Positions 1 to 64,000 of a stretch of DNA of 64,000 bases are shown piece after piece. The position numbers were made by a program, and so were the translations under genes. The notes below the pieces were generated by a model that searched no databases, was not told where the DNA came from, and saw nothing but the letters and a program-made list of their open reading frames with translations. Positions within the stretch are counted from its first letter, which is position 1, and each line of letters begins with the position of its first letter. Source of the DNA: Granulicella sp. 5B5 (GTDB taxonomy: Bacteria > Acidobacteriota > Terriglobia > Terriglobales > Acidobacteriaceae). The stretch is from NCBI RefSeq assembly GCF_014083945.1, contig NZ_CP046444.1, positions 1,612,001 to 1,676,000 on the forward strand, written 5' to 3'.

Positions 1-15
1 TTTTGTAAGGGGTGG

Positions 16-1119
16 TCAGTTGGTTGCGGGAGTGAAGGCGCGGGGCCACCACAAGATGAAGGTGGTGCCTTCCGGGCCGGTAGAGGCGACGCGGATGTCT
101 CCGCCGTGGCGAGCGAGGATGTGGCGGGTGGCCCAAAGGCCGAGGCCGTTTCCCTGCTCGCCTTTGCTGGTGACGCCGAAGGTGAAGAGGCGGGTGAGGA
201 CTTCAGGGGGGATGCCCTGGCCCTCGTCGCAGACTTGAATTTCGACACCAGCGGGCGTGCCGGTGAAGGTGACGCGGATGGCGGCGTGTGGTTTTGCTAT
301 GGCTTCGCAGGCGTTGCGGATGAGGTTGAGCAGGACCTGACGGGGTTCGCCAGGTAGCGCCTGCACCGCGGTGTCGCCGGTGGCGACGAGTTCGAGATGT
401 ATGTCCTGGCGCTGCAGCAGGGTCAGCAGGAGAGCCCGGACGCTCTCGGCCGCGGCGAAGAGGTCAACGAGTTCGGGGTCCTTGCCCTGGCGGAAGAAAT
501 CGAGCGTGGAGCGGGAGATGGTGAGGATGCGTGTGGCTTCTTCGGCAGCTGTGGCGGCCCAGCCGGCAACATCCGAAGTGACATTGTGAGAGGTTTCGAT
601 GAGGAAGAGCAGATTCTGAATGGCCTCGAGCGGATTGGCGATCTCATGCGCGACGAGGGTGGACATGCGGCTCCACTCTTCGAGCTTCTGAGCGGCCATG
701 AGGCTTTCGCGCATCTGGCGCTGCTCCTGCTCGGTCGTGGTGAGGCGCTGGGCGTAATCGTTAATGCGGTCGCCCATGAGACGGACACGGCCGATGAGCG
801 CAAGCGCTATCCACGCGGAGAGGACTGCAGTAAGGATGTTGGCGGTCGCGTCGATCCAGAAGAAGGGTAGCCAGGTGGTGACGACCTCCATGAAGTGCGT
901 GGAACCACAAGCCACGATGAAGAGCGCAAAACCGACACCGAAGTAGGCCCAGTCGCGGGCGAGAGCCTGGCGCGTGCGGCGGACGAGAGAGAGAAGAGTG
1001 ATGCAAATGGAGAGATAGCTCAACGCCGTGATCGCGTTGGCGACCACCATGGTCCAGATAAGTTGGGGGTCTGCTCGCCAGCAGACGGCATGCGGCATGA
1101 GCGATATCGGCGACGACAT
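16..1119 (-). CDS. Sensor histidine kinase with ethylene-receptor-like N-terminal domain
   Basis: A 367-residue membrane kinase. Residues 20-110 form three hydrophobic helices. They match the copper-binding ethylene-sensor domain of plant ETR1 and cyanobacterial homologues: helix 1 carries ALSYLSI (ETR1 has ALAYFSI) and helix 2 carries C71-G-S-T-H75 (ETR1 has CGATH, whose Cys65 and His69 bind Cu(I)). The ETR1 Asp25 position is Asn28 here. A coiled linker (about 115-150) leads to a HisKA-like helix with phosphoacceptor H158 (HEIANP), an N box (NLIRNACEAI), DEGQGIP and GNGLGLW, so the kinase half is complete. No receiver domain is fused and no response regulator is adjacent. The ligand is inferred only; such domains in bacteria may bind ethylene, another small ligand, or nothing. 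It is divergently oriented to the glycosidase gene downstream. Confidence 0.9.
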   Translation of the reverse strand: MSSPISLMPHAVCWRADPQLIWTMVVANAITALSYLSICITLLSLVRRTRQALARDWAYFGVGFALFIVACGSTHFMEVVTTWLPFFWIDATANILTAVLSAWIALALIGRVRLMGDRINDYAQRLTTTEQEQRQMRESLMAAQKLEEWSRMSTLVAHEIANPLEAIQNLLFLIETSHNVTSDVAGWAATAAEEATRILTISRSTLDFFRQGKDPELVDLFAAAESVRALLLTLLQRQDIHLELVATGDTAVQALPGEPRQVLLNLIRNACEAIAKPHAAIRVTFTGTPAGVEIQVCDEGQGIPPEVLTRLFTFGVTSKGEQGNGLGLWATRHILARHGGDIRVASTGPEGTTFILWWPRAFTPATN

Positions 1120-1294
1120 CCGGGAGAAACCTCGGCAGGTTTGCGCTGCCAGCAGGAGCCCCTACGTGCGGACTCATGTATTGGATGAGCGGTTCGATGC
1201 GAGTTTAAATAAAAGCGTTGTCTAACAGGAAAAGGTATCACCGGTGACGCTGTGCCGAGTAGCTTTTGTTGAGCAAGTGCTGAAGAATGTTCCC

Positions 1295-2626
1295 ATGCAA
1301 CGGAGAGAGTTTTTGCGGATGGCGGGTCTAGCTGCAGCAGCGGCCAACGTGACACTAACGAGCTGGGCCAAAGAGCCGTATCCTCGGTTTCCGGACAGCG
1401 GCCCACATTGGAGGAGCACCTGGGATGCGGCACTGACGGTGCTGGCGGGGAATGTGAAGAAGGTGCCCAGGTACGACCGGCCCATGCTGATGGAAGGCGC
1501 GGTGTATCCGGGCGTGTGGATGGAGTGTGGGCCGCAGGAGGCATTGGTGTATGCGGGTCTGCGGAGGTTTGTGCCTCAGCATGAAGGCCAGTCGAGTCCG
1601 CTAGAGGTTGCGCGGGCAAATCACATGGCATTCTTTGCATTGCAGCGCGAGGACGGCCAGCTGCCGGCGAGCATCAAGGTGAGCGGCGAGGTGGGATATG
1701 GACAGATCCAGATGGTGGTGCCGATCGCGGCGACGGCTTGGGAGCTGGTGCAGCTGACACATGATGAAGAGCTGCTGACGACAGCGTACGAGGCCTGCGG
1801 GAAGTGGGATGCGTGGCTGCGGCGCTATCGGGACACGCGGAAGACAGGGTTGGTTGAGGGCTTTTGCACGTATGACACGGGGCATGACAACAGCCCACGG
1901 TGGAAGGGCATTCCGAACCGCTGTCCCGACGCGGACGCGAGGAAGTGTCCGCCGATTGTGACGATGCCGCGGCTGTGCCCGGACCTTTCCGCAACGGTGT
2001 ACGGCGGGCGTGTGGCGCTGGCCGCGATGGCGAAGGCGCTGCACAAGCACGATGAGGCGGCGCGCTGGGCGGAAGACGCCGAGACGATCCGAAGACTGAT
2101 CATCGAGAAGCTGTATGACCCGGAAGACGCCGCGTTTTATGACCTGGACGCGGAGAACCACTTTGTACGGGTGCGCGGCGACGTGATCACGCGCGTGATG
2201 GGCGAGCATGTGCTGAAGCTGAAGATACCCCGCGACCGCAAGATCTTCGACGATGTGTGGGTGCAGCAGCTACACAATCCGAAGGCGTTCTGGACACCGT
2301 ATTCGTTTCCTTCGATCGCGATTGACGACCCGAGTTTTGTACGCCCGATTCCGCGCAATAGCTGGGGCGGGGCGACGCAGGCACTGACTGCACTACGCAC
2401 GCCGCGCTGGATGGCCCACTACGGTAAAGAGGCAGAGTTGCGTGAGCTGATGCACGCATGGGTGACTGCGATTGCGAGATCCGGCACCGATGGTGGGCCG
2501 GGGGAGTTTCGGCAACAGATGGACCCGATGACCGGGGAGTTTACACGGGCCGATCCGAGTGGGTACTCGCCCGCAGCGCTGGTGTACTTGGAGTTCGTAA
2601 GGCGACTTGGAAGTTACCAAAGATGA
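1295..2626 (+). CDS. Tat-exported six-hairpin (alpha/alpha)6 glycoside hydrolase, GH63/MGH-like
   Basis: About 443 residues. The start is placed at the ATG beginning MQRREFLRMAG, because this gives a twin-arginine signal (RR-E-F-L-R followed by an Ala-rich hydrophobic stretch ending near TSWA); a longer frame upstream has no better start. The mature protein has the layout of an alpha/alpha-barrel glycosidase: repeated amphipathic helices, RANHMAFFALQREDGQLP near the N-terminus, a YDTGHDNSPRW segment, and the C-terminal RNSWGGATQ and SGYSPAALVYLEFVRR motifs of the GH63/mannosylglycerate-hydrolase-like family. Export suggests action on oligosaccharides outside the cytoplasm. The substrate cannot be told from sequence. 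Four Cys lie around the NRCPDADARKCPPI region and could form disulfides. Confidence 0.75.
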   Translation: MQRREFLRMAGLAAAAANVTLTSWAKEPYPRFPDSGPHWRSTWDAALTVLAGNVKKVPRYDRPMLMEGAVYPGVWMECGPQEALVYAGLRRFVPQHEGQSSPLEVARANHMAFFALQREDGQLPASIKVSGEVGYGQIQMVVPIAATAWELVQLTHDEELLTTAYEACGKWDAWLRRYRDTRKTGLVEGFCTYDTGHDNSPRWKGIPNRCPDADARKCPPIVTMPRLCPDLSATVYGGRVALAAMAKALHKHDEAARWAEDAETIRRLIIEKLYDPEDAAFYDLDAENHFVRVRGDVITRVMGEHVLKLKIPRDRKIFDDVWVQQLHNPKAFWTPYSFPSIAIDDPSFVRPIPRNSWGGATQALTALRTPRWMAHYGKEAELRELMHAWVTAIARSGTDGGPGEFRQQMDPMTGEFTRADPSGYSPAALVYLEFVRRLGSYQR

Positions 2627-2724
2627 GGGTGGACAAAACTATCCACCGACGATGGTGGACAGGGCTTATGGGATGTGGTGGAATCCCTTGGTGATCTAAA
2701 GACTGCTTTACGAAAGAGGCCAAT

Positions 2725-2982
2725 ATGGATGGACACGGAATCATCGTTACACTATTGATCGGGTTGATCGCAGGCTTTCTGACCGGAAAGATCATGAAGG
2801 GCTCAGGCTTTGGCGTGATCGGCGATATCGTCATCGGCATTCTGGGTGCGCTGGTGGGCGGGTTCATCGCCGGCCACCTGGGCTTTATGCCTGCCGGCAT
2901 TGTTTCGACGATCATCGTCGCAACGCTGGGAGCGATCCTGCTGACCTTCCTGTATCGGCTTGTGACCGGAAGCCGGGGATAA
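2725..2982 (+). CDS. GlsB/YeaQ/YmgE-family small membrane protein
   Basis: An 85-residue, almost entirely hydrophobic protein with three transmembrane segments and the Gly-rich pattern of the transglycosylase-associated/GlsB family: IAGFLTGKIMKG, then GDIVIGILGALVGGF, then a C-terminal ATLGAILLTFLYRL helix. Members are small inner-membrane proteins often linked to general stress; the biochemical role is not established. It ends just before a strong intrinsic terminator. A second protein of the same build lies about 160 bp downstream. Confidence 0.85.
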   Translation: MDGHGIIVTLLIGLIAGFLTGKIMKGSGFGVIGDIVIGILGALVGGFIAGHLGFMPAGIVSTIIVATLGAILLTFLYRLVTGSRG

Positions 2983-3002
2983 CGTAGTCTTTTGAAGCGC
3001 GA

Positions 3003-3037
3003 AGCGGGCCCAAAGCGAACCTTTGGGCCCGCTTTTT
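3003..3037 (+). terminator. Rho-independent terminator
   Basis: A perfect 13-bp stem (3003-3015 pairing with 3021-3033) around the 5-nt loop cgaac, followed by a run of T to 3037. It closes the upstream GlsB-like gene. Confidence 0.93.
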
Positions 3038-3139
3038 ATGCGAGTGTGATGGCCGTCCTAGACGAGGGTTGTCGTCTGGTGCTTCAATGCCTATCGTGCG
3101 CGGAGATGTATGGCTCACGCGAGGAAAGGAAGAATTGCG

Positions 3140-3406
3140 ATGGACGTCTTCTTCTGGTTTGCGTTGGTGGGTTTCGTTGCAGGATGGGTGACGGGCAAGT
3201 CGATGAAGTGCCAGAGCCACTCGCCGTGGTCCGACGCGGCGATGGGTGCCGTTGGGGGGCTGCTGGCGGGCTTCCCACTGCGGCATCTGGAAGCTAATTA
3301 CAACTGGGGGCTCCTTGTGGCCGTGCTGGTGGCGACGGCGGGTGGGGTGCTGGTGACGTGGGGCGTGCATCGCGCTCTGGAGCACTTTCACCATACCGCT
3401 CATTAA
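3140..3406 (+). CDS. Second GlsB-like small membrane protein
   Basis: 88 residues from the ATG at 3140, chosen because a purine-rich site (gaggaaagga) lies just upstream; a longer frame from 3110 starts inside that site. Three hydrophobic helices with the family spacing: FVAGWVTGKSMK, DAAMGAVGGLLAGF, then LVAVLVATAGGVLVTW. It is more divergent than its neighbour and ends in a His-rich tail (EHFHHTAH). Probably a paralogue of the preceding gene; function unknown. Confidence 0.7.
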   Translation: MDVFFWFALVGFVAGWVTGKSMKCQSHSPWSDAAMGAVGGLLAGFPLRHLEANYNWGLLVAVLVATAGGVLVTWGVHRALEHFHHTAH

Positions 3407-3673
3407 GCGGGGATGCGGGTTCCTCCATTGAGAGCGCGTCTGCGGCAAGGGGTTGAGAATCTCGCACCTGCCCCCCTTTTTCGGGCCAAGATCCGCAGCG
3501 GATTGGGGTTAAGCTTGTATACCCTTTGGGGTGCACTTTGGTTGCTACCTAGCAGCTGGGTTGTCAAAGAGCTTCTTAGACGACGAAACCCGGCCTGGGC
3601 CGGGTGGAGGATGCTCATGCTTCTATTGTAAATGGGGTGTCAAGAGGGTGGGTCGCCCGACTGAGAACGCGTC
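3407..3673. other. Intergenic stretch without a recognisable gene
   Basis: No credible coding sequence in either direction. It holds a C-rich tract (3470-3480) and a GC palindrome near 3588-3605 (acccgg/ccgggt arms) without a T-run. The only open frame crossing it is the unsupported upstream extension of the toxin gene. Confidence 0.5.
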
Positions 3674-3719
3674 TTGCCAGAATCGCAATCCCGGTTTATC
3701 TTATCCCTTAACTGGGATA
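3674..3719 (+). promoter_or_regulatory. Promoter and operator of the toxin-antitoxin pair at 3723-4425
   Basis: TTGCCA (3674-3679), a 17-nt spacer, TATCTT (3697-3702): a plausible housekeeping promoter with transcription starting near 3709. An inverted repeat tatccc-N6-gggata (3702-3719) covers the -10 and start region, just before the toxin ATG at 3723. This is where the HTH antitoxin would be expected to bind for autorepression. Inferred from position and symmetry. Confidence 0.5.
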
Positions 3720-3722
3720 TTC

Positions 3723-4106
3723 ATGACGAGAAACGTATCCGCTGTGGGAGAGAAGCCTCTGTATTGGGTTGGCTCCTCTAAGAAAGACCTGATGAAATTC
3801 CCTGAGATGGTACAGACGCATCTCGGTGTGGCGCTGGGAGTGGCACAGTTTGGCGGCAAGCATCCTGATGCGAAGCCCTGGAAGGGCGATGGGCCGGGCG
3901 TGCTGGAGATTGTAGAAGACCATCGCGGTGATACGTTTCGCGCGGTCTATACGGTCCGCTTTGAAGGTGCTGTGTATGTGCTGCACACGTTTCAGAAGAA
4001 GTCGAAGAGTGGCATCAAGACGTCCAAGGCTGACCAGGACTTGATCGCGGCGCGGCTCAGGGACGCGCAGCAGGATTATGAGGTGCGATATGGCAAAGAC
4101 AAGTAA
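3723..4106 (+). CDS. RelE/HigB-superfamily toxin (phage Gp49-like)
   Basis: 127 residues from the ATG at 3723. The core reads KPLYWVGSSKKDLMKFPE, then VLEIVEDHRGDTFRAVYTVRF, then VYVLHTFQKKSKSGIKT. These are hallmarks of the Gp49/HigB-like branch of RelE/ParE toxins, which are mRNA interferases acting on translating ribosomes. The antitoxin gene overlaps its 3' end by 17 bp, the usual toxin-first order of this branch. No good ribosome-binding site is seen. The key basic residues of the fold (FRAVY, KKS) are present, so it looks intact. Confidence 0.85.
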   Translation: MTRNVSAVGEKPLYWVGSSKKDLMKFPEMVQTHLGVALGVAQFGGKHPDAKPWKGDGPGVLEIVEDHRGDTFRAVYTVRFEGAVYVLHTFQKKSKSGIKTSKADQDLIAARLRDAQQDYEVRYGKDK

Positions 4107-4425
4107 AGCGGTTGTAGAGGCGAGTTCCGGAAATGTGTTTGCCGATCTGGGATTGGCGGACGCTGAAGAGCTGGGGACGAAGCTGCGGCTGTGCGTGGTG
4201 GTGAACCGGATTCTGGAGGCACGTGGGCTTACGCAGGTGGAGGCCTCTCAGGTACTGGGCGTGACTCAACCGAAGGTGTCTGCACTGAAAGCGTACAAGC
4301 TGGAAGGGTTCTCGGTCGAGCGACTGATGCACTTTGTCACGGCGCTGGAGCATGATGTAGTGATCGAGATTCGGCCGAAGGTGAAGAAGGGTGAGGCGAA
4401 GGTGATGGTGGTGAGCGCGGCTTAG
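4090..4425 (+). CDS. XRE-family HTH antitoxin partner
   Basis: 111 residues from the ATG at 4090, which has gagg about 6 nt upstream; an in-frame ATG at 4078 is too close to that site. A single helix-turn-helix (LTQVEASQVLGVTQPKVSAL) follows an acidic N-terminal segment. The C-terminal part (ERLMHFVTALEHDVVIEIRPK) is typical of HTH antitoxins paired with Gp49-like toxins. It should neutralise the upstream toxin and repress the shared promoter. Confidence 0.87.
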   Translation: MAKTSKAVVEASSGNVFADLGLADAEELGTKLRLCVVVNRILEARGLTQVEASQVLGVTQPKVSALKAYKLEGFSVERLMHFVTALEHDVVIEIRPKVKKGEAKVMVVSAA

Positions 4426-4458
4426 AGGTCCCACCATCAACGGAAGGAGCCATCTATC

Positions 4459-4800
4459 GGCACGGTTGAAGCCGTGCCCTATCGATTTGTGGCTCCATTG
4501 AGGATCTAGGCTGCTCAGGCGAGAAGCAGATTCCCTTCGGGAATGACAAACAAGAAAAGCAAAAACAAGAGCAAAAACAATAGCCAATACAGGGGTCTCT
4601 CCGCTACGGCGCAAAACGCGCCTCCGGTCGAGATGACACAGGTTGAGCGGAGGTAAAACACAGATTTCCTCCGGGAAATAAACCGGGGGCAAAGGCGAAG
4701 GCCCGGACTGAAGCCCGGGCCTTGGGGTTGGGGAGGCTGTGATTGTCGGGGCTGAAGCCCCGGCCTACCGTTCGTGCCTCGCCAGCATGTTCGGTGCCTG
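4459..4800. repeat. Cluster of dispersed palindromic and short repeats
   Basis: This gene-free 440-bp gap is built of repeats seen elsewhere in the window. Hairpins with a tgaa core lie at 4459-4478 (ggcacgg/ccgtgcc), 4698-4723 (aaggcccgg/ccgggcctt) and 4747-4762 (cggggc/gccccg). A cagattcccttcgggaatga unit lies at about 4527-4546. A unit running acaggggtct...cctccggtcgagatgac lies at about 4589-4636. The last two recur inside or near genes at 6.8, 13.4, 14.6, 26.1 and 41.3 kb. No function is known; they resemble REP/MITE-type elements. Confidence 0.8.
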
Positions 4801-4868
4801 CCAACATGCTGGGTGACTTGCCAGCACACCCGGTGGTTCGCCAGCTGCTTGGCTAGTTATTGCTTGGC

Positions 4869-5531
4869 TTAGGCTGCTTCTTCCGTGGCAACAACCTTGG
4901 CCGAGGCTACCGTGTAGTTGGGATCGCCGATTTTGAAGCGGGCGAAGCGGCGGATGCTGATGTTTTCGCCGAGCTTGGCTACCTTCTGCGCGATGAGCTG
5001 CGCTACCGTGAGGGACTGCTCCTTGATGAAGGGCTGGTCAAGCAGGCAAACTTCCTCGTAGAACTTGCTCATCTTGCCTTCGAGCATCTTCTCGATGATG
5101 TTGGCCGGCTTGCCGGAGGCCGCTGCCTGGGCGCGGTAGATCTCCTTCTCCTTCTCGATGTCCTCAGGCGTGACCTCGTCCTTGCCGATGAAGCGCGGGT
5201 CGACAGCGGCGATGTGCATCGCGATGTCCTTGAGGAGCTCCTGGAAATCTTCGGTGCGGGCTACGAAGTCGGACTCGCAGTTGAGCTCGAGGAGGACGCC
5301 GATCTTGCCGCCAGCGTGGATGTAGGTGCCGACCGAGCCCTCGTTGGTGGAGCGGCTGGCCTTTTTGGCAGCCGACGCCATGCCGCGCTTGCGCAGCACG
5401 ACGAAGGCCTCTTCCATATCGCCTTTGGCTTCCTGCAGGGCCTTGAGGCAGTCGCCCATAGGGGCGCCGGACTTTTCGCGGAGTTCCTTGACGAGCTTGG
5501 CGTCGATCTTTACGGCTTCGGTGGTAGACAT
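4869..5531 (-). CDS. tsf: Translation elongation factor EF-Ts
   Basis: 220 residues; start at 5531 (MSTTEAVK), with gaggag upstream. It exchanges GDP for GTP on EF-Tu. The N-terminal UBA-like domain (VKELREKSGAPMGDCLKALQEA) and the EF-Ts core motifs (KKASRSTNEG, LLELNCESDFVARTEDFQ) are clear. The protein is compact, of the short bacterial type. It lies downstream of rpsB on the same strand, as in most bacteria, separated by a gap containing one GC-rich hairpin. Confidence 0.97.
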   Translation of the reverse strand: MSTTEAVKIDAKLVKELREKSGAPMGDCLKALQEAKGDMEEAFVVLRKRGMASAAKKASRSTNEGSVGTYIHAGGKIGVLLELNCESDFVARTEDFQELLKDIAMHIAAVDPRFIGKDEVTPEDIEKEKEIYRAQAAASGKPANIIEKMLEGKMSKFYEEVCLLDQPFIKEQSLTVAQLIAQKVAKLGENISIRRFARFKIGDPNYTVASAKVVATEEAA

Positions 5532-5571
5532 GATGTAATTCTTTCTCCTCTGGGTTAGAGGGGTGTGAAAA

Positions 5572-5596
5572 GGGCGCGGGTATGAAGCCCGCGCCC
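5572..5596. repeat. Dispersed hairpin between rpsB and tsf
   Basis: Perfect 9-bp arms gggcgcggg/cccgcgccc around tatgaag. It belongs to the tgaag-loop hairpin family found in several intergenic gaps of this window. It lacks a T-run in the direction of transcription, so it could be an mRNA stability or attenuation element rather than a full terminator. Confidence 0.65.
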
Positions 5597-5663
5597 CTGA
5601 ACTTCGGTGGAAACCCATGTTTCAGAAGCGAGACATGGGGCACCCAGTTTGATGGCCGGTCTC

Positions 5664-6602
<939 letters not shown>

Positions 6603-6743
6603 AAAAAGCTCCTGTTTATAGACCGGGCCGAGCACGCTTGAGGTCTGCGGCTGGTCTGGATTGATCCCTGGCGGTGAAGCGTCGGGAGATTTAGGTCCTT
6701 GCCTCCGATGCGAGCTCTTCGGAGGGTGTTGCGGGTGGTGCTG

Positions 6744-6800
6744 CCCGGAGCGTTTATGGCGCTCCGGGCGAAAAGCAGATCCCCTTCGGGGATGACAACC
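6744..6800. repeat. Hairpin plus short repeat between rpsI and rpsB
   Basis: Inverted arms cccggagcg and cgctccggg (about 6744-6769) are followed at 6774-6795 by gcagatccccttcggggatg, a member of the same short repeat family as at 4527 and 41291. Both lie in the transcribed spacer between two ribosomal protein genes. Confidence 0.65.
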
Positions 6801-6842
6801 AGAAAAGCAACGGCTTCAAGACAGTGATGATTCGCTGTCTTT

Positions 6843-7238
6843 TTATCGCTTGCTGAACTGGAAGCGAGCGCGGGCGCCCTTCTGGCCGTACTTCTTGCGC
6901 TCCTTGCCACGAGCGTCACGGGTGACCATGCCGCCGGACTTGAGAGCCTTGCGGAGCTCGATGTTGAACTCCATGAGCGCGCGGGCGATGCCAAGCTTGA
7001 CCGCGTCGGCCTGGCCGTTGACGCCGCCGCCCTTGACCGTGGTCAGGACGTCGAAGGTCTCGTTGATGTCGGCGATACCGAGGGGGAGCTTGGCGGCGGC
7101 GCGCTGTGCGGGAGTGACGAAGTACTCGTCAAACTGCTTGCCGTTGACGGTGAAGTTGCCCGAGCCGGGGCGCAGGAAGACGCGAGCGATCGCGCTCTTG
7201 CGGCGGCCGGTTCCGTAGTATTGGATGAGATCTGCCAT
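6843..7238 (-). CDS. rpsI: 30S ribosomal protein S9
   Basis: 131 residues with the family landmarks: [16 protein letters not shown] at the N-terminus, a central [20 protein letters not shown], and the basic C-terminus [19 protein letters not shown] whose tail reaches the P-site tRNA. The gene follows rplM by about 110 bp on the same strand. The gap carries three hairpins. Confidence 0.98.
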
Positions 7239-7253
7239 TTTGAAAATCCCTCA

Positions 7254-7342
7254 GGGGCTAAAGCCCCGAAATCTTTTGTTCCGGAGATCGTCCGGGCTGA
7301 AGCCCGGACCTACCGGTTGTTGCCTGCCCCGAAGACCGGGGC
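7254..7342. repeat. Three tandem hairpins in the rplM-rpsI spacer
   Basis: Three palindromes in a row: 7254-7267 (ggggct/agcccc), 7291-7308 (tccgggct/agcccgga with a 2-nt centre) and 7326-7342 (gccccg/cggggc). They are of the same type as the hairpins at 4.5-4.8, 5.6, 26.0 and 48.3 kb. In the rplM-rpsI transcript they would form consecutive stem-loops. Confidence 0.75.
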
Positions 7343-7349
7343 GAATCTC

Positions 7350-7796
7350 TTAGCCCTTGACTTCGAGGGCGGAGGGCTGCTGGGCGTGGTGCGGATGGTC
7401 GGCACCCTTGTAGACCTTGAGCTTGGTGGCCATCTGGCGGCCGAGCTTGGACTTGGGCAGCATGCCCTTGATGGCCTCTTCGAGGATCTTCTCGGGACGG
7501 CGGGCGAGGAGCTTGGTGTACTCTTCCTCACGCAGACCGCCGGGGAAGCCGGTGTAGCGGCGATAGAGCTTCTGCGAGGCCTTCATGCCGGTGACCTGGA
7601 TCTTCTCAGCGTTGACGACGATGACGTGATCGCCCATGTCGATGTAGGGCGTGTAGAGCGGGTTCAGCTTGCCCGCGAGGATGCTGGCTGCGTGCGACGC
7701 GAGGCGACCGAGGGTCTGGCCGGAGGCGTCGAGGACGAACCAGTTGCGCTTGATGTTCGTGCCGCTGGGGATCGTGGTCGTCTGATTGAGGTTCAT
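7350..7796 (-). CDS. rplM: 50S ribosomal protein L13
   Basis: 148 residues; start at 7796 ([12 protein letters not shown]). L13 motifs: [48 protein letters not shown] and the [19 protein letters not shown] segment. It assembles early into the large subunit. First gene of the translation operon, behind a leader of about 400 nt. In some bacteria L13 represses its own mRNA through the leader. Confidence 0.97.
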
Positions 7797-8198
7797 CGTA
7801 GGGTTACTCCTTGGTTCTGCCGTCTTCGTGAATCGACTGTGCGGCTTGAAGCGCGAAGAGAGGTACAGCCAGTCCTTGTTGGGCGGCAAGCGGAGGAGCG
7901 GACACGAAAGTCCGCGCAGGCCGAAAGCCGGGGTTGCGGTTGAAGCGCGCTAGATTCCTGCAGAAGCAGCTACACAATCCTGAGGAGCGGCGCGACGCGC
8001 ACAAAGCCTGAAGAGCCAAAGAAACTAGCTGCTGGGCTGGGGAGTGGGTGCCGAATGCGGCGGAAACTTCCGGCAGATGCCACGGAAGCCGAACTGCCTG
8101 GACTCACCTCGGTGTCTCAGGCCAACTAGACCTCATGATTGCCCGGCATCCGAGAACGGAATACGGGCACGGCGAGGTGCAGGCGCGAGACTGCGCGA
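7797..8198 (-). promoter_or_regulatory. Long 5' leader of the rplM operon
   Basis: About 400 nt without a convincing gene separate the predicted transcription start (near 8198) from the rplM start codon. It holds at least one solid hairpin (7898-7903 with 7910-7915, gcggac/gtccgc). The length is unusual for a ribosomal operon and leaves room for an autoregulatory structure; I do not recognise a known family in it. Confidence 0.45.
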
Positions 8199-8204
8199 GC
8201 ATTC

Positions 8205-8233
8205 AGGATAGCCAAAGTACAGGCAGGAGTCAA
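8205..8233 (-). promoter_or_regulatory. Strong promoter of the rplM-rpsI-rpsB-tsf operon
   Basis: Read on the minus strand: TTGACT (8233-8228), exactly 17 nt, TATCCT (8210-8205). Near-consensus housekeeping spacing and sequence. It faces the ribosomal genes, so transcription should begin around 8198. Confidence 0.7.
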
Positions 8234-8254
8234 CGGGAGAATGGCCAGAATAGC

Positions 8255-10966
8255 CTAAAAGCTAAACGCCGCGCGCAGGGTGATGGTGCGATTGGCCGAA
8301 GGGTTAGTGGCGAAGGGGGCGTTGAGGGTGATGGACTGGCCGAAGTAGGGGGAGTTGAGGACTCCGATGGGCGGGGACGGGTTGTTGTGGTTGAGCAGGT
8401 TGGCGGCCTCGACGGAGAAGGTGAGGCTCCAGGGGCGGGCAGAGGAGGATTTGGCTCCGGGTCTGGCTTCCGGGCGCGGGCCGATAGCGAAGGCGCGGTG
8501 GAGGGCCGTCTGCAGATAGATGAAACCAGGGGAGTTGCCGGCGTTGATGGGGATGATGGGCTCGCCGGGCTGGGGGTTGGCGTCGAGGGTGCCGTAGGGG
8601 GTTGGGTAGAGGACGGAGTTGGCGGTAGGGGCAGTGGCGTAGGCGGGGCGGTCGTTGTAGATGCCGTCGCCGTTGAGGTCGGTGCCGGTAGTGATGTTGA
8701 AGGGTGTGCCGGCGAGAGTGGCTAAGTAGGCGTCGGCGCTGAGCTGCAGGGGGAGTTGCACGGTGGCGCCGCCGAAGAAGCTGGCGAGGGGGCCATTGTA
8801 GCGGCCGAAGTCCTGCTGGAGGTTGTAGGGGTTGGAGAGGAAGCTGGTGGGCCCGAGGGTGTTGGTGCGGTTGAACTGGAGGTTGAAGTCGGTCCAGAAG
8901 TAGAGCCGGGCGCTGGCGCGGTAGCGGGTGGTGATGTCGAGGGTGTGGACGACCTGGTGGCCGTTGGAGGTGAACTGGTAGACGTTCTGCGGGGTGCCGA
9001 GCGGGCGGAGGCCACCGGAGCCGGGGAGCGGCGCGTTGATGTCCTGCGAGAGCCACTGGTGGGAGCCGTCGGTGAAGAGATAGGTTGCGCCGATGCGGAG
9101 GCGGCGGCGGAAGGTGCGGTCGGCGCTGATGCCGGCGATGTAGTAGAGCTCGGAGCGCAGATTGGGGGAGACGGTGTAGGTGGTGGGCGGCTGCGCGGAG
9201 AGCGAGGACGCGGGCGGTACGTTGGGGTACTGGATGCTTGTGGTGACGAGGTACGTCTGCTGCGTGGTGCCGTTCTGGCGGACGGAGGTGAGGAGGTTGG
9301 CGGCGTCGAAGCGGTCGTAGAAGATGCCGGCTCCGCCGCGGAGGTTGAGGAGCGGTTTGCCTTTGTGGTCAGGTGACCAGGCGAAGCCGAGGCGGGGGGC
9401 GATGTCGAGGTGGTCGGGGATGGCGGACTGGGCCTCGACGCGGAGGCCGGGTTCGAGCGAGAGGGTCTTGGCGACATGCCAGTCGTCCTGCATGAAGGCG
9501 GCGGCTGTGCTGGTGACGATGGTGGCGCTGGAGCGGCCGGCGGCCAAGGTGAGTTGGGTGGGTTGGGCGGCCTGATAGGCGGCCAGCGAGGGGAAGATGT
9601 ACTGGCCGTTGTAGAAGGCGGTGGAGAGGTTGGCGTCGCGCTGGAGCCGGTAGCGGGCACCAAACTGGATGAAGTGCCTGCCCTGATCGGCGGAGAAGAG
9701 CTGCTGGAGCTCGAGGGTGTCCTGGTTGTCGTGCAGGGACTGCTGGGCGTTGCCGCCGCCGGTGGTGAGGCCTTCGATCAGGATGGAAGGCGCGCTGGAG
9801 AGTGGGTTCTGGTTGAGGCGGGTGCGCATGTACTGGAGGCGCGACTCCGAGGCGAAGCGCGGGCCGAGCACCTGGCTGTCGAGCAACTGCAGGGTCTGGG
9901 TGGTGGTGCCGCTGTTGTAGGCGGCCTCGGGGAGAACCTGGCCGGTGAGGCCGCCGTTCTGCTGCGAGGCCTGGTCGAAGACGTAGTGCGCGGTGAAGGT
10001 GTTGGAGGCAGAGAACTGGCGGTCAGCGCGGGTGTCCCATTGGAGATGGCGCTGGGGCGCGGCGACGGCTTCCGAAAGGGGTTGCGGGTTTGCGCCGAGG
10101 GTGTAGGCGTTAATGGTGGCGTTGAAGTTCTGGAGGGTGTCGTCGGCGTAGAGGAAGAAAGAGCTCTTGCGGCCGAGGGGGCCGTTGATGTTGCCGAGGA
10201 TGTCGAAGGTGTCGTTGGCGGGCTGGGTGGGAGCGTAGGGGTTGCGGGCGTTGAGCGCGCTGTCGTTGCCGGAGAGCTGGAGCTGGCCGTGGAGCGCGCT
10301 GCCGCCGGGACGGGTGGTGATGTCGATGCGGCCGAAGCCGATCTTGTCGTACGCCGCGGAGTACGGATTGGTATTGATGCTGACCTGACGAATGGTCTGG
10401 CGCGGCGGAACGCGAGTGGCGAGCAGGCCGTTGACGTAGATCTCGGCGGGCCTGCCGTTGGAGCCGGCGAGGGCGAGGAACTCCTTCTGGAAGGTGGCGT
10501 CGTCGCTGGAGAAGGAGCTGAGGTCAGCGCCGGAGAAGACGATAGCACCGGCGTTGCTGGGAGCGGCGGACTCGTCTTCGATGGGGACGGCGACCTCTTC
10601 AGAACGGACGGCGATGGCGAGTGGCAGGCTCAGCCGCAGAGGTGTACTCGCGTCTACCGTGATGGCGGTGGCGGATGCCGAGAAGCCGCGCGCGGTGACG
10701 GTGAGCTGGTATGTCCCAACCGGGAGCGAGAGCGAGAAGTGGCCTTCGGAGTCGGTGGAGGCGGTGCGGTCGAGGCTGTCGCTGTGGATGGTGAGCGTGG
10801 CGTGAGGGATGCGTGCGCCGGAAGGGTCGAGAACCGTGCCCGTAACGAGGCCGGTTGCAACGCCAATGGGAGACTGCGACTGCGCCGAACAGCCGGGTTG
10901 CGAAAGGGCGAAGATACTGGAAAAGGAGAGCAGAACTGCGCAGCGTGCTCGCCTAGAGTGGAACAT
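8255..10966 (-). CDS. TonB-dependent receptor, Oar-like
   Basis: 903 residues. A signal peptide ends near GCSAQSQ. Residues 40-120 are a carboxypeptidase-regulatory-like Ig domain (VTGTVLDPSGARIPHATLTI, then GTYQLTVTARGF). A plug region follows (EIYVNGLLATRVPPRQTIRQV, then GFGRIDITTRPG). The rest alternates Tyr/Phe-rich beta strands of an outer-membrane barrel and ends in aromatic TLRAAFSF, the usual C-terminal Phe. It is presumably energised by TonB to import large ligands such as glycans or metal complexes; the ligand is unknown. It is shorter than the two other receptors in the window and no SusD partner is adjacent. A long open frame on the opposite strand is a codon-bias shadow. Confidence 0.88.
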   Translation of the reverse strand: MFHSRRARCAVLLSFSSIFALSQPGCSAQSQSPIGVATGLVTGTVLDPSGARIPHATLTIHSDSLDRTASTDSEGHFSLSLPVGTYQLTVTARGFSASATAITVDASTPLRLSLPLAIAVRSEEVAVPIEDESAAPSNAGAIVFSGADLSSFSSDDATFQKEFLALAGSNGRPAEIYVNGLLATRVPPRQTIRQVSINTNPYSAAYDKIGFGRIDITTRPGGSALHGQLQLSGNDSALNARNPYAPTQPANDTFDILGNINGPLGRKSSFFLYADDTLQNFNATINAYTLGANPQPLSEAVAAPQRHLQWDTRADRQFSASNTFTAHYVFDQASQQNGGLTGQVLPEAAYNSGTTTQTLQLLDSQVLGPRFASESRLQYMRTRLNQNPLSSAPSILIEGLTTGGGNAQQSLHDNQDTLELQQLFSADQGRHFIQFGARYRLQRDANLSTAFYNGQYIFPSLAAYQAAQPTQLTLAAGRSSATIVTSTAAAFMQDDWHVAKTLSLEPGLRVEAQSAIPDHLDIAPRLGFAWSPDHKGKPLLNLRGGAGIFYDRFDAANLLTSVRQNGTTQQTYLVTTSIQYPNVPPASSLSAQPPTTYTVSPNLRSELYYIAGISADRTFRRRLRIGATYLFTDGSHQWLSQDINAPLPGSGGLRPLGTPQNVYQFTSNGHQVVHTLDITTRYRASARLYFWTDFNLQFNRTNTLGPTSFLSNPYNLQQDFGRYNGPLASFFGGATVQLPLQLSADAYLATLAGTPFNITTGTDLNGDGIYNDRPAYATAPTANSVLYPTPYGTLDANPQPGEPIIPINAGNSPGFIYLQTALHRAFAIGPRPEARPGAKSSSARPWSLTFSVEAANLLNHNNPSPPIGVLNSPYFGQSITLNAPFATNPSANRTITLRAAFSF

Positions 10967-11097
10967 GAAGGCCGCCTGAAGACTGGAACGGTGTTACGAG
11001 TCTGAGATTCGATTAAGTATTGGTTACAGGATGATATCCAAAAGTTGATAGTGATTTGATCGCACTATCGGGTTTTGGATAGATTTTCGTCATCAGG

Positions 11098-12720
11098 TTA
11101 TTGATTGCCTGTCGCTTCATCTGGCGGCGGCAGGGGGAGCTGCCAGAGCTGGAGGCGCTCTGTGGCCGCGTAGCGGTTGGGCGAGAAGTACCAGCCGGTG
11201 GCGGGGGTGTCGTGGGACCAGAGGAGGTGGGCACCGGGAACGGGGGGATGGTCGACGACCTCGTAGCGGGCGCCTTCGGCGTAGATCCAGGCGGTGAGGC
11301 GGTGGTCGTCGGAGTCGTGGATGTAGGGGATGACGCCGGGGCTGGTGATGCCACCGGTGTCGATGATGGGGTGCTGGGTGAGGAAGGCGGGTTCGCCGAT
11401 GGCGTAGAGGGCGACGGGCGCTTGCGGCGGCAGAGCCTGGATGTAGCTGGAGAGTGCAGCGTAGGTGGCGTCGCCGAGGACCTTGTTGTGGACCAGGGGG
11501 CGGGTAGCGAGCAGGCTGAGGGTCGCTGAGTAGAGGACTGTGAGGGCGAGGAGGACTCGGTAGATGTGGGGCCAGCGGATGGCGGCCAGTGCGAGGACGG
11601 CGATGGTGAGCACCGGGGCGGTGACGAAGATGTAGCGCGTCTGCACGAGGGTGTGGTTGGCGAGGTAGAAGACGGTGTTGAGAGCTGTCCAGACGAAGAG
11701 GAGCCAGCCGCCGGCGTGGAGCGCGGCGAAGGGCGAGCGGTGCGGCGGGTCTGTGGGGCGGTGGCGCGTGTAGTAGACCACGATCCAGACTGCGAGCAGC
11801 AGGCAGGCGAGCAACGTAACCGGATAGCCGTATCCGTAGAGGTGGATGAGGCGCCGGAGTACGGAGTCCGCAGGGCCGACACGCTTGGCGGCGTTGGTGT
11901 TGGGCAGGATGCTGCCGAAGGTGTGGTGCGCGTACAGCGCCCAGGAGACTGCCGGAGCGGCGGCGAGGACGAAGCCCGCAAGCAGGACATCGACCCGCGT
12001 GGTGAGTGAGGCGTGGTGCATGTTGCGGATGCGCTGGAGAAGCACGCAGCCGACGAGGACGGTGAAGAAGGCCATCTCCGGGCGCAACAGTGGGGCGAGG
12101 CCGGAGAGCAGCGCGGCGAGCAGGACTCGCTGCCAGCTGAGGTGGCGCGGCGCGAGGAGCAGGCAAGTCCAGCAGGCGAGGCCGGCGGCGGCGAGGGCTT
12201 CCATGCCGGAGAAGGCCCAGTAGCCGAAGTAAGGGTTGAGGACGAAGACGAGGAGCATGGTCGCGGCGAAGACGTTAGCCGCAGCGGGATGCCACTGGAT
12301 GGCGAAGTGCTGGCGGCGGACGAGCGAGCGGGCGTAGAAGAAGACTCCGGTGAGCGCGAAGGCTGCTGCGATGACGGTGAGGAACTTGCCGGCGACGAGC
12401 CAGCTGGCGGCGTCGGAACCGGATGCTGGAGAAGCGGGCACGATAAAGTGTGCGGCGACAAGGAGCCAGACCCAGAGCGGGGAGGTATCTCCGTAGACGA
12501 GGTGGTGGTTGAAGGTGAAGCCGTGGCCGGTGGCGAGGGAGCGGGCGAACTCGAGGTGGATGTAGGCGTCGTCCTCCCAGTAGCCGCGGGCGGCCAGGAA
12601 CCAGAGGACAACGATGACGAGGCTGGCCGCGAGGAAGATCCAGGCGAGCAGCGGCGTTGCGGGCTTGGTCGTCGAGCTGGGCGGTTGCGGGCTGGCGCTC
12701 ATGCGGGTCTCGCCTTCCAT
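11098..12720 (-). CDS. Polytopic GT-C-type glycosyltransferase (putative)
   Basis: 540 residues with about ten hydrophobic helices. After the first helix (LLAWIFLAASLVIVVLWFL) comes YWEDDAYIHLEFARSLATGHG, an acidic loop motif of the kind used by lipid-phosphate-dependent GT-C glycosyltransferases for metal and donor binding. A periplasmic C-terminal part contains YIQALPPQAPVALYAIGEPAFL. It probably transfers a sugar from a polyprenyl-phosphate donor at the outer face of the inner membrane; donor and acceptor are unknown. A second GT-C protein is encoded further upstream on the same strand. The start at 12720 may be replaced by the ATG at 12702. Confidence 0.7.
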   Translation of the reverse strand: MEGETRMSASPQPPSSTTKPATPLLAWIFLAASLVIVVLWFLAARGYWEDDAYIHLEFARSLATGHGFTFNHHLVYGDTSPLWVWLLVAAHFIVPASPASGSDAASWLVAGKFLTVIAAAFALTGVFFYARSLVRRQHFAIQWHPAAANVFAATMLLVFVLNPYFGYWAFSGMEALAAAGLACWTCLLLAPRHLSWQRVLLAALLSGLAPLLRPEMAFFTVLVGCVLLQRIRNMHHASLTTRVDVLLAGFVLAAAPAVSWALYAHHTFGSILPNTNAAKRVGPADSVLRRLIHLYGYGYPVTLLACLLLAVWIVVYYTRHRPTDPPHRSPFAALHAGGWLLFVWTALNTVFYLANHTLVQTRYIFVTAPVLTIAVLALAAIRWPHIYRVLLALTVLYSATLSLLATRPLVHNKVLGDATYAALSSYIQALPPQAPVALYAIGEPAFLTQHPIIDTGGITSPGVIPYIHDSDDHRLTAWIYAEGARYEVVDHPPVPGAHLLWSHDTPATGWYFSPNRYAATERLQLWQLPLPPPDEATGNQ

Positions 12721-12764
12721 GATGCGCTTAGAGGCGGAAATCTGCGAATGGAGGGATCCCCCTT

Positions 12765-13077
12765 CCCCTCCCTATGTAGCGGAGCTATCCAGCGGAATCA
12801 GCGACTTACGAGGTGATCCCGGGGGTAAGTGACTGATTTTGTATATAGTTACGGGTATGATATGGCTAACAAAGGGGTTATCTCGCCTGGGATAAAAACA
12901 CACAGATTTGAGCTGTGAGCTGTCAGCTCTGAGCTGTGAGATTTCTTCCTACTCCCAGTATAGGTTGCCGAAACTATGAATGTGCTTTTTCGTTTTGTGG
13001 CGTTAGCGGTTTAGTTTGTTAGGGTTGCGATCGAAACACCGGAATTGGGGGTTGACAGATTTCTGTTCAGAGAAGAG
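12765..13077. repeat. Long dispersed repeat, copy A
   Basis: About 313 bp that recur in the same orientation at 43752-44063. Shared blocks include ccctccctatgtagcgga at the left end, tacgggtatgatatggct, aaggggttatctcgcctggg, a gagctgt-type micro-repeat (12909-12938), gatttcttcctac and gggggttgaca near the right end. Overall identity is roughly 80 % by eye. No open frame is conserved between copies, so it is either an untranslated mobile remnant or a structured RNA/DNA element. Confidence 0.85.
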
Positions 13078-13112
13078 AGGGAGTTGGGAGCTACGACCGC
13101 GCAGACACACAT

Positions 13113-13361
13113 GACCTTCTTCGTGGCGCCGGTGTGCACCATCTATGTGCGGAGTACCAGGGTAAAGCTGCGGGCATGGATGCTGAAGGGCGTGTGCTGT
13201 TGCTGCGGCTGGATGCGGAGGCTGACAAGACCTACTACATCCGCTACCACGGGGTGTTTCTGAAGGACTCGCACAGCATTGCGTTCTTTGAGTATGTGGA
13301 TGAGGACGAGGGTGAGTACCTGGTGGGGAGGACTCGGCTGGCGGTTTCGAAGCCGGAGTGA
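13113..13361 (+). pseudogene. C-terminal remnant of a secreted/lipoprotein gene (DUF2846-like)
   Basis: From about 13125 one frame reads like a protein end: GVHHLCAEYQG, RVLLLRLDAEADKTYYIRYHG and SIAFFEYVDEDEGEYLVGRTRL. This pattern (HHLCA..., then AxKTYYIR) matches the C-terminal part of small acidobacterial DUF2846-type secreted proteins. No start codon with a ribosome site, no signal peptide and no N-terminal half are present in that frame; sense-looking residues just upstream (THMTFFVAP) lie in another frame. It abuts copy A of the long repeat, so an insertion or deletion may have removed the 5' half. Confidence 0.5.
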
Positions 13362-13411
13362 CGGCCGACAACGAACGCGGTGCGGCGATCGTACGCCGCC
13401 AGGAGAGATCG

Positions 13412-13490
13412 CGCGCTGCGCGCGAGAAGCAGGTTCCTCGCGTTGCTCGGAATGACAGCAAGAACGGCAAAGGCAACAGCAAGAACAAGT
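13412..13490. repeat. Short repeat unit, degenerate copy
   Basis: A gcgcgagaagcaggttcctc...cggaatgacagcaagaa stretch related to the cagattcccttcgggaatga family at 4.5, 6.8, 26.1 and 41.3 kb, followed by an agcaagaac/ggcaaaggcaac A-rich tail like those flanking the other copies. Confidence 0.6.
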
Positions 13491-13503
13491 GCGAGCGCAG
13501 GGC

Positions 13504-15261
13504 CTAGTGCTGGAGCTGGGGGACGCTGGGCTGCTGGCCTTCTTTGGTGATGAGGGGCTTGGGGGTGCGGCGGCGCTCGCGGTGCACCTCGGGAGTGGGG
13601 ACCTTGGGGTCGAGGCGGTAGACGATGAGCAGGTTGCGCTCGGGGTCGTCCATGGCGGGGTAGGCCGCGACGCGGTGCATGGTGTAGAGCGGGGTGATGG
13701 CGTCGGCCTTGTCGTCTTCGACGTCGTTCCAGGCGATGTACCAGCCGGGACGGTATTTTTTGACGCGGACATCGAGGTCATCGGTGCCGAAGTCGTCGCA
13801 GATGGAGGGCAGGCCGGTCATGAGGGTGAGATCGGAGCCGGAGATGGAGAGGATGAGGTGGGGGTGTGTCTTGTCGGCGAGGACGAGGCGCTTGATGGAT
13901 TGCGCGGCGGCCTCAAAGCCGTAGGTGGGGCGACGGAGGAACTCGATCTGGCGGACGGCGTCGGGGATGGCGATGGCGAGGACGACGGCGGCAGCGATGA
14001 GGCCGGAGAGGACTCGCGCGGAGATGGAGTAGGTTTCGGCGTGCGGTGGGCGGCGGAAGGCGTCGATGGCGATGGCGACGAAGGCCGTGATGGGGACGGC
14101 GACGACGATGTAGTACCGCGGCTGCAGGTTGTTGTGGTACGCGAGGAAGACGAAGTAGCCGCCGATCCACAGCCAGAGGGCGGGGACGAGCGGGTTGGAG
14201 AGCAGGCGCGGACGCCAGAAGAGCGTGAGCAGGACGGTGGCGAAGAAGGAGATGTAGAGGACGGCGCCCATCCAGAGGCCGTCGGAGAGGGTGTTGAGGA
14301 CGACGTCGGCGAGGGGGTCGAGTTCGAAGCCGGTGTAGGCGTTGGCGGAGAAGAGGTACTGGTAGTCAGCGAGGTAGTGCGGGCGGACGATGAAGCCGTA
14401 GTAGGCAGCCCAGAGCGCGAGGCCGACGGCGAGAGGCGGCAGACCTAGCTTGAGCGCGGGCAGAAGACGGTAGCCGGCACGCGCCCAGACCAGGTAGAAG
14501 ATCGCCGGAAACAGGCAGATGGCGGTGGTCTTGGTGAGGATGGCGGCGGGGATGATGAGGGCGAGCGCGAGGGTGGGGAGAAAGAGCTTTGCCTGGGACA
14601 GAAAAGACAAATACAGGGGTCTTTCCGCTGCGGCGCGTTGCGCCTCCGGTCGAGATGACGAACTTTTTGCAAAAGGCCAGTGAAGAGGGTGGAGGTGGGA
14701 GGCGGCGAGGAGGCCGAGGGCGGTGAGGGCGATGAGCAGAGGCTCGAGGATCGCCATGCGCTCGAAGACGAAGAGGAAGGGGCTGGTGCAGAGAAGGAGC
14801 ACACAGATGGGAGCGGCGAGAGATTGGCCGGAACGCCGGCTGCTGGGGTGGGTGTGGCGCGTGATGAGGCGATAGAAGGCGATGAGGGTGACGGCGAAGA
14901 CGGCGAGCGTGAGAGCCCGGGCGGCGGCGAGGGAGACTCCGGTGAATTTGAAGAGGATGAGCTCGAGGAAGGGCCAGACGGGGAGGGCGGCGGCGGGGTT
15001 GAAGTCGCCGGAAAAGTTCCAGGTGCCGAAGAGGGTGTGACGGATGGCGGCGTCGCCGTACCAGCCTTCGTCGGTGTATTTGGACCAGTCCTCCCAGGGG
15101 GAGTTGTTGGGGAAGTCGGCGGTGAGGTGGAGGAAGTGAAGCGCGAAGAAGATGGCCGCGGCAGCGAGCAGCAGCCAGCCGAGCCAGCGGGTGAGCTCTG
15201 CGGAGATAGATACGGGTTCGCGAGTGGCAGGGACTGTGACCTGCTTTGAGTCTAGAGGCAT
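13504..15261 (-). CDS. Membrane-bound PMT/ArnT-like glycosyltransferase (GT39/GT83 type)
   Basis: 585 residues from the ATG at 15261; a longer version uses TTG at 15303. About eleven transmembrane helices. The first periplasmic loop has PWEDWSKYTDEGWYGDAAIRH, the acidic motif typical of dolichyl/polyprenyl-phosphate-sugar transferases. FERMAILEPLLIALTALG and KTTAICLFPAIFYLVWARAGY are further family-like helices. A C-terminal soluble part has DDFGTDDLDVRVKKY. Residues of about 201-218 (SSSSRPEAQRAAAERPL) are encoded by a dispersed repeat that has entered the gene in frame, lengthening a loop between two helices. Likely modifies lipid-linked glycans or proteins; substrate unknown. Confidence 0.75.
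   Translation of the reverse strand: MPLDSKQVTVPATREPVSISAELTRWLGWLLLAAAAIFFALHFLHLTADFPNNSPWEDWSKYTDEGWYGDAAIRHTLFGTWNFSGDFNPAAALPVWPFLELILFKFTGVSLAAARALTLAVFAVTLIAFYRLITRHTHPSSRRSGQSLAAPICVLLLCTSPFLFVFERMAILEPLLIALTALGLLAASHLHPLHWPFAKSSSSRPEAQRAAAERPLYLSFLSQAKLFLPTLALALIIPAAILTKTTAICLFPAIFYLVWARAGYRLLPALKLGLPPLAVGLALWAAYYGFIVRPHYLADYQYLFSANAYTGFELDPLADVVLNTLSDGLWMGAVLYISFFATVLLTLFWRPRLLSNPLVPALWLWIGGYFVFLAYHNNLQPRYYIVVAVPITAFVAIAIDAFRRPPHAETYSISARVLSGLIAAAVVLAIAIPDAVRQIEFLRRPTYGFEAAAQSIKRLVLADKTHPHLILSISGSDLTLMTGLPSICDDFGTDDLDVRVKKYRPGWYIAWNDVEDDKADAITPLYTMHRVAAYPAMDDPERNLLIVYRLDPKVPTPEVHRERRRTPKPLITKEGQQPSVPQLQH
14605..14660. repeat. Dispersed repeat inside a glycosyltransferase gene
   Basis: acaggggtctttccgctg...cgcctccggtcgagatgacg is the same unit as at about 4589-4638. 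It sits within the coding sequence and keeps the frame open, giving an Arg/Ser/Ala-rich loop between hydrophobic helices. Confidence 0.75.
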
Positions 15262-15303
15262 GTACGACAGTTTGATGCGGGTTGAGGCGTGTGCTATCGG
15301 CAA

Positions 15304-15604
15304 GGAATGGCACAGTCGAAAAGATTTTATTGCGGTGTACAGATTATAGAAGCTAACGCGGCGCGGCGGGGAGACTCAGTGGCGGAGCGCGACGGGAAAG
15401 GTAGAACTGGCGCCAAAGCGGAGCAGCAGGCGCTCAAGGAGGTACCAGGAGAGGGGGCCTAGAGAACGGTGGCGGCCAATCCGGGAAGGCAGAGGTATCG
15501 AAAGCGGATGAAGCGGTTGAACTGGACGAGACGCATGACGTGGACGAGGTACATGGTGTGACGGATGCGTCCTATGAAGCGGGTGGGTAGAGATTATCAC
15601 CCTG
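15304..15604. other. Intergenic stretch without a recognisable gene
   Basis: I see no coding sequence with protein-like composition and a usable start in either direction. It separates the glycosyltransferase start from the terminator of the efflux operon. A G/C-rich, low-complexity part occupies 15360-15560. Confidence 0.5.
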
Positions 15605-15645
15605 GAAGAGAAAGCCGGTGTCTGAACGACACCGGCTTTCTCTTC
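15605..15645 (-). terminator. Terminator of the RND efflux operon
   Basis: An 18-bp perfect inverted repeat (15605-15622 with 15628-15645) around a 5-nt loop, starting 11 bp past the stop codon of the RND pump gene. On the minus strand the descending arm ends in tttctcttc. Its length and position make it a very efficient transcript end. Confidence 0.88.
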
Positions 15646-15655
15646 CATCCAAGTA

Positions 15656-18600
15656 TTATGCGTGTTGTTCGTTGCCTACCTTCCGATTCTGATAGACGAG
15701 GAAAAAGCCAGCGGGAACCAGGAAGACGGTCAAGATAACGGATACCGTCAATCCCCCGATTAGCGCCTGAGCCAAGGGGGCATAAGCCTCGCTGCCTTCC
15801 CCAAGTTTGAGCGCCATCGGCAACAAGCCGATAAGTGTGGCGAGCGACGTCATTAGAATTGGGCGGAGTCGTACACGGCAGGAAGTTGTGATCGATTCAC
15901 GCACACCCATGCCTTCCTTCATCAGATGGTGTGCGAACTCGACGATCAGAATGCTGTTCGACAGGGCGATTCCGGCCAGCATGACTACACCCATAAGTGA
16001 CATGACGTTGAGTGTTGTGCCCCAGAGAAGCAATGCCACGATCACACCTGTAATTCCTGGAGGCAAAGCCAAGAGGATGATGAACGGATCCATAAAAGAG
16101 CGGAATTGCGCCACCAGTATGAGAAACAAAAGCAAGACAGACAGCGTCAAGCCGATAGCAAAACTCTTGAACGATTCGTTCATCGAGTTGACGCTGCCGG
16201 TCAACTTCACGTCGATGCCTTGGGGAGGATGAGTCGATGCGACGATCTTATTGATCTGATCTGCAATGCGATTCAGGCTTTCTTTCTGGGGGCGCACATA
16301 AATGTCTACGAAGCGACGAATCTGCGTGTGGTCCAACTCCGTGGGCGCTTTAAACTGCTGGATATCGGCAACCATGTCCAAACGAGTTGGGGATTTGATA
16401 TTGGTTCCGTGTAGCGGGATTGCCTTCAAATCCTCAAGCGACTTGATTTGTCCTTCCTTATATTGAACGGTGAGGAAGTAATTATTGCCAGTCTTGGGGT
16501 CGATCCAGATACTCGGCGCGATCATCTGATTCGAGGTCACTGCGGTGATGATGTTGGAGACGATTTCCTTCTCTGTCAGACCCAGTTCATCGGCGCGGGT
16601 GCGATCGACAGAGATGCGCAACGATGGATAGTCGATGTCTTGTGGGATATATACATCGGCTACACCGTTAATCTGGCGAACCTTCCCCGCGATGCTCTGC
16701 GCGGTATTGTAATCCGCGGTTATGTCGTTGCCTGCAACCCGGATGTCGATGGGTGCCGGTGCGCCCATATTGAGAACACCGTCCACGAGACTACCGCTGG
16801 AGAAGAACGTTTGTAGTTCCGGCATCTGGGTTGCCAGCGCCTTCTTGACTTCATCAATGTAGGTGTAGCTGCTGACCTTATGGTCTTCGGAAAGCGCGAC
16901 CTGAGTAAAACCGGTGTGCATGGCCGAATTGGGGGTGAAGAGAGCTGAAAAGCCGGGGTCGACGCCAATGTTGGTTACCGTCAGCGCCATATCGTGCTTC
17001 GAGACGATGTGCCGTACGATGCTCTCGATCTTTGCTGCTTCTGCTTCCGTGTCCGTCAACTTCGTACCCGAAGGAGCCTTGAAGTTGATAACGAACTGTC
17101 CGGCGTCCGTGCGGGGGAAGAACGATAGTCCGAGAAGCGGAAAGAGGAAGAGGCTGAGTACGAAAACTATGCCAGACACGCCGAGGACCAATTTCGGAGC
17201 CTTGAGCACCTTTTGCACCAACGTATCGTAGCGGTGCAGCATCTTGTCGAAACCGCGCGCGAAGGCCGCATTGAATCGCGCGCCGAAGCCAAGCTTTTTC
17301 GACGAAGGAGCAGCAGCGTCAATTGTGTATTCGCCTTCGGCAGACTCATGTACCACGTCGCCGTGCGGGCTCTTGATAAAACGAGCGCAGAAAAGTGGCA
17401 CAACCGTGAGGGCGACAAAATATGAAGCGAACAGCGAGATGACAACCGCGAGTGCCAAAGCCGAGAACAGGAAGCGGCTGACACCGTAGAGCATCGTGAC
17501 CGGGAAAAATACCACGACCGTCGTGAGTGTTCCAGCGAGAACAGGGAGAGCGACTTCTTGGCCACCTTTTTCCGCTGCAACGGAGGGAGGCTCACCCCCT
17601 TCCAAATGGCGGAAAATGTTTTCGAGTACAACGACAGAGTTGTCGATCAGTCGAGAAAGAGCTAGCGCCAGACCACCAAGCACCATGCTGTTGATTGAGC
17701 TTCCGGCGAGCTTCAAGACGAAGAATGTTGCCAGGAGCGAAAGGGGGATGGAAAAGAAGACTGCAATCGTTGCTCGCATGCTGCCGAGGAAGATCAGGAT
17801 CATGAGGCAGGTAAGAAAGAGGCCGACGCCACCTTCATGGAGCAAGGTTTCGATAGCTGTTTTCACAAACCTCGATTGGTCGAACACAACCTCGGTCTTG
17901 AGAGACGCAGGTACGTCGTAAAGCTTCTTCAGAGTGGCCCGTACACCGTTCACGATGGAGATCGTGTTCGCGTCCGCGCCCGCTTTGAAGATCGGCAGAT
18001 AGACGGCACGTTGTCCATTCACTCGAACTACATTGAATTGACGACTGAACGAGTCCAGCGGAACGGCGACATCGCCGACGCGCACAGGCGATTGACCGAC
18101 CATCTTGAGCGGCACCTGGGCGATGTCCTTCGCGCCGCCAAGCATTGAATTTGTATAAAGGTCATAGTCGTTTCTGCCGATCTCGACATCGCCCGCAGGA
18201 AGGATGACATTGGCGTCATTCACCGCGCGAACCACGTCCATCGGACTCAACTGATTCGCCTCCAGCTTATAGGGATCGGCATATAGCATGATCTGACGCC
18301 AGCGACCGCCGAAGGGTTGGGGCACAGAGGCACCGTCTACACTGGCGAGCTGGTTACGAACGAAGTTCTGTCCGAGGTCCTTCAGCTTACTTTCATCCAG
18401 ACCAGAACCGGACAGAGTAACGAGACTCACTGGAATGCTCGCCGCATCCTGCTTGAGGATGATCGGGGGGTAAGTCCCCGGAGGCATATCGCGCAAATCG
18501 CTCATCGCCAGGGATGAGATGGTCGCCGCATCGGCATCCGCATCAGTACCCGTGCGGAAATACACCCTGATAAGGCTGACACCCGGCAAAGAACGCGATT

Positions 18601-18835
18601 CCATATGATCGATGCCGCTTGCGAGCGTGAACTGGCGCTCAAGATGATAGGTGATATTCGTCTCAATCTGAGCGGGCGGCATGCCCGAGTAGAACGTAGC
18701 CACCGCGACCACAGGCATGTTGACAGCGGGGAACATGTCGACCGGCATGTCTGAGGCGCTGACCGTGCCCAGGATCATCACGACCAGACAGAGGACAACG
18801 ATCAAATAGGGGTTTCGAATGGAAAATCCCGACAT
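15656..18835 (-). CDS. RND-family efflux pump inner-membrane subunit
   Basis: 1059 residues, the normal size of an AcrB/HAE/HME-type pump: an N-terminal helix (YLIVVLCLVVMILGTV), porter repeats, a central cluster of helices (about 335-500), a second half starting near 560 and the C-terminal helix cluster (about 900-1045). It would form a proton-driven trimer passing substrate to the adaptor and TolC encoded upstream. In TM4 the AcrB Asp407-Asp408 pair reads Asp398-Asn399 (SRLIDNSVVVLEN). In TM10 the position of AcrB Lys940 is Ser959 (ALSNSILIVEF). The classical proton-relay set is therefore incomplete and this is a divergent subfamily. Substrates are unknown; metals or organic compounds are both possible. 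Confidence 0.93.
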   Translation of the reverse strand: MSGFSIRNPYLIVVLCLVVMILGTVSASDMPVDMFPAVNMPVVAVATFYSGMPPAQIETNITYHLERQFTLASGIDHMESRSLPGVSLIRVYFRTGTDADADAATISSLAMSDLRDMPPGTYPPIILKQDAASIPVSLVTLSGSGLDESKLKDLGQNFVRNQLASVDGASVPQPFGGRWRQIMLYADPYKLEANQLSPMDVVRAVNDANVILPAGDVEIGRNDYDLYTNSMLGGAKDIAQVPLKMVGQSPVRVGDVAVPLDSFSRQFNVVRVNGQRAVYLPIFKAGADANTISIVNGVRATLKKLYDVPASLKTEVVFDQSRFVKTAIETLLHEGGVGLFLTCLMILIFLGSMRATIAVFFSIPLSLLATFFVLKLAGSSINSMVLGGLALALSRLIDNSVVVLENIFRHLEGGEPPSVAAEKGGQEVALPVLAGTLTTVVVFFPVTMLYGVSRFLFSALALAVVISLFASYFVALTVVPLFCARFIKSPHGDVVHESAEGEYTIDAAAPSSKKLGFGARFNAAFARGFDKMLHRYDTLVQKVLKAPKLVLGVSGIVFVLSLFLFPLLGLSFFPRTDAGQFVINFKAPSGTKLTDTEAEAAKIESIVRHIVSKHDMALTVTNIGVDPGFSALFTPNSAMHTGFTQVALSEDHKVSSYTYIDEVKKALATQMPELQTFFSSGSLVDGVLNMGAPAPIDIRVAGNDITADYNTAQSIAGKVRQINGVADVYIPQDIDYPSLRISVDRTRADELGLTEKEIVSNIITAVTSNQMIAPSIWIDPKTGNNYFLTVQYKEGQIKSLEDLKAIPLHGTNIKSPTRLDMVADIQQFKAPTELDHTQIRRFVDIYVRPQKESLNRIADQINKIVASTHPPQGIDVKLTGSVNSMNESFKSFAIGLTLSVLLLFLILVAQFRSFMDPFIILLALPPGITGVIVALLLWGTTLNVMSLMGVVMLAGIALSNSILIVEFAHHLMKEGMGVRESITTSCRVRLRPILMTSLATLIGLLPMALKLGEGSEAYAPLAQALIGGLTVSVILTVFLVPAGFFLVYQNRKVGNEQHA

Positions 18836-18864
18836 CTTTCCTCGCTCTTTTTCTTGAAACAGTG

Positions 18865-20082
18865 TTAGCTGTGGCTTGGACCGTTCTCGTATGTCGCTGG
18901 GCGAGGTTGAACCTTCTCACCTTCGGAGAGACCGGTGTGGCGGCCGACGACGACTTGATCTCCTGCCTCGAGCCCGGAGAGAACCTCCAGCCGGGTCGGC
19001 GTCTGTAAGCCAGTCGTAACCTGAACAACGTGAACTACACCATCTCGAACGACGTAGGCCTGCTCGACGCTGGTTCCCAATCCGTCGATAGCGTCGATAG
19101 GAACACTCATCACATGGGGGTGGTCTGCAAGATGCAGATGAACTTCGGCGTACATGCCTGGCAACAAGCTCCCGTCCGCGTTGCGCACATCTACCTGCGT
19201 ATCCATGGTGCGTGTATCCATCTGCACGGAACCGGCATATCGCGCGATCTTGCCGCGAAGCGTACGTGATGGATTTGCTACGTTGACATCGACGGACTGG
19301 CCATCCTTGATCTCGGCGGCATCCGTAACCGGAACAGGAAGCGTAAGACGCAGCACGTCATACTGCGCGAGACGTACGACTGGCATTGCTTGCGTCTGCG
19401 AGGAGATGCCCGCCTGAATCATTGAGCCGGTGTTGGCGTATCGCTTCGTCACGATTCCATTGAAAGGGGCACGGATCGTTGCGTATTGCATCATCGCGCC
19501 CGCGCGCGCATACTCCGAATCGGCTGCCAATTTTGACTCTTGCGCTGCCTGGAGCGCGGATTTCGCGCTGGCGAGCTGGGCAACCGCCTCCGCATCACGC
19601 GACTGGGCAACATCTACATCCTGCCGCGGCACAAGACCCTTGTTTTTCGTGGCGACTTCATTGATGCGTTGGAATGAAAGGTGCGCGATGTTAGCCTCGG
19701 CTTCTGCACGCTGCACGCCAGCTCGCGCTGTCACGACATTCGCTTCGGCAGCAGCCACTCCAGCTTTGGCTTTTTCGAGTTCGTCCTGGATTTCAGGAAC
19801 CTCCAGGACCGCGAGAACATCGCCGGTCTTCACATGCGAGCCGATATCTACGCGAATATCGCGAACATAACCAGCAACCTTCGCCATGACATCAACGTCT
19901 TGAAATGGCTCGAACTCGGCAGAGAGAACAACATTGTTCTGAAGAGTTGCAGGTCCGACAATCGCCACAGGCACGATTGGCGCCTCTGCCACAGACGGTG
20001 CGCTCGATTTGCATGATGTCAAAATGCTTGCGCAGGAAGCAGTCATCAAACTGATCGCCAGCGCGCGTCTCTTTGTGGCCAT
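18865..20082 (-). CDS. RND efflux periplasmic adaptor (membrane fusion protein)
   Basis: 405 residues; start at the ATG 20082 with aaaggat upstream, preferred over a TTG at 20100. A lipoprotein signal ends in ILTSC, so it is probably anchored to the inner membrane. The AcrA-like order is visible: a barrel-sandwich half (DVMAKVAGYVRDIRVDIGSHVKTGDVLAVLE), a long coiled-coil hairpin rich in Ala/Glu (about 85-190), the returning half (IRAPFNGIVTKRYANTGSMI), then beta-barrel and membrane-proximal domains. It bridges the RND pump and the TolC-like channel; both genes flank it with gaps of 29 bp (pump) and 14 bp (channel). Confidence 0.95.
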   Translation of the reverse strand: MATKRRALAISLMTASCASILTSCKSSAPSVAEAPIVPVAIVGPATLQNNVVLSAEFEPFQDVDVMAKVAGYVRDIRVDIGSHVKTGDVLAVLEVPEIQDELEKAKAGVAAAEANVVTARAGVQRAEAEANIAHLSFQRINEVATKNKGLVPRQDVDVAQSRDAEAVAQLASAKSALQAAQESKLAADSEYARAGAMMQYATIRAPFNGIVTKRYANTGSMIQAGISSQTQAMPVVRLAQYDVLRLTLPVPVTDAAEIKDGQSVDVNVANPSRTLRGKIARYAGSVQMDTRTMDTQVDVRNADGSLLPGMYAEVHLHLADHPHVMSVPIDAIDGLGTSVEQAYVVRDGVVHVVQVTTGLQTPTRLEVLSGLEAGDQVVVGRHTGLSEGEKVQPRPATYENGPSHS

Positions 20083-20096
20083 ACCGTGAAATCCTT

Positions 20097-21413
20097 TCAA
20101 TTCAAGAGTCCAGCCGCAAAGTCAAGTTCCGCGCGCCGTGAGAGATAGGTGTAATTCGCATCAGCCGCCGAAATCTCCGCAGAGGTTTCGTTCACTTGTG
20201 CCTCGTTCAACTCGACGATGCTACCCAACCCGGAATCGTAACGTGCTTGCGCAAGACGGAGCGCCTCCTTCGTTTGCGCTACCAAGCGTGTGGTAACGGC
20301 CAGACTCTGGAAGGCTTCATTGGCACGCTGCCAGCTGTTCCGCACCTGTTCGGTGACCTCCAGGTGCAACTCTCGCACGTCGTTGGCCCGAGCATTCGCT
20401 TCAGATTGAGCTTCGGCACGGCGAGCCGCAAAAAGACCGCCATTGAAGATCGGAATATTGAGATTGAAAGCTGCCGCTGCGTAACTGTTCTGTAGGGTGT
20501 GATCGTGGTAAGGAATCTCTCCGCCAGCCGCACCGACACCAAGAGTTGGATAGCTCAAACGCTTTTCGGCAGTGGCAAATTGCTCTGCGGCATGTTGTTG
20601 CGCCTCGGCTGCACCCAGATCTGCACGTTGATTCTGCGCTTCGGACTGCAAGCTATCGGGAGCGGGCGGAAGAGCACCGGGGGCGATGGGTTCCACTAAC
20701 GACGCAGTGACAGCCTGTGCAGTACCCATGGCGGTTGCCAGCCGCGCTCGTTGTTGGGCAACGACACTTTGGGCCTGTACGACGGCGAGGTCAGCCTCGC
20801 TAGCCAACACTTCGGCAAAGTTCACATCAACCGTTGAACGCAGCTCACTTTGCGCCAAGGCGTTTAGCTGCTTCGCTACTAGATGACGGTTAGTTTGGGC
20901 AGCTCGAGCAGCTCGCAGAACAGCTTCTGCTCCGAGAACCTGATAATACGCGTCGCGAACATTTAGCCTCACCTGCGCGCGCGTCAGAGTCGCCAGATCG
21001 CTTTGTGCCAGCGCGCTGGATCGACTACTGCCTACTAGCGCGCTGGTTCGCCCGAAATCGGTAACGAGTTGCGTGAGCTGACCACCGTACGCGAATCGAT
21101 CCGAAATGGATGAGGTAGTCAATGCTCCAGCGGCTGTAGCGGTTCCGGCATCCGCGACGAGGGCTCCCGTCGCATTGAATGCCGCGGCCGGAAAATACGC
21201 GGAGCGTGCTTCTCGAATTCGGGCTGCAGCAGCTCGCGCCCGCTCTTGAGACGCAAGCATACGAGGTTGGTTCGCAAGAGCTATCGTCTCCGCCTGCGAC
21301 AAGGCCAAGGGAGTAGATGCAACCTGAGACTGGGAAGGCTGAGCAATGACGCTGCATGTCGCAATGGGAAAGGCTAGGGCGCAGGCTGTGGCAAGAGTTC
21401 TCGTCCAAACCAT
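20097..21413 (-). CDS. TolC-like outer membrane efflux channel
   Basis: 438 residues with a signal peptide (ALAFPIATCSVIAQP). Two repeats of the outer-membrane-efflux-protein family are present: long Ala/Gln/Glu-rich helices such as RARAAAARIREARSAYFP and EAQSEANARANDVRELHLEVTEQVRNSW, each with a beta hairpin. It would be the exit duct of the tripartite pump. Its start codon overlaps the stop of the upstream DUF190 gene (TAATG), suggesting coupled translation. Confidence 0.94.
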   Translation of the reverse strand: MVWTRTLATACALAFPIATCSVIAQPSQSQVASTPLALSQAETIALANQPRMLASQERARAAAARIREARSAYFPAAAFNATGALVADAGTATAAGALTTSSISDRFAYGGQLTQLVTDFGRTSALVGSSRSSALAQSDLATLTRAQVRLNVRDAYYQVLGAEAVLRAARAAQTNRHLVAKQLNALAQSELRSTVDVNFAEVLASEADLAVVQAQSVVAQQRARLATAMGTAQAVTASLVEPIAPGALPPAPDSLQSEAQNQRADLGAAEAQQHAAEQFATAEKRLSYPTLGVGAAGGEIPYHDHTLQNSYAAAAFNLNIPIFNGGLFAARRAEAQSEANARANDVRELHLEVTEQVRNSWQRANEAFQSLAVTTRLVAQTKEALRLAQARYDSGLGSIVELNEAQVNETSAEISAADANYTYLSRRAELDFAAGLLN

Positions 21414-21772
21414 TAGGAGACTACCTTCTCCTTCCCAACAATGTTCTTTAGAACTTGAGTCGGATGCGCTTCAACCAGGCCGTCTGTGACTATTTCCAGA
21501 AGAGCGGGAAGAATCGAATTGACCTTTTCGGTCATCTCCACGAAGACAATGACGACGGGGAGATGCAGGCCAGCAACACCCCCCTCGTCGATCTTATGTA
21601 GATGTCCACTAGAACCAAATCCTGCGTATGGGTGAAGCACGGTCGCTCCACCGACGCCCACGCCGCCCTCCCGGAGGAAGGACAAAATCTCGTCACGCAA
21701 GAAGCCCTTCGCGCCGCCGGTGTCCTGATTGAGATAGATCGTGACTTTTGTAGCCGGTCCCACTGGCAGCAT
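21413..21772 (-). CDS. DUF190 family protein (PII-like fold)
   Basis: 119 residues. Family pattern: KVTIYLNQD at the N-terminus, then EILSFLREGGVGVGGATVLHPYAGFGSSGHLH, then LPVVIVFVEMTEKVNSILPALLEIVTDGLVE. DUF190 proteins are small, soluble, trimeric proteins structurally akin to PII signalling proteins and are frequently encoded with transporters; the ligand is not established. Here it is the second gene of the efflux operon and is translationally coupled to the TolC-like gene. A role in sensing or gating pump activity is inference. Confidence 0.88.
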   Translation of the reverse strand: MLPVGPATKVTIYLNQDTGGAKGFLRDEILSFLREGGVGVGGATVLHPYAGFGSSGHLHKIDEGGVAGLHLPVVIVFVEMTEKVNSILPALLEIVTDGLVEAHPTQVLKNIVGKEKVVS

Positions 21773-21796
21773 GCAATTCTCCGAATTTGAAATTAC

Positions 21797-22570
21797 TTAT
21801 TTACTCGAAGCATCCGGCATCGTTTCGAGGAGCGCGATGCTGTGCTTCCATATTTGCGGAGTGCTGTGGGTAGACACCAGTCCGATGTGTGAATCATCGA
21901 AGCTGGTCAGCGACATATTGGTAAACCCGTAGAGGCCGCAGGCAGAAGCTGAGAACTGGGACATAGGCTGCTCAGTATCTCCAGCGTCGCAGTTCACAGG
22001 ACCACGGACATTGGCGATGAGATGAGCATAAGCACCACCCTTCTTGTTGTAACCAACCACGTCACCATTGCGGTCGCGAATCTCTTTCTGTGAAGGCACC
22101 AATTGATCGCCCCCCACCTGAGTCAAAGTGCCAAGCGGGTCCATGTCCGAGGGGGGCGGGTCTGCAGCGTGCCAACCGGTGAGTGGGTCGGCCATAGCCC
22201 GCAGAGAAACATGAAGAGGAATCGATTGCCCTTGCACCTGAAGAGAGTCGAATTGAATCTCTAAAACGCCAGGGACCTGCTTTGCGTAGGGCGTCTCGTC
22301 GTAGGCGAATGCCTTGGCGGCAAGTATGTGCCCTGTCACCAGAGTGCCAGCGGGGACTACTCGGCCATCGACCAAATGAATAGCCTGCGTGGTTCTGGCC
22401 TGAATGGTGTCGCCTGGCCTGGAGTGGGAAGCGCTCACTGTCTTCGTGAAGCTGATTGGCAGAGTTGCATGAGCTGGGAGCTGGGCTGCCGTTGCCGATG
22501 TCGCGTGGCTTTGTGCCGGGCAGGCACTAGCTGCGACCATAATAAGTGTGGCGATGCGAAGAAATGTCAC
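21797..22570 (-). CDS. Secreted protein of unknown function at the head of the efflux operon
   Basis: 257 residues from a GTG at 22570 with gaggaag upstream. A signal peptide (LRIATLIMVAASACPAQ) precedes a beta-rich domain containing SRPGDTIQARTTQAIHLVDGRVVPAGTLVTGHI, a motif resembling the secreted beta-sandwich proteins often seen in acidobacteria. Cys are spaced as CDAG...SACG near 200-215. The stop lies 24 bp before the DUF190 start, so it is probably the first gene of a five-gene operon. I do not recognise the family well enough to assign a function; its location suggests a periplasmic or surface accessory of the pump. Confidence 0.75.
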   Translation of the reverse strand: MTFLRIATLIMVAASACPAQSHATSATAAQLPAHATLPISFTKTVSASHSRPGDTIQARTTQAIHLVDGRVVPAGTLVTGHILAAKAFAYDETPYAKQVPGVLEIQFDSLQVQGQSIPLHVSLRAMADPLTGWHAADPPPSDMDPLGTLTQVGGDQLVPSQKEIRDRNGDVVGYNKKGGAYAHLIANVRGPVNCDAGDTEQPMSQFSASACGLYGFTNMSLTSFDDSHIGLVSTHSTPQIWKHSIALLETMPDASSK

Positions 22571-22702
22571 GGTACTTCCTCCTGCTTCAAGAAGAAGTGA
22601 ACCATGTACTCACCTTACAGAATCCTTACATTTTCCTTACAAATGCCGCCAGAGCTACAAGTTCCGGACCATCCGCGCCTATTATCGGGGGAGGAGCAAC
22701 GC

Positions 22703-23410
22703 GTGCATAACGCATCCCGGCGATCTCATATCCTCATCATCGAGGATGACAGTAAACTGGCCACAGCCCTTGTATCAGGGATCGAGGCGGAAGGTTACGA
22801 TGTGACGTGGGCTTCATCGGCAGAAGAAGGATTTTTTCGGCTTCACAGCCGGAAACCTGATCTCTTGCTGCTTGATATCACCCTGCCGCAGCGTGACGGC
22901 CTTGATCTCCTCCGAGAGATTCGTCGAAACCGGATCGATGTGCGAGTCTTGATGCTCACCTCGCATAACACCATCGAGGATCGAGTTCAGGGTCTGAAGA
23001 CAGGTGCCGACGATTATCTAGGCAAGCCGTTTTCATTTCCGGAGCTGATTGCACGAATCGAAGCGCTGTTACGTCGCATTCTGCCGGAACCGACCTCCGA
23101 TCTGCTAAGTGTCGCCGACCTCTTCCTGAACATAAGAACCCGCACCGCAACCCGTGCAGGGAAATCTATTGATCTTTCGCAAAGAGAATTCGATTTACTC
23201 CTTTATCTTGCCGAGAATGGAGGACGGACGGTATCGCGTGAGATGCTCGCGAAAGATGTATGGAAGGAAAACTCGCGCTTTACGCCGCTCGATAATGTCA
23301 TTGACGTACAGATGACGCGACTTCGGAAGAAAATAGACGATTCCTTTTCTGTGAAGCTGCTGCACACCGTTCGCGGTCTTGGCTTCAGTCTGCGGGAGCC
23401 CGAAGCATGA
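22703..23410 (+). CDS. OmpR/PhoB-type response regulator
   Basis: 235 residues from GTG at 22703, chosen because gaggag lies 6 nt upstream and because the receiver begins at once (HILIIEDD); a longer frame from 22604 adds an unlikely N-terminus. Receiver: acidic pair E14-D15-D16, phosphoacceptor D58 (LLLLDITLP), switch Thr in MLTSH, Lys108 (GKPF). The C-terminal winged helix has LSQREFDLLLYLAENGGRTVSREML and TPLDNVIDVQMTRLRKKID. It is divergent from the efflux operon and overlaps the kinase gene by 4 bp. Most likely it activates the pump operon from the shared intergenic region. Confidence 0.95.
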   Translation: MHNASRRSHILIIEDDSKLATALVSGIEAEGYDVTWASSAEEGFFRLHSRKPDLLLLDITLPQRDGLDLLREIRRNRIDVRVLMLTSHNTIEDRVQGLKTGADDYLGKPFSFPELIARIEALLRRILPEPTSDLLSVADLFLNIRTRTATRAGKSIDLSQREFDLLLYLAENGGRTVSREMLAKDVWKENSRFTPLDNVIDVQMTRLRKKIDDSFSVKLLHTVRGLGFSLREPEA

Positions 23411-24843
23411 ACTTGTTGTTCGCAAAACAGATTCGCAGCCGACTTACCGTTTGGTACATAGCCGTTTTAGCGATGATTCTCGCGGTGTACATCGTGCTCG
23501 TCTTCGCATTTCAGTACAAATTCGTGAGTAATCAGATCTATCACGATGAAGTCCAGGATGTTGAGACAGTCGAGGGGCTCTTGTACTTTGATCAAAGTGG
23601 CACCTTGAAACTTCGGCAGAACTATTTCAGCCACCCCAAATCACATTTGCTGATCGATCGGCTGATGGAGGTTCGCGATCTTTCGGGCGTTGTACTGTAC
23701 AGGACGCCAACGCTCAATGGAGCGCCACTTGGCGGAGCCTCTCTTCCGGACGAAGGAAACGAAGGTTTCAATCGACGCATTATCAAAATGCCCGATGGGA
23801 CACATGTCTTCTTGATCAGTCATCTACACACGATGCAAGGCCGTGTGCTTCTTATTCGCCTCGGCTATAGTCTTGCTCCGTTCCATGAACGAATGGCTCA
23901 GTTCTTTGAGATTCTTTTGATTGCGTTACCTGTAGTTCTCGTGTTCGCCGGATTCGCGGGCTATCAGATAGCCAAGCGTGCGCTGGAGCCATTGGAGGAG
24001 ATGGCCCAGAAGGCGCAGCGGATCACCGCGCAGAATCTCCATGACAGATTGGATATTGAGAACCCCGACGACGAATTGGGACACATGGCCGTGGTCTTCA
24101 ACGACCTATTGAATCGCCTGGAGCGTGCATTCCAGCAGTTGAGCAGCTTTACCGCCGACGCCGCTCACGAGCTACGAGCGCCCATGGCAGCGATGCGTGC
24201 CCTTGGAGAAGTTGCACTTCGGCATCAAAATGGTACCGACAACGACAAAGAAGTTATTGCAAGCATCCTCGAAGAAACTTCCCGGCTCGAAGAGACGATC
24301 AACGGCTTACTTTTGTTGGCAAAAGCGGAAGCAGCACAGGCTGTAGGCCCGAATACCTTCTCTCTCGTAGAGGTCATCAATGAGGTATCGACCCTGCTTG
24401 AAGTACTTGCCGAGGAGCATGGGACCCAATTGATAATGCAGGTTGATACTTCAGACGCGTTCTCCGTTACGGGAGACAGAAGCTTAATACGAAGCGCCAT
24501 CATGAATGTCGTTCACAACGCGATCAAATTCTCCCCGGCGGATTCGATTGTGACAGTGACGTATTCGATCAACCAATCGCAAAGCACGTTTGTCGAAATG
24601 ACAGTGACCGACCAAGGACCAGGTATCGAGTCCTCTGAGGGCGAGTTAGTATTTGATCGGTTTTATACCAGTACACGGCGCGAAACTTTACCGAACAAGG
24701 GCACTGGCCTGGGGCTTTCGATTGCAAAGCTCGTGATTGAACGTTCGGGTGGAGAGATTTACTTCGACCACACGGTTTCAGTGGGGACTCGCTGCATCCT
24801 GAAACTTCCCGCACACCCCATATTGCGGTCGGAATCTATATGA
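23407..24843 (+). CDS. Sensor histidine kinase paired with the preceding regulator (CusS-like layout)
   Basis: 478 residues. TM1 (about 14-36), a periplasmic sensor of about 130 residues, TM2 (about 168-187), HAMP (about 188-240), HisKA with H254 (ADAAHELRAPMAAMR), then an ATPase domain with an N box (NVVHNAIKFSP), DQGPGI and GTGLGLSIAKLV. The layout matches CusS/heavy-metal-type kinases of efflux systems. The sensor domain lacks an obvious His/Cys/Met cluster, so metal sensing is not supported by the sequence alone. ATG overlaps the regulator stop codon. Confidence 0.94.
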   Translation: MNLLFAKQIRSRLTVWYIAVLAMILAVYIVLVFAFQYKFVSNQIYHDEVQDVETVEGLLYFDQSGTLKLRQNYFSHPKSHLLIDRLMEVRDLSGVVLYRTPTLNGAPLGGASLPDEGNEGFNRRIIKMPDGTHVFLISHLHTMQGRVLLIRLGYSLAPFHERMAQFFEILLIALPVVLVFAGFAGYQIAKRALEPLEEMAQKAQRITAQNLHDRLDIENPDDELGHMAVVFNDLLNRLERAFQQLSSFTADAAHELRAPMAAMRALGEVALRHQNGTDNDKEVIASILEETSRLEETINGLLLLAKAEAAQAVGPNTFSLVEVINEVSTLLEVLAEEHGTQLIMQVDTSDAFSVTGDRSLIRSAIMNVVHNAIKFSPADSIVTVTYSINQSQSTFVEMTVTDQGPGIESSEGELVFDRFYTSTRRETLPNKGTGLGLSIAKLVIERSGGEIYFDHTVSVGTRCILKLPAHPILRSESI

Positions 24844-25025
24844 AGTCCTCGGTCAGCGCGACGCTCGGCATGAGGCTCTGTTTGCTCCGTATCTCTTACG
24901 ACTCAGATAGGGAAACGGAGGTTTTCGAGTATCGCAATCATGTGGCGCGATAGTCAAAATGGCATTAGCGTGACCACAGACAGATTTACCCTCAAACCAA
25001 TCCATCAAATGCCGGGACGAAACGC

Positions 25026-25970
25026 CTAGGATGCGGCGAAGGCGGTCTGGAGTTCGATGGCGGCGAGAGCGGCGAAGAGGGTGGACCACTCAAGCCAGAC
25101 GCGGGTCTCGTTCCAGGTGGCGAAGAAGAAGGTGACGGCCATGCAGCCAGTGGCCGCGTAGAGAGTCCGTTGCTGAGTGGGGGTGAGGGAGCGCCGGGCC
25201 AGGAAGACGGGTATCCAGAGGAAGCCGACGATGGAGAAGAGCTGCGGCCAGTGCCAGGGGGCGGCCATACGGTACCAGGGGACGGCATTGAGCTTAGGGA
25301 GATTGTGCGGGTAGAGGACGACTCCAAGGGTGCGCGAGGCGAGCCAGAGCAGCGTGGCGATGCCCGCGGAGGCGAGCCAGGCGTGGCTGCGGCGAGAGGA
25401 CCTCCATTGGACGGCGAGAACGACGATCACGAGGAAGATGGAGGTCTCGCGGGTGAAGACGTCGATGGCGAGGAAGGCGAGGAAGAGCCAAGGCTCGTCG
25501 GCGAGGAGGCAGAGGGTGGCGGCGCCGAAGAGAGCGAAGTGCGGGAGGTCGTAGGGGTACCAGAGAGCTTGCTCAAAACGGGCGGCGTAGCTGGCGTAGA
25601 GGATGACGAGGAGCAGTGCCCAGAGGAGCCAGTCGTAACGGAGGCCTAGTTTGCGGGCGTAGCCGAGCGAGAAGAGGCCGAGGGCGTTGACGGCGACGAT
25701 TCCGAGCAGGATGCAGCCAAGCTTGGCCGCGGTGAGGGGCTCATATTGCGTGAGATGCAGCGTGAAGCGCGCAGCAGCGTGTGCGAGAAACGATGAGGAC
25801 TGCGCCCAGCGGACGAAGGGGACGAGGAGGAGCCGGCGCTGGAATGGGAGCGGGGCGTTGCCGGCGGCGTAGGAGGCAAGCGAGAGGTAGCTGGTGTTGA
25901 CGAAGAAGATGGAGAGGACGCAGTGCGTGGTGGCGAGCAGGAGCAGGAAGAGGGTGGTGGCTCGGCGCAT
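25026..25970 (-). CDS. Polytopic membrane protein, glycan-synthesis type, function unknown
   Basis: 314 residues with eight or nine hydrophobic helices; start at 25970 with ggag upstream. Features shared with the membrane protein at 28974-30008: a loop with PLPFQRRLLL (QYRIGV there) after the first helix, and a C-terminal NETRVWLEW (DEVRVFLPM there). An acidic AIDVFTRETSIFL motif sits between helices. The style resembles membrane glycosyltransferase- or polymerase-like proteins of exopolysaccharide loci, but I cannot name a family. Confidence 0.6.
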   Translation of the reverse strand: MRRATTLFLLLLATTHCVLSIFFVNTSYLSLASYAAGNAPLPFQRRLLLVPFVRWAQSSSFLAHAAARFTLHLTQYEPLTAAKLGCILLGIVAVNALGLFSLGYARKLGLRYDWLLWALLLVILYASYAARFEQALWYPYDLPHFALFGAATLCLLADEPWLFLAFLAIDVFTRETSIFLVIVVLAVQWRSSRRSHAWLASAGIATLLWLASRTLGVVLYPHNLPKLNAVPWYRMAAPWHWPQLFSIVGFLWIPVFLARRSLTPTQQRTLYAATGCMAVTFFFATWNETRVWLEWSTLFAALAAIELQTAFAAS

Positions 25971-25989
25971 GCTTGGCTCCTGTGGAATG

Positions 25990-26116
25990 GGCCGGGGCTA
26001 AAGCCCCCCTCCATTTGGGTATCGATTTCAGGGGCCTGAAGGCCCTGCTCCCTCCGGAAAAGCAACGACAACAGCAACGACAACAGCAGATTCCCTTTGG
26101 GAATGACAACAAGAAC
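25990..26116. repeat. Cluster of dispersed repeats
   Basis: Two hairpins with the aaagcc/tgaagg cores (25992-26007, imperfect; about 26029-26047, agggcc arms) are followed by a tandem agcaacgacaac tract (26061-26084) and a cagattccctttgggaatga unit (26087-26106). This is the same assembly of units as at 4.5-4.8 kb. Confidence 0.75.
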
Positions 26117-26136
26117 AAGGAGAGACGGCTAGAGAG

Positions 26137-27261
26137 TTATTCGTAGCTGAGGGCGTCGATGGGGTCTTTGCGGGCGGCTTTGAGGGCCGGGTAGAGGGCC
26201 CCGAGGATGGAACCGCAGAGGGCAATGATGATGGCGTTGATGTCCCACGCGGGAGTGAGCTGGAAGCTGAGCGTTGGGAAACGGGCGTGAAGGCCGTTGC
26301 GCAAAGCATACGCAAAGAGCACACCGAGGGCTATACCGACGGAGGTAAGCAGCGTGGTTTCGCGCAGAACAACGGAGACGATGGAGAGCTTGCCGGCGCC
26401 CATGGATTTGAGGACGCCGATCTCACGGGTGCGCTCCATTACGGCGGTGTACATGGACTGAAAGATGACGAGGAAGCCGATGATGGAGGCGATGCCGATG
26501 ACGACGTCGAGGGCGATCTTGAAGCCGGGGATGCGCTCCGGAGTGAGCCCGGCGAGGAACTCCTGAATGGTCTGGACGGACCAGTCCTGGAGGCCGTCGG
26601 TGGCGAGAATTTCTTTTTTGACCTCCTTTTGGATAGCTTGCTTGGCTACGGAGGTTGGGGCGTCGTCGGTGCGGATGAAGAAGGTGGCGGCTTTGCCGGG
26701 GGTGCCGTCGAGGGCATCCATGGTTTCGAGCGGGATGAACTTACGGGCGCCCTTGCCGTGCTCGACGATGCCGCAGACGGTGAAATTGTGGTTGAAGAGC
26801 TTGATGGTGGAGCCGACGCGAAGTTTTGGATCTGCGGCGGCCTGGAGGTCGTCGACGATCATGTCGTAAGGATGCTGGAAGGGACCGCCGGCGGTGAAGA
26901 CGAAGGGCCGGAGGGCGTCGTAGCTGGCGAAGTCGATACCGACGATGTTGTCGACTGAGGAACTGAGATTGAGCTTGACGTTGCCGGGAGCGACGACCTG
27001 GACGTGCGGCATCTTGCGGAGGACGTCTGCGATGCGGACGTCGGCCGAGGCGGCGCCGGAGCTGAGCAGAGCGCCGGTGGCGCTGGGGCGGACGATCATG
27101 TCGTAGCCGGTGCCTGACTGCTCGGTACGGCTGTTGTTGAGGATGCCGTAGAAGATACCGACGATGGAGAGGATCATGACGACCTCAATGGCGACGGCGA
27201 GCGCGCTGATGATGGAGCGCAGAGGACGGTGGACCAGATTGCCGATGATCAGTTTGTTCAT
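26137..27261 (-). CDS. ABC transporter permease, FtsX/MacB/DevC type
   Basis: 374 residues: TM1 (about 17-42, LRSIISALAVAIEVVMILSIV), a large periplasmic MacB-like core domain (about 50-245) with DNIVGIDFASYD and GSTIKLFNHNFTVCGIVEHG, then three C-terminal helices with the FtsX signature MERTREIGVLKSMGAGKLSIV and PALKAARKDPIDAL. This architecture is normally paired with a LolD/MacB-type ATPase and often an adaptor; neither is next to it. It presumably works with an ATPase encoded elsewhere. Lipoprotein, lipid or peptide transport are all possible. Confidence 0.88.
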   Translation of the reverse strand: MNKLIIGNLVHRPLRSIISALAVAIEVVMILSIVGIFYGILNNSRTEQSGTGYDMIVRPSATGALLSSGAASADVRIADVLRKMPHVQVVAPGNVKLNLSSSVDNIVGIDFASYDALRPFVFTAGGPFQHPYDMIVDDLQAAADPKLRVGSTIKLFNHNFTVCGIVEHGKGARKFIPLETMDALDGTPGKAATFFIRTDDAPTSVAKQAIQKEVKKEILATDGLQDWSVQTIQEFLAGLTPERIPGFKIALDVVIGIASIIGFLVIFQSMYTAVMERTREIGVLKSMGAGKLSIVSVVLRETTLLTSVGIALGVLFAYALRNGLHARFPTLSFQLTPAWDINAIIIALCGSILGALYPALKAARKDPIDALSYE

Positions 27262-27342
27262 GGTTGCGGTACGTGACTGTAGACCAGTCTATAGGTTTGC
27301 CGGACGGAGAGGCGTGTCGCAAAAGAATTAGGTGGTGAGAGG

Positions 27343-28851
27343 TCAGGAACGAGGCCGGGGCAGACTGAGGGAGAGGTGGTCGTAAGGGACGGGAGCAGCG
27401 TCTCCGGCAGGGTTGCGGCTGCCACCATAAAAGAACGCGCCGACGACAGGTGCGAAGTGGGTGCAGAAGAAGATCGCGAGGATGAGGCCGAGATTGCCGT
27501 AGACGCTCATCCAGATGAGAGAGGCGAGGAGGCTTTCGGCCGCGGAATGAGCAAGGTAGACGACGATGAGCAGGCCCCATGGAGAGCGGCGAAGGTCGCC
27601 ACAGAGGTAATCGAGGCTGGCTAAGAGCGAGAGCCAGATGGCCGGCATGACGAAGAAGATGCCGATCCAGCCATCGACGTGGAAAGCCTCAGCCATGGGA
27701 CTGAAGGAGATACCGGTGGAGTCGTCGTCGGGTGCGAGGATGCCGCCGATCTCACGGGCATAGTAGTTACCGCCGATGGGGAATGGCTTGTCGGGGAGCA
27801 GGATATGCGGGATGAAGTTCTCGTAGTCTTCAATGATGGGGCGGAAGCCGATGTAGTGACCCTTGTCGGTGTAGTTGAAGAAGGCGTCGTCGGCGGAGAG
27901 GATGGAGAGGCGCTCGATGAAACCCTGGGGGGTGTTGTAGTAGCCGCTCTTGCCCTCAGAGGCAACTATATAGGCGGCGGTTTCAGCATCGTCCCGCTTC
28001 GCCTTGTCGAGATGGGTAAGGATGTCGATGACGACAGCGGCGCGTTCAGAAGCAGTGGCATTGGGACTGACGCGCGTGCGGCCTTCTGCGATAAGGGGGA
28101 AGATGACATACGAACCGACCACAACGACGGTGAGCACGACATAGTGCAGCGGCCGAAGCTTGAAACGCGTAAAGGCCGCAGCCATGACCCAACAGGCGAG
28201 AGGCTCAAACATGCCCTGCTTGGTGAAGGCCAACATGCTGCCGATAAAGATCAGTGAGATGGAGGCGAGACTGACGAAGTTGAAGGAACGGCGTCCGCCG
28301 CTGTCGCGGATGGCGCCGATGGTGCCGAGGATGATGGCGAGGGGGAAGAACTCACTGAGCTGATTGACGATGGAGAGCGCGCTGCCGGGGCCGCCCAGGC
28401 CGAGGCTGTTGAGATAGGACTGGAGCAAGCCGAGGACAAGACAACCGAGTGCCGCGAGGGTGTAGTCGATGTTGCCGGGAGCGATGCCCTGGGAGCGGCC
28501 GGTGAGGCGCTTGTTGATGAGGATGACGACGAGCAGCGCAAAGTTGCTGGCAGCGTAGATGGCCATGTCAAGCTGCGGGACGAGCAGATTGGAGTCTGCT
28601 GGCTCGCCAAGGACGGCCTTCCAAGTGACACCGAGGCCGGCTGTGAGGACGGTGAAGAGGAAGACGTAAGCCCCCGAGACGCGGGAGAAACCTCCGCCGG
28701 CGTTGAAGGCGAAGTTGCCCAGCATGATGAAGGCAAAGAAGAAGAGGCTGAAGACAAGACTGGTGTGCTCCAGCTGCTGGACGCAGACGAGCCCTGCGGC
28801 GAAGATGAGGGTCTTCGCGGTGGAGATCCGCGTGGGGAGTTCGATGCGCAC
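27343..28851 (-). CDS. O-antigen polymerase-like polytopic membrane protein
   Basis: 502 residues from a GTG at 28851 with a poor ribosome site. About twelve helices with a large extracytoplasmic loop between the last ones (about 270-400, containing GHYIGFRPIIEDYENFIPHILLPDKPF and ARE-GGI). This is the topology of Wzy/WaaL-type polymerases and ligases. PDDDSTGISFSPMAEAF and DGWIGIFFVMP fit the conserved end region of oligosaccharide-repeat-unit polymerase-like proteins. Probably polymerises or ligates lipid-linked glycan. No other classical capsule genes are adjacent. Confidence 0.65.
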   Translation of the reverse strand: MRIELPTRISTAKTLIFAAGLVCVQQLEHTSLVFSLFFFAFIMLGNFAFNAGGGFSRVSGAYVFLFTVLTAGLGVTWKAVLGEPADSNLLVPQLDMAIYAASNFALLVVILINKRLTGRSQGIAPGNIDYTLAALGCLVLGLLQSYLNSLGLGGPGSALSIVNQLSEFFPLAIILGTIGAIRDSGGRRSFNFVSLASISLIFIGSMLAFTKQGMFEPLACWVMAAAFTRFKLRPLHYVVLTVVVVGSYVIFPLIAEGRTRVSPNATASERAAVVIDILTHLDKAKRDDAETAAYIVASEGKSGYYNTPQGFIERLSILSADDAFFNYTDKGHYIGFRPIIEDYENFIPHILLPDKPFPIGGNYYAREIGGILAPDDDSTGISFSPMAEAFHVDGWIGIFFVMPAIWLSLLASLDYLCGDLRRSPWGLLIVVYLAHSAAESLLASLIWMSVYGNLGLILAIFFCTHFAPVVGAFFYGGSRNPAGDAAPVPYDHLSLSLPRPRS

Positions 28852-28973
28852 TCAAGTGCAGTCTACGCAAGGCGAATGGGGAACGTACAGGCGCGGCGCG
28901 GAGGAGCCAGTGGCGAGGGAGGGAAATCGACGGTTAGAGTAGGGAGAACCTGCTAGATGGAGAGTGACGACGC

Positions 28974-30008
28974 ATGAGAAGCAAGACGATGCAGCCTGAG
29001 ATGCTGACGCGGTCTCTGCTGGTGCTGTTCCTGGTGGGCATCTGCTCGCGTGGGTATGGGTACTACAACCAGGTGCTGCTGCATACACCGCAGGTGTGGA
29101 TGGACGTGATCGCCGGGCGGGCGAGTGCGCCGGAGCAGTACCGGATTGGCGTGGCGGATGCGGCGTACTGGGTGACAGAGCATGTTGGCTGGGCGGGGCA
29201 TACGCTGCGGTTGAGCCAGGTGTTCGGGATCTTCGACCTGGTGGGCGGCTGGGTTGCGACCTGGGTGCTGTATCGGCTGCTGGTGCGGTCGGAAAGCTAT
29301 AGAGAGAGTGGCGCGGCGATGCGGTGGTTTGCTTCAGCGAGCTTTTTGGCGCTGGCGCTGTATGCGCTGGACTGGCTGAACTGGTACCAGAAGATTGGGA
29401 CTCTGCCGACGGCGGCGCTGGTGGCTGCGATGGTCTGGATGTGGTCGGCTCAGGGTGGGCGAAGCGCGCGGAGTGAGGTGGGTGCGGCCGTGGGGATTTT
29501 GGCGCTGGTGGCGATGCAGAGCTTTGTGCGCGCGGACATCGCGATGGTGTTGTGCGTGGGAGTGCTGGTGGTGAGCGTGATGCGGGTGGCACCGGAGCTT
29601 GCGCTGCGGCGCGGGGCAGCGATTGTGACGAGTACGCTCGGGGTGCTGATTGCGGGCGGGGTTCAGGTGTATCTAATGAAGGTGCGGTATCCGCAGGCGA
29701 GCTATGACGGCGTGCCGGCGTTTATGCTGGCCCATGATTTTCTGCGGCCGACGATGTGGGCGGCGACGCTGATCTATTTGGCTCCGTTGCTGTGGACGAC
29801 CAGCGTGTGGGTGCGGCGCAGAGAGCTGCCTGCGAGGATGGACGGCGCGGTGCTGGTGAGCGCGCTGGCTTATGCCGTGATGTGGATCTGCATGGGACGG
29901 CTGGATGAGGTACGGGTCTTTTTGCCGATGGCGCTGGCGACGCTGCCGCTGATTGTGAAGGCGGCGATGCAATGCGTAACGGAGGCTGGGGCGGGGGCCC
30001 AGGCATAA
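28974..30008 (+). CDS. Polytopic membrane protein, unknown function
   Basis: 344 residues with eight to nine transmembrane helices. After the first helix comes TPQVWMDVIAGRASAPEQYRIGV, and near the end GRLDEVRVFLPMALATL. Both regions have counterparts in the protein at 25026-25970 and, for the first, in the fragment immediately downstream (IPFQYRALTAG), so the three appear to be paralogues of one family. Ribosome site ggag at about 10 nt. The reaction is unknown; a role in cell-surface glycan synthesis is suggested only by the company of the polymerase-like gene. Confidence 0.6.
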   Translation: MRSKTMQPEMLTRSLLVLFLVGICSRGYGYYNQVLLHTPQVWMDVIAGRASAPEQYRIGVADAAYWVTEHVGWAGHTLRLSQVFGIFDLVGGWVATWVLYRLLVRSESYRESGAAMRWFASASFLALALYALDWLNWYQKIGTLPTAALVAAMVWMWSAQGGRSARSEVGAAVGILALVAMQSFVRADIAMVLCVGVLVVSVMRVAPELALRRGAAIVTSTLGVLIAGGVQVYLMKVRYPQASYDGVPAFMLAHDFLRPTMWAATLIYLAPLLWTTSVWVRRRELPARMDGAVLVSALAYAVMWICMGRLDEVRVFLPMALATLPLIVKAAMQCVTEAGAGAQA

Positions 30009-30013
30009 GCTAG

Positions 30014-30270
30014 TTAGCCAAGGCCCGAGGGTGGAACCGGTTCCTGTGGATTGCGGGATCGGCACACTTTGCGCTGGTGTATGCGCTGAGTACTCGGCCG
30101 ATGCTGGATGTGGCGCTGTTTACGCAGGGGCGCGAGCGGATACCGTTTCAATACCGCGCACTGACTGCGGGGGTCTGCTGGCGGAGAAGCTGCTGGTACT
30201 GCCGGCTGTGCTGGCGCGGAGGCTGCCGCCGGGGATGAGCACTCCGGAAGGACAGCTACGGCGGCCCAGT
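30014..30270 (+). pseudogene. Truncated, frameshifted paralogue of the preceding membrane protein
   Basis: Immediately after the stop of the previous gene a frame without start codon reads RFLWIAGSAHFALVYALSTR, then GRERIPFQYRALTAG. The frame is then lost and continues one base earlier as LLAEKLLVLPAVLARRLPPG. Adding one G to the five-G run at 30169-30173 would join both parts. Only about 80 residues of a protein normally over 300 long remain; the 3' part is replaced by the upstream region of the HTH gene. Confidence 0.6.
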
Positions 30271-30364
30271 GGCGGAGGTATCCTACGAGGTTCGCAACAA
30301 GGGGCTTTGGCCTACAATAGTGGCAATCTGGAACGCAGCGGAGCAGAAGCACCTACGGACCAAG

Positions 30365-30961
30365 ATGGAACTACAGACAGAGACAAATTCGCTGCCGGAG
30401 CAATCCTCGACGCCCGCGTCTGCGCTCTACTGTAGTCTGCAAGAAGCCACACCCAGGGCCTGTACGGATAGGCCGTTTGACGGCAGTGAACACACACCGC
30501 TAAAGCGGAAGTCAACGGAGCAGGACGTGTCGTTCGGTAGAGAGTTGCAGCTGGAGCGCCAGAGGCGCCAGATTTCGCTGGAGTCGATTGCAGAGGGTAC
30601 AAAGGTGCCGATACGGCACCTGCGCGCTCTGGAGCAAGAGGCCTACGATCAGCTGCCGGGTGGCATCTTCAATAAGGGGATTCTGCGGAACTACTGCAGT
30701 TACGTGGGTCTGGATGAGCAGGAGTGGCTGGCGCGGTTTCCGAATGCGAAGCCCGTCGAGGCAGAAGAAGACTGGGAGTCTTTCGCTGAAAATGTGCGGC
30801 GCAGCCGGGTAGGCAAGCGGTCGAACACAGGCACGCAGTGGCTGGGAGTGCTGGTGATGCTGTTGGTGCTGGTGGCGCTGGGTTGGGCTGCATGGCAGAT
30901 GGTGCTGCAACCGCAGATGCTGCTGCCGCAGGCAGGGCAAGTGGCTGCTCCGAATCAGTAG
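30365..30961 (+). CDS. RodZ-like HTH membrane protein (HTH_25), short form
   Basis: 198 residues from ATG 30365; GTG at 30527, which has ggag before it and gives the usual family start (VSFGRELQLERQ), is a serious alternative. The HTH_25 domain reads ISLESIAEGTKVPIRHLRALEQEAYDQLPGGIFNKGILRNYCSYVGLD, split into helices. A basic linker follows, and then a single membrane helix near the C-terminus (WLGVLVMLLVLVALGWAAW). In RodZ the cytoplasmic HTH binds MreB. The periplasmic domain of full-length RodZ is missing here, the protein ending about 20 residues after the helix. Whether it acts in cell shape or as a membrane-tethered regulator is open. Confidence 0.75.
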   Translation: MELQTETNSLPEQSSTPASALYCSLQEATPRACTDRPFDGSEHTPLKRKSTEQDVSFGRELQLERQRRQISLESIAEGTKVPIRHLRALEQEAYDQLPGGIFNKGILRNYCSYVGLDEQEWLARFPNAKPVEAEEDWESFAENVRRSRVGKRSNTGTQWLGVLVMLLVLVALGWAAWQMVLQPQMLLPQAGQVAAPNQ

Positions 30962-31332
30962 TCAACTACTTCATTTGCATGTGTGCCATCCCCGTATAAA
31001 GCTGGCTGCACCGCATGCCGGAATAGATTTACATCGCCAAGCGACTTTTTGTACATACTGGCAGGTTACGGCTGTTTCTTCACGCTGGCTGAGTGCATAA
31101 TAGACATTCATCACGAAAAGTTCGGACGTTCAGCGTGTTCAAGGAAGCAAATTGTCACGCGATGTACACAAAAGCCGGTGCAACCCGCTCAGAGTAGTGG
31201 CCCGGACCGAGTGATTCGTGAGACGCCCCATGGGCCGGCTGACCGGAAGAGATGGCAGCCAGGTTCGCGATAGGCACGACGAGCACGATCCGCGTGCGTA
31301 CCTACCCTTTGCACCCCTTCAGGAGGTTTCAG
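30962..31332 (+). promoter_or_regulatory. Upstream region of the second TonB-dependent receptor gene
   Basis: About 370 bp with no gene. A cataat hexamer at 31096-31101 is the best -10 candidate for the receptor gene, without a good -35. The base composition is noticeably more AT-rich between 30960 and 31160 than in flanking genes. The last bases before the start (aggaggt) are an excellent ribosome-binding site. Confidence 0.35.
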
Positions 31333-34300
31333 ATGTATCAGCGCAAACGTTGTACGAGGTTGCTGGCGATATGCGCGGCGGCCCTACTGGCAGCCGGTGC
31401 CGCATATGGCCAGACCATCACGGGTACGGTCCGTGGAGTTGTCACAGACCAGAGCGGTGCCGCAGTACCGGAAGCACGCGTGACTGCCGTGAACGTAAAC
31501 ACTGGCGTGCAGACCTCGACGACATCCGATCGAACCGGCACCTACAACATCCAGACGCTTGCCATCGGCACGTACCGGGTGACAGCTACCAGAAAAGGTT
31601 TCGAGGTTTCGTCGACGAACCCGTTCTCACTTGAGATCGACCAGATCGCAAAGGTCAATCTGAAGCTGCAGGTTGGCGAGGTATCGACGACGGTGGATGT
31701 AGCCGCAGACAGCGGAACCATTCTGCAGACGGAAGATGCTTCGTTGGGCACGACGATTACGGCCAATACGCTGGAGAGCATGCCGCTGCCTGGCCAGAAC
31801 TTCTCCGCAGCAACTGTTTTCGTCCCCGGCGCGGTCCTGCCGACCTACGGTTCACTGGGCAGCACGCAGGGTACAGAGCGTGACACGTCCTTTGCCTCGT
31901 CGACGCAGCCGTCCTTCAACGGCAACCGTATGCAGACCAACAACTACATCTTCGACGGTACAGACATTAATGAGCCGTTGCAGAACACCATCGCCTATAA
32001 CCCCGCTCCTGAAGCCATCGGCCAGATGCGCGTGATCACTGGGAACCCCGACGCCGAATACGGCAACGTGAACGGTGGCGAAATCCTTGCCGTCACCAAG
32101 TCCGGAACCAACAAGTTCCATGGCAGCGCCTATGCGTTCTACGAGAACCAGGACGGCACCGCAAACACCTGGAGCAACGACTACAACAAAATTGCCAAGG
32201 GCGTCTTCCACCAGAACTTGTTTGGCGGAACCATCGGCGGTCCTGTGTTCAAGAACAAGCTGTTCTTCTTCGCGGACTATGAGGGCTTTCGCCAGACCAC
32301 GGCCGGAACCAGCGTCATCTCGCTACCTACACCCAGAATGCGCACGGGCGATTTCTCTGAGTTTCTGGGAACGCCTGATCAGTATGGCCACGTTATTGGA
32401 ACGGGGACAGGGGGCATAGGTACGGCAGCATACATCCAGCTGTACAACACCACGAATGGAACCACAGCAGCCACGCCGTATGTGAATAACCAAATTCCGG
32501 TCAACAACCCTGTTGCTCAGTTTGTGTTCGCGACCCCAAGCTTCTATCCGCTACCGAACCGTCCCAGCACCAATGTCAACTCGCCTGATACCAACAATTA
32601 TGGCGGGTACAACAAGACTGCTACCGTGAATAACCAAGGCGACATCCGCGTCGACTATGTGGCCACTTCGAAAGACAACATCATGGCGCGCTTCACTCAT
32701 GGTGGTTCGTACGATAAGCCCATCGTGTCTGTCCTTGCCTTCCAGTTTCCGGGAGGTGATGACTATCCTTTCTGGAACGGTGTCCTCAACGAGGTACACA
32801 CCTTCAGCCCGAACTTGCAGAACGAGTTCCGCGCCGGCTACTCGCGCATCTCTAATCTGAGCGGCATACCGTCCGATCCGTTCGGCAACTTCCCTGCAGG
32901 CAGCGACACGAAAGTTGGCTATCCCTATGCCAGCCCGTACCCTGGCTTCACGGAAACGAACATCTCCAGCGCGGAAAAGAACATAGGCACTCTGGGTGTT
33001 GTGCAGGACACCATCGACAACATCTTCGACTATGGCGACACGGTGACCTGGCTGCACGGAAAACACATCATCAAGGGTGGCGCACAGATCCTGCGCTACC
33101 AGGAGAACTACTACTACGCCAGCAACAATGGCAACATGGGCCAGTTCGCCTACAACGGCGAGTTCACCCGCGCGAACGGTTCGAACGGCTACGGCTTTGC
33201 GGACTTCGTCATCGATGCGTCCGAGCTCCAGGCCGTATCCGGTACGGCAGGACGAGATGGTCAACGCCAGTATCGTATGGCGTACTTCGGCGAAGATGAG
33301 TGGAAGGTAACGCCCAAGCTCACCCTCAACATCGGTCTGCGTTATGGTTATGACCAGCCGATGTATGAAGTCAACGGCAAGGAAGTGAACGTCGACGTCA
33401 AGAACCCACAGAACTGCCCCAACTGCCTGCTCGTTGCCGGCAAGAACGGCGCCAGCAACGCTCTGTACAACGCCTACCATACGCAGTTCATGCCGCGCGT
33501 CTCGTTTGCCTATCAGATGAACCCCCAGATGGTCATCCGTGGCGGCTACGGCATCACGGACGACTTTGAAGGCATGGGCGCTGCGCAGCGTCTCACACAG
33601 AACCCTCCATTTATCCCGCAGTATTCGTACAGCAGCACGGCGCCTTCGGCGACGAGCGGTGGAACACCCGTCCGTGTCAGCCAGGGCTTCAATGTTGGCG
33701 GACTTACTCCTGGCGCTTCGAACAAGTACGAGGCCTGGGACCCGAACATCAAGCCTGAGCTGATTCAGCAGTACAACCTGACCCTTCAGACACTCATGGG
33801 GCGGAACTTTACATTCCAGATTGGGTATGTTGGGAATGTGGCACAGCATCTCGTCGTTCCTGAACCGTACAACCAGCAGACGATTCCGGGGTCGGCCAAT
33901 ACGGCGACTCAGCCGTTCAAGGCCCTCGTCGGTGTTGGAGGCCAGGTCTACCTGACACTGGCGGAAGGCTACTCGAACTACAACGCGTTGCAGGTCCAAT
34001 TGCGCCAGCGCCAGTGGCATGGCCTGGAGTACACCTTCAACTACACCTTCTCGAAGAACATGACGAATAACCCCGGCTACTTCGGTACCGGTGGCGTCGA
34101 CGGTCCAGGCACGTACCCGCAGAACATCTATGATCCGCATGGCGATTACGGTGTAGCGGCCTTCGATACCCGTAACGCAGCCAACTTCGTCGGCACGTAT
34201 GCTCTGCCGTTCGGACACGGACGTGATTACGGTTCCCACGCCAACCGCTTCGTCGATTGGGCCATTGGTGGCTGGAAGGTGTCCACGGAGGCCGTTCTGT

Positions 34301-34785
34301 ACTCCGGCTTCCCGATCACCATCGGCGCCTCCAACAACTCGCAGTCGAACAACGGTGGTGGCGCACGTGCTAACCAGTACCACCAACTACACATCGTCAA
34401 CCGCTCGCTGGCGCATTGGTTTGGTACAGGGCCGGATGTACTGCCCTGCCTCGCAACCACAGCCCCTGCGTCAGGCGGCCCTCCAGTGAACACGAACGGC
34501 GCTCCCTGCGCCTATGGCGCTGAGCTCACCGCTTCCTTCGGAACGGCGCACGTCGGCACTGAACGGGCACCTGGATACCGCGTTGTCGATTCTTCGATGT
34601 TCAAGCAGTTCCGCACGTATAAGGAGCAGTTCATCCAGATCCGCATCGATGCGTTCAATGTGGGCAATATTGCTTCCTATGCGGCTCCGGGTTCAACGGC
34701 GACTACAACCTCCACCTTCGGTCAGATCACGTCAACCCTATCCCCGGCTCGTCAGCTCCAGTACTCGCTGAAGTACGAGTTCTAA
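31333..34785 (+). CDS. TonB-dependent receptor, Oar-like (1150 aa)
   Basis: Start at 31333 behind a perfect aggaggt site. Signal peptide (LLAICAAALLAAGAAYGQ), a carboxypeptidase-regulatory-like domain (about 25-110: TGTVRGVVTDQSGAAVPEARV, then GTYRVTATRKGF), a plug domain (LESMPLPGQNFSAATVFVPGA, NNYIFDGTDINEP, GNVNGGEILAVTKSGTN), then a long beta-barrel rich in Asn, Tyr and Gly. The C-terminus QLQYSLKYEF ends in Phe, as expected for BAM-dependent insertion. An intrinsic terminator follows. The ligand is unknown; large glycans or proteins are usual for this class. Confidence 0.93.
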   Translation: MYQRKRCTRLLAICAAALLAAGAAYGQTITGTVRGVVTDQSGAAVPEARVTAVNVNTGVQTSTTSDRTGTYNIQTLAIGTYRVTATRKGFEVSSTNPFSLEIDQIAKVNLKLQVGEVSTTVDVAADSGTILQTEDASLGTTITANTLESMPLPGQNFSAATVFVPGAVLPTYGSLGSTQGTERDTSFASSTQPSFNGNRMQTNNYIFDGTDINEPLQNTIAYNPAPEAIGQMRVITGNPDAEYGNVNGGEILAVTKSGTNKFHGSAYAFYENQDGTANTWSNDYNKIAKGVFHQNLFGGTIGGPVFKNKLFFFADYEGFRQTTAGTSVISLPTPRMRTGDFSEFLGTPDQYGHVIGTGTGGIGTAAYIQLYNTTNGTTAATPYVNNQIPVNNPVAQFVFATPSFYPLPNRPSTNVNSPDTNNYGGYNKTATVNNQGDIRVDYVATSKDNIMARFTHGGSYDKPIVSVLAFQFPGGDDYPFWNGVLNEVHTFSPNLQNEFRAGYSRISNLSGIPSDPFGNFPAGSDTKVGYPYASPYPGFTETNISSAEKNIGTLGVVQDTIDNIFDYGDTVTWLHGKHIIKGGAQILRYQENYYYASNNGNMGQFAYNGEFTRANGSNGYGFADFVIDASELQAVSGTAGRDGQRQYRMAYFGEDEWKVTPKLTLNIGLRYGYDQPMYEVNGKEVNVDVKNPQNCPNCLLVAGKNGASNALYNAYHTQFMPRVSFAYQMNPQMVIRGGYGITDDFEGMGAAQRLTQNPPFIPQYSYSSTAPSATSGGTPVRVSQGFNVGGLTPGASNKYEAWDPNIKPELIQQYNLTLQTLMGRNFTFQIGYVGNVAQHLVVPEPYNQQTIPGSANTATQPFKALVGVGGQVYLTLAEGYSNYNALQVQLRQRQWHGLEYTFNYTFSKNMTNNPGYFGTGGVDGPGTYPQNIYDPHGDYGVAAFDTRNAANFVGTYALPFGHGRDYGSHANRFVDWAIGGWKVSTEAVLYSGFPITIGASNNSQSNNGGGARANQYHQLHIVNRSLAHWFGTGPDVLPCLATTAPASGGPPVNTNGAPCAYGAELTASFGTAHVGTERAPGYRVVDSSMFKQFRTYKEQFIQIRIDAFNVGNIASYAAPGSTATTTSTFGQITSTLSPARQLQYSLKYEF

Positions 34786-34808
34786 CGTTCGGTCTCTCAC
34801 CTCAACCG

Positions 34809-34840
34809 ACGGCGTCCGCTTTGGCGGGCGCCGTTTTGTT
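34809..34840 (+). terminator. Terminator of the TonB-dependent receptor gene
   Basis: An 11-bp stem (34809-34819 with 34824-34834, one G-T pair) with a tttg loop, followed by tttt gtt. Confidence 0.88.
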
Positions 34841-34917
34841 TGGTCGCGTGCGGTAAGCGCCGTTGGATGAAGGAGGTTGCCGCTCAGGGGCGGATTTATG
34901 CTGCTGGCTGTGGGGGT

Positions 34918-34946
34918 TTGGACGGGGCAGCGTGTGAGGGTAGAAT
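34918..34946 (+). promoter_or_regulatory. Promoter of metK
   Basis: TTGGAC (34918-34923), exactly 17 nt, TAGAAT (34941-34946): a good housekeeping promoter, with transcription expected from about 34953. This leaves a leader of about 158 nt before the metK start codon. Confidence 0.65.
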
Positions 34947-34952
34947 AGTAGG

Positions 34953-35110
34953 GTTCCCCTGTCCGGGTACCTCTCGCGTGGGTGGAACGACCGGAGCCAG
35001 CGCAGGCTTGGCCTTGCACCAGGTATGCCGGTCGTCGGGCGCTTCGAGTGTCTCCCCTGCCTTACGAGACATCAGCGGGTCCGGCTATTTGAACTGAGGA
35101 GCTCAAAGCT
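34953..35110 (+). promoter_or_regulatory. Structured 5' leader of metK (candidate regulatory RNA)
   Basis: Two consecutive hairpins are visible. Stem 34953-34957/34984-34988 (gttcc/ggaac) comes first. The stronger stem 34987-34994/35028-35035 (acgaccgg/ccggtcgt) encloses a small inner stem (gcca 34996-34999 with tggc 35009-35012). metK leaders commonly carry SAM riboswitches, but the SAM-I core and the SAM-II and SAM-IV patterns are not recognisable here. It is therefore a structured leader of unknown class, or a rare or divergent one. Confidence 0.45.
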
Positions 35111-36304
35111 TTGTCTACAACCGATCGTTTTTTGTTTACCAGTGAGTCTGTGACCGAGGGTCACCCGGACAAGATCGCGGACCAGATCTCTGATGCCATT
35201 CTGGATGCCTGCCTCGCAGAGGACCCCTACAGCCGTGTGGCGTGCGAGACGCTGACCTGCACGGGACTTGTTGTAGTGGCCGGTGAGATCACCACGAAGG
35301 CCTATGTCGACTTCCAGACGCTGGTGCGCAACACCGTGAAGGAGATCGGCTACGACGACGCAACCAAGGGTTTCGACCACAATACGTGCGCGGTGATCTC
35401 GACGATCAACACGCAGAGCCCTGACATTGCGCAGGGTGTGGACACGGGTGGCGCGGGCGACCAGGGCATGATGTTCGGCTATGCGACGAACGAGACGCCG
35501 GAGCTGATGCCGACGCCGATCTCGCTGGCGCATCGTTTGGCTGAGAAGCTGACGGAAGTGCGCAAGAACGGCAAGATGCCGTACCTGCGTCCTGATGGCA
35601 AGAGCCAGGTGACGGTGGAGTATGACTCCAACCAGAAACCTGTTCGCGTGGATGCGGTTGTGATCTCGACGCAGCATGCCGAGTTCAGCGATAAGGACCC
35701 GAAGAGCACGCTGACCAATGACCAGCTGCGCGCGGAGATCCAGGAGCATGTGATTGAGGCCGTGATCCCTGCAGCTCTGCTGGATGAGAACACGAAGTAC
35801 CACATCAATCCGACCGGTCGCTTCGTCATCGGTGGACCGATGGGCGATACGGGCCTGACGGGCCGCAAGATCATCGTGGACACCTATGGCGGCATGGGCC
35901 GGCATGGTGGCGGCGCGTTCAGCGGCAAGGACTCGACCAAGGTGGACCGCTCGGCTGCGTACATGGCGCGCTACATTGCGAAGAACGTTGTGGCTGCCGG
36001 CCTGGCCGACCGCTGCGAGGTGCAGCTGGCGTATGCGATCGGTGTGGCTGAACCGGTGTCAATCCGTGTGGACACGTTCGGTACGGGCAGGGTTGGCGAG
36101 CCGAAGCTGATCGAGCTGGTGCGCGAGAACTTCAAGCTGACGCCGAAGGGCATCATCGAGAGCCTGAACCTGCGCCGGCCGATCTTCAAGAAGACTGCCG
36201 CGTATGGCCACTTTGGCCGCAAGGGTGACACGTTCACCTGGGAAGCCACGGACAAGGCTGCGGCACTGAAGGCGGGCGCGGAAGCGGCTCTCGCAGCGAA
36301 GTAG
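35111..36304 (+). CDS. metK: S-adenosylmethionine synthetase
   Basis: 397 residues from a TTG at 35111 with gaggag about 7 nt upstream; no ATG fits. It makes S-adenosylmethionine from methionine and ATP. Signatures: [21 protein letters not shown] at the N-terminus, [12 protein letters not shown], the P-loop-like [19 protein letters not shown], and DTFGTGR near the C-terminus. Length and motifs are complete. It has its own promoter and leader; a shared bidirectional terminator lies just downstream. Confidence 0.98.
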
Positions 36305-36312
36305 GCCAGACA

Positions 36313-36356
36313 TATCCGGCCTGCGTTCCCATGCAAATGGGCGCTCAGGCCGGATA
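36313..36356. terminator. Bidirectional terminator between metK and the acyltransferase gene
   Basis: Perfect 11-bp arms (36313-36323 with 36346-36356, tatccggcctg/caggccggata), with an inner cccat/atggg stem around gcaa. It serves convergent genes and overlaps the end of the acyltransferase reading frame. Confidence 0.75.
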
Positions 36357-37541
36357 CTGATGATGACTGTTCCACCATTGCACAAGTCTTTTGCGACTGG
36401 GCTTTTCAACCAGCAAATAGAGAGCGATTGAGAGCGGGATCAGAATAGCGAGCTTCCACAGCGCATCGGGGATCGATGAGCCCGCGCCAAAGTGAACGTC
36501 CAGCCAGTCGTTGAACATGAAGTGGAAAAGATAGAGCGCGTAGCTCGATTCGCCCAACAGCACGAGCGGAGCGGATGAGAGTTTGCTGCTCACAGCATGG
36601 TCTTCGCTCAAACCGAGCACGATCATGGCGTAGGCGGGCAGCAAGAGACCGTTTCCGAGCATCACCCATGGAATGTGATTGGCGAAGAAGAGCGTGACGA
36701 ATAGCACCGTCGTTCCCGCGGCGAGCATGTAGAGGGACGCTCGCCGACTCGGACGCAGATGTAGAAACACCCAGGCCAGTGGAATCCCCGCCAGGAACTC
36801 CGGCAACAGCAAGAGCGGCATACGCCGGATGCGAAAGACCAGCAGGCCGTTGACACCCTCGTGCCAAGCTGCGGCTGGTGTGCGGTAAAGCGCAAAGAGC
36901 GGTGCGGCCATCGCGAGCGCCCAAAAGAGCAGTAGCCATGCCGCGGCGCAGCCGCGGGTGCGGGGACGCAGCCGCAGGAAGACAAATGGAAAAACCAAAT
37001 AGAAGAATGCCTCTGCCGACAAAGACCATGCCGGGACATTGAAGAAGTTTACGATCCGTATCGACCACGACTGCACCATCAGCACATCTGCAAGGAAGGC
37101 CAGGATATGGATGTGCTTAGCAAAAACGTGCAGGTCAGAGCCAGCAGCGAACAGCAGGCTCAGCAGATAGAGCGGATAGATGCGCGCAATCCGGGCGATG
37201 TAGAAGCGCTTTTTGAACGCCATGCCGGTGTGCGACTCATGCGCGTGGCTATAGGTGAGGATGAAACCTGAAAGCAGAAAGAAGAACGGGACTGCGCTGT
37301 GCCCAGCTGCCATGAATCCAGCCAACGGCCCCCATAGGCTGAACGGCCGCACGATGTGATACAGAGCTACATGCAATGCCGCCAGGAACCGCACCGAAGT
37401 CAGGGCGCGAAGTTGCGCTGGCCGTACGTAGCCCGGGGTAGTCGCCGGATTTCGGGGATCGGTTACCGCGTCCAAGCTACCCAAGCTCTCCTTAGCGATC
37501 AAAGCGAATAGATTGATTGTACTTATGAAGGCCCATCGCAA
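36345..37541 (-). CDS. Acyltransferase 3 family membrane protein (OafA/NolL-like)
   Basis: 398 residues, ten or more helices. The family motif RALTSVRFLAALHVALYHI (with the conserved R and H) near residue 50 and GHSAVPFFFLLSGFILTYSH identify an acyltransferase-3 protein, which O-acetylates or otherwise acylates extracytoplasmic sugars. The start is uncertain: TTG at 37541 is the only choice giving the complete N-terminal helix, and it has no clear ribosome site. It lies 17 bp after the cyclophilin gene on the same strand and could be co-transcribed. Confidence 0.85.
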   Translation of the reverse strand: MRWAFISTINLFALIAKESLGSLDAVTDPRNPATTPGYVRPAQLRALTSVRFLAALHVALYHIVRPFSLWGPLAGFMAAGHSAVPFFFLLSGFILTYSHAHESHTGMAFKKRFYIARIARIYPLYLLSLLFAAGSDLHVFAKHIHILAFLADVLMVQSWSIRIVNFFNVPAWSLSAEAFFYLVFPFVFLRLRPRTRGCAAAWLLLFWALAMAAPLFALYRTPAAAWHEGVNGLLVFRIRRMPLLLLPEFLAGIPLAWVFLHLRPSRRASLYMLAAGTTVLFVTLFFANHIPWVMLGNGLLLPAYAMIVLGLSEDHAVSSKLSSAPLVLLGESSYALYLFHFMFNDWLDVHFGAGSSIPDALWKLAILIPLSIALYLLVEKPSRKRLVQWWNSHHQYPA

Positions 37542-37558
37542 CGGATGGTACCGGAGAG

Positions 37559-38800
37559 CTAGGGCTTGTTTGCCGTGATCGCAATACGCTTAATTGTAAC
37601 GGGAGTAAGTGGTCGATTGTGTGCGTCGCGGGGGACGCGGGCGATGGATTCGACTATTTTAACTGACGCATCATCACACTGGCCGAAGATGGTGTAGCTG
37701 CCGTCGAGGCGGCGGTTGGGGTGCTCGGTGATGAAGAACTCGCTGGCGTTGGTGCCGGGGCCTGAGTTGGCGTAGGCGAGGCGGCCTGGGCGATCGAAGG
37801 TGAGGCCGGGGACGACCTCGTTGGCGAAGTGGATGCCGATGTCGCCGCCACCTTCGGGGTCGCCAGGCATGTCGGCATTTTGGACCATGAAGTCGGGGAG
37901 GACGCGGTTGAAGTGCAGGCCGTCGTAGAAATGTTTGCCGTGGACCTCAGCGTGTGTGGCCGGGCTACGGAAGGGTTTGGTGCCTTGGGCGAGGCCGATG
38001 AAGTTGGCGACGGCGATGGGTGCCTCTTTGCTGAAGAGCTTGCAGGTGAGGGTGCCTTGCGTGGTGTCGATGATGACGGTTGGGCCGGCGGGGTCAGGCG
38101 GTGGGACGGCCGGCGCTGGTGCGGGTGGGACGGTGAGCGCGGCTTCGCCGGGTGCGGGTTCGGTGGGCGGTGGCAGGGGCTGGCCTTCGGGGACGATCTT
38201 GACGGCGCGGAGGACGATAGGGTGTGCGGGATGGTTGTCGGTGGTGAGGAGGTCGTGCGAGATGATGCGCGCGGTGGCGATGGAGGCGTCGTCGCACTGG
38301 CCGAAGACGATGGCGCGTTTGCCGTATTCGAGGTCGGGGTCGATGAGGACCGCGAAGTTGGAGCTGCTCTGTTGACCGTTGGTGACGAGGGCGACGAGCT
38401 GGCCGCTGCGGTCGAGGGCGATGCCGGTCTTTTCGGGCGGTGTGGATGGGCCTGCTGTGCCCATGCCGGAGGCGGCGCGGTCGCCGGCGGAGATGCCGTC
38501 GGTGATGCCGAAGACCTGGGTGCCGTCGAAGAAGGGCTTGGCGTGTTGCGTTGCGCCGGAGCCGTCGGTCCAGTCTTTGGTGCCTTCGGCGAGAGCGATG
38601 AAGTTCCCGGTGGTGCGCGGCGCCTGCTTGCTGAAGAGCTTGCAGACGAGGCGGCCGGAGGAGGTGTCGAGTACGACGGTGGGACCGGTGGGCTCGATGA
38701 CGGGCTTTGGTTCCGTGCGGTGGTGCGCCTGCGCGAGGCAGAGAGCGGGCGTCGACAGGAGAAGGCCGAGGGCTAGGGCGCGATGGGCCGGTCTGGGCAT
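37559..38800 (-). CDS. Secreted tandem cyclophilin-type peptidyl-prolyl isomerase
   Basis: 413 residues from ATG 38800; the open frame extends further but that part lies opposite the MFS gene. Signal peptide (LALGLLLSTPALCLAQ). Two cyclophilin domains are joined by a Pro/Ala linker (about 204-238). Domain 2 (240-411) keeps the active-site pattern HFNRVLPDFMVQNAD, GTNASEFFIT and a late FGQCDD. Domain 1 (41-203) keeps the fold motifs (TTGNFIALAEGTKDW, YGKRAIVFGQCDD) but has VFGITDGISAG where domain 2 has FNRVLPDFMVQ, and lacks the catalytic Arg/Phe/Gln. Domain 2 is probably the enzyme and domain 1 a binding or scaffold unit. Confidence 0.88.
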   Translation of the reverse strand: MPRPAHRALALGLLLSTPALCLAQAHHRTEPKPVIEPTGPTVVLDTSSGRLVCKLFSKQAPRTTGNFIALAEGTKDWTDGSGATQHAKPFFDGTQVFGITDGISAGDRAASGMGTAGPSTPPEKTGIALDRSGQLVALVTNGQQSSSNFAVLIDPDLEYGKRAIVFGQCDDASIATARIISHDLLTTDNHPAHPIVLRAVKIVPEGQPLPPPTEPAPGEAALTVPPAPAPAVPPPDPAGPTVIIDTTQGTLTCKLFSKEAPIAVANFIGLAQGTKPFRSPATHAEVHGKHFYDGLHFNRVLPDFMVQNADMPGDPEGGGDIGIHFANEVVPGLTFDRPGRLAYANSGPGTNASEFFITEHPNRRLDGSYTIFGQCDDASVKIVESIARVPRDAHNRPLTPVTIKRIAITANKP

Positions 38801-38842
38801 GTCTCTGTCATACCATGAGCATGAGCCTGGTGAGGAGACGCT

Positions 38843-40060
38843 TTGAAGCTGCGCAAGACGATGCCGCCGGTGTGGTTGATGGGCATGACCAACGCGACGT
38901 TTGGGATGTACATCGGGTTCGCGGCGATCTCGCTGCCGCAGCTGCTGGCGGAGCAGCACCTGCCGGAGGCGCAGGTGACTCGGGTGACGGCGTTGTGCTT
39001 CTCGCCGCTGTTCTGGAGCTTTCTGGTGAGCCCGATGCTTGATGTGCGGTTTAGCCGGAGGCGCTATGCTGCGCTGCTGGCTGCGGGTGCGGCGATTGCG
39101 CTGTGCGTTGCCGTGCTGCATGTGCATCAGCTGGCGGTGTTTGAGGGCGCGCTGATTGCGGGTGTGGCGATGGTGAACCTTTCGTCGAATGCGCTGTTTG
39201 GCTGGCTGTCGAGCGTATTGCCGAAGGAGGAAGACACGCGGATGAGTGCGTGGGCGAATGTGGCGAACATCGGCGGGAGCGGGGTGATGGTGATCGCGGC
39301 GGGTGAGTGCGTGCAGCGGCTGCCGCTGACGGTGGCTGCGGTGCTGCTGGGCTTGCTGGTGATGCTGCCGACGCTGATCTATCCGTGGATTCCTGCACCG
39401 GGGCCTGATCGACGGTTGGCGAAGGAGAGCTTTGCGGGGTTCTTCAAGGAGCTGCTGCAGTTGCTGGGGCAACGCAAGGTGGTGTTCGCGCTGGCAATGT
39501 TTGCGCTGCCTTCGGCGTCGTTTGCGCTGGCGAATGTGGTGGGTGGGTTGGGCGATCTATATCACGCGTCGGTGCATACGGTGAGCCTGGTGGGTGGTGT
39601 GGGGATTGTGATTGCGGGGACGGTGGGGAGCCTTGTCTATCCGCGATTGACTCGGGCGATGGCGCTGCGGCCGCTGTACCTGGCGATTGGTGTTGTGGGT
39701 GCTTGCTTCTCGTTGTGCCTGCTGCGCGTGGCGCATACGTCGGCGGGGTTTGTAGTGGCGACGCTGGGGGAGAACACCTTTCAGGCGCTGGCGATCACAG
39801 GCGCGTTTGCGATCCAGTTCGAGACGGTGGGGCAGGACAATCCACTGGCGGCGACGGCGTTCAGCGTGCTGTATGCGGCGTTGAATGTGTCGACGACGTA
39901 CATGATCTGGATCGACGGACAGGCGTTTGCGCGGCATGGAGTGCAAGGCAGTTATGCAACCGATGCGGTGCTGGGGCTGACTGCGTGCCTGCTGCTGGGG
40001 GTCGCCCTGCGGTGGCTGGGAGATGGCGAACGCGGCAGAAAATCAGGCGTTGCGGCATAA
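38843..40060 (+). CDS. MFS permease, AmpG-like
   Basis: 405 residues with twelve predicted helices, starting at TTG 38843 with gaggag 5 nt upstream. Typical features: PPVWLMGMTNATFGMYIGFAAISLPQLL in helix 1, SPMLDVRFSRRRY as the loop 2-3 basic motif, KEEDTRMSAWANVANIGGSG, and helix 10-11 TLGENTFQALAITGAFAIQFETVGQDNPLAAT. This resembles the AmpG/PAT branch that imports muropeptides or acetyl-CoA-like substrates; the substrate is not certain. It is divergent from the cyclophilin gene, with only 42 bp between the starts. Confidence 0.82.
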   Translation: MKLRKTMPPVWLMGMTNATFGMYIGFAAISLPQLLAEQHLPEAQVTRVTALCFSPLFWSFLVSPMLDVRFSRRRYAALLAAGAAIALCVAVLHVHQLAVFEGALIAGVAMVNLSSNALFGWLSSVLPKEEDTRMSAWANVANIGGSGVMVIAAGECVQRLPLTVAAVLLGLLVMLPTLIYPWIPAPGPDRRLAKESFAGFFKELLQLLGQRKVVFALAMFALPSASFALANVVGGLGDLYHASVHTVSLVGGVGIVIAGTVGSLVYPRLTRAMALRPLYLAIGVVGACFSLCLLRVAHTSAGFVVATLGENTFQALAITGAFAIQFETVGQDNPLAATAFSVLYAALNVSTTYMIWIDGQAFARHGVQGSYATDAVLGLTACLLLGVALRWLGDGERGRKSGVAA

Positions 40061-40181
40061 AGCTCTCGCGGGTTGAGGGCGGCTTGCGATAGACTCGGCG
40101 CATCCAAGCAAGAGTTCAGGCAAGAGTTCAGGTCCTATGCGGTAGTGGGCAATTCCGCCTTTTCAGACTGGAGCCTCTCTA

Positions 40182-41144
40182 TTGCGAATCAAAACTGAGT
40201 ACGAGATCCATTTCGAGCTGCAGAAGCCGACGCCGATCGTGTCGATGCTGCGGCTGCACCCGAGTTGGGATGAACGGGTGGTGGGACAGGAACAGCATAT
40301 CGCCAGGATAGCTGGCGAAGCTGAGCCGCTGGCGTTCGACGAATACATTGACAGCTATGGCAACCGCTGCGCGCGATTTGTGGCTCCCGAAGGAGTGCTG
40401 GAACTGCGGGGCAGCGCCGTGGTGAAGGCTGACGAGACGCCCGACCCCCAGGGCGAGGGGCTGCCGCTGACTCCGATTGAGTCGCTGCCGCATGACACGC
40501 TGCGCTACCTTGTGCCGAGCCGCTACTGCGAGGTGGACCGCTTTGGCGCGATTGCGCTGGATCTGTTTGGACACATTGAGCCGGGGTGGGCGCTGGCGGC
40601 GCAGATCCGCGACTGGGTGCACTGGAAGGTCGCGTTCAACTACCAGATGGCGCGGGCGACCAAGACGGCGATGGATGTTTATACCGAGCGCGTGGGTGTT
40701 TGCCGCGACTATCAGCATCTGGCGATTACGCTGTCGCGGGCGATGAACCTGCCAGCGCGGTATGTGACCGGGTATCTGGGCGACATCCGCGTGCCATACA
40801 GCGGGCCGGGGGACTTTAGCGCGTGGTACCAGGTTTGGCTGGGTGGGCGTTGGTGGGACATGGACTCCCGGCACAATGAGCCGCGGCTGGGACGGACGTT
40901 GATGGCTGTTGGCCGCGACGCCGCCGATGTGGCGATGACGACGAGCTTTGGCAATGCCGACCTGAAGAAATTTGTGGTGAACGCTTACGAGATTGATGCC
41001 GCCGGAAAGCCCGCTCCGCTGCCGTTGCCGCCGATGATGATGCCGGGACAGCTGGCGGTGCCGGCTCCAGTGGAGACGAAGGCAGTGAGCCCGAAGCGCA
41101 AGCCGGTGAAGGCGGCGGCTCGGGCGAAGCGAAACGGGGCTTAG
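40182..41144 (+). CDS. Transglutaminase-like protein
   Basis: 320 residues from TTG 40182. An N-terminal beta-sandwich (bacterial transglutaminase N-like, 1-110) precedes the papain-like core: C174 in ERVGVCRDYQHLAI, then a GDFSAWYQVWLGGRWWDMDSRHN segment holding Asp228. The place of the catalytic His in the common DxHAW form is Ser213 here, so the classical Cys-His-Asp triad may be incomplete or the His supplied elsewhere; some members of this subgroup do read DFSAW. GRDAADVAMTTSFG and a basic Ala/Lys tail end the protein. No signal peptide: probably a cytoplasmic protease or amidase-like enzyme. Confidence 0.82.
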   Translation: MRIKTEYEIHFELQKPTPIVSMLRLHPSWDERVVGQEQHIARIAGEAEPLAFDEYIDSYGNRCARFVAPEGVLELRGSAVVKADETPDPQGEGLPLTPIESLPHDTLRYLVPSRYCEVDRFGAIALDLFGHIEPGWALAAQIRDWVHWKVAFNYQMARATKTAMDVYTERVGVCRDYQHLAITLSRAMNLPARYVTGYLGDIRVPYSGPGDFSAWYQVWLGGRWWDMDSRHNEPRLGRTLMAVGRDAADVAMTTSFGNADLKKFVVNAYEIDAAGKPAPLPLPPMMMPGQLAVPAPVETKAVSPKRKPVKAAARAKRNGA

Positions 41145-41287
41145 CGCGAGGCTGGTCTGCAGCGATGAAGTTTGGGTGCAATTGGCGGAGTGTGGCGCGG
41201 GGGGGGGCGCGTGCAGGATACTTACATGACGACGCTAACTGGTTGGACGAACTCGCAGGAGGCGGTAGAAAGCATGGGCGCCATGAT

Positions 41288-41330
41288 GACGCAGATTCCC
41301 TTCGGGAATGACAAACAAAGAGGCAGCAAC
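41288..41330. repeat. Short dispersed repeat at the 5' end of ada
   Basis: acgcagattcccttcgggaa...gacaaacaaagaggcagcaac matches the repeat at 4527 base for base over about 25 nt. It lies in the region between alternative starts of the Ada gene and would encode TQIPFGNDKQ if the upstream starts were used. Confidence 0.75.
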
Positions 41331-41357
41331 AAAGACAGCGGCAAACGCGGAAGCGCG

Positions 41358-42413
41358 ATGCCAGTGTTTGCGGGCAAGGCCTGGCAGCAGGTGCTGGCGC
41401 GGGATGCTGCGGCTGACGGGCAGTTTGTATATGCCGTGAAATCTACCGGTGTGTACTGCAAGCCGAGCTGCGCGAGCCGCAGGCCGGAGCGGAAGAATGT
41501 GAGCTTCTTCCCTTCCCCGGCGCTAGCGGAAGCTGCGGGTTTCAGGGCTTGCCTGCGCTGCGAGCCGGCGCTCGTGGCCCCGAAGGATGATCCGCAGGCG
41601 GGAGCGGTGAAAAAGGCTGCGGAGTTTCTGACTGCCCATGCGAGTGAGCGGACGACGCTGGATGATCTTGCGGCGGCTTCAGGGCTGGGGCGGTTTGCGT
41701 TGCAGCGCGGGTTCAAACGCGTGCTCGGCGTTACTCCTGCGGAGTTTGCGCGTGAGCAGCGCAAGGAGCGGTTTCGTGAAAAGGTCCGTGAGCCTCGGCT
41801 GCGGGTGACGGATGCGGTGTACGAGGCCGGATATGGGTCGAGCAGCCGGGTGTATGAGAACGTAGACGCCACGCTGGGGATGAGCCCGACGGCGATGAAG
41901 GCCGGCGGCGCGGGTGAGACGATCCGGTATGCGATGGCGGAGTCTCCGTTGGGCCGCGTGCTGGTGGGTGCGACCGAGCGTGGGTTGTGTGCGGTGCTGT
42001 TTGCGGACTCGGATGCAGAGGCTGCGGTGGAGCTGCGGGAGCGGTTTCCGCAGGCGGTGCTGCGGCGGGACGATGCCGGGCTGGGCGATGAGGTGCGTGC
42101 GGTGCTGAGCGGGCTGCACGAGAGCCAAACAGCGCGGGCGCTTCCCTTCCATGTGCGGGCGACGGCGTTCCAGCAGCGGGTGTGGCAGGCGCTGATGGCG
42201 ATTCCGCGAGGGGAGACGCGGACGTATGCGGAGATCGCGGAGGCAATTGGGTCTCCGAAGGCGGTGCGCGCGGTTGGGACGGCGTGCGGTGCGAACCCGC
42301 TGGCGATGGTGATTCCGTGTCATCGCGTGGTGGGAAGCGATGGCAAGCTGACGGGTTATCGCTGGGGGACGGAGCGCAAGCGGCAGCTATTGGAGATGGA
42401 GAGCGCGAGCTAG
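41358..42413 (+). CDS. ada: Bifunctional Ada: DNA-alkyl transferase and transcriptional regulator
   Basis: 351 residues from ATG 41358, whose product aligns with the start of known Ada proteins; an ATG at 41226 with agga upstream gives 44 extra residues encoded partly by a dispersed repeat. N-terminal zinc domain: C34 (alkyl acceptor), C38, C65 and C68 (VYCKPSCASRR, RACLRCEP). An AraC-type HTH follows (TLDDLAAASGLGRFALQRGFKRVLGVTP). The C-terminal O6-methylguanine transferase has C321 in IPCHRVVGSDGKLTGYRWG. It repairs methylphosphotriesters and O6-methylguanine and activates the adaptive response. All domains are intact. Confidence 0.93.
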   Translation: MPVFAGKAWQQVLARDAAADGQFVYAVKSTGVYCKPSCASRRPERKNVSFFPSPALAEAAGFRACLRCEPALVAPKDDPQAGAVKKAAEFLTAHASERTTLDDLAAASGLGRFALQRGFKRVLGVTPAEFAREQRKERFREKVREPRLRVTDAVYEAGYGSSSRVYENVDATLGMSPTAMKAGGAGETIRYAMAESPLGRVLVGATERGLCAVLFADSDAEAAVELRERFPQAVLRRDDAGLGDEVRAVLSGLHESQTARALPFHVRATAFQQRVWQALMAIPRGETRTYAEIAEAIGSPKAVRAVGTACGANPLAMVIPCHRVVGSDGKLTGYRWGTERKRQLLEMESAS

Positions 42414-42502
42414 CGCAACAAGTTCTGTCAGATGGCGTCTAAAATTGGGGTAACCGCTGATTGGGCGGTGTGCGCCTCTGCGCTCGTGAAGGTCTCCGCT
42501 CG

Positions 42503-43708
42503 ATGAAACTGCGCCCTGTTCTGTTGGTCCTGCTGATTCTGGTTGGTTTTTATTACCTGAGCACGCGGCTGATGCCGGCGGGGGCGCTGGCGAAGATGAT
42601 GCGCGCGGGCGTGACGGACACGAATACCGCCGTGCTGAACGGACCGCTGGGGCACTTTGGGCTGACCGAGGCGAAGGCGGCGCCGGCGCTGGACTCCGAA
42701 GAGGAGCAGAACATTGGCGTGTACAAGAAGGCGATGCCTTCGGTGGTGAACATCACCTCGACGGAGGTGGCGTATGACTTCTTTTATCGGCCGGTGCCGC
42801 AGCAGGGGCAGGGGTCGGGGTTCATCCTGGATAAAGATGGGCATATTCTGACTAACAATCACGTGATCGACGGCGCGCAGCAGATTGAGGTGACGCTGTG
42901 GAACGGGAAGAAGTACAAGGCGTCGATTGTGGGCACGGACCCGACGCATGATGTGGCGCTGCTGCAGATCCATGGGGCGACGGCGCTGGAGCCGGCGACG
43001 CTGTCGGATTCGACGGGGCTGCTGGTGGGGCAGCGAGTGTATGCGATCGGGAACCCGTTTGGGTTCTCGGGGACGATGACGCGCGGAATCATCAGCGCGC
43101 TGCGGGCGGTGCAGCTGCCGAGCGGGGTGAAGATCGATAACGCGATCCAGACGGACGCGTCGGTGAACCCGGGGAACTCGGGTGGGCCGCTGCTGAACTC
43201 GCATGGGGACGTGATTGGGATTACGACGATGATTGCGACGAACCCGAACGGCAATGCCGACCAGTCGGCGGGCATCGGGTTTGCGATCCCGATTGCGACG
43301 GCGAAGGCGGTGTTGGACGACTTTGCACGCTATGGACACGTGCGGCGGCCGTCACTGGATATTGTGACAATTCCAATTGGACCGGATATTGCGGACCAGC
43401 TGGGGCTGCCGGCGATGCCGGGCATTCTGGTGGAGCGGACGCTGCCGGGGGGTGCGGCGGACAAGGCGGGCATCCACGGCGGGACGCAGCGGATGTATAT
43501 GGGCAACGAGCCGGTGATGCTGGGCGGCGACCTGATCGTGGGGTTCGAGGGGCAGGAGATTGCCAGCCCGCAGGATCTGAGCAATGCGCTGACGGAACAT
43601 CATCCGGGTGACGTGGTGAGCGTGACGGTGTACCGCGGACGGAAAGAGATGACGTTCAAGGTGACGCTGGCCGATGCGAAGGTTGCGCCTACTGGACCGA
43701 CAGCTTAG
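42503..43708 (+). CDS. HtrA/DegP-family serine protease with one PDZ domain
   Basis: 401 residues; ATG at 42503. An uncleaved N-terminal helix (LRPVLLVLLILVGFYYLS) anchors it in the inner membrane, DegS-like. The trypsin-like domain (about 65-290) has H120 (LTNNHVI), D150 (PTHDVALL) and S226 (GNSGGPLL). One PDZ domain (about 310-395) reads GILVERTLPGGAADKAGIHGG. The DegS/HhoA-like single-PDZ form suggests a role in envelope stress: regulated cleavage or removal of misfolded periplasmic proteins. No anti-sigma factor gene is adjacent. Only 89 bp separate it from ada on the same strand. Confidence 0.92.
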   Translation: MKLRPVLLVLLILVGFYYLSTRLMPAGALAKMMRAGVTDTNTAVLNGPLGHFGLTEAKAAPALDSEEEQNIGVYKKAMPSVVNITSTEVAYDFFYRPVPQQGQGSGFILDKDGHILTNNHVIDGAQQIEVTLWNGKKYKASIVGTDPTHDVALLQIHGATALEPATLSDSTGLLVGQRVYAIGNPFGFSGTMTRGIISALRAVQLPSGVKIDNAIQTDASVNPGNSGGPLLNSHGDVIGITTMIATNPNGNADQSAGIGFAIPIATAKAVLDDFARYGHVRRPSLDIVTIPIGPDIADQLGLPAMPGILVERTLPGGAADKAGIHGGTQRMYMGNEPVMLGGDLIVGFEGQEIASPQDLSNALTEHHPGDVVSVTVYRGRKEMTFKVTLADAKVAPTGPTA

Positions 43709-43751
43709 AGGTAGAAGGCAGGGAGTAGGGAATAGGTTGGTATCCCCTCCC

Positions 43752-44063
43752 CCCTCCCTATGTAGCGGAGGTATTCAGCAGAATCAGCGACTTACGGGGT
43801 GATCCCAGGGTTAAGTGACTGATTCTGGATATGGTTACGGGTATGATATGGCTGGCAAAGGGGTTATCTCGCCTGGGGATAAAACATCCAGATTTGAGAC
43901 TTGAGCTGTCAGCTCTGAGCTGTGAGATTTCTTCCTACTTCCAGTATAGCTGGCTGGAGGTAGGAACATGTTTGTGGTTTTGTGGAGTTAGTGGTTTGGT
44001 TTGTTGGAGTTGTGAGATGCAGGACGGGTTTGGGGGTTGACAGGGTTTCCGTTGAGATAAGAG
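43752..44063. repeat. Long dispersed repeat, copy B
   Basis: The same element as 12765-13077, same orientation, nearly equal length (312 vs 313 bp). Conserved blocks lie at both ends and in the middle; the differences are scattered substitutions and small indels. It fills almost the whole gap between the HtrA-like gene and the convergent TonB-dependent receptor gene. Confidence 0.85.
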
Positions 44064-44091
44064 CTACGAGGGGTTCAGCGCAAAAGAGAAT

Positions 44092-44118
44092 GGCCCGGAG
44101 AGTTGAACTCTCCGGGCC
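44092..44118 (-). terminator. Terminator of the third TonB-dependent receptor gene
   Basis: An 11-bp perfect stem ggcccggagag/ctctccgggcc with a 5-nt loop, located 19 bp after the receptor stop. On the minus strand it is followed by attctctttt. Confidence 0.85.
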
Positions 44119-44136
44119 GTAGGTGGTTCTGTTGGG

Positions 44137-47100
44137 TTAGAAGAACAGCTTCGCGATGAACTGCATCTGGCGCGGGCCGTAGAGCAGGTTGCTGGTGCCG
44201 GATGCGGTATTGAAGCCTGCGGTAGCCGAGACATAGGGGACGTAGCAGCCACCGAAGGTGGAACCGCCAGAGGTTGGCCCCGCGCCGGATGCCGGGCAGG
44301 TGTAGCCGGAGGACGTCGCACCGGGCGCCACGTAGGTCGCGTAGGTGCTGTTCACGCCGGTGATGATGCGGTGGTTGGCCAGGTTGAAAGCCTCCGCGGA
44401 GAGCTGCATATAGATGCTGCGGAAGATGGGGATGTCGCGCGAGACCCGCATATCGAGATCCTGGAGACCGGGAGCGAACTGCGAGTTGCGCTGGATGTAG
44501 AAGGGACGGCCGGTGGTCGCTGTACCGCTGCCAGAGCTCATGACAGCGCCGGTAGGACCGCCGAGATCGCCAGCGAGCGCAGTGGACGCCGAGGAGGAGC
44601 CGGGATAGCCACTGGTGCCGGCTACGTTCGGCTGACCGGTCTGCGCGATGTAGCTTCCGGAGAACTTGAAGGGGTTGATGACGTACTTGAACGCCTTGTT
44701 GTCCGGCATGAGGTGGGACTGGTAGGTGCCAGTGGCGACAAAGCGATTGCGGAGATCGGTATCGCTGTTGCCGTACTCAGCCTTAATATTGTTGGGGTCG
44801 AGGGGCGGGTTGCCGCCGTAGAAGGTACCGAAGGCGCCGGAGACTTGGTCATCATCGAGGGAGTGCGACCATGTCTCGTTGATTTCGAGCTCGAAGCCGT
44901 TCTGGAAGGAGCGGTGCAGCTCCGTAGCCAGCGAGTTGTACCAGAGGTTGGCGGAGGAGAAGCCGGTGTTCAGCGAGCTGATGGCAGGGTTGATGCGATC
45001 TGCCTTTTGGTAGAAGGGCAGCGTGTAGGCCTGCACCTGGCCGTTCGCCTTGGTGACCTGATAGGTGCGCAGGCCGCTCGGGGTCTGACCGACGAGGTTG
45101 GCGTCGACGAAGTAGGGGAGGTGCTCAGCACGGGTGCCGACGTAGCCGATCTTGAGGGTGAAGCGGCCGGGCAGCTGCTGCTCCACCGAGAGGTCCATCT
45201 CATGCGAGATGGGAGGAACGAAGTTGGGGGAGAGGCCGTGGAAGCCGGAGGTCAGCACGGGTGTGGTGCTGGTGGGGAACGGGTACTCCGCGACCGGCAC
45301 AGCGCCGCCAGCCGGGATGAGCGCGTTGGTGATGCTGGGATCGACGGTGGGCAGCGGGAAGAGGACATCTGGGAACTTGACGGGCAGACCCGTGGGGCCG
45401 ACTGTCTCGTTGATCTGGTAGACGCCGTTTTCCACGCGCATGGCGTAGTAGGTAGAGCCCTGGTTGAGAGCGGAGAACATGCCGTAGCCGAGACGGACGA
45501 CCGTGCCGTTCATGGGCTGCCAGGAGAGACCGACGCGAGGCTGAATGCGGTCCGCGACGTTCTTGATGGTCTGGTTGTACTCTGCCGCGAGCGGGCTGGA
45601 GGTGTTGGGGTGTGTGGGGTTCGGGGTGAGCTGAATATCGTAACGAACACCGGCGTTGAGGGTGACGGTCTTGCCGAGCTTCCAGGAATCTTCCGCAAAG
45701 ACGTCGTACATGTGCATCCAGAAATCGTCGCCGCCAGCGGCCGCGGTGGGACCGTTGATAGCATCGATGGTCTGGACGAAGCTGGAGTAGCCGTGGCCAG
45801 CGTTGGCGACGGTATCACCCGCCTGCCCCGCAAAGGCGTCACCGGCCCATGCGGTGAAGTTCTGGTACGCCGAGTTGGAGTAGCTGTAGAGACCTCCACC
45901 CTGGTAGAGGTTAATCATGATTTCGTGAACGAAGTTGATGTCGCCGCCGAACTTGAAGGCGTGGTGGCCCTTGTTGAGGCTGAAGACATCGGTTCCCTGC
46001 CAACGGGTCTCGTCGGGCTCCGCGATACGGGGTAGAGCATTAGGCATGCCGTAGGCGGTGAGGCTGGAGAGAGTAACGCTGGGTCCGGAAGCGTTGGCGC
46101 CCGCGGTTTCGAGGTCGGTGCCCCACTGGAAGCGGGCTTCGTTGACCGCGTTGGCCGAGAAGGCATGCGTGGCGTTGGCTATGAGGAAGCGCTCGTGGTA
46201 GCTGGTGGGGCCGTTGGTGCTGACCGAGGAGTTGGAGTACGTGGGGTTCGCCGCATAGCCGTTGCTACGGTCGAAGTCGACGAAGTTGAAGTCGGCGAAG
46301 ATGTGGTCCTTCTCGGTCGGCTGGTAGTCGAGACGCGGGAAGAAGACGTTCTCCTTGGCGAAGCGATTGGCCGGGATGGCGGTGCTGCCATCGAGCGACT
46401 GGATGAAGTTGATAGCAGCGGTACACTGCGTGGCGGTGATGCCGGCGGGGCACTGCGTGGGCGAGATGATGGTGGACGAGTTGCCTTCGGGCGTGGGGGT
46501 CAGCGTAATGGTGTCGCCGGTGTAGTAGAGCGCCTTGCCGACCTGGCGGAAACCGTCGTAGGTGAAGAAGCCGAAGAGCTTGTCCTTGATGATGGGGCCG
46601 CCGACCGAACCACCGAACTGCTGCTGCTGGTGAATGGGCTGCGTGAGCAGGAACTGATTGCCGCCGTTGTGAAGCGCCGACCACTTGGAATAGGGGTCGA
46701 GGGCGTTCAGTGCCGGGTAGCGGAGATAGTAGAAGAGGTCGCCGTGAACCTGGTCGGTACCGGACTTGGTGACGGCGTTGACGACGCCGCCGGCGGCCTG
46801 GCCGAACTCAGCGGAGTAGTCCGCTGTTTCGGACTGGAACTCCTTGATGGAGTCGAGGGAGTAGACGTAAGGTGCGCCGGAGGCGCGGCCGCGGGCTTCG
46901 GCGAAGAGCATCTGGTTGTTGTTGGCGCCGTCGACGTAGTTGCCGTTGTAGAGACCGGAGATGCCGTGGAAGGCGATGAGGCCCGAACCACCGTCAGGAG
47001 CGGTATTGGGCGAGAGGAGCACGAAGCTGTCCCAGTTGCGGGAGTTGACGGGCGCGTTGTCGATGATGTGCTCGTCGATGGTGGTGTTGACGGCTGTGAT

Positions 47101-47508
47101 GGAAGGATCGAGGATCGCGGGCTCGGTGGTCACTTCAACGGCGGTGGTGACGCTGCCGTTGGGGAGCGCGGCGTCGACGGTCAGCGTGGAGCCGACGGTC
47201 AGCGTGAGGTGCTGATGGTCGATCTTGCCGAAGCCGGAGCCGGTGGCGAGAACTTCATAGTTGCCGGGGATAAGGAACGGCACCGAATAGGAGCCGACAC
47301 CGTTTGTCTGGATGGTGCGCTTGACGTTGGTGTCGTTATTGATGATGGTGACCGTGGCGCCCGGGACGGCCGCGCCGGTAGGGTCGGTGACGGTACCGGT
47401 GATATTGCCGGTGGCAGCCGTCTGGGCGGCGAGCGGCAGAGCTGCGGCAGCGGCCAGGGCGAGGCCAATGGACAGGCTGCGCAGGCGTGAAGTGAAGATG
47501 TTAGACAT
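44137..47508 (-). CDS. TonB-dependent receptor, Oar-like (1123 aa)
   Basis: Start at 47508 (MSNIFTSRLRSL), ggag upstream. Signal peptide (LSIGLALAAAAALPLAAQ), a regulatory-like Ig domain (TGNITGTVTDPTGAAVPGATVTI), a plug domain (APVNSRNWDSFVLLSPN, GNYVDGANNNQMLFAEARG, DSIKEFQSETADYSAEFGQAAGGVVNAVTKSG in pieces) and a long barrel ending in RQMQFIAKLFF with terminal Phe. Same architecture as the receptor at 31333, but the sequences are clearly diverged, so different ligands are likely. No SusD-like or TonB/ExbB genes are adjacent. Confidence 0.93.
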   Translation of the reverse strand: MSNIFTSRLRSLSIGLALAAAAALPLAAQTAATGNITGTVTDPTGAAVPGATVTIINNDTNVKRTIQTNGVGSYSVPFLIPGNYEVLATGSGFGKIDHQHLTLTVGSTLTVDAALPNGSVTTAVEVTTEPAILDPSITAVNTTIDEHIIDNAPVNSRNWDSFVLLSPNTAPDGGSGLIAFHGISGLYNGNYVDGANNNQMLFAEARGRASGAPYVYSLDSIKEFQSETADYSAEFGQAAGGVVNAVTKSGTDQVHGDLFYYLRYPALNALDPYSKWSALHNGGNQFLLTQPIHQQQQFGGSVGGPIIKDKLFGFFTYDGFRQVGKALYYTGDTITLTPTPEGNSSTIISPTQCPAGITATQCTAAINFIQSLDGSTAIPANRFAKENVFFPRLDYQPTEKDHIFADFNFVDFDRSNGYAANPTYSNSSVSTNGPTSYHERFLIANATHAFSANAVNEARFQWGTDLETAGANASGPSVTLSSLTAYGMPNALPRIAEPDETRWQGTDVFSLNKGHHAFKFGGDINFVHEIMINLYQGGGLYSYSNSAYQNFTAWAGDAFAGQAGDTVANAGHGYSSFVQTIDAINGPTAAAGGDDFWMHMYDVFAEDSWKLGKTVTLNAGVRYDIQLTPNPTHPNTSSPLAAEYNQTIKNVADRIQPRVGLSWQPMNGTVVRLGYGMFSALNQGSTYYAMRVENGVYQINETVGPTGLPVKFPDVLFPLPTVDPSITNALIPAGGAVPVAEYPFPTSTTPVLTSGFHGLSPNFVPPISHEMDLSVEQQLPGRFTLKIGYVGTRAEHLPYFVDANLVGQTPSGLRTYQVTKANGQVQAYTLPFYQKADRINPAISSLNTGFSSANLWYNSLATELHRSFQNGFELEINETWSHSLDDDQVSGAFGTFYGGNPPLDPNNIKAEYGNSDTDLRNRFVATGTYQSHLMPDNKAFKYVINPFKFSGSYIAQTGQPNVAGTSGYPGSSSASTALAGDLGGPTGAVMSSGSGTATTGRPFYIQRNSQFAPGLQDLDMRVSRDIPIFRSIYMQLSAEAFNLANHRIITGVNSTYATYVAPGATSSGYTCPASGAGPTSGGSTFGGCYVPYVSATAGFNTASGTSNLLYGPRQMQFIAKLFF

Positions 47509-47768
47509 GGTTGGCGCTCCTAGAAGGGTGGTGCGGATTGAGGGGGCCCAATCGGATAACTCGTGAATCCCATGGTGGTCCGTGCACACCTATGAGTTCG
47601 GGACGAGATAAAAACTAAAATTCAGATAGCGACTTAAGCATCGCCGATGGAGGTGGAAGTGTCAACGGAAACGCAGAAAGTCTCATAAAAACCAGTACTC
47701 TACCGGCTATTTCTTACCGGGAGTACATGTCGCAGTGCGATGCGGCGCTGGGGCTTTGGGGAGATGAA

Positions 47769-48167
47769 TCAGTGAAGGGTTTTGGGGATGACGGCGTACT
47801 CGAGAAGCGTCTCGAAGGGGACGACTTCTAGGGTGGCTTCGTGGGTGGCCTCGAGGATGACCGGGCAGGCGGCTCCGGCCTGGACGACCTGAAGCCAGCG
47901 GCTGGCGCAGACGCACCAGTGGTCGCCGGGCCTGAGGCCGGGGAAGCCGAACTGTGGCATGGGTGTGGAGAGATCATTGCCAAGCTGCGCGGAGACGGTG
48001 AGGAACTCCGCGGTGACGACGCAGCAGATGGTGTGGACGCCGCGGTCGTCGGGGCCGGTGTTGCAGCAGCCGTCGCGATAGAAGCCGGTGAGAGGATCGA
48101 AACCGCAGGGCTCAAGGGGCTGGCCGAGGACGTTCTTCTGAGGGGCGAGCTGCGGACCGGTGGACAT
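47769..48167 (-). CDS. DUF2237 family protein
   Basis: 132 residues; start at 48167 (MSTGPQLAPQ). Family features: KNVLGQPLEPCGFDPLTGFYRDGCC, then TICCVVTAEFLTVSAQLGNDLSTPMPQFGFPGLRPGDHWCVCASRW, then LEATHEATLEVVPFETLLEYA. Seven conserved Cys and an HWC motif suggest metal binding or a redox-active fold. Members are small cytoplasmic proteins of unknown function, common in bacteria and some plants. Confidence 0.85.
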   Translation of the reverse strand: MSTGPQLAPQKNVLGQPLEPCGFDPLTGFYRDGCCNTGPDDRGVHTICCVVTAEFLTVSAQLGNDLSTPMPQFGFPGLRPGDHWCVCASRWLQVVQAGAACPVILEATHEATLEVVPFETLLEYAVIPKTLH

Positions 48168-48245
48168 GGAGTGATTGTAGACCCGGAGTGCAGGCGTTAG
48201 GGAAGCTATGAACAAATGTGCGAGCATTCCCTCCGCAGCTAAAGC

Positions 48246-48290
48246 GGCACTAATTTCAGGGGCTTTACGGCGGGACTGAAGTCCCGCCCC
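48246..48290. repeat. Dispersed hairpin with tgaa loop
   Basis: Perfect 8-bp arms ggcgggac (48269-48276) and gtcccgcc (48281-48288) around tgaa, preceded by cagctaaagcggc. Same family as the hairpins at 4.5-4.8, 5.6, 7.3 and 26.0 kb. Confidence 0.7.
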
Positions 48291-48337
48291 TCCAAAGCCA
48301 GACACTTGTTCAGAGCTTCCTTAGGGATTGATAGAGG

Positions 48338-49888
48338 CTAAGAGATGATGGGGTCGGCAGCGGGGGCGGAGACGACCGGGAGCGTGATGCGAATGGCGGT
48401 GCCGTGGCGGTCGTGGCCGGTAGAGCTGCGGAGCTGGAGCCTGCCGCGCTGCTCTTCGACCATGCCGCGGGTAACCCAGAGGCCGAGGCCGGTGCCGCGC
48501 TCACCCTTGGTGGTGAAGAAAGGCTCGAAGACGCAGGCGAGGTTGGCGGCGTCGATGCCGTGGCCGTTGTCGGCGATGAGGACGGAGACGGTGTCGGCGA
48601 GTACGCGGGCGCGGATGTGGACCTGGCCGCCGGCGGTGCTCATGGCCTCCAGCGCGTTGGCGACGAGGTTGGCGAAGACCTGACGGAGGCTGGGGTCGTA
48701 GTGCACGGACTCGATGCCGGGAGCGTAGCGGGTGTGCAGGGTGACGTGGTGTTGGGCGGCGCGGGTGGCGAAGAGCTGTACGACCTCGTCGAGCATGGCG
48801 CGGAGGTTGAGGGTGCGGCCGGGGACCTTGCGGTAGAAGCTGAGCGTGGAGCGGGTGATGTGGCCGACTCGCTCGAGCTCGCGGGCGCCGATGGCGAGCA
48901 GCTCCTGTGCCTGCGGGGTGAGCGGCTGGTCCTGCAGGAGGAAGAAGATGTTGGTGAGGGCCTCGAGCGGGTTGTTGATCTCGTGCGCGAGGGTGTTGGC
49001 CATACGGCCGGCGGCGGCGAGGCGCTCGGAGTTGATGAGCCGCTGCATGAGGTCCGCAGTTTCCTGCTCGGCGACCTTGCGGGCGGAGATGTCTTCGACG
49101 ACCCATAGGACGGTGGTAGTGGGGACGCCGGGGATGTCGCCGTCGTGAACGAGCATGGAGACGGTAAGCTGCGCGGGGAGCGTGCTGCCGTCGGAGCAGA
49201 CAATGGTGCGTTCGACACGGTAGCCGCTGCGTTTGCCTGCGAGGAGCTCGGCGTAGAGCTCCTCGTCGATGGCGTCCTCCTCGGGCATAAGGAAGGCGCG
49301 CAGGCGCATGGTGAGCAACTCGTCAAGAGAGGCGTTGAGGCACTCGGCAAGACGCTGGTTGACGAGGATAAAGCGGCCGTCGGGAGCGGTGTGGGCCATG
49401 CCGACGGCGGCCTGATTGAAGGTGGCGGAGAAGCGCCGCTGGGCGAGACGAAGTTCGGCTTCGGTGCGGACACGCTCGTGGCGACGCTCGGCGTCGGCGA
49501 GCTCGCGCTCGATGGCGGGTAGAAGGCGATCGATGTGGCCCTTGAGGACATAGTCGTGCGCGCCGGCGCGCATGGCACTGACGGCGGAGACCTCGTCGAT
49601 GGTGCCCGAGACGATGATGAAGGGGATGTCGGCGCCGCGCTTCTGGATGATGCTGAGGGCGTCGCGGGCACCGAAGCTGGGCAGCGTGTAATCGGCCAGC
49701 GCGAGGTCCCAGGGAGCGGGCTCATCGAGCGCAGCACGCAGCTCGTCGGCCGTCTCGATGCGACGGGAGTCGACATCGTAGCCAGCGCGGGCGAGGTGGC
49801 GGAGAAGCAGGATTGCGTCCTCCTCGTAATCTTCGATGACGAGGACGCGCAGGGGCCTGAGGTTCGGATTTAGATCGCCGGTGGGCAT
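48338..49888 (-). CDS. Receiver-PAS-histidine kinase hybrid
   Basis: 516 residues. An N-terminal receiver (about 12-130) has D66 (LALADYTLPSF) as phosphoacceptor. A PAS domain (about 148-270) contains FNQAAVGMAHTAPDGRFILVNQRL. The kinase part has H302 (NTLAHEINNPLEALTNIFFLL), an N box (NLVANALEAM), DNGHGI and GTGLGLWVT. No membrane helices: a cytoplasmic relay protein that may be phosphorylated at its receiver and in turn act as kinase. It overlaps the single-domain regulator upstream by 19 bp. The kinase half is related to that of the ethylene-like kinase at 16-1119. Confidence 0.93.
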   Translation of the reverse strand: MPTGDLNPNLRPLRVLVIEDYEEDAILLLRHLARAGYDVDSRRIETADELRAALDEPAPWDLALADYTLPSFGARDALSIIQKRGADIPFIIVSGTIDEVSAVSAMRAGAHDYVLKGHIDRLLPAIERELADAERRHERVRTEAELRLAQRRFSATFNQAAVGMAHTAPDGRFILVNQRLAECLNASLDELLTMRLRAFLMPEEDAIDEELYAELLAGKRSGYRVERTIVCSDGSTLPAQLTVSMLVHDGDIPGVPTTTVLWVVEDISARKVAEQETADLMQRLINSERLAAAGRMANTLAHEINNPLEALTNIFFLLQDQPLTPQAQELLAIGARELERVGHITRSTLSFYRKVPGRTLNLRAMLDEVVQLFATRAAQHHVTLHTRYAPGIESVHYDPSLRQVFANLVANALEAMSTAGGQVHIRARVLADTVSVLIADNGHGIDAANLACVFEPFFTTKGERGTGLGLWVTRGMVEEQRGRLQLRSSTGHDRHGTAIRITLPVVSAPAADPIIS

Positions 49889-50292
49889 TGATTCAGAAGC
49901 AGCCAGTACATGCCGAGCTGTCGAGTGGCCTCAGCGAAGTCAGTAAAGTTGACGGGTTTGCGGATGTAGCTGTTGACGCCAAGCCGGTAGCTGGAGACGA
50001 TATCACGCTCCTCGTCCGATGAGGTAAGCACGACGACAGGCAACAGAGCTGTCTTGTCGCTGGAGCGGATGTTGCGCAGTACCTCAAGACCGTCGACCTT
50101 GGGGAGCTTGAGGTCGAGGAGGACGAGCTGCGGCGGGTGACGTGTGCCGGAGATGATCTCCTGCATGTACGCGATCGCTTCAGCCCCATCGCGCGCGACA
50201 GTGATCTCATTCGCGACATTGGCCTTGCGCAGAGCGCGAATAGCCAGGGCCTCGTGGTCCGGATCATCTTCAACAAGCAGAATCATGGGCAT
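49870..50292 (-). CDS. Single-domain response regulator (Rcp1-like)
   Basis: 140 residues, receiver only: acidic E8-D9-D10, phosphoacceptor D60 (VLLDLKLPKVDG), switch Ser/Thr in VLTSSDEE, Lys in YIRKPVNFTDF. This long-loop form is typical of regulators paired with phytochrome-like or CHASE3 kinases and lacks a DNA-binding output. It sits between two kinases and should carry phosphate between them. Confidence 0.94.
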   Translation of the reverse strand: MPMILLVEDDPDHEALAIRALRKANVANEITVARDGAEAIAYMQEIISGTRHPPQLVLLDLKLPKVDGLEVLRNIRSSDKTALLPVVVLTSSDEERDIVSSYRLGVNSYIRKPVNFTDFAEATRQLGMYWLLLNQCPPAI

Positions 50293-50353
50293 TCGTCACA
50301 TTCTCGTAGAGGATTTCATACTGCACCAGCATTCTACCGGCTACCGGCGAGGA

Positions 50354-51784
50354 TCAGCCGGCGAGGGAAAAGTAAAACGTCGCTCCGCGGCCAATCTCGC
50401 CCTGTGCACGGATGGAGCCGTGGTGGCGGCGGATGATGCGGAAGACAGTGGCCAGGCCGATGCCCGAACCCTTGAAGTCGCGGTCCCCGTGGAGCCGCTG
50501 GAAGGCGGTGAAGAGGCGGTCGACGTATTGCATGTCAAAGCCGGCACCGTTGTCCTTGATGAAGTATACGGTCCGGCCAATATCTTCGCCGTCGCCGCGC
50601 CGGGTACCGAACTCAATGCGAGGGTCAGCGACCTTGGAGGTAAACTTCCAGGCGTTGCCCATAAGGTTTTCGAGCGCGATGCGCAGCAGGCGAGCATCGC
50701 CACGCACATGGATACCGGGCTGGACGACGCAGGTGACGGACCGGCCGGGGTCGGCCGCCTGGAGGTCCTGAAGAACGGACGTTGCAAGCCCGGAAAGGTC
50801 AACCTCTTCGGCCTGCACCTCAGACCGGGTGACTCGGGAGAGCTGCAGAAGAGCGTCGATGAGCGTGCCCATGCGCTGCACGCCGGCCCGGACACGGCTG
50901 ATGTAGTCTAGGCCCTCGTCGTTGAGCTTGTCTGCGAAATCCTCCTGCAGGGCGAGGGAGAAGCCGTCGATGGTGCGGAGCGGTGCGCGGAGATCGTGAG
51001 AGACGGAGTAGCTGAAGGCTTCGAGCTCCTGATTGGAGACCTCAAGCTCGCGGGTGCGGAGGGCTACACGATCTTCAAGCTCGGTATTGGCGAGTTTGAG
51101 CTCGCCGTTGAGCATGGCAATCTCCTCGTTGTTGGCCTCGATGGTCTCGCGCTCCTTGCTGAGGCGGATAAGGAATTCAAAGGCGACGACGAGCAGAACG
51201 AAGTCAAGCAGGAAGGCCAGCACGAAGGTGCCCCAGACCTCGCGACGCGCACGGTCGGTGTCTTCGGTGCGCACTCGCAGCAGGCGGTTCTCCTCATTGA
51301 GCATGTTGCGCATGGTGGACTGCACGTCTTCGACTCGATTGGGTGTGTCGTTGACGACGGCCTGGAGGAGCTCGGCGTCGATAGCGCCATTGGGATGGCC
51401 GTGGCGCTCGGCCATGCTGTCGTCGAGGACGGTCATCTTGGCGGCTACGCGGCGGCGCAACTCGATGATGTTCTTCTGCTGGACGGGGTTGTCGGCGGTA
51501 AGCTGCTGGAGCTGGTCGATGGTCTGCTGAACGTGCAGGCCAGCGTCGTTGTACTCGTGCTCGAACTCAGGCGAGGCGGTGAGGACGTAGCCACGCGCGG
51601 AGCTTTCCGCGTAACGGATGCGGGCCAGCAACTGCTCGGTGACGGTGATGACGTTCTGCGAATGCGAAAGCCAGCGCTGCTGGTAAAAGACCTTGCGCAA
51701 CGAGGCCGCGGCGAAAAACGTATTCAACAGAACAATGAATATCGCCCCCGCAAGCGCGAGCCGGTACACATCCCTCTTCCTCAT
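50354..51784 (-). CDS. CHASE3-domain sensor histidine kinase
   Basis: 476 residues. TM1 (about 8-28), an all-helical CHASE3 periplasmic domain (about 33-180; QLLARIRYAESSARGYVLT is characteristic), TM2 (about 186-206), a coiled coil (about 208-255), HisKA with H263 (YSVSHDLRAPLRTIDGF), then an ATPase domain with NLMGNAWKFT, DNGAGFDMQY and GSGIGLATVFRII. First gene of a three-gene set with the single-domain regulator and the hybrid kinase: likely a multistep relay. The signal is unknown. Confidence 0.94.
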   Translation of the reverse strand: MRKRDVYRLALAGAIFIVLLNTFFAAASLRKVFYQQRWLSHSQNVITVTEQLLARIRYAESSARGYVLTASPEFEHEYNDAGLHVQQTIDQLQQLTADNPVQQKNIIELRRRVAAKMTVLDDSMAERHGHPNGAIDAELLQAVVNDTPNRVEDVQSTMRNMLNEENRLLRVRTEDTDRARREVWGTFVLAFLLDFVLLVVAFEFLIRLSKERETIEANNEEIAMLNGELKLANTELEDRVALRTRELEVSNQELEAFSYSVSHDLRAPLRTIDGFSLALQEDFADKLNDEGLDYISRVRAGVQRMGTLIDALLQLSRVTRSEVQAEEVDLSGLATSVLQDLQAADPGRSVTCVVQPGIHVRGDARLLRIALENLMGNAWKFTSKVADPRIEFGTRRGDGEDIGRTVYFIKDNGAGFDMQYVDRLFTAFQRLHGDRDFKGSGIGLATVFRIIRRHHGSIRAQGEIGRGATFYFSLAG

Positions 51785-51839
51785 AAGGGCTCCATCGAGA
51801 TGGATGCGGGCCTGCTAGAGTGGGTTGCCAGCCGTAGAG

Positions 51840-52133
51840 TCAGGCGGCCACCTTGAGCTTGAGCGGACGCACCGGCTTCTGCTTCTTGTGAGAGGCCTGC
51901 CAGAAATCATAGGCATTCTGCATTTTGAACCAAAGATCTCCTGACGGCTGACCAAATGCCTGACTGATTTTGATGGACATCTCCGGCGTAACACCAGCGC
52001 GGCAGTTGACGACCCGCGATAGAGTTACGCGAGAGACGCCAATGTGTCCCGCAAATTGTGTGACCGTCATATTAGCCCCTTCCAGTGCGTCCTTGAGAAC
52101 GAGACCCGGATGAGCAGGGTTGTAGATGGGCAT
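51840..52133 (-). CDS. higA: HigA-type HTH antitoxin
   Basis: 97 residues with an N-terminal HigA pattern (NPAHPGLVLKDALEGANMTVTQFAGHIGVSRVTLSRVVNCRAGVTPEMSIKISQAFG in helices) and a basic Pro/Lys tail (KKQKPVRPLKLKVAA). It should bind and inhibit the toxin encoded 80 bp upstream on the same strand and repress their promoter. Confidence 0.9.
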   Translation of the reverse strand: MPIYNPAHPGLVLKDALEGANMTVTQFAGHIGVSRVTLSRVVNCRAGVTPEMSIKISQAFGQPSGDLWFKMQNAYDFWQASHKKQKPVRPLKLKVAA

Positions 52134-52213
52134 ATGCGCTTACCTATTCCGGAAGAAGCTCCGGGTTTCCTTTCAAGCTCCAGTGGGAGCGAATACCGAG
52201 CCAAAGCAGCCGG

Positions 52214-52492
52214 TTAGTGATAGTCGAGGTAGTCGACGAGGATGGCGTCCTCCCCTTCGAATGCAAACGTAACTCTCCAGTTGCCATTGACCCTTATGGA
52301 CCAATGGCCGTCCAATCCCTTACTCAATGGATGGAGATGCCAGCCGGGAATGTTCATGTCGCCCGGTTTGATTGCCGTATCCAACGCAGTGAGTTGCAGA
52401 AGCAGCTTGTTCGCATGTGCGGGGTTGATTCCGCGTTTCGAGCCGGTCCGGTAGAAATGCTCTAGTCCGGCGTGGCGAAAGCTCTTGATCAC
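52214..52492 (-). CDS. higB: HigB-type mRNA interferase toxin
   Basis: 92 residues starting with GTG at 52492. Family motifs: IKSFRHAGLEHFYRTGSKRGI, LTALDTAIKPGDMNIPGWHLHPL and NWRVTFAFEGEDAILVDYLDYH with the catalytic-face Arg and His. Toxin-first order, normal for higBA. The predicted transcription start nearly coincides with the GTG, so the mRNA may be leaderless. Confidence 0.9.
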   Translation of the reverse strand: MIKSFRHAGLEHFYRTGSKRGINPAHANKLLLQLTALDTAIKPGDMNIPGWHLHPLSKGLDGHWSIRVNGNWRVTFAFEGEDAILVDYLDYH

Positions 52493-52498
52493 CGAATC

Positions 52499-52527
52499 AA
52501 TGTAAAGTGTAACGATACACGCGTCAA
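52499..52527 (-). promoter_or_regulatory. higBA promoter with embedded operator
   Basis: On the minus strand: TTGACG (52527-52522), 17 nt, TACATT (52504-52499). The spacer contains the palindrome GTGTATCGTTACAC (52520-52507, two central mismatches), positioned so that bound HigA would block RNA polymerase. Confidence 0.65.
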
Positions 52528-52530
52528 GTA

Positions 52531-54168
52531 CTATTTGGCTGCCATGGCGAGCTGCTGCTGGTACTCCTCGTAGGGGCCCTTGTGGTCGGTGATGTGGAAG
52601 TCCGTGGGGCCGCCCTGGAAGTGCCAGATGCGGGTGCCGGCTTCTTCGATGAGGTCCTGGTCGTGGGTGACGAGGAAGACGGTGCCCTCGTACTTCTGGA
52701 TGGCCTGGTTGAGCGCGTTGATGCTCTCGAGGTCAAGATGGTTTGTGGGCTCGTCGAGGACGAGGACGTTGGGCTTCTGCAGCATGATCTTGCAGAAGAG
52801 CAGGCGCGCGGCCTCGCCACCGGAGAGAGCCTCGGTCTTCTTGAGACCTTCTTCGCCCTTGAAGAGCATCTGGCCGAGGATGCCACGGATGTCTTCCTTG
52901 GCGGCCTTGGGGTCGTACTGATGCAGCCAGTCCTGGGCGGTCATGCCGAGCTGGATGGAGCCTTTGTGGTCCTGCGCGAAGTAACCGATGGAGACCTCAT
53001 GTCCCCATTTGACGGTGCCGGAGTCGATGGAGACGTCCTTCTCTTCGATGCCGGGGCCGTTGGCGAGCAGCGCCTTGAGCAGCGTGGTCTTGCCCTGTCC
53101 GTTGCGGCCCATGAGGATGACCTTGTCGCCGCGATTGACGAGTGCGGAGAAGTTCTTGATGACGTGCTCGGTCTTGCCGTCGGGCTGAGTGTAAGTCTTG
53201 TTGACGTTCTCGAACTCGAGGACGTTCTTGCCGCTGGGGCGCTCCATCTTGAAGGAGATGTAGGGGCGCGCGATGTTGGAACGCGCGAGCTCGCTGGTGG
53301 CGAGGCGCTCGACTTCCTTCTTACGCGAGTTGACCTGCGAGGAGCGTGTGCCGGCGGAGAAGCGGGCGATGAACTCGTTGAGCTGCGCGATCTTCTTTTC
53401 GCGCTGCTCGTTCTGGCTCTCGATGCGGGTGCGGACTTCGGTCTTCTGCAGGACCATGTCGTCGTAGCCACCGGTGTAGGTGATGATGGTCTCGTAGTCG
53501 ATGTCGGCGATGTGGGTGCAGACGTTGTTGAGGAAGTGGCGGTCGTGCGAGATGGTGATGACGGTACCGTTGTAGCGGTTGAGGAAGTCCTGCAGCCAGT
53601 GGATGGATTCGAGATCGAGATAGTTCGTGGGCTCGTCGAGGAAGAGCGCGCCGGGGTTGCCGAAGAGTGCCTGCGCGAGCAGGACGCGGACCTTCTGGCC
53701 ACCCTGAAGCTCGGACATCTTGCGCTCATGTAGCTCGTCGGGGATGTCGAGACCTTGCAGAAGAACGGCGGCGTTGGCTTCGGCCTCGTAGCCGTCCTCG
53801 TCGCCGACGATGCCTTCAAGCTCGCCGAGGCGTGAGCCGTCTTCGTCGGTCATCTCAGGCTTGTTGTAGATGACCTCGCGCTCCTCCATGGCCGCCCAGA
53901 GGGCCTTGTTGCCCATGATGACGGTGTCGAGGACGCGGTAGGCGTCGAACTCGTACTGGTCCTGCTTGAGGACGCCGAACTTTTTGGGGCGGACGACGGT
54001 GCCCTTCTGGGCGTCGATCTCGCCGGTGAGGACCTTCATGAAGGTGGACTTGCCGGCGCCGTTGGGGCCGGTGAGGCCGTAGCGACGGCCATCGGTAAAC
54101 GTCACGGAGACGTCTTCGAAGAGGAGCTTCGCGCCGTAGCGCATGGTGACATTGGAGACAGAGATCAT
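52531..54168 (-). CDS. ABC-F family ATPase (YbiT-like)
   Basis: 545 residues from ATG 54168. Two nucleotide-binding domains without membrane segments. Domain 1 has Walker A GPNGAGKST near 35-43, signature SELQGGQ and LFLDEPTNYLDLESIHW. Domain 2 has GRNGQGKTT, LSGGEAARLLF and LVLDEPTNHLDLESINAL. The inter-domain linker is charged (EQREKKIAQLNEF, RKKEVERLATSELAR). ABC-F proteins act on ribosomes, rescuing or gating translation. This one lacks the long arm of antibiotic-resistance types, so a housekeeping translation role is more likely than drug protection. Confidence 0.94.
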   Translation of the reverse strand: MISVSNVTMRYGAKLLFEDVSVTFTDGRRYGLTGPNGAGKSTFMKVLTGEIDAQKGTVVRPKKFGVLKQDQYEFDAYRVLDTVIMGNKALWAAMEEREVIYNKPEMTDEDGSRLGELEGIVGDEDGYEAEANAAVLLQGLDIPDELHERKMSELQGGQKVRVLLAQALFGNPGALFLDEPTNYLDLESIHWLQDFLNRYNGTVITISHDRHFLNNVCTHIADIDYETIITYTGGYDDMVLQKTEVRTRIESQNEQREKKIAQLNEFIARFSAGTRSSQVNSRKKEVERLATSELARSNIARPYISFKMERPSGKNVLEFENVNKTYTQPDGKTEHVIKNFSALVNRGDKVILMGRNGQGKTTLLKALLANGPGIEEKDVSIDSGTVKWGHEVSIGYFAQDHKGSIQLGMTAQDWLHQYDPKAAKEDIRGILGQMLFKGEEGLKKTEALSGGEAARLLFCKIMLQKPNVLVLDEPTNHLDLESINALNQAIQKYEGTVFLVTHDQDLIEEAGTRIWHFQGGPTDFHITDHKGPYEEYQQQLAMAAK

Positions 54169-54240
54169 CACTACTATTTTCGCATGGACACGCGCCAGCG
54201 AGGGCAGTAGCGGGGCCGGGCGGCCCCTTTTGCCGAGGGG

Positions 54241-54351
54241 TTAGATACAGTCGCCGCAGGGGGCGGCGTCATCGGTGCGCTTGCGGGACTTGGCGAAGAA
54301 GTACTCCGCGGTGACCAGGGCTACGGGGATGAAAAAGAAAAGGATATCCAT
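54241..54351 (-). CDS. Small 36-residue membrane protein with a Cys-pair tail
   Basis: ATG at 54351 with ggag 6 nt before it. The protein begins with a hydrophobic helix (MDILFFFIPVALVTAEYFF), then a basic patch (AKSRKRTDD), and ends AAPCGDCI with a CxxC motif. Too short for homology claims, but the start signal, clean helix and positive-inside pattern favour a real small protein. It lies between the ABC-F and SDR genes on the same strand. Confidence 0.5.
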   Translation of the reverse strand: MDILFFFIPVALVTAEYFFAKSRKRTDDAAPCGDCI

Positions 54352-54541
54352 GGCTCGCTCCAGACGAGTTTCGGTTGAGGTGAAGTTGTTGATCTTGTGG
54401 GCGGTGGCCAAGGCCGCATCGTGTTCCTGCGGCTTCCTGCGGCGGGGTTTCCGTTGTTTATATGACGCCCGAATGGGAATAAGGTTTCGGGGAATTTCAA
54501 CCGAGGCCGGATTTGTTGATCCGGCCCCGGAGATGAGGGTG

Positions 54542-55291
54542 TTAGCGGAGGCCGCCGGCGGCCTGGAGGAGGGCTCCGGTGACCCACTTGGCGTCGTCGG
54601 AGACGAGGAAGGAGACGACCGTCGCAACGTCGTCAGGCTGGCCGATGCGGCCGAGTGGCGTGCCGGCGATCATGCCCTTCTCGAAGTCGGAACCTTCGAT
54701 GCCGGCGGATTTGAAGCCTTCGGTGACGATGGGGCCGGGGTTAACAGCGTTGACGCGGATCTGCTTCGGGCCGAGCTCTTTAGCGAGGACGCGGGTGATG
54801 ATGTCTACCGCGCCTTTGGTTCCGCTGTACACAGAGGCATTGGGGCTGCTGCCCTCGCTGGCGACCGAACCGATGTTGACAATGTTGCCGCCGGTGGCCG
54901 GGAACTGCTTGACCGCCGCCTTGGTGGTGAGCAGCAGGCCTTTTACATTGACGCCGAACATGAGGTCGATCTCGTCGACGGTGATGGCTTCAATGGGGGC
55001 GAACTTGTAGACGCCGGCGTTGTTGACGAGGATGTCGACGGGGCCGAAGGCCTTGCTGGCGGCCGCAAAGAGGGTGTCGATGCCAGCTTCGTCGGCGACG
55101 CTGGAGCCTACGGCGATGGCTTTGCCACCGGCGGTAGTAATCTCGGCCACGGTCTTCTCCGCGCCGGCCTTATCGGAGCTGTAGTTGACGACGACGGACG
55201 CGCCGTCCGATGCGAGCTGCTTTGCGATGCCTGCGCCGATGCCCTTGGAAGCTCCGGTAACGATGGCGACTTTGCCCTTGAGTTTGCTCAT
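54542..55291 (-). CDS. Short-chain dehydrogenase/reductase
   Basis: 249 residues from ATG 55291, aggag upstream. A classical SDR: cofactor loop TGASKGIGAGIA, NNAG motif, catalytic Ser in NIGSVAS and YxxxK in YSGTKGAV, then NPGPIVTEGF. The Arg/Ser pattern after strand 2 (NYSSDKAGAEK) favours NADPH. Similar to 3-oxoacyl-ACP-reductase-like or glucose-dehydrogenase-like SDRs; substrate unknown. It faces away from the ArsR operon across about 190 bp. Confidence 0.92.
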   Translation of the reverse strand: MSKLKGKVAIVTGASKGIGAGIAKQLASDGASVVVNYSSDKAGAEKTVAEITTAGGKAIAVGSSVADEAGIDTLFAAASKAFGPVDILVNNAGVYKFAPIEAITVDEIDLMFGVNVKGLLLTTKAAVKQFPATGGNIVNIGSVASEGSSPNASVYSGTKGAVDIITRVLAKELGPKQIRVNAVNPGPIVTEGFKSAGIEGSDFEKGMIAGTPLGRIGQPDDVATVVSFLVSDDAKWVTGALLQAAGGLR

Positions 55292-55419
55292 GATGTATCT
55301 CCTGTGAAGCTTGCGGGGCTTCGTTTGATATTTCGACAACCATCGAATTGATGTGCGAGCGCTGCGCCGGGATTCAGGAGTCATGGGAGATTAATTTTTG
55401 AGTTTTTTGAGTCCAGCGC

Positions 55420-55467
55420 TTGACAGGTAGAGAGGCGAGGATTACTTAACTCATAGGTTATGTAACC
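55420..55467 (+). promoter_or_regulatory. Promoter and palindrome ahead of the ArsR-SRPBCC operon
   Basis: TTGACA (55420-55425), 17 nt, TACTTA (55443-55448), followed at 55456-55467 by the perfect palindrome GGTTA-tg-TAACC around the expected start of transcription. The palindrome is a natural candidate for the operator of the ArsR-type repressor encoded next. Confidence 0.5.
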
Positions 55468-55483
55468 GAGAGGCTAAATACAG

Positions 55484-55909
55484 ATGACAGACCCCATCAG
55501 CACCACCTTTGCCGCCCTGGCGGACCCAACGCGGCGCGCGATCCTGGCGCGGCTGGCGCTGGGTGAGACGTCGGTGACGGAGCTGGCGGAACCGTTCGAG
55601 ATGAGCCTGCCGGCAGTTTCAAAACACTTGCGGGTGCTGGAGCATGCGGGGCTGATTTCACGCGGCCGCGAGGCGCAGTGGCGGCCATGCAAGCTGGAGG
55701 CCGAGCCGCTTCGGCAGGCGTCGGACTGGCTGGAGTTCTACCGGCGGTTCTGGGAGCAAAGCTTTGACCGCTTGGAGGAGTATCTGCAACGGGTGCAGGC
55801 CGAACAGCCGAGCAAGACACGCAAGATCGCGACACGGAAACCCGCAACACGCAATGGCAGCATCGGTAAGCAGGCAAAGAGCACACATTCCAACCAGAGG
55901 GAGAACTGA
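55484..55909 (+). CDS. ArsR-family winged-helix regulator
   Basis: 141 residues. Core: FAALADPTRRAILARLALGETSVTELAEPFEMSLPAVSKHLRVLEHAGLISRGREAQWRPCKL, split over the wHTH. A basic C-terminal tail (KTRKIATRKPATRNGS) follows. No metal-binding Cys cluster (CxC) is present, matching the SRPBCC-linked ArsR subgroup that does not sense arsenic. The stop and the next ATG are separated by one base, so it is co-translated with the SRPBCC genes. Confidence 0.93.
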   Translation: MTDPISTTFAALADPTRRAILARLALGETSVTELAEPFEMSLPAVSKHLRVLEHAGLISRGREAQWRPCKLEAEPLRQASDWLEFYRRFWEQSFDRLEEYLQRVQAEQPSKTRKIATRKPATRNGSIGKQAKSTHSNQREN

Positions 55910-55910
55910 G

Positions 55911-56906
55911 ATGGCACAGGCAGCAGCGGCAGAAGAGCGTGAGATTGTGGTGTCGCGAGTGTTTGCGGCTCCGCGTGCGATGGTGTGGGCGGCGGTGACC
56001 GACCCGTGGCAGGTGGGGCAGTGGTGGGGGCCGACGGGCTTTACCACGACCATGACCGAGATGGACGTGCGACCCGGCGGCAAGTGGAAGCTGGTGATGC
56101 ATGGGCCGGATGGAACGAACTATCCGAACGAGATGACGTTCACCGAGGTGGTGCCGCAGGAGCGAATTGCGCTGGACCTGGTGGGCGGGCGCGAGGGCGC
56201 TGAGTTGGTGCGCGTGAGCAAGGTGATGACCTTTGTCGATGAAGACGGCGGCACGCGGTTCACGGTCACGCTCCAGTACCCGACGGCCGAGGCGAGAGAG
56301 AAGAATTGCCGCGAGTATGGAGCCGTTGAGGGTGGCAAGCAGATGCTGGCACGGCTGGATGCGTTCCTGGCAGAGCGCGCGGCAAACCCGCTGGAGAAGC
56401 TGGTGGGCGGCCCGGCGGCGACGCATGAGCTACGGATCACGCGGACGTTCAATGCTCCGCGTGAGCTGGTGTGGCAGGCGTGGACCGATCCTGCGATGGC
56501 GCTGCAGTGGAGTGGGCCTCGGCAGTTCCCTGCCTTCTATTTTGAGCGTGGCGAGAAGCCGGGCGACAAGTGGCGGATTGGGCTGCGGGGCAAACGGCCC
56601 GGGACCGATATCGTCGCGGAGCTTTGGCAGGGCGGAGTGATGAAGGAAATCGACCCACCGAAGAAGCTGGTCTATACGTTCAGCTGGGAGGAGCGCACCA
56701 ATGTGGGATTGCCGAAGGAAGGCAAAGAGACGCTGATCACTGTTCGGCTTGAGGAGCATGACGGCAAGACGACGATGCACTTTCTGCAGGAGTTCTTTGC
56801 GACAGCGGCAGAGCGCGATGGGCATAACGGCGGATGGAGCTCGTCGTTTGAGCGGCTGGTGGAGCTGGTTGAGGCCAAGGCCGCTGCCGCAAAGGAGGCG
56901 CGATGA
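55911..56906 (+). CDS. Double AHSA1/SRPBCC-domain protein
   Basis: 331 residues from ATG 55911 (gggag upstream). Two successive START-like SRPBCC domains: the first (about 8-150) has FAAPRAMVWAAVTDPWQVGQWWGP and GGKWKLVMHGPDG; the second (about 175-325) has FNAPRELVWQAWTDPAMALQWSGP. A hydrophobic ligand-binding cavity is expected in each. Such ArsR-linked proteins are widespread but their ligands are unknown. Overlaps the next SRPBCC gene by 4 bp. Confidence 0.92.
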   Translation: MAQAAAAEEREIVVSRVFAAPRAMVWAAVTDPWQVGQWWGPTGFTTTMTEMDVRPGGKWKLVMHGPDGTNYPNEMTFTEVVPQERIALDLVGGREGAELVRVSKVMTFVDEDGGTRFTVTLQYPTAEAREKNCREYGAVEGGKQMLARLDAFLAERAANPLEKLVGGPAATHELRITRTFNAPRELVWQAWTDPAMALQWSGPRQFPAFYFERGEKPGDKWRIGLRGKRPGTDIVAELWQGGVMKEIDPPKKLVYTFSWEERTNVGLPKEGKETLITVRLEEHDGKTTMHFLQEFFATAAERDGHNGGWSSSFERLVELVEAKAAAAKEAR

Positions 56907-57373
56907 GCACCACGGTCTCCGCTGTGCCGATGGAGATGGAGCTGACACGGTTCTTCCGCGCGCCACGCGAGCTGGTGTGGCGCGCGTGGACCGATGTGGA
57001 GCAGCTGAAGGAGTGGTGGGGACCGAAGCAGTTCACCAATCCGAGGTGCGAGGCCGATGTGCAGCCCGGCGGGCTGATCCATATCGACATGCGTGCGCCG
57101 GATGGGACGGTGTATCCGATGGGTGGCGAGTTTGAGGAGGTTGTGCCGCCGGAGAAGCTGGTGTTCCTGGCATGGGCCCTGGATGCGGACGGCGATCCGA
57201 TCTTTACGAACCGCAACACCGTGCTGTTCAAAGAAGTAGAAGACGGGACAGAGATAAGGCTGCATGTGCGCGTGGTTGAAGCCAAGGCCGCAGCGTGGCA
57301 GTACTTGAAGGGCATGCGCGAGGGCTGGAGCGGCAGCTTCGAGAAGCTAGCGGAATTTATTGGGACACGATAG
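56903..57373 (+). CDS. AHSA1/SRPBCC-domain protein
   Basis: 156 residues, one domain: FRAPRELVWRAWTDVEQLKEWWGPKQFTNP, GGLIHIDMRAPDGTVYPMGGEF, then a C-terminal helix WSGSFEKLAEFI. It starts inside the stop of the preceding gene (ATGA overlap). With it the operon encodes three related cavity domains, suggesting duplication. Confidence 0.92.
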   Translation: MSTTVSAVPMEMELTRFFRAPRELVWRAWTDVEQLKEWWGPKQFTNPRCEADVQPGGLIHIDMRAPDGTVYPMGGEFEEVVPPEKLVFLAWALDADGDPIFTNRNTVLFKEVEDGTEIRLHVRVVEAKAAAWQYLKGMREGWSGSFEKLAEFIGTR

Positions 57374-57432
57374 CGCGCTGCATACGGAGCGGCGTATAAC
57401 AAGCACGTTTTAGAAACGATGAGGAGATAGCG

Positions 57433-57849
57433 ATGAAGACTGATCTGCACCTGGTGTTTTCCGGCAAGTGTACAGAGGCGTTTGCGTTTTACGAGAAGAC
57501 GTTCAAGAGTAAGGTCGAGTTCAAGATGACCTATGGTGAGGCGCCTCCGGGTGCTCCGGTGCCTGAGGACGCGAAGGACATGGTGATGCATATGTCGATG
57601 CCACTGGGAACCATCCTATTGATGGGCTGCGATGCGCCGCCGAGCATGGGAGTCCCCACGATGGGCGGCTTCCATATCTCGCTGAGCGATGAGAATGCGG
57701 ATGAGGTGGAACGGATCTTCGACGAGCTGAAAGAGGGCGGAAGTGTGCAGATGCCGCTGGGCAAGACGTTCTGGTCTCCGCTGTTTGGGATGTGCACGGA
57801 CAAGTTTGGCGTGGAATGGATGCTGAGTGTGCCCGGGCAGCAGATGTAG
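57433..57849 (+). CDS. VOC/PhnB-like glyoxalase-fold protein
   Basis: 138 residues; tgaggag upstream. LHLVFSGKCTEAFAFYEKTFKSKVEF, VMHMSMPLGTILLMGCDAPP and FGMCTDKFGVEWMLSVP match the PhnB-like branch of the vicinal-oxygen-chelate fold (2-domain betaalphabetabetabeta). Often encoded with ArsR and SRPBCC proteins; the reaction is unknown. The His/Glu metal positions of true glyoxalases are not all obvious. Confidence 0.9.
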   Translation: MKTDLHLVFSGKCTEAFAFYEKTFKSKVEFKMTYGEAPPGAPVPEDAKDMVMHMSMPLGTILLMGCDAPPSMGVPTMGGFHISLSDENADEVERIFDELKEGGSVQMPLGKTFWSPLFGMCTDKFGVEWMLSVPGQQM

Positions 57850-57924
57850 CAGATAACCGCTAGTTGGGAAGCGGCAGCCTTCGTCGGAGGCCGCCGTTCC
57901 TGTTTGAGGGTGTCGATGGCAATG

Positions 57925-57972
57925 TTTTAAGTGTGTACAGAGTGTGTATTATAGGACTCGCGGAGAACTTTC
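57925..57972 (+). promoter_or_regulatory. hicAB promoter region
   Basis: A tattat -10 at 57947-57952 within two imperfect direct repeats (gtgtgtac, agtgtgtatt) that could be operator half-sites; the -35 is weak. ggag precedes the HicA start at 57974. Confidence 0.4.
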
Positions 57973-57973
57973 G

Positions 57974-58162
57974 ATGAGCAGCCGTGAGTTGATTCAAGCA
58001 CTGATACGAGACGGCTGGTTTGAGGTTGCGCACGCTGGCAGTCATAAGCAGTTCAAACACGCGACGAAGCCTGGGCGAGTGACAGTACCGTATCCCAAGC
58101 GAGACCTGCCGTTGGGCACGCTGAAGAGCATCGAGAAGCAGGCCGGACTGAAATTACGGTAA
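57974..58162 (+). CDS. hicA: HicA-type mRNA interferase toxin
   Basis: 62 residues from ATG 57974. The double-stranded-RNA-binding-like HicA fold is plain: SRELIQALIRDGWFEVAHAGSHKQFKH with the catalytic His in the GSHKQF motif, then VTVPYPKRDLPLGTLKSIEKQAGL. It cleaves mRNA when free. The antitoxin gene follows 5 bp later. Confidence 0.94.
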   Translation: MSSRELIQALIRDGWFEVAHAGSHKQFKHATKPGRVTVPYPKRDLPLGTLKSIEKQAGLKLR

Positions 58163-58167
58163 TCCCA

Positions 58168-58605
58168 ATGGAGTGGGGCGGAATGGAATACATCGCGTAT
58201 CTGCACAAAGACAAGGGTTCCGACTACGGCGTGAGCTTCCCGGACTTTCCCGGCTGCGTGACGGCGGGCAAGTCACTTGAGGAGGCCCGCCGGATGGCGG
58301 TCGAGGCGTTGACGCTCCATATGGCCGGGATGCTGGAGGACGGAGAGGCTATCCCTGAGCCTTCGACGCTGGATCAACTGGCAAAAGACCCGGCCATGCG
58401 AGGAGCCGTGGCTTTTCTGGTGAGCGCAGAACCACCAGAGAAGACCGTGCGCATCAACATCACGGCAAGGGAGAGCCAGATCGAGACGATCGACCGGCTG
58501 GCACGGGCGCGAGGGATGACGCGGTCAGCTTATATGGTGCAATCGGCAGTGCGCATAACGACGACGCGAGAACGTACCCGCGGAACCGCTCGTAGACGGG
58601 CCTAA
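58168..58605 (+). CDS. hicB: HicB-type antitoxin
   Basis: 145 residues (ATG 58168; the ATG at 58183 with a purine tract before it is an equally good start). The degenerate RNase-H-like HicB domain has YIAYLHKDKGSDYGVSFPDFPGCVTAGKSLEEARRMAVEALTLH. A C-terminal ribbon-helix-helix-type DNA-binding part (KTVRINITARESQIETIDRLARARGMTRSAYMVQSAV) supports autorepression. An Arg-rich tail ends the protein. Confidence 0.94.
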   Translation: MEWGGMEYIAYLHKDKGSDYGVSFPDFPGCVTAGKSLEEARRMAVEALTLHMAGMLEDGEAIPEPSTLDQLAKDPAMRGAVAFLVSAEPPEKTVRINITARESQIETIDRLARARGMTRSAYMVQSAVRITTTRERTRGTARRRA

Positions 58606-58625
58606 TCCACTAGAGCGGCTTCGGA

Positions 58626-61103
58626 TTACGCCTTGGGCTTCTCAGCGGCGGTTCCCTGCTCCATGGCTTCTGTGAGGACTTCGACCTCACAGTTGTGACC
58701 GAGCCAGCGGTTGTCGTGCGCCCACTGGATGGTGAAGACGATGCTACCGGTCTGAGCGGGGTTGGTGGTGACGTCGACGTAACTGCCGGGGCGGCCGACC
58801 TGACGCGACTCCACGCGGTGCTGCGTGGTCCAGCCGTCGGTGGTGTAGACGAGGTGGAACGGCGCAGCGTCCATGACGCGCAGGGTGCCGCCCTGCACCA
58901 TGCAGCCGATGGGGCGGCTGAGCTGGTAGACCTCAAGACGGCTCTGGAAGTGGCGCTGGTCCTTGGGCACGGCGTACCGCTCGGCGACAACGGAGATGCG
59001 GTCGAAGACCTGTCCGTCGGTGACGGAGCGGAGGAGCTTGAGGTACTCCGCGTGGGCCCAGACGAGGGGTTGCGCGGAGCCGGCGGAGCGGCCGAAGTAC
59101 ATACCGCGTTCGGGCAGGTCGGCGTAGTCCCATACCTGCTCGGGCAACATGCCACCGAAGGAGCTGAACTGCTCCAGCGCCTTGACGTAGAGGCTGACAT
59201 CTTTACCGGAGGCGAGCTCGAAGTGTGCGCGTTCGCCGGTCATGATGGGCCACGCTCGGCCCTGGCCGGAACCGTTGTAGGGGCCACCGTCCTTCCGCTG
59301 ACCGTAGCCATCGTGGTTGTAGCGGCGCCAGCAGGGGCCGTATGGGGTGTCGATCTTGAGGATCTTGTCGACGACCTTGAGCGAGTCGATGATGAGCGGG
59401 TCGTCGGCGCGGCGGATACCGTAACGCACCAGCTCGAGGAAGCCGGCGTCGATGATCTCGCGCGCCTCGAAGTCGGTTTTCTCGCCGGGCTCGCGGTTGG
59501 AGAGATGCAGGCTGCCTGGCGCGACGTCGGGGTTATGGAACGGCTCGCCCATGGCTGGCGGACGGATGCGCATGTAGTGATATGGCACGTCAGGATCGAG
59601 GATGCCACGCTTGGTCGTGGTCCACTCGTCGAGATGGGCCTCGATCCAGTCGGCGTACTCGAGGATGAAATTGCCAAGCTCGGCGGAACCATGAGCAGAG
59701 CAGATGTCTGCAGCGCAGACCAGCGCGGAGATGACCGCGGCGAGCGTGGAGGGCGAGTAGCCTGCGTTTTCCTCCCAGCGCTCCTGCTGCGTGACCGGCG
59801 CATAGCGCACGAGGAACGCTGCGGCGGAGGCGACGAAGGGCACGATGTCGAAGTTGCCGAGACCGTTGGCCTTCCAGAGACGCCACGCGAGGATGACCGG
59901 AAAGGCGACCTCGTCGAGCTGCATGCCCTGCCAGTAGGGTGTTCCGTCGATCCAGAAGTTCTGCGAGAAGCTACCGTCGGGATGCTGCGTGCAGGCCAGG
60001 TAGACGAGTGCGCGGAGTGCTGTGTCCACGCGGCCGCAGGCGAGCATGGCGGTGGCGGACTGCACCATGTCGCGCGTCCAGACGAGGTGGTAGCCGCCGA
60101 GGTCGTCGTCGGACTTGGATGCGCCCCAGGGGATGGAGGCCGAGGCGATGAAGGCGCCGGAGTAGGTCTTGTCCTCATGCGTGAGGATGACGGCATGAGA
60201 GACGCGCAGGAGGCGGCCGTCGTCGTCGGATGCCGCGGCAAGCTGCAGAGGCGGCAGAGCGCGGTGCCACTGATTGATGAAGCGCGCGCGGTGCTCGGAG
60301 TAGGGCGTAGCGAGCGTGGACATCATCTGCGCGAGCGCGGAGTGGAAGCCTTCGCCGGGGGCTATGGCGATGGTGAACTCAGGGTGGCGGGCGATGTCGA
60401 TCTCACCCATCATGGCGATGTTGCCGTCGAGCGCCTGACCGAAGTTCCAGGTCATGCGCATGTTCTGCAGCAGGTCCTGATAGCCGTCGGAGGTGCCGAC
60501 ATAGCCGCAGCTGCTGCGGGAGAAGCCGCAGTCGGCCCCAAAGGCGAGAGAGACCCCGTTCTTCCATGCCAACATGCAACGCCGGCCGGCGATATCGAGT
60601 GAGCGGGCGGAGTTGCCGGCACCGCCGACATCGAGGTGCGGAGCGAGCAGAGCGTAGCACTTGAGGCGGGAGAGCATCTCCGGATCGCCGGTGATCTTGA
60701 CGTGCATCAACACGACGGGATGATGCGGGTCGGTGATGAACTCCTTGACGACCTTGTAGCGGCCACCGCGGTCCGTAGCGGTGGCGCGGATGGCGAGAGC
60801 GTTCTCGTCGATGTAGTGGAAGTCGTAGTCGAGATCGCGCTTGTCTTCGTGGAAGAAGGTGGCTTCGTCGGTGAAGAGGAGCTCCATGTCGCGCGTTTGG
60901 GGGCGGTCGATGGTGGGGTAGTAGATCTCGTTGAGGATACCGTGGGAGGTGGTAAACCAGATGCGGCTGGAGGCGGCATAGGCCGTCGCGACAGCGTCTT
61001 TGCGGCTTGAGGTCCAGCGGGGCTGTACGCCAGGGCCGCCAAAGGCTGGGCCATCATCGTCCAACCAACGATAGTTTCCGTTCGGTTCGCTCATGCGCAC
61101 CAT
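58626..61103 (-). CDS. GH15 glucoamylase-like glycoside hydrolase
   Basis: 825 residues. An N-terminal beta-sandwich (about 1-290) precedes the (alpha/alpha)6 barrel. Active-site landmarks: GYHLVWTRDMVQSATAM (substrate arginine), E444 in RWEENAGYSPSTLA as probable general acid, and E655 in LPEQVWDYADL as probable base. No signal peptide, so probably cytoplasmic, releasing glucose from maltooligosaccharides, glycogen or related alpha-glucans. A C-terminal beta domain (about 700-815) follows the barrel. Whole-length match to the bacterial GH15 layout. A long open frame on the opposite strand is a shadow. Confidence 0.92.
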   Translation of the reverse strand: MVRMSEPNGNYRWLDDDGPAFGGPGVQPRWTSSRKDAVATAYAASSRIWFTTSHGILNEIYYPTIDRPQTRDMELLFTDEATFFHEDKRDLDYDFHYIDENALAIRATATDRGGRYKVVKEFITDPHHPVVLMHVKITGDPEMLSRLKCYALLAPHLDVGGAGNSARSLDIAGRRCMLAWKNGVSLAFGADCGFSRSSCGYVGTSDGYQDLLQNMRMTWNFGQALDGNIAMMGEIDIARHPEFTIAIAPGEGFHSALAQMMSTLATPYSEHRARFINQWHRALPPLQLAAASDDDGRLLRVSHAVILTHEDKTYSGAFIASASIPWGASKSDDDLGGYHLVWTRDMVQSATAMLACGRVDTALRALVYLACTQHPDGSFSQNFWIDGTPYWQGMQLDEVAFPVILAWRLWKANGLGNFDIVPFVASAAAFLVRYAPVTQQERWEENAGYSPSTLAAVISALVCAADICSAHGSAELGNFILEYADWIEAHLDEWTTTKRGILDPDVPYHYMRIRPPAMGEPFHNPDVAPGSLHLSNREPGEKTDFEAREIIDAGFLELVRYGIRRADDPLIIDSLKVVDKILKIDTPYGPCWRRYNHDGYGQRKDGGPYNGSGQGRAWPIMTGERAHFELASGKDVSLYVKALEQFSSFGGMLPEQVWDYADLPERGMYFGRSAGSAQPLVWAHAEYLKLLRSVTDGQVFDRISVVAERYAVPKDQRHFQSRLEVYQLSRPIGCMVQGGTLRVMDAAPFHLVYTTDGWTTQHRVESRQVGRPGSYVDVTTNPAQTGSIVFTIQWAHDNRWLGHNCEVEVLTEAMEQGTAAEKPKA

Positions 61104-61304
61104 GAGACCACAAAACGCGAGTTCGCGGATGGTCTATACTTTCATATTTTACGTGCCTGCGGAGGGGTTCTCCGCCTTCGCAATCATCAGACATCCGCCG
61201 GATGAAATGGTTACTGAGCGATGAAGAGGCGTAGAGCGGCGGCCGGTGCTAATCTCATGTTTGTGACACCGTTGCGGTGCACTTGTGCATCCAACGAGTG
61301 GTAT

Positions 61305-61345
61305 GGGCCCGGCGTGGGCCCACCTCTTTCTGCGCGATGCGCAGC
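61305..61345 (+). other. Two hairpins upstream of the superoxide dismutase gene
   Basis: tgggccc/gggccca (61305-61323) and ctgcgc/gcgcag (61331-61345), about 36 bp before the sodA start. The first lacks a T-run. They could shape a short leader of sodA or end an upstream transcript. Confidence 0.35.
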
Positions 61346-61380
61346 AACTACCCGGAACCGACAGATAAAGGAGCAATCCC

Positions 61381-61992
61381 GTGGCCTTCGAACTACCTCC
61401 CCTTCCCTATGACTATGCGGCGCTTGAGCCGACCATCGACGAAGCGACGATGAAACTGCACCATGACAAACACCACCAGGCCTATGTAACCAATCTGAAC
61501 GGCGCGGTGGAGAAGCACCCGGACCTTGGCAAGAAGACGCCTGAAGAGTTGGTTGCGGACCTGGGCGCCATTCCTGAAGATGTACGCGGCGTGGTGCGCA
61601 ACAACGGCGGCGGCCATGTAAACCACACGATGTTCTGGGAAATCATGAAGCCGGGCGGCGGCGGCACGCCGACAGGCGATATCGGCGAGCAGATCACGAC
61701 GGACTTTGGCTCGTTCGATGATTTCAAGAAAAAGTTCAACGAGGCGACGGCCAAGCAGTTTGGTTCGGGCTGGGGCTTCCTGGTGTACAAGGGCGGCAAG
61801 CTGGAGATTGTGACTAAGCCGAACCAGGACTCGCCGATCTCGGATGGACTTTTTCCGATCCTGGGCAACGACGTTTGGGAGCACGCCTACTATCTGAAGT
61901 ACAACAACCGCCGCCCGGAGTACCTGGCTGCATGGTGGGATGTTGTGAACTGGGACGAAGTGAACAAGCGCTTCGCTACTGCGAAGAAGTAG
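61381..61992 (+). CDS. sodA: Superoxide dismutase, Mn-type (Fe/Mn family)
   Basis: 203 residues from a GTG with aaaggag upstream. Metal ligands H27 ([11 protein letters not shown]), H82 (HVNHTMFW), D164 and H168 ([11 protein letters not shown]). The NNGGGHVNH and GSGWGFLV patterns point to manganese rather than iron. Cytoplasmic, no signal peptide. A terminator follows. Confidence 0.96.
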
Positions 61993-62012
61993 TTTGTTCC
62001 GCAGATAGAAAC

Positions 62013-62045
62013 GAGGCCGCCTTTCGGGGCGGCCTCTGCTGTTTT
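62013..62045 (+). terminator. Terminator of sodA
   Basis: Stem gaggccgcc/ggcggcctc (62013-62021 with 62028-62036), followed by tgctgtttt. Confidence 0.8.
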
Positions 62046-62062
62046 CCTGGTTGCCTTGAGAG

Positions 62063-62316
62063 CTAGTGGAGTTGGGCTACGACCGACTGGTCGTTGGGGT
62101 ACTCGTGTGCGCGGGCGAGCTCGGGACTGGCGGGGTCGCAGTTGCGCCAGGCATCGAGGAACTTGACGTACTCGGAGCGGGCGAGGTCATCTGCAACATG
62201 TCGTGGCCTGCCATACCCATCTGTGCGCTCGCCGTGCCAACCAGGAGGGCTGCGCCCGCTGCCAGGGTGAGAAGTCTGCCTGCGAGACAAACGTGTAAAT
62301 TTCGAGTGACTGTCAT
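62063..62316 (-). pseudogene. Frameshifted remnant: signal peptide followed by TPR-type protein end
   Basis: From ATG 62316 one frame encodes a signal peptide (LLTLAAGAALLVGTASAQMG) and then degenerates into Ser/Pro/Thr-rich shadow sequence. A different frame of the same DNA, ending at 62063, reads DLARSEYVKFLDAWRNCDPASPELARAH. This resembles the final repeat of acidobacterial TPR/kinase-type proteins (...FLxLWKDADPDIPELxxA...). The two parts would be joined by a shift near 62195, and the body of the protein is absent. A decayed gene or deletion fusion. Confidence 0.5.
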
Positions 62317-62535
62317 CTGGAGTGTCGACCTTCCGGCAAGCATACAGCGGTGGCTTGCGGCACCTGCGAAATATGCAGCGTAGAGGCTTAAGGATAGGAT
62401 CGAAGAAGATGAGAGACCACACGGGGCGGATTCGCACAGACCGCCGCTAACCGCACAGGGACGTTCGAACCCGAATCTTAGCAGGTAGTTCGCGCGTCTC
62501 ACTTCGTGAACGGCAATCAAACTTCCTGAGGCAAT

Positions 62536-64000
62536 ATGTGGATCGTACGGCTAGCGCTACGCCGCCCTTACACCTTCGTCGTGCTGTCGATGCTCATTGC
62601 GATTCTGGGCATCGGGTCGGCGATTGAGACGCCGAAGGACATCTTTCCGTACATCGACATTCCTGTTGTCAGCATCGTCTGGACGTATTCGGGCCTGACG
62701 CCGCAGGAGATGGACGGACGGATCGTGACGGTGTGTGAGCGCGCGCTGACGACCACCGTAAACGACATCGAGCATACGGAGAGCGAGAGCTACCAAGGCA
62801 TCGCGGTGATCAAGGTTTACTTTCAGCCGGGCGTGAAGGTGGACCTGGCGGTGGCTCAGGTGACCTCGATTGTGCAGACGATTTTGCGTGTGCTGCCGCC
62901 GGGGTCGTTCCCGCCGTTTGTGATCAAGTACGACGCGTCGTCGGTGCCGATTCTTCAGCTGGCGCTGAGCGGGAGAGGACTGAGCGAGGCCGATCTGTAT
63001 GACGATGGACTGCAGTTCGTGCGGCCTCGGCTGGCCAATGTGAAGGGCGCCAGCGTTCCGCTACCCTACGGCGGCAAAGTAAAGCAGGTGATGGTGGACA
63101 CCGACCCGCAGCTGCTGTTTGCACATCACCTTTCGGCGACCGACGTCTCGACGGCCATCTCGCAGCAGAGCCTGATTCTGCCGGCAGGCACGGCGCGCAT
63201 GGGAGACAGGGAGTACGTCGTGAAGACGAACTCCAGCCCGCTCGACCTGAACCAGCTGAACGATCTGCCGATCCGGGCGTCGAATGGTGCTGTCGTCTAT
63301 ATCAAGGATGTCGCGCAGGTGCACATGGGGTTCGCCGAACAGACGAACATTGTGCGCGAGAACGGACAACGCGCTGCTCTGCTGACGGTGCTGAAGAACG
63401 GCCAGACTTCGACACTGGATATCGTCTCGCAGACGAAGTCGATGATTCCGCGATTGACGGCTGGCCTGGGCACGCTGAAGATTACGCCACTGTTCGACCA
63501 GTCGATCTTTGTGCGCAGCTCGATTAACGAAGTGGTGCGCGAGGCGACGATCGCCGCATTGTTGACGGGTTTGATGATCCTGCTGTTTCTGGGGTCGTGG
63601 CGGTCGACGATCATCGTCTGTATCTCAATCCCCCTGTCGATTGCGACATCGCTGGTTATTTTGACGGCGATGGGCGAGAGCATCAACGTGATGACGCTGG
63701 GTGGGCTGGCGCTGGCGGTCGGCATCCTGGTGGACGATGCAACGGTGGAGATTGAGAACACGCACCGCAACATGGCGGAGAAGCTGCCGCTGACGCGCGC
63801 CATCCTTCACTCCGCTCAGCAAGTGGCGGCGCCGGCGTTTGTGTCGACGCTTTCGATCTGCATTGTGTTTGTGCCCGTGGTGCTGCTGACGGGCGCGGCG
63901 AAATATCTGTTTACGCCGCTGGCTGAGGCTGTAGCATTTGCAATGCTCGCGAGCTACTTCCTCTCGCGTACATTGCTGCCGACGATGATGCACTTCCTGT
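62536..64000 (+). CDS. RND-family efflux pump, 5' part (runs off the window)
   Basis: Starts at ATG 62536 with gagg 5 nt upstream; 488 codons are inside the window and the 3' end is beyond it. The N-terminal helix (RPYTFVVLSMLIAILGIGSA) and porter motifs (TYSGLTPQEMDGRI, VIKVYFQPG, GGKVKQVMVDTDP) belong to the multidrug/metal RND superfamily. TM4 keeps the full Asp pair D400-D401 (GILVDDATVEIEN), in contrast to the pump at 15656-18835. No adaptor gene precedes it, so partners may follow downstream. Confidence 0.93.
   Translation, partial: MWIVRLALRRPYTFVVLSMLIAILGIGSAIETPKDIFPYIDIPVVSIVWTYSGLTPQEMDGRIVTVCERALTTTVNDIEHTESESYQGIAVIKVYFQPGVKVDLAVAQVTSIVQTILRVLPPGSFPPFVIKYDASSVPILQLALSGRGLSEADLYDDGLQFVRPRLANVKGASVPLPYGGKVKQVMVDTDPQLLFAHHLSATDVSTAISQQSLILPAGTARMGDREYVVKTNSSPLDLNQLNDLPIRASNGAVVYIKDVAQVHMGFAEQTNIVRENGQRAALLTVLKNGQTSTLDIVSQTKSMIPRLTAGLGTLKITPLFDQSIFVRSSINEVVREATIAALLTGLMILLFLGSWRSTIIVCISIPLSIATSLVILTAMGESINVMTLGGLALAVGILVDDATVEIENTHRNMAEKLPLTRAILHSAQQVAAPAFVSTLSICIVFVPVVLLTGAAKYLFTPLAEAVAFAMLASYFLSRTLLPTMMHFL

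Follow-up and report, generated by a model that had tools for sequence, protein, structure and literature searches.

Identification of the receptor kinase gene

The DNA analysed here, a stretch of 64,000 nucleotides from Granulicella sp. 5B5 (the window), begins with a gene that raises the question whether a bacterial protein with the sensor domain of the plant ethylene receptor ETR1, and with asparagine at the position of the ETR1 residue Asp25, is a copper-dependent gas receptor and, if so, of what kind. A first-pass annotation had described its product as an ethylene-receptor-like sensor on a bacterial histidine kinase. The gene occupies positions 16 to 1119 on the reverse strand, is complete from its ATG start to its stop codon, and encodes an ETR1-type sensor histidine kinase of 367 amino acids. 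Its start codon is backed by an orthologue from the same genus that has a methionine at the same place in the alignment. The profile search that the annotation had called for located the ETR1_N transmembrane sensor domain (Pfam PF25487, E=1.6e-21) at residues 20-110 (790..1062, reverse strand) with a score of 76.8 bits, far above the cut-off of 27. When the search was extended to the complete 3.93 Mb genome, the protein (79.7 bits) was the only ETR1_N match.

The remainder of the protein consists of kinase domains. A HisKA dimerisation and phosphoacceptor region spans residues 150-211 (487..672, reverse strand; PF00512, E=1.2e-5), with a score of 25.7 bits that is slightly under the cut-off of 26.9, and is followed by a HATPase_c catalytic domain at residues 259-360 (40..345, reverse strand; PF02518, E=9.3e-21). 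The candidate phosphorylated histidine, His158, lies within the HEIANP motif of HisKA and was invariant in 9/9 aligned sequences. The protein combines a HisKA region that bears the candidate phospho-histidine with HATPase_c, as is characteristic of two-component sensor histidine kinases, and Pfam gave no match to a GAF, PAS or receiver domain at E values up to 1. The three-helix N-terminus of the annotation was recovered in an AlphaFold model built from 33 input sequences (mean pLDDT 80.2, pTM 0.53), which predicted helices at residues 18-48, 58-83 and 87-176. Confidence in the sensor part was moderate, with ten-residue pLDDT means of ~64-79 for residues 11 to 110, and the model fits an arrangement of three membrane helices in which the last would continue into the kinase. 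PDB sequences gave no match to the first 110 residues at E values up to 10, and none of the best 60 of 82 PDB profile matches began before profile position 104, which places them in the kinase or immediately ahead of it. The best 25 of 69 NCBIfam matches also fell mostly in the kinase part, with scores far under their cut-offs.

Residues of the putative ethylene-binding site

For the comparison of single residues we used an AtETR1 reference sequence with D, Y, I, P, I, C, H, K and S at positions 25, 32, 35, 36, 62, 65, 69, 91 and 98. At these nine positions the window protein has N, Y, I, C, I, C, H, N and S in the alignment, with the equivalences N28=D25, Y35=Y32, I38=I35, C39=P36, I68=I62, C71=C65, H75=H69, N94=K91 and S101=S98. 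Three of the nine are altered, namely Asn28 (codon at 1036..1038), Cys39 (1003..1005) and Asn94 (838..840), and six are kept (all codons on the reverse strand). The motifs are A32-LSYLSI-C39 and C71-GST-H75, and the reading frame, both motifs and the residues Asn28, Cys39, Cys71 and His75 were as the annotation had given them. The positions of the ETR1 Cu(I) ligands Cys65 and His69 are both occupied, by Cys71 and His75 (codons 71-75 at 895..909, reverse strand). Seven residues are needed for ethylene binding by AtETR1 (D25, Y32, I35, P36, I62, C65 and H69); five of these are kept, while D25 has become Asn28 and P36 has become Cys39. Lys91, the proposed bridge partner of Asp25 and a residue expected in a functional ethylene receptor, is Asn94 in the window protein. 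This last change was absent from the annotation, and we consider it more telling than the change from proline to cysteine.

The Pro36-to-Cys39 change, which the annotation had noted, is real but carries little weight. Position 36 of the 131 ligand-keeping Asp25 domains in the survey described below is Pro in 90, Ser in 18, Ala in 18, Phe in four and Gly in one. Since proline is so often replaced in these bacterial domains (absent in 41/131), the change can be regarded as ordinary variation in bacteria. We also judged it unlikely that Cys39 serves as a further ligand for copper, because the site is variable and is Cys in only 14/16 sequences of the clade to which the window protein belongs.

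How the altered residues should be read depends on what is known of ETR1 itself. The ETR1 Asp25Asn mutant (Azhar 2023, Aman 2025) resembles the window protein in having Asn at the Asp25 position with the copper ligands kept, and it is taken to keep Lys91. The window protein differs from this mutant in that Lys91 is also replaced by Asn, and in being a natural form that is kept across a clade. The abstract of Azhar 2023 reportedly states that Asn variants exist. Asn at position 25 is an already known kind of variant, and the Asn/Asn pair found here is natural and clade-wide. According to the accessible sections of a 2026 review that cites Azhar 2023 and Aman 2025 (PMC13012798), Asp-to-Asn ETR1 still works with ~100-fold lower affinity, natural variants exist, and it is still unclear what underlies high-affinity ethylene binding and how the signal passes from copper to the kinase. 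Excerpts of a further study report that mutation of Asp25 abolished AtETR1 binding in an alanine scan in which seven residues were needed for binding, and that Lys91 is a proposed polar partner of Asp25 involved in output (PMC11819568). The copper site is given as Asp25, Cys65 and His69 in the available text of PMC12643061, and a simulation found only infrequent contact between Asp25 and copper (PMC6586836, in part). The 'changed metal chemistry' proposed in the annotation can be upheld only weakly on these grounds: Asp25 is counted in the copper site, but both metal ligands are kept and the Asp-to-Asn receptor is reported to work. In the excerpts of the literature that were searched, to which Azhar 2023, the likeliest place, did not belong, a paired Asn/Asn change at positions 25 and 91 is not mentioned.

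Conservation in the Acidobacteriaceae clade

Named genomes yielded 44 loci, 15 of which (L068-L082) matched the window protein nearly full-length at 53-79% identity. These orthologues come from Granulicella, Bryocella, Occallatibacter and other Acidobacteria. A survey of the genus found an orthologue (E<=1e-60) in 9/28 genomes, or in 9/19 when the same search was restricted to genomes that were >=90% complete and <=5% contaminated; some of the 15 orthologues are the same genes as in this survey. Of note, L072 and L078 derive from bins titled Rhodanobacteraceae, yet their orthologues fall inside the Acidobacteriaceae clade, and these bins are probably mislabelled.

The clade, counted as the window protein plus its 15 orthologues (n=16), is uniform at the key positions. 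Asn28, Tyr35, Ile68, Cys71, His75 and Ser101 are invariant (16/16), Ile38 and Asn94 are each found in 15/16 (with one Val and one Ser, respectively), and Cys39 in 14/16 (one Ala, one Ser). The ETR1_N match, together with the copper-ligand positions kept in 16/16, supports the annotation's description of the protein as a kinase with an ethylene-receptor-like sensor. As the annotation suggested, the protein may sense ethylene or a different small ligand. Mean pairwise identity within the clade was 0.70, 0.83 and 0.70 for helices 1, 2 and 3, and 0.56 and 0.52 for HisKA and the CA domain. Invariant key residues, and membrane helices that are more conserved than the kinase, suggest that selection acts on the sensor; better conservation than that of the kinase would not be expected for a sensor without a use. 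Judged from domains and residues, the window protein genuinely belongs to the ETR1-like sensor family and carries its sensor on a plain histidine kinase.

Pairing of positions 25 and 91

We then considered positions 25 and 91 across the domain family. Loci came from the family and phylum of the protein itself, from a family of cyanobacteria, from the class to which an Azospirillum belongs, from a verrucomicrobial phylum and from other sources. The domain HMM matched 210 ORFs, 12 of which were left out as partial or weak, and 169 distinct domains including AtETR1 were compared; this set favours the strongest matches of each search and is not a random sample. Cys65 and His69 were both kept in 150/169 domains. 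In these 150 the residues at positions 25 and 91 were D/K in 126, D/R in three, D/S in two, N/N in 18 and N/S in one. All 19/19 ligand-keeping domains with Asn25 have neither Lys nor Arg at position 91 (18 Asn, 1 Ser), and Lys or Arg is present at 91 in 129/131 ligand-keeping domains with Asp25 and absent in 2/131. An N/K pair did not occur among the 150. The 19/169 domains that do not keep both ligands had D/K in ten cases, N/K in two, and N/R, D/S, H/E, N/E, E/T, E/Q and D/E in one case each. By these alignments, Asn25 can occur together with Lys91, but in this sample it did so only in domains with an apparently broken copper site. The association of the two positions is strong (Fisher p=3.8e-22), although this figure ignores common descent and tree-based tests are fairer.

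The diverged ETR1_N-like domains without both copper ligands (L036, L037, L056, L058, L063-L067 and others) may sense something else. Some of the genomes with such a domain also carry a ligand-keeping copy (G066, G317 and G468).

Number of origins of the Asn/Asn pair

Descent was examined with a 151-row tree from a quick tree search and with 40-row trees, the rows of which were hand-picked out of the 169. In the 151-row tree 18/19 Asn-type sequences form one clade, and the Asn type needs two changes, forced by the starred branches. The branch that leads to the Asn clade is long (1.25-1.53 changes per column), and the clade of the window protein adjoins short Acidobacteriaceae proteins with Asp25, Phe36 and Lys91. 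These Phe36 proteins (L027, L029, L030 and L055) are, like the window protein, short, and are its nearest Asp/Lys-type relatives on the trees. They differ from it in keeping Asp25 and Lys91. L027, L029 and L030 also share a C-terminal kinase, as read by eye, whereas L055 (G461:C2:236832-237131) has a GGDEF-type end (GGEEF, by eye) in place of the kinase; this architecture of an Asp/Lys-type ETR1_N with a GGDEF-type domain suggests a putative gas sensor coupled to cyclic-di-GMP.

The second Asn case, L034 (genome G028), is a hybrid-type kinase that bears PAS (read by eye) and keeps Pro36. It shows the double change and lies within a group of Asp/Lys relatives, four of which (L245-L248) belong to the same genus as L034. 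Its terminal branch is long (0.72-0.87), and L034 may be drifting. When a single origin was imposed on the 40-row tree with the two trait columns included, it was not rejected (AU p=0.063); with these columns masked, which we consider the fairer test, it was rejected (AU p=0.025). The trees therefore favour two origins of the pairing of Asn25 with a non-Lys residue at 91, one in the Acidobacteriaceae clade and one in L034. Coupling of positions 25 and 91 appears likely from these alignments, with two events as its basis.

These two positions might instead be linked through an accident of single descent and not be coupled, a reading that is compatible with any of the alternatives weighed below and that we consider rather unlikely. 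It draws on the single clade that holds 18 of the 19 Asn-type sequences and on the test with trait columns included, but the same double change in L034 among Asp/Lys relatives and the outcome with masked columns speak against it.

Gene neighbourhood

We found no response regulator gene next to the kinase gene in the window genome, where the gene stands alone. It is divergent from a gene for an MGH1-like glycoside hydrolase (window 1244..2626, forward strand; Pfam) and faces, in convergent orientation, a gene for a dienelactone hydrolase (L112 7926-8930). A long downstream ORF on the same strand (L112 7812-9248) was considered as a response-regulator partner and rejected, having no Pfam match and lying opposite the dienelactone hydrolase gene. 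The hydrolases were likewise set aside as functional partners. Homologues occur in the flanks of 7/15 (dienelactone) and 3/15 (glycoside) orthologue loci, several of which end early at contig ends, and are not always adjacent, which looks like mere shared gene order.

A scan of ten neighbour ORFs in six of the 15 orthologue loci yielded one receiver domain. This is part of a PAS hybrid kinase in L077 (L077:7423-8994, forward strand), which is encoded on the same strand next downstream of the Asn-type kinase and could be the partner of the receptor kinase in that species. Other neighbours in the scan were a PadR regulator (L075) and a PAS histidine kinase on the opposite strand (L081).

In Granulicella aggregans (L079) a P-type ATPase gene (L079:3489-5804) lies directly upstream of the orthologue, on the same strand and at a distance of ~0.2 kb. 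The ATPase has YHS, HMBD and E1-E2 ATPase domains and a CPC motif, which together with its surroundings we take to mark Cu(I) pumps. Genome G468 has the same arrangement, with the ATPase at G468:C4:65893-68184 (L229). Such a location upstream of the receptor kinase would suit copper supply. This ATPase was detected beside no further ETR locus by tblastn at E<=1e-30 over 243 loci and the window, most loci from the genome search being covered for ~1.5 kb per side; in the flanks searched, the linked arrangement is confined to one sub-lineage. A copy of the ATPase with 73% identity lies ~2 Mb from the kinase gene in the window genome. Since related ATPases (E<=1e-40) were present in all 20 genomes checked, their mere presence is uninformative.

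Comparison with known ethylene receptors

The window protein shares with Arabidopsis ETR1 and other plant receptors the ETR1_N domain, the positions of Cys65/His69, Tyr32, Ile35, Ile62 and Ser98, and a histidine-kinase output. It differs from them in Asn28, Asn94 and Cys39, and in that neither a GAF nor a receiver domain was matched. Other bacterial members with an ETR1 sensor domain and a histidine kinase, Azospirillum brasilense AzoEtr1 and Synechocystis SynEtr1, are reported as ethylene receptors or binders (excerpts of PMC11819568 and PMC6682694). Both keep the seven binding residues, in contrast to 5/7 in the window protein, and a gene for a response regulator follows directly downstream of AzoEtr1 (PMC11819568), unlike at the window gene. 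A literature search that combined ethylene receptor and Acidobacteria returned no such receptor, as judged by titles and the openings of abstracts.

Interpretation

On balance, we slightly favour the view that the window protein acts as a receptor kinase of the ethylene type that depends on Cu(I), with gas binding that is weakened, retuned or faster-releasing and for which ethylene itself is a plausible ligand. The dimer would bind Cu(I) via Cys71 and His75, and the Cu(I) would in turn bind ethylene or another small unsaturated gas like it. With the uncharged Asn28/Asn94 in place of the proposed Asp-Lys bridge, affinity would be lower or release faster than in Asp/Lys receptors. Ligand binding would still shift helix 3 and so change the phosphorylation of His158, from which the phosphoryl signal would pass to a response regulator encoded elsewhere. 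Since the Asn clade lies on a long branch its ligand may have changed, which counts against this view. So do the loss of AtETR1 binding on mutation of Asp25 (PMC11819568), the single origin that is not rejected with trait columns included, the possible drift of L034, the restriction of the linked ATPase to one sub-lineage and the failure to find a response regulator gene next to the window gene.

The first of these objections leads to an alternative in which the clade has moved to another ligand, with Cu(I) still held and a pocket of Asn28, Asn94 and Cys39 that reads a different alkene, CO, cyanide or a thiol. The long branch, the many residues that are invariant within the clade and the change of three of nine key positions would fit such a shift, which we nevertheless hold to be unlikely: the window protein retains the other six key positions, as do 15 or 16 of the 16 clade members at each of them, and Asn alone is reported to preserve ethylene function in ETR1 (PMC13012798, accessible part). 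Less probable still is that the Cu(I) loading of Cys71/His75, and not a gas, sets the kinase output, making the protein a sensor of copper status. Its appeal comes from the CPC-motif ATPase directly upstream on the same strand in L079 and G468, and from the finding that Cu(I) alone rigidifies ETR1 through to its C-terminal part (PMC12643061, available text). An ethylene receptor, however, needs a copper ATPase equally, and the gene was not found in the window or in the other orthologue flanks, some of which are short. That the sensor domain binds no ligand at all and acts only as membrane anchor and dimeriser is, in our judgement, very improbable; domains that have lost one or both of Cys65 and His69 show that ETR1_N-like domains of this type exist (19/169), but within the clade both ligands are retained throughout and conservation is higher in the membrane part than in the kinase.

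Returning to the favoured view of a copper-dependent receptor with altered gas binding, we tentatively propose a wider reading, which we rate at a little under an even chance. The Asp25-Lys91 bridge would be a replaceable module that was swapped at least twice for uncharged Asn-Asn with the copper ligands kept, one form having become fixed in a clade of soil Acidobacteriaceae. These proteins would then form a separate class of copper-dependent gas receptors, of naturally low affinity or retuned, whose signal coupling does without the salt bridge. A natural clade with both bridge partners changed and the copper ligands intact offers material to separate the proposed jobs of the Asp, affinity and coupling. 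With this clade, the range of candidate ethylene sensing also comes to include Acidobacteriaceae such as Granulicella, Bryocella and Occallatibacter.

Additional observations

In plant receptors, N-terminal cysteines link the dimer. Just ahead of helix 1 we observed a P-H-x-x-C motif, in which, counted by column, Cys is present in 147/150, His in 132/150 and Pro in 136/150 ligand-keeping domains. In the window protein it corresponds to His-Ala-Val-Cys at residues 10-13 (window 1081-1092, reverse strand), at the same place as in related loci. The window contains two further histidine-kinase regions, at 24133-24810 (forward strand) and 48359-49078 (reverse strand), which were matched by the kinase part only. 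At 3723-4422 (forward strand), overlapping genes for a Gp49-like protein (PF05973) and an HTH_37 protein (PF13744) have the look of a HigB/HigA-type toxin-antitoxin pair.
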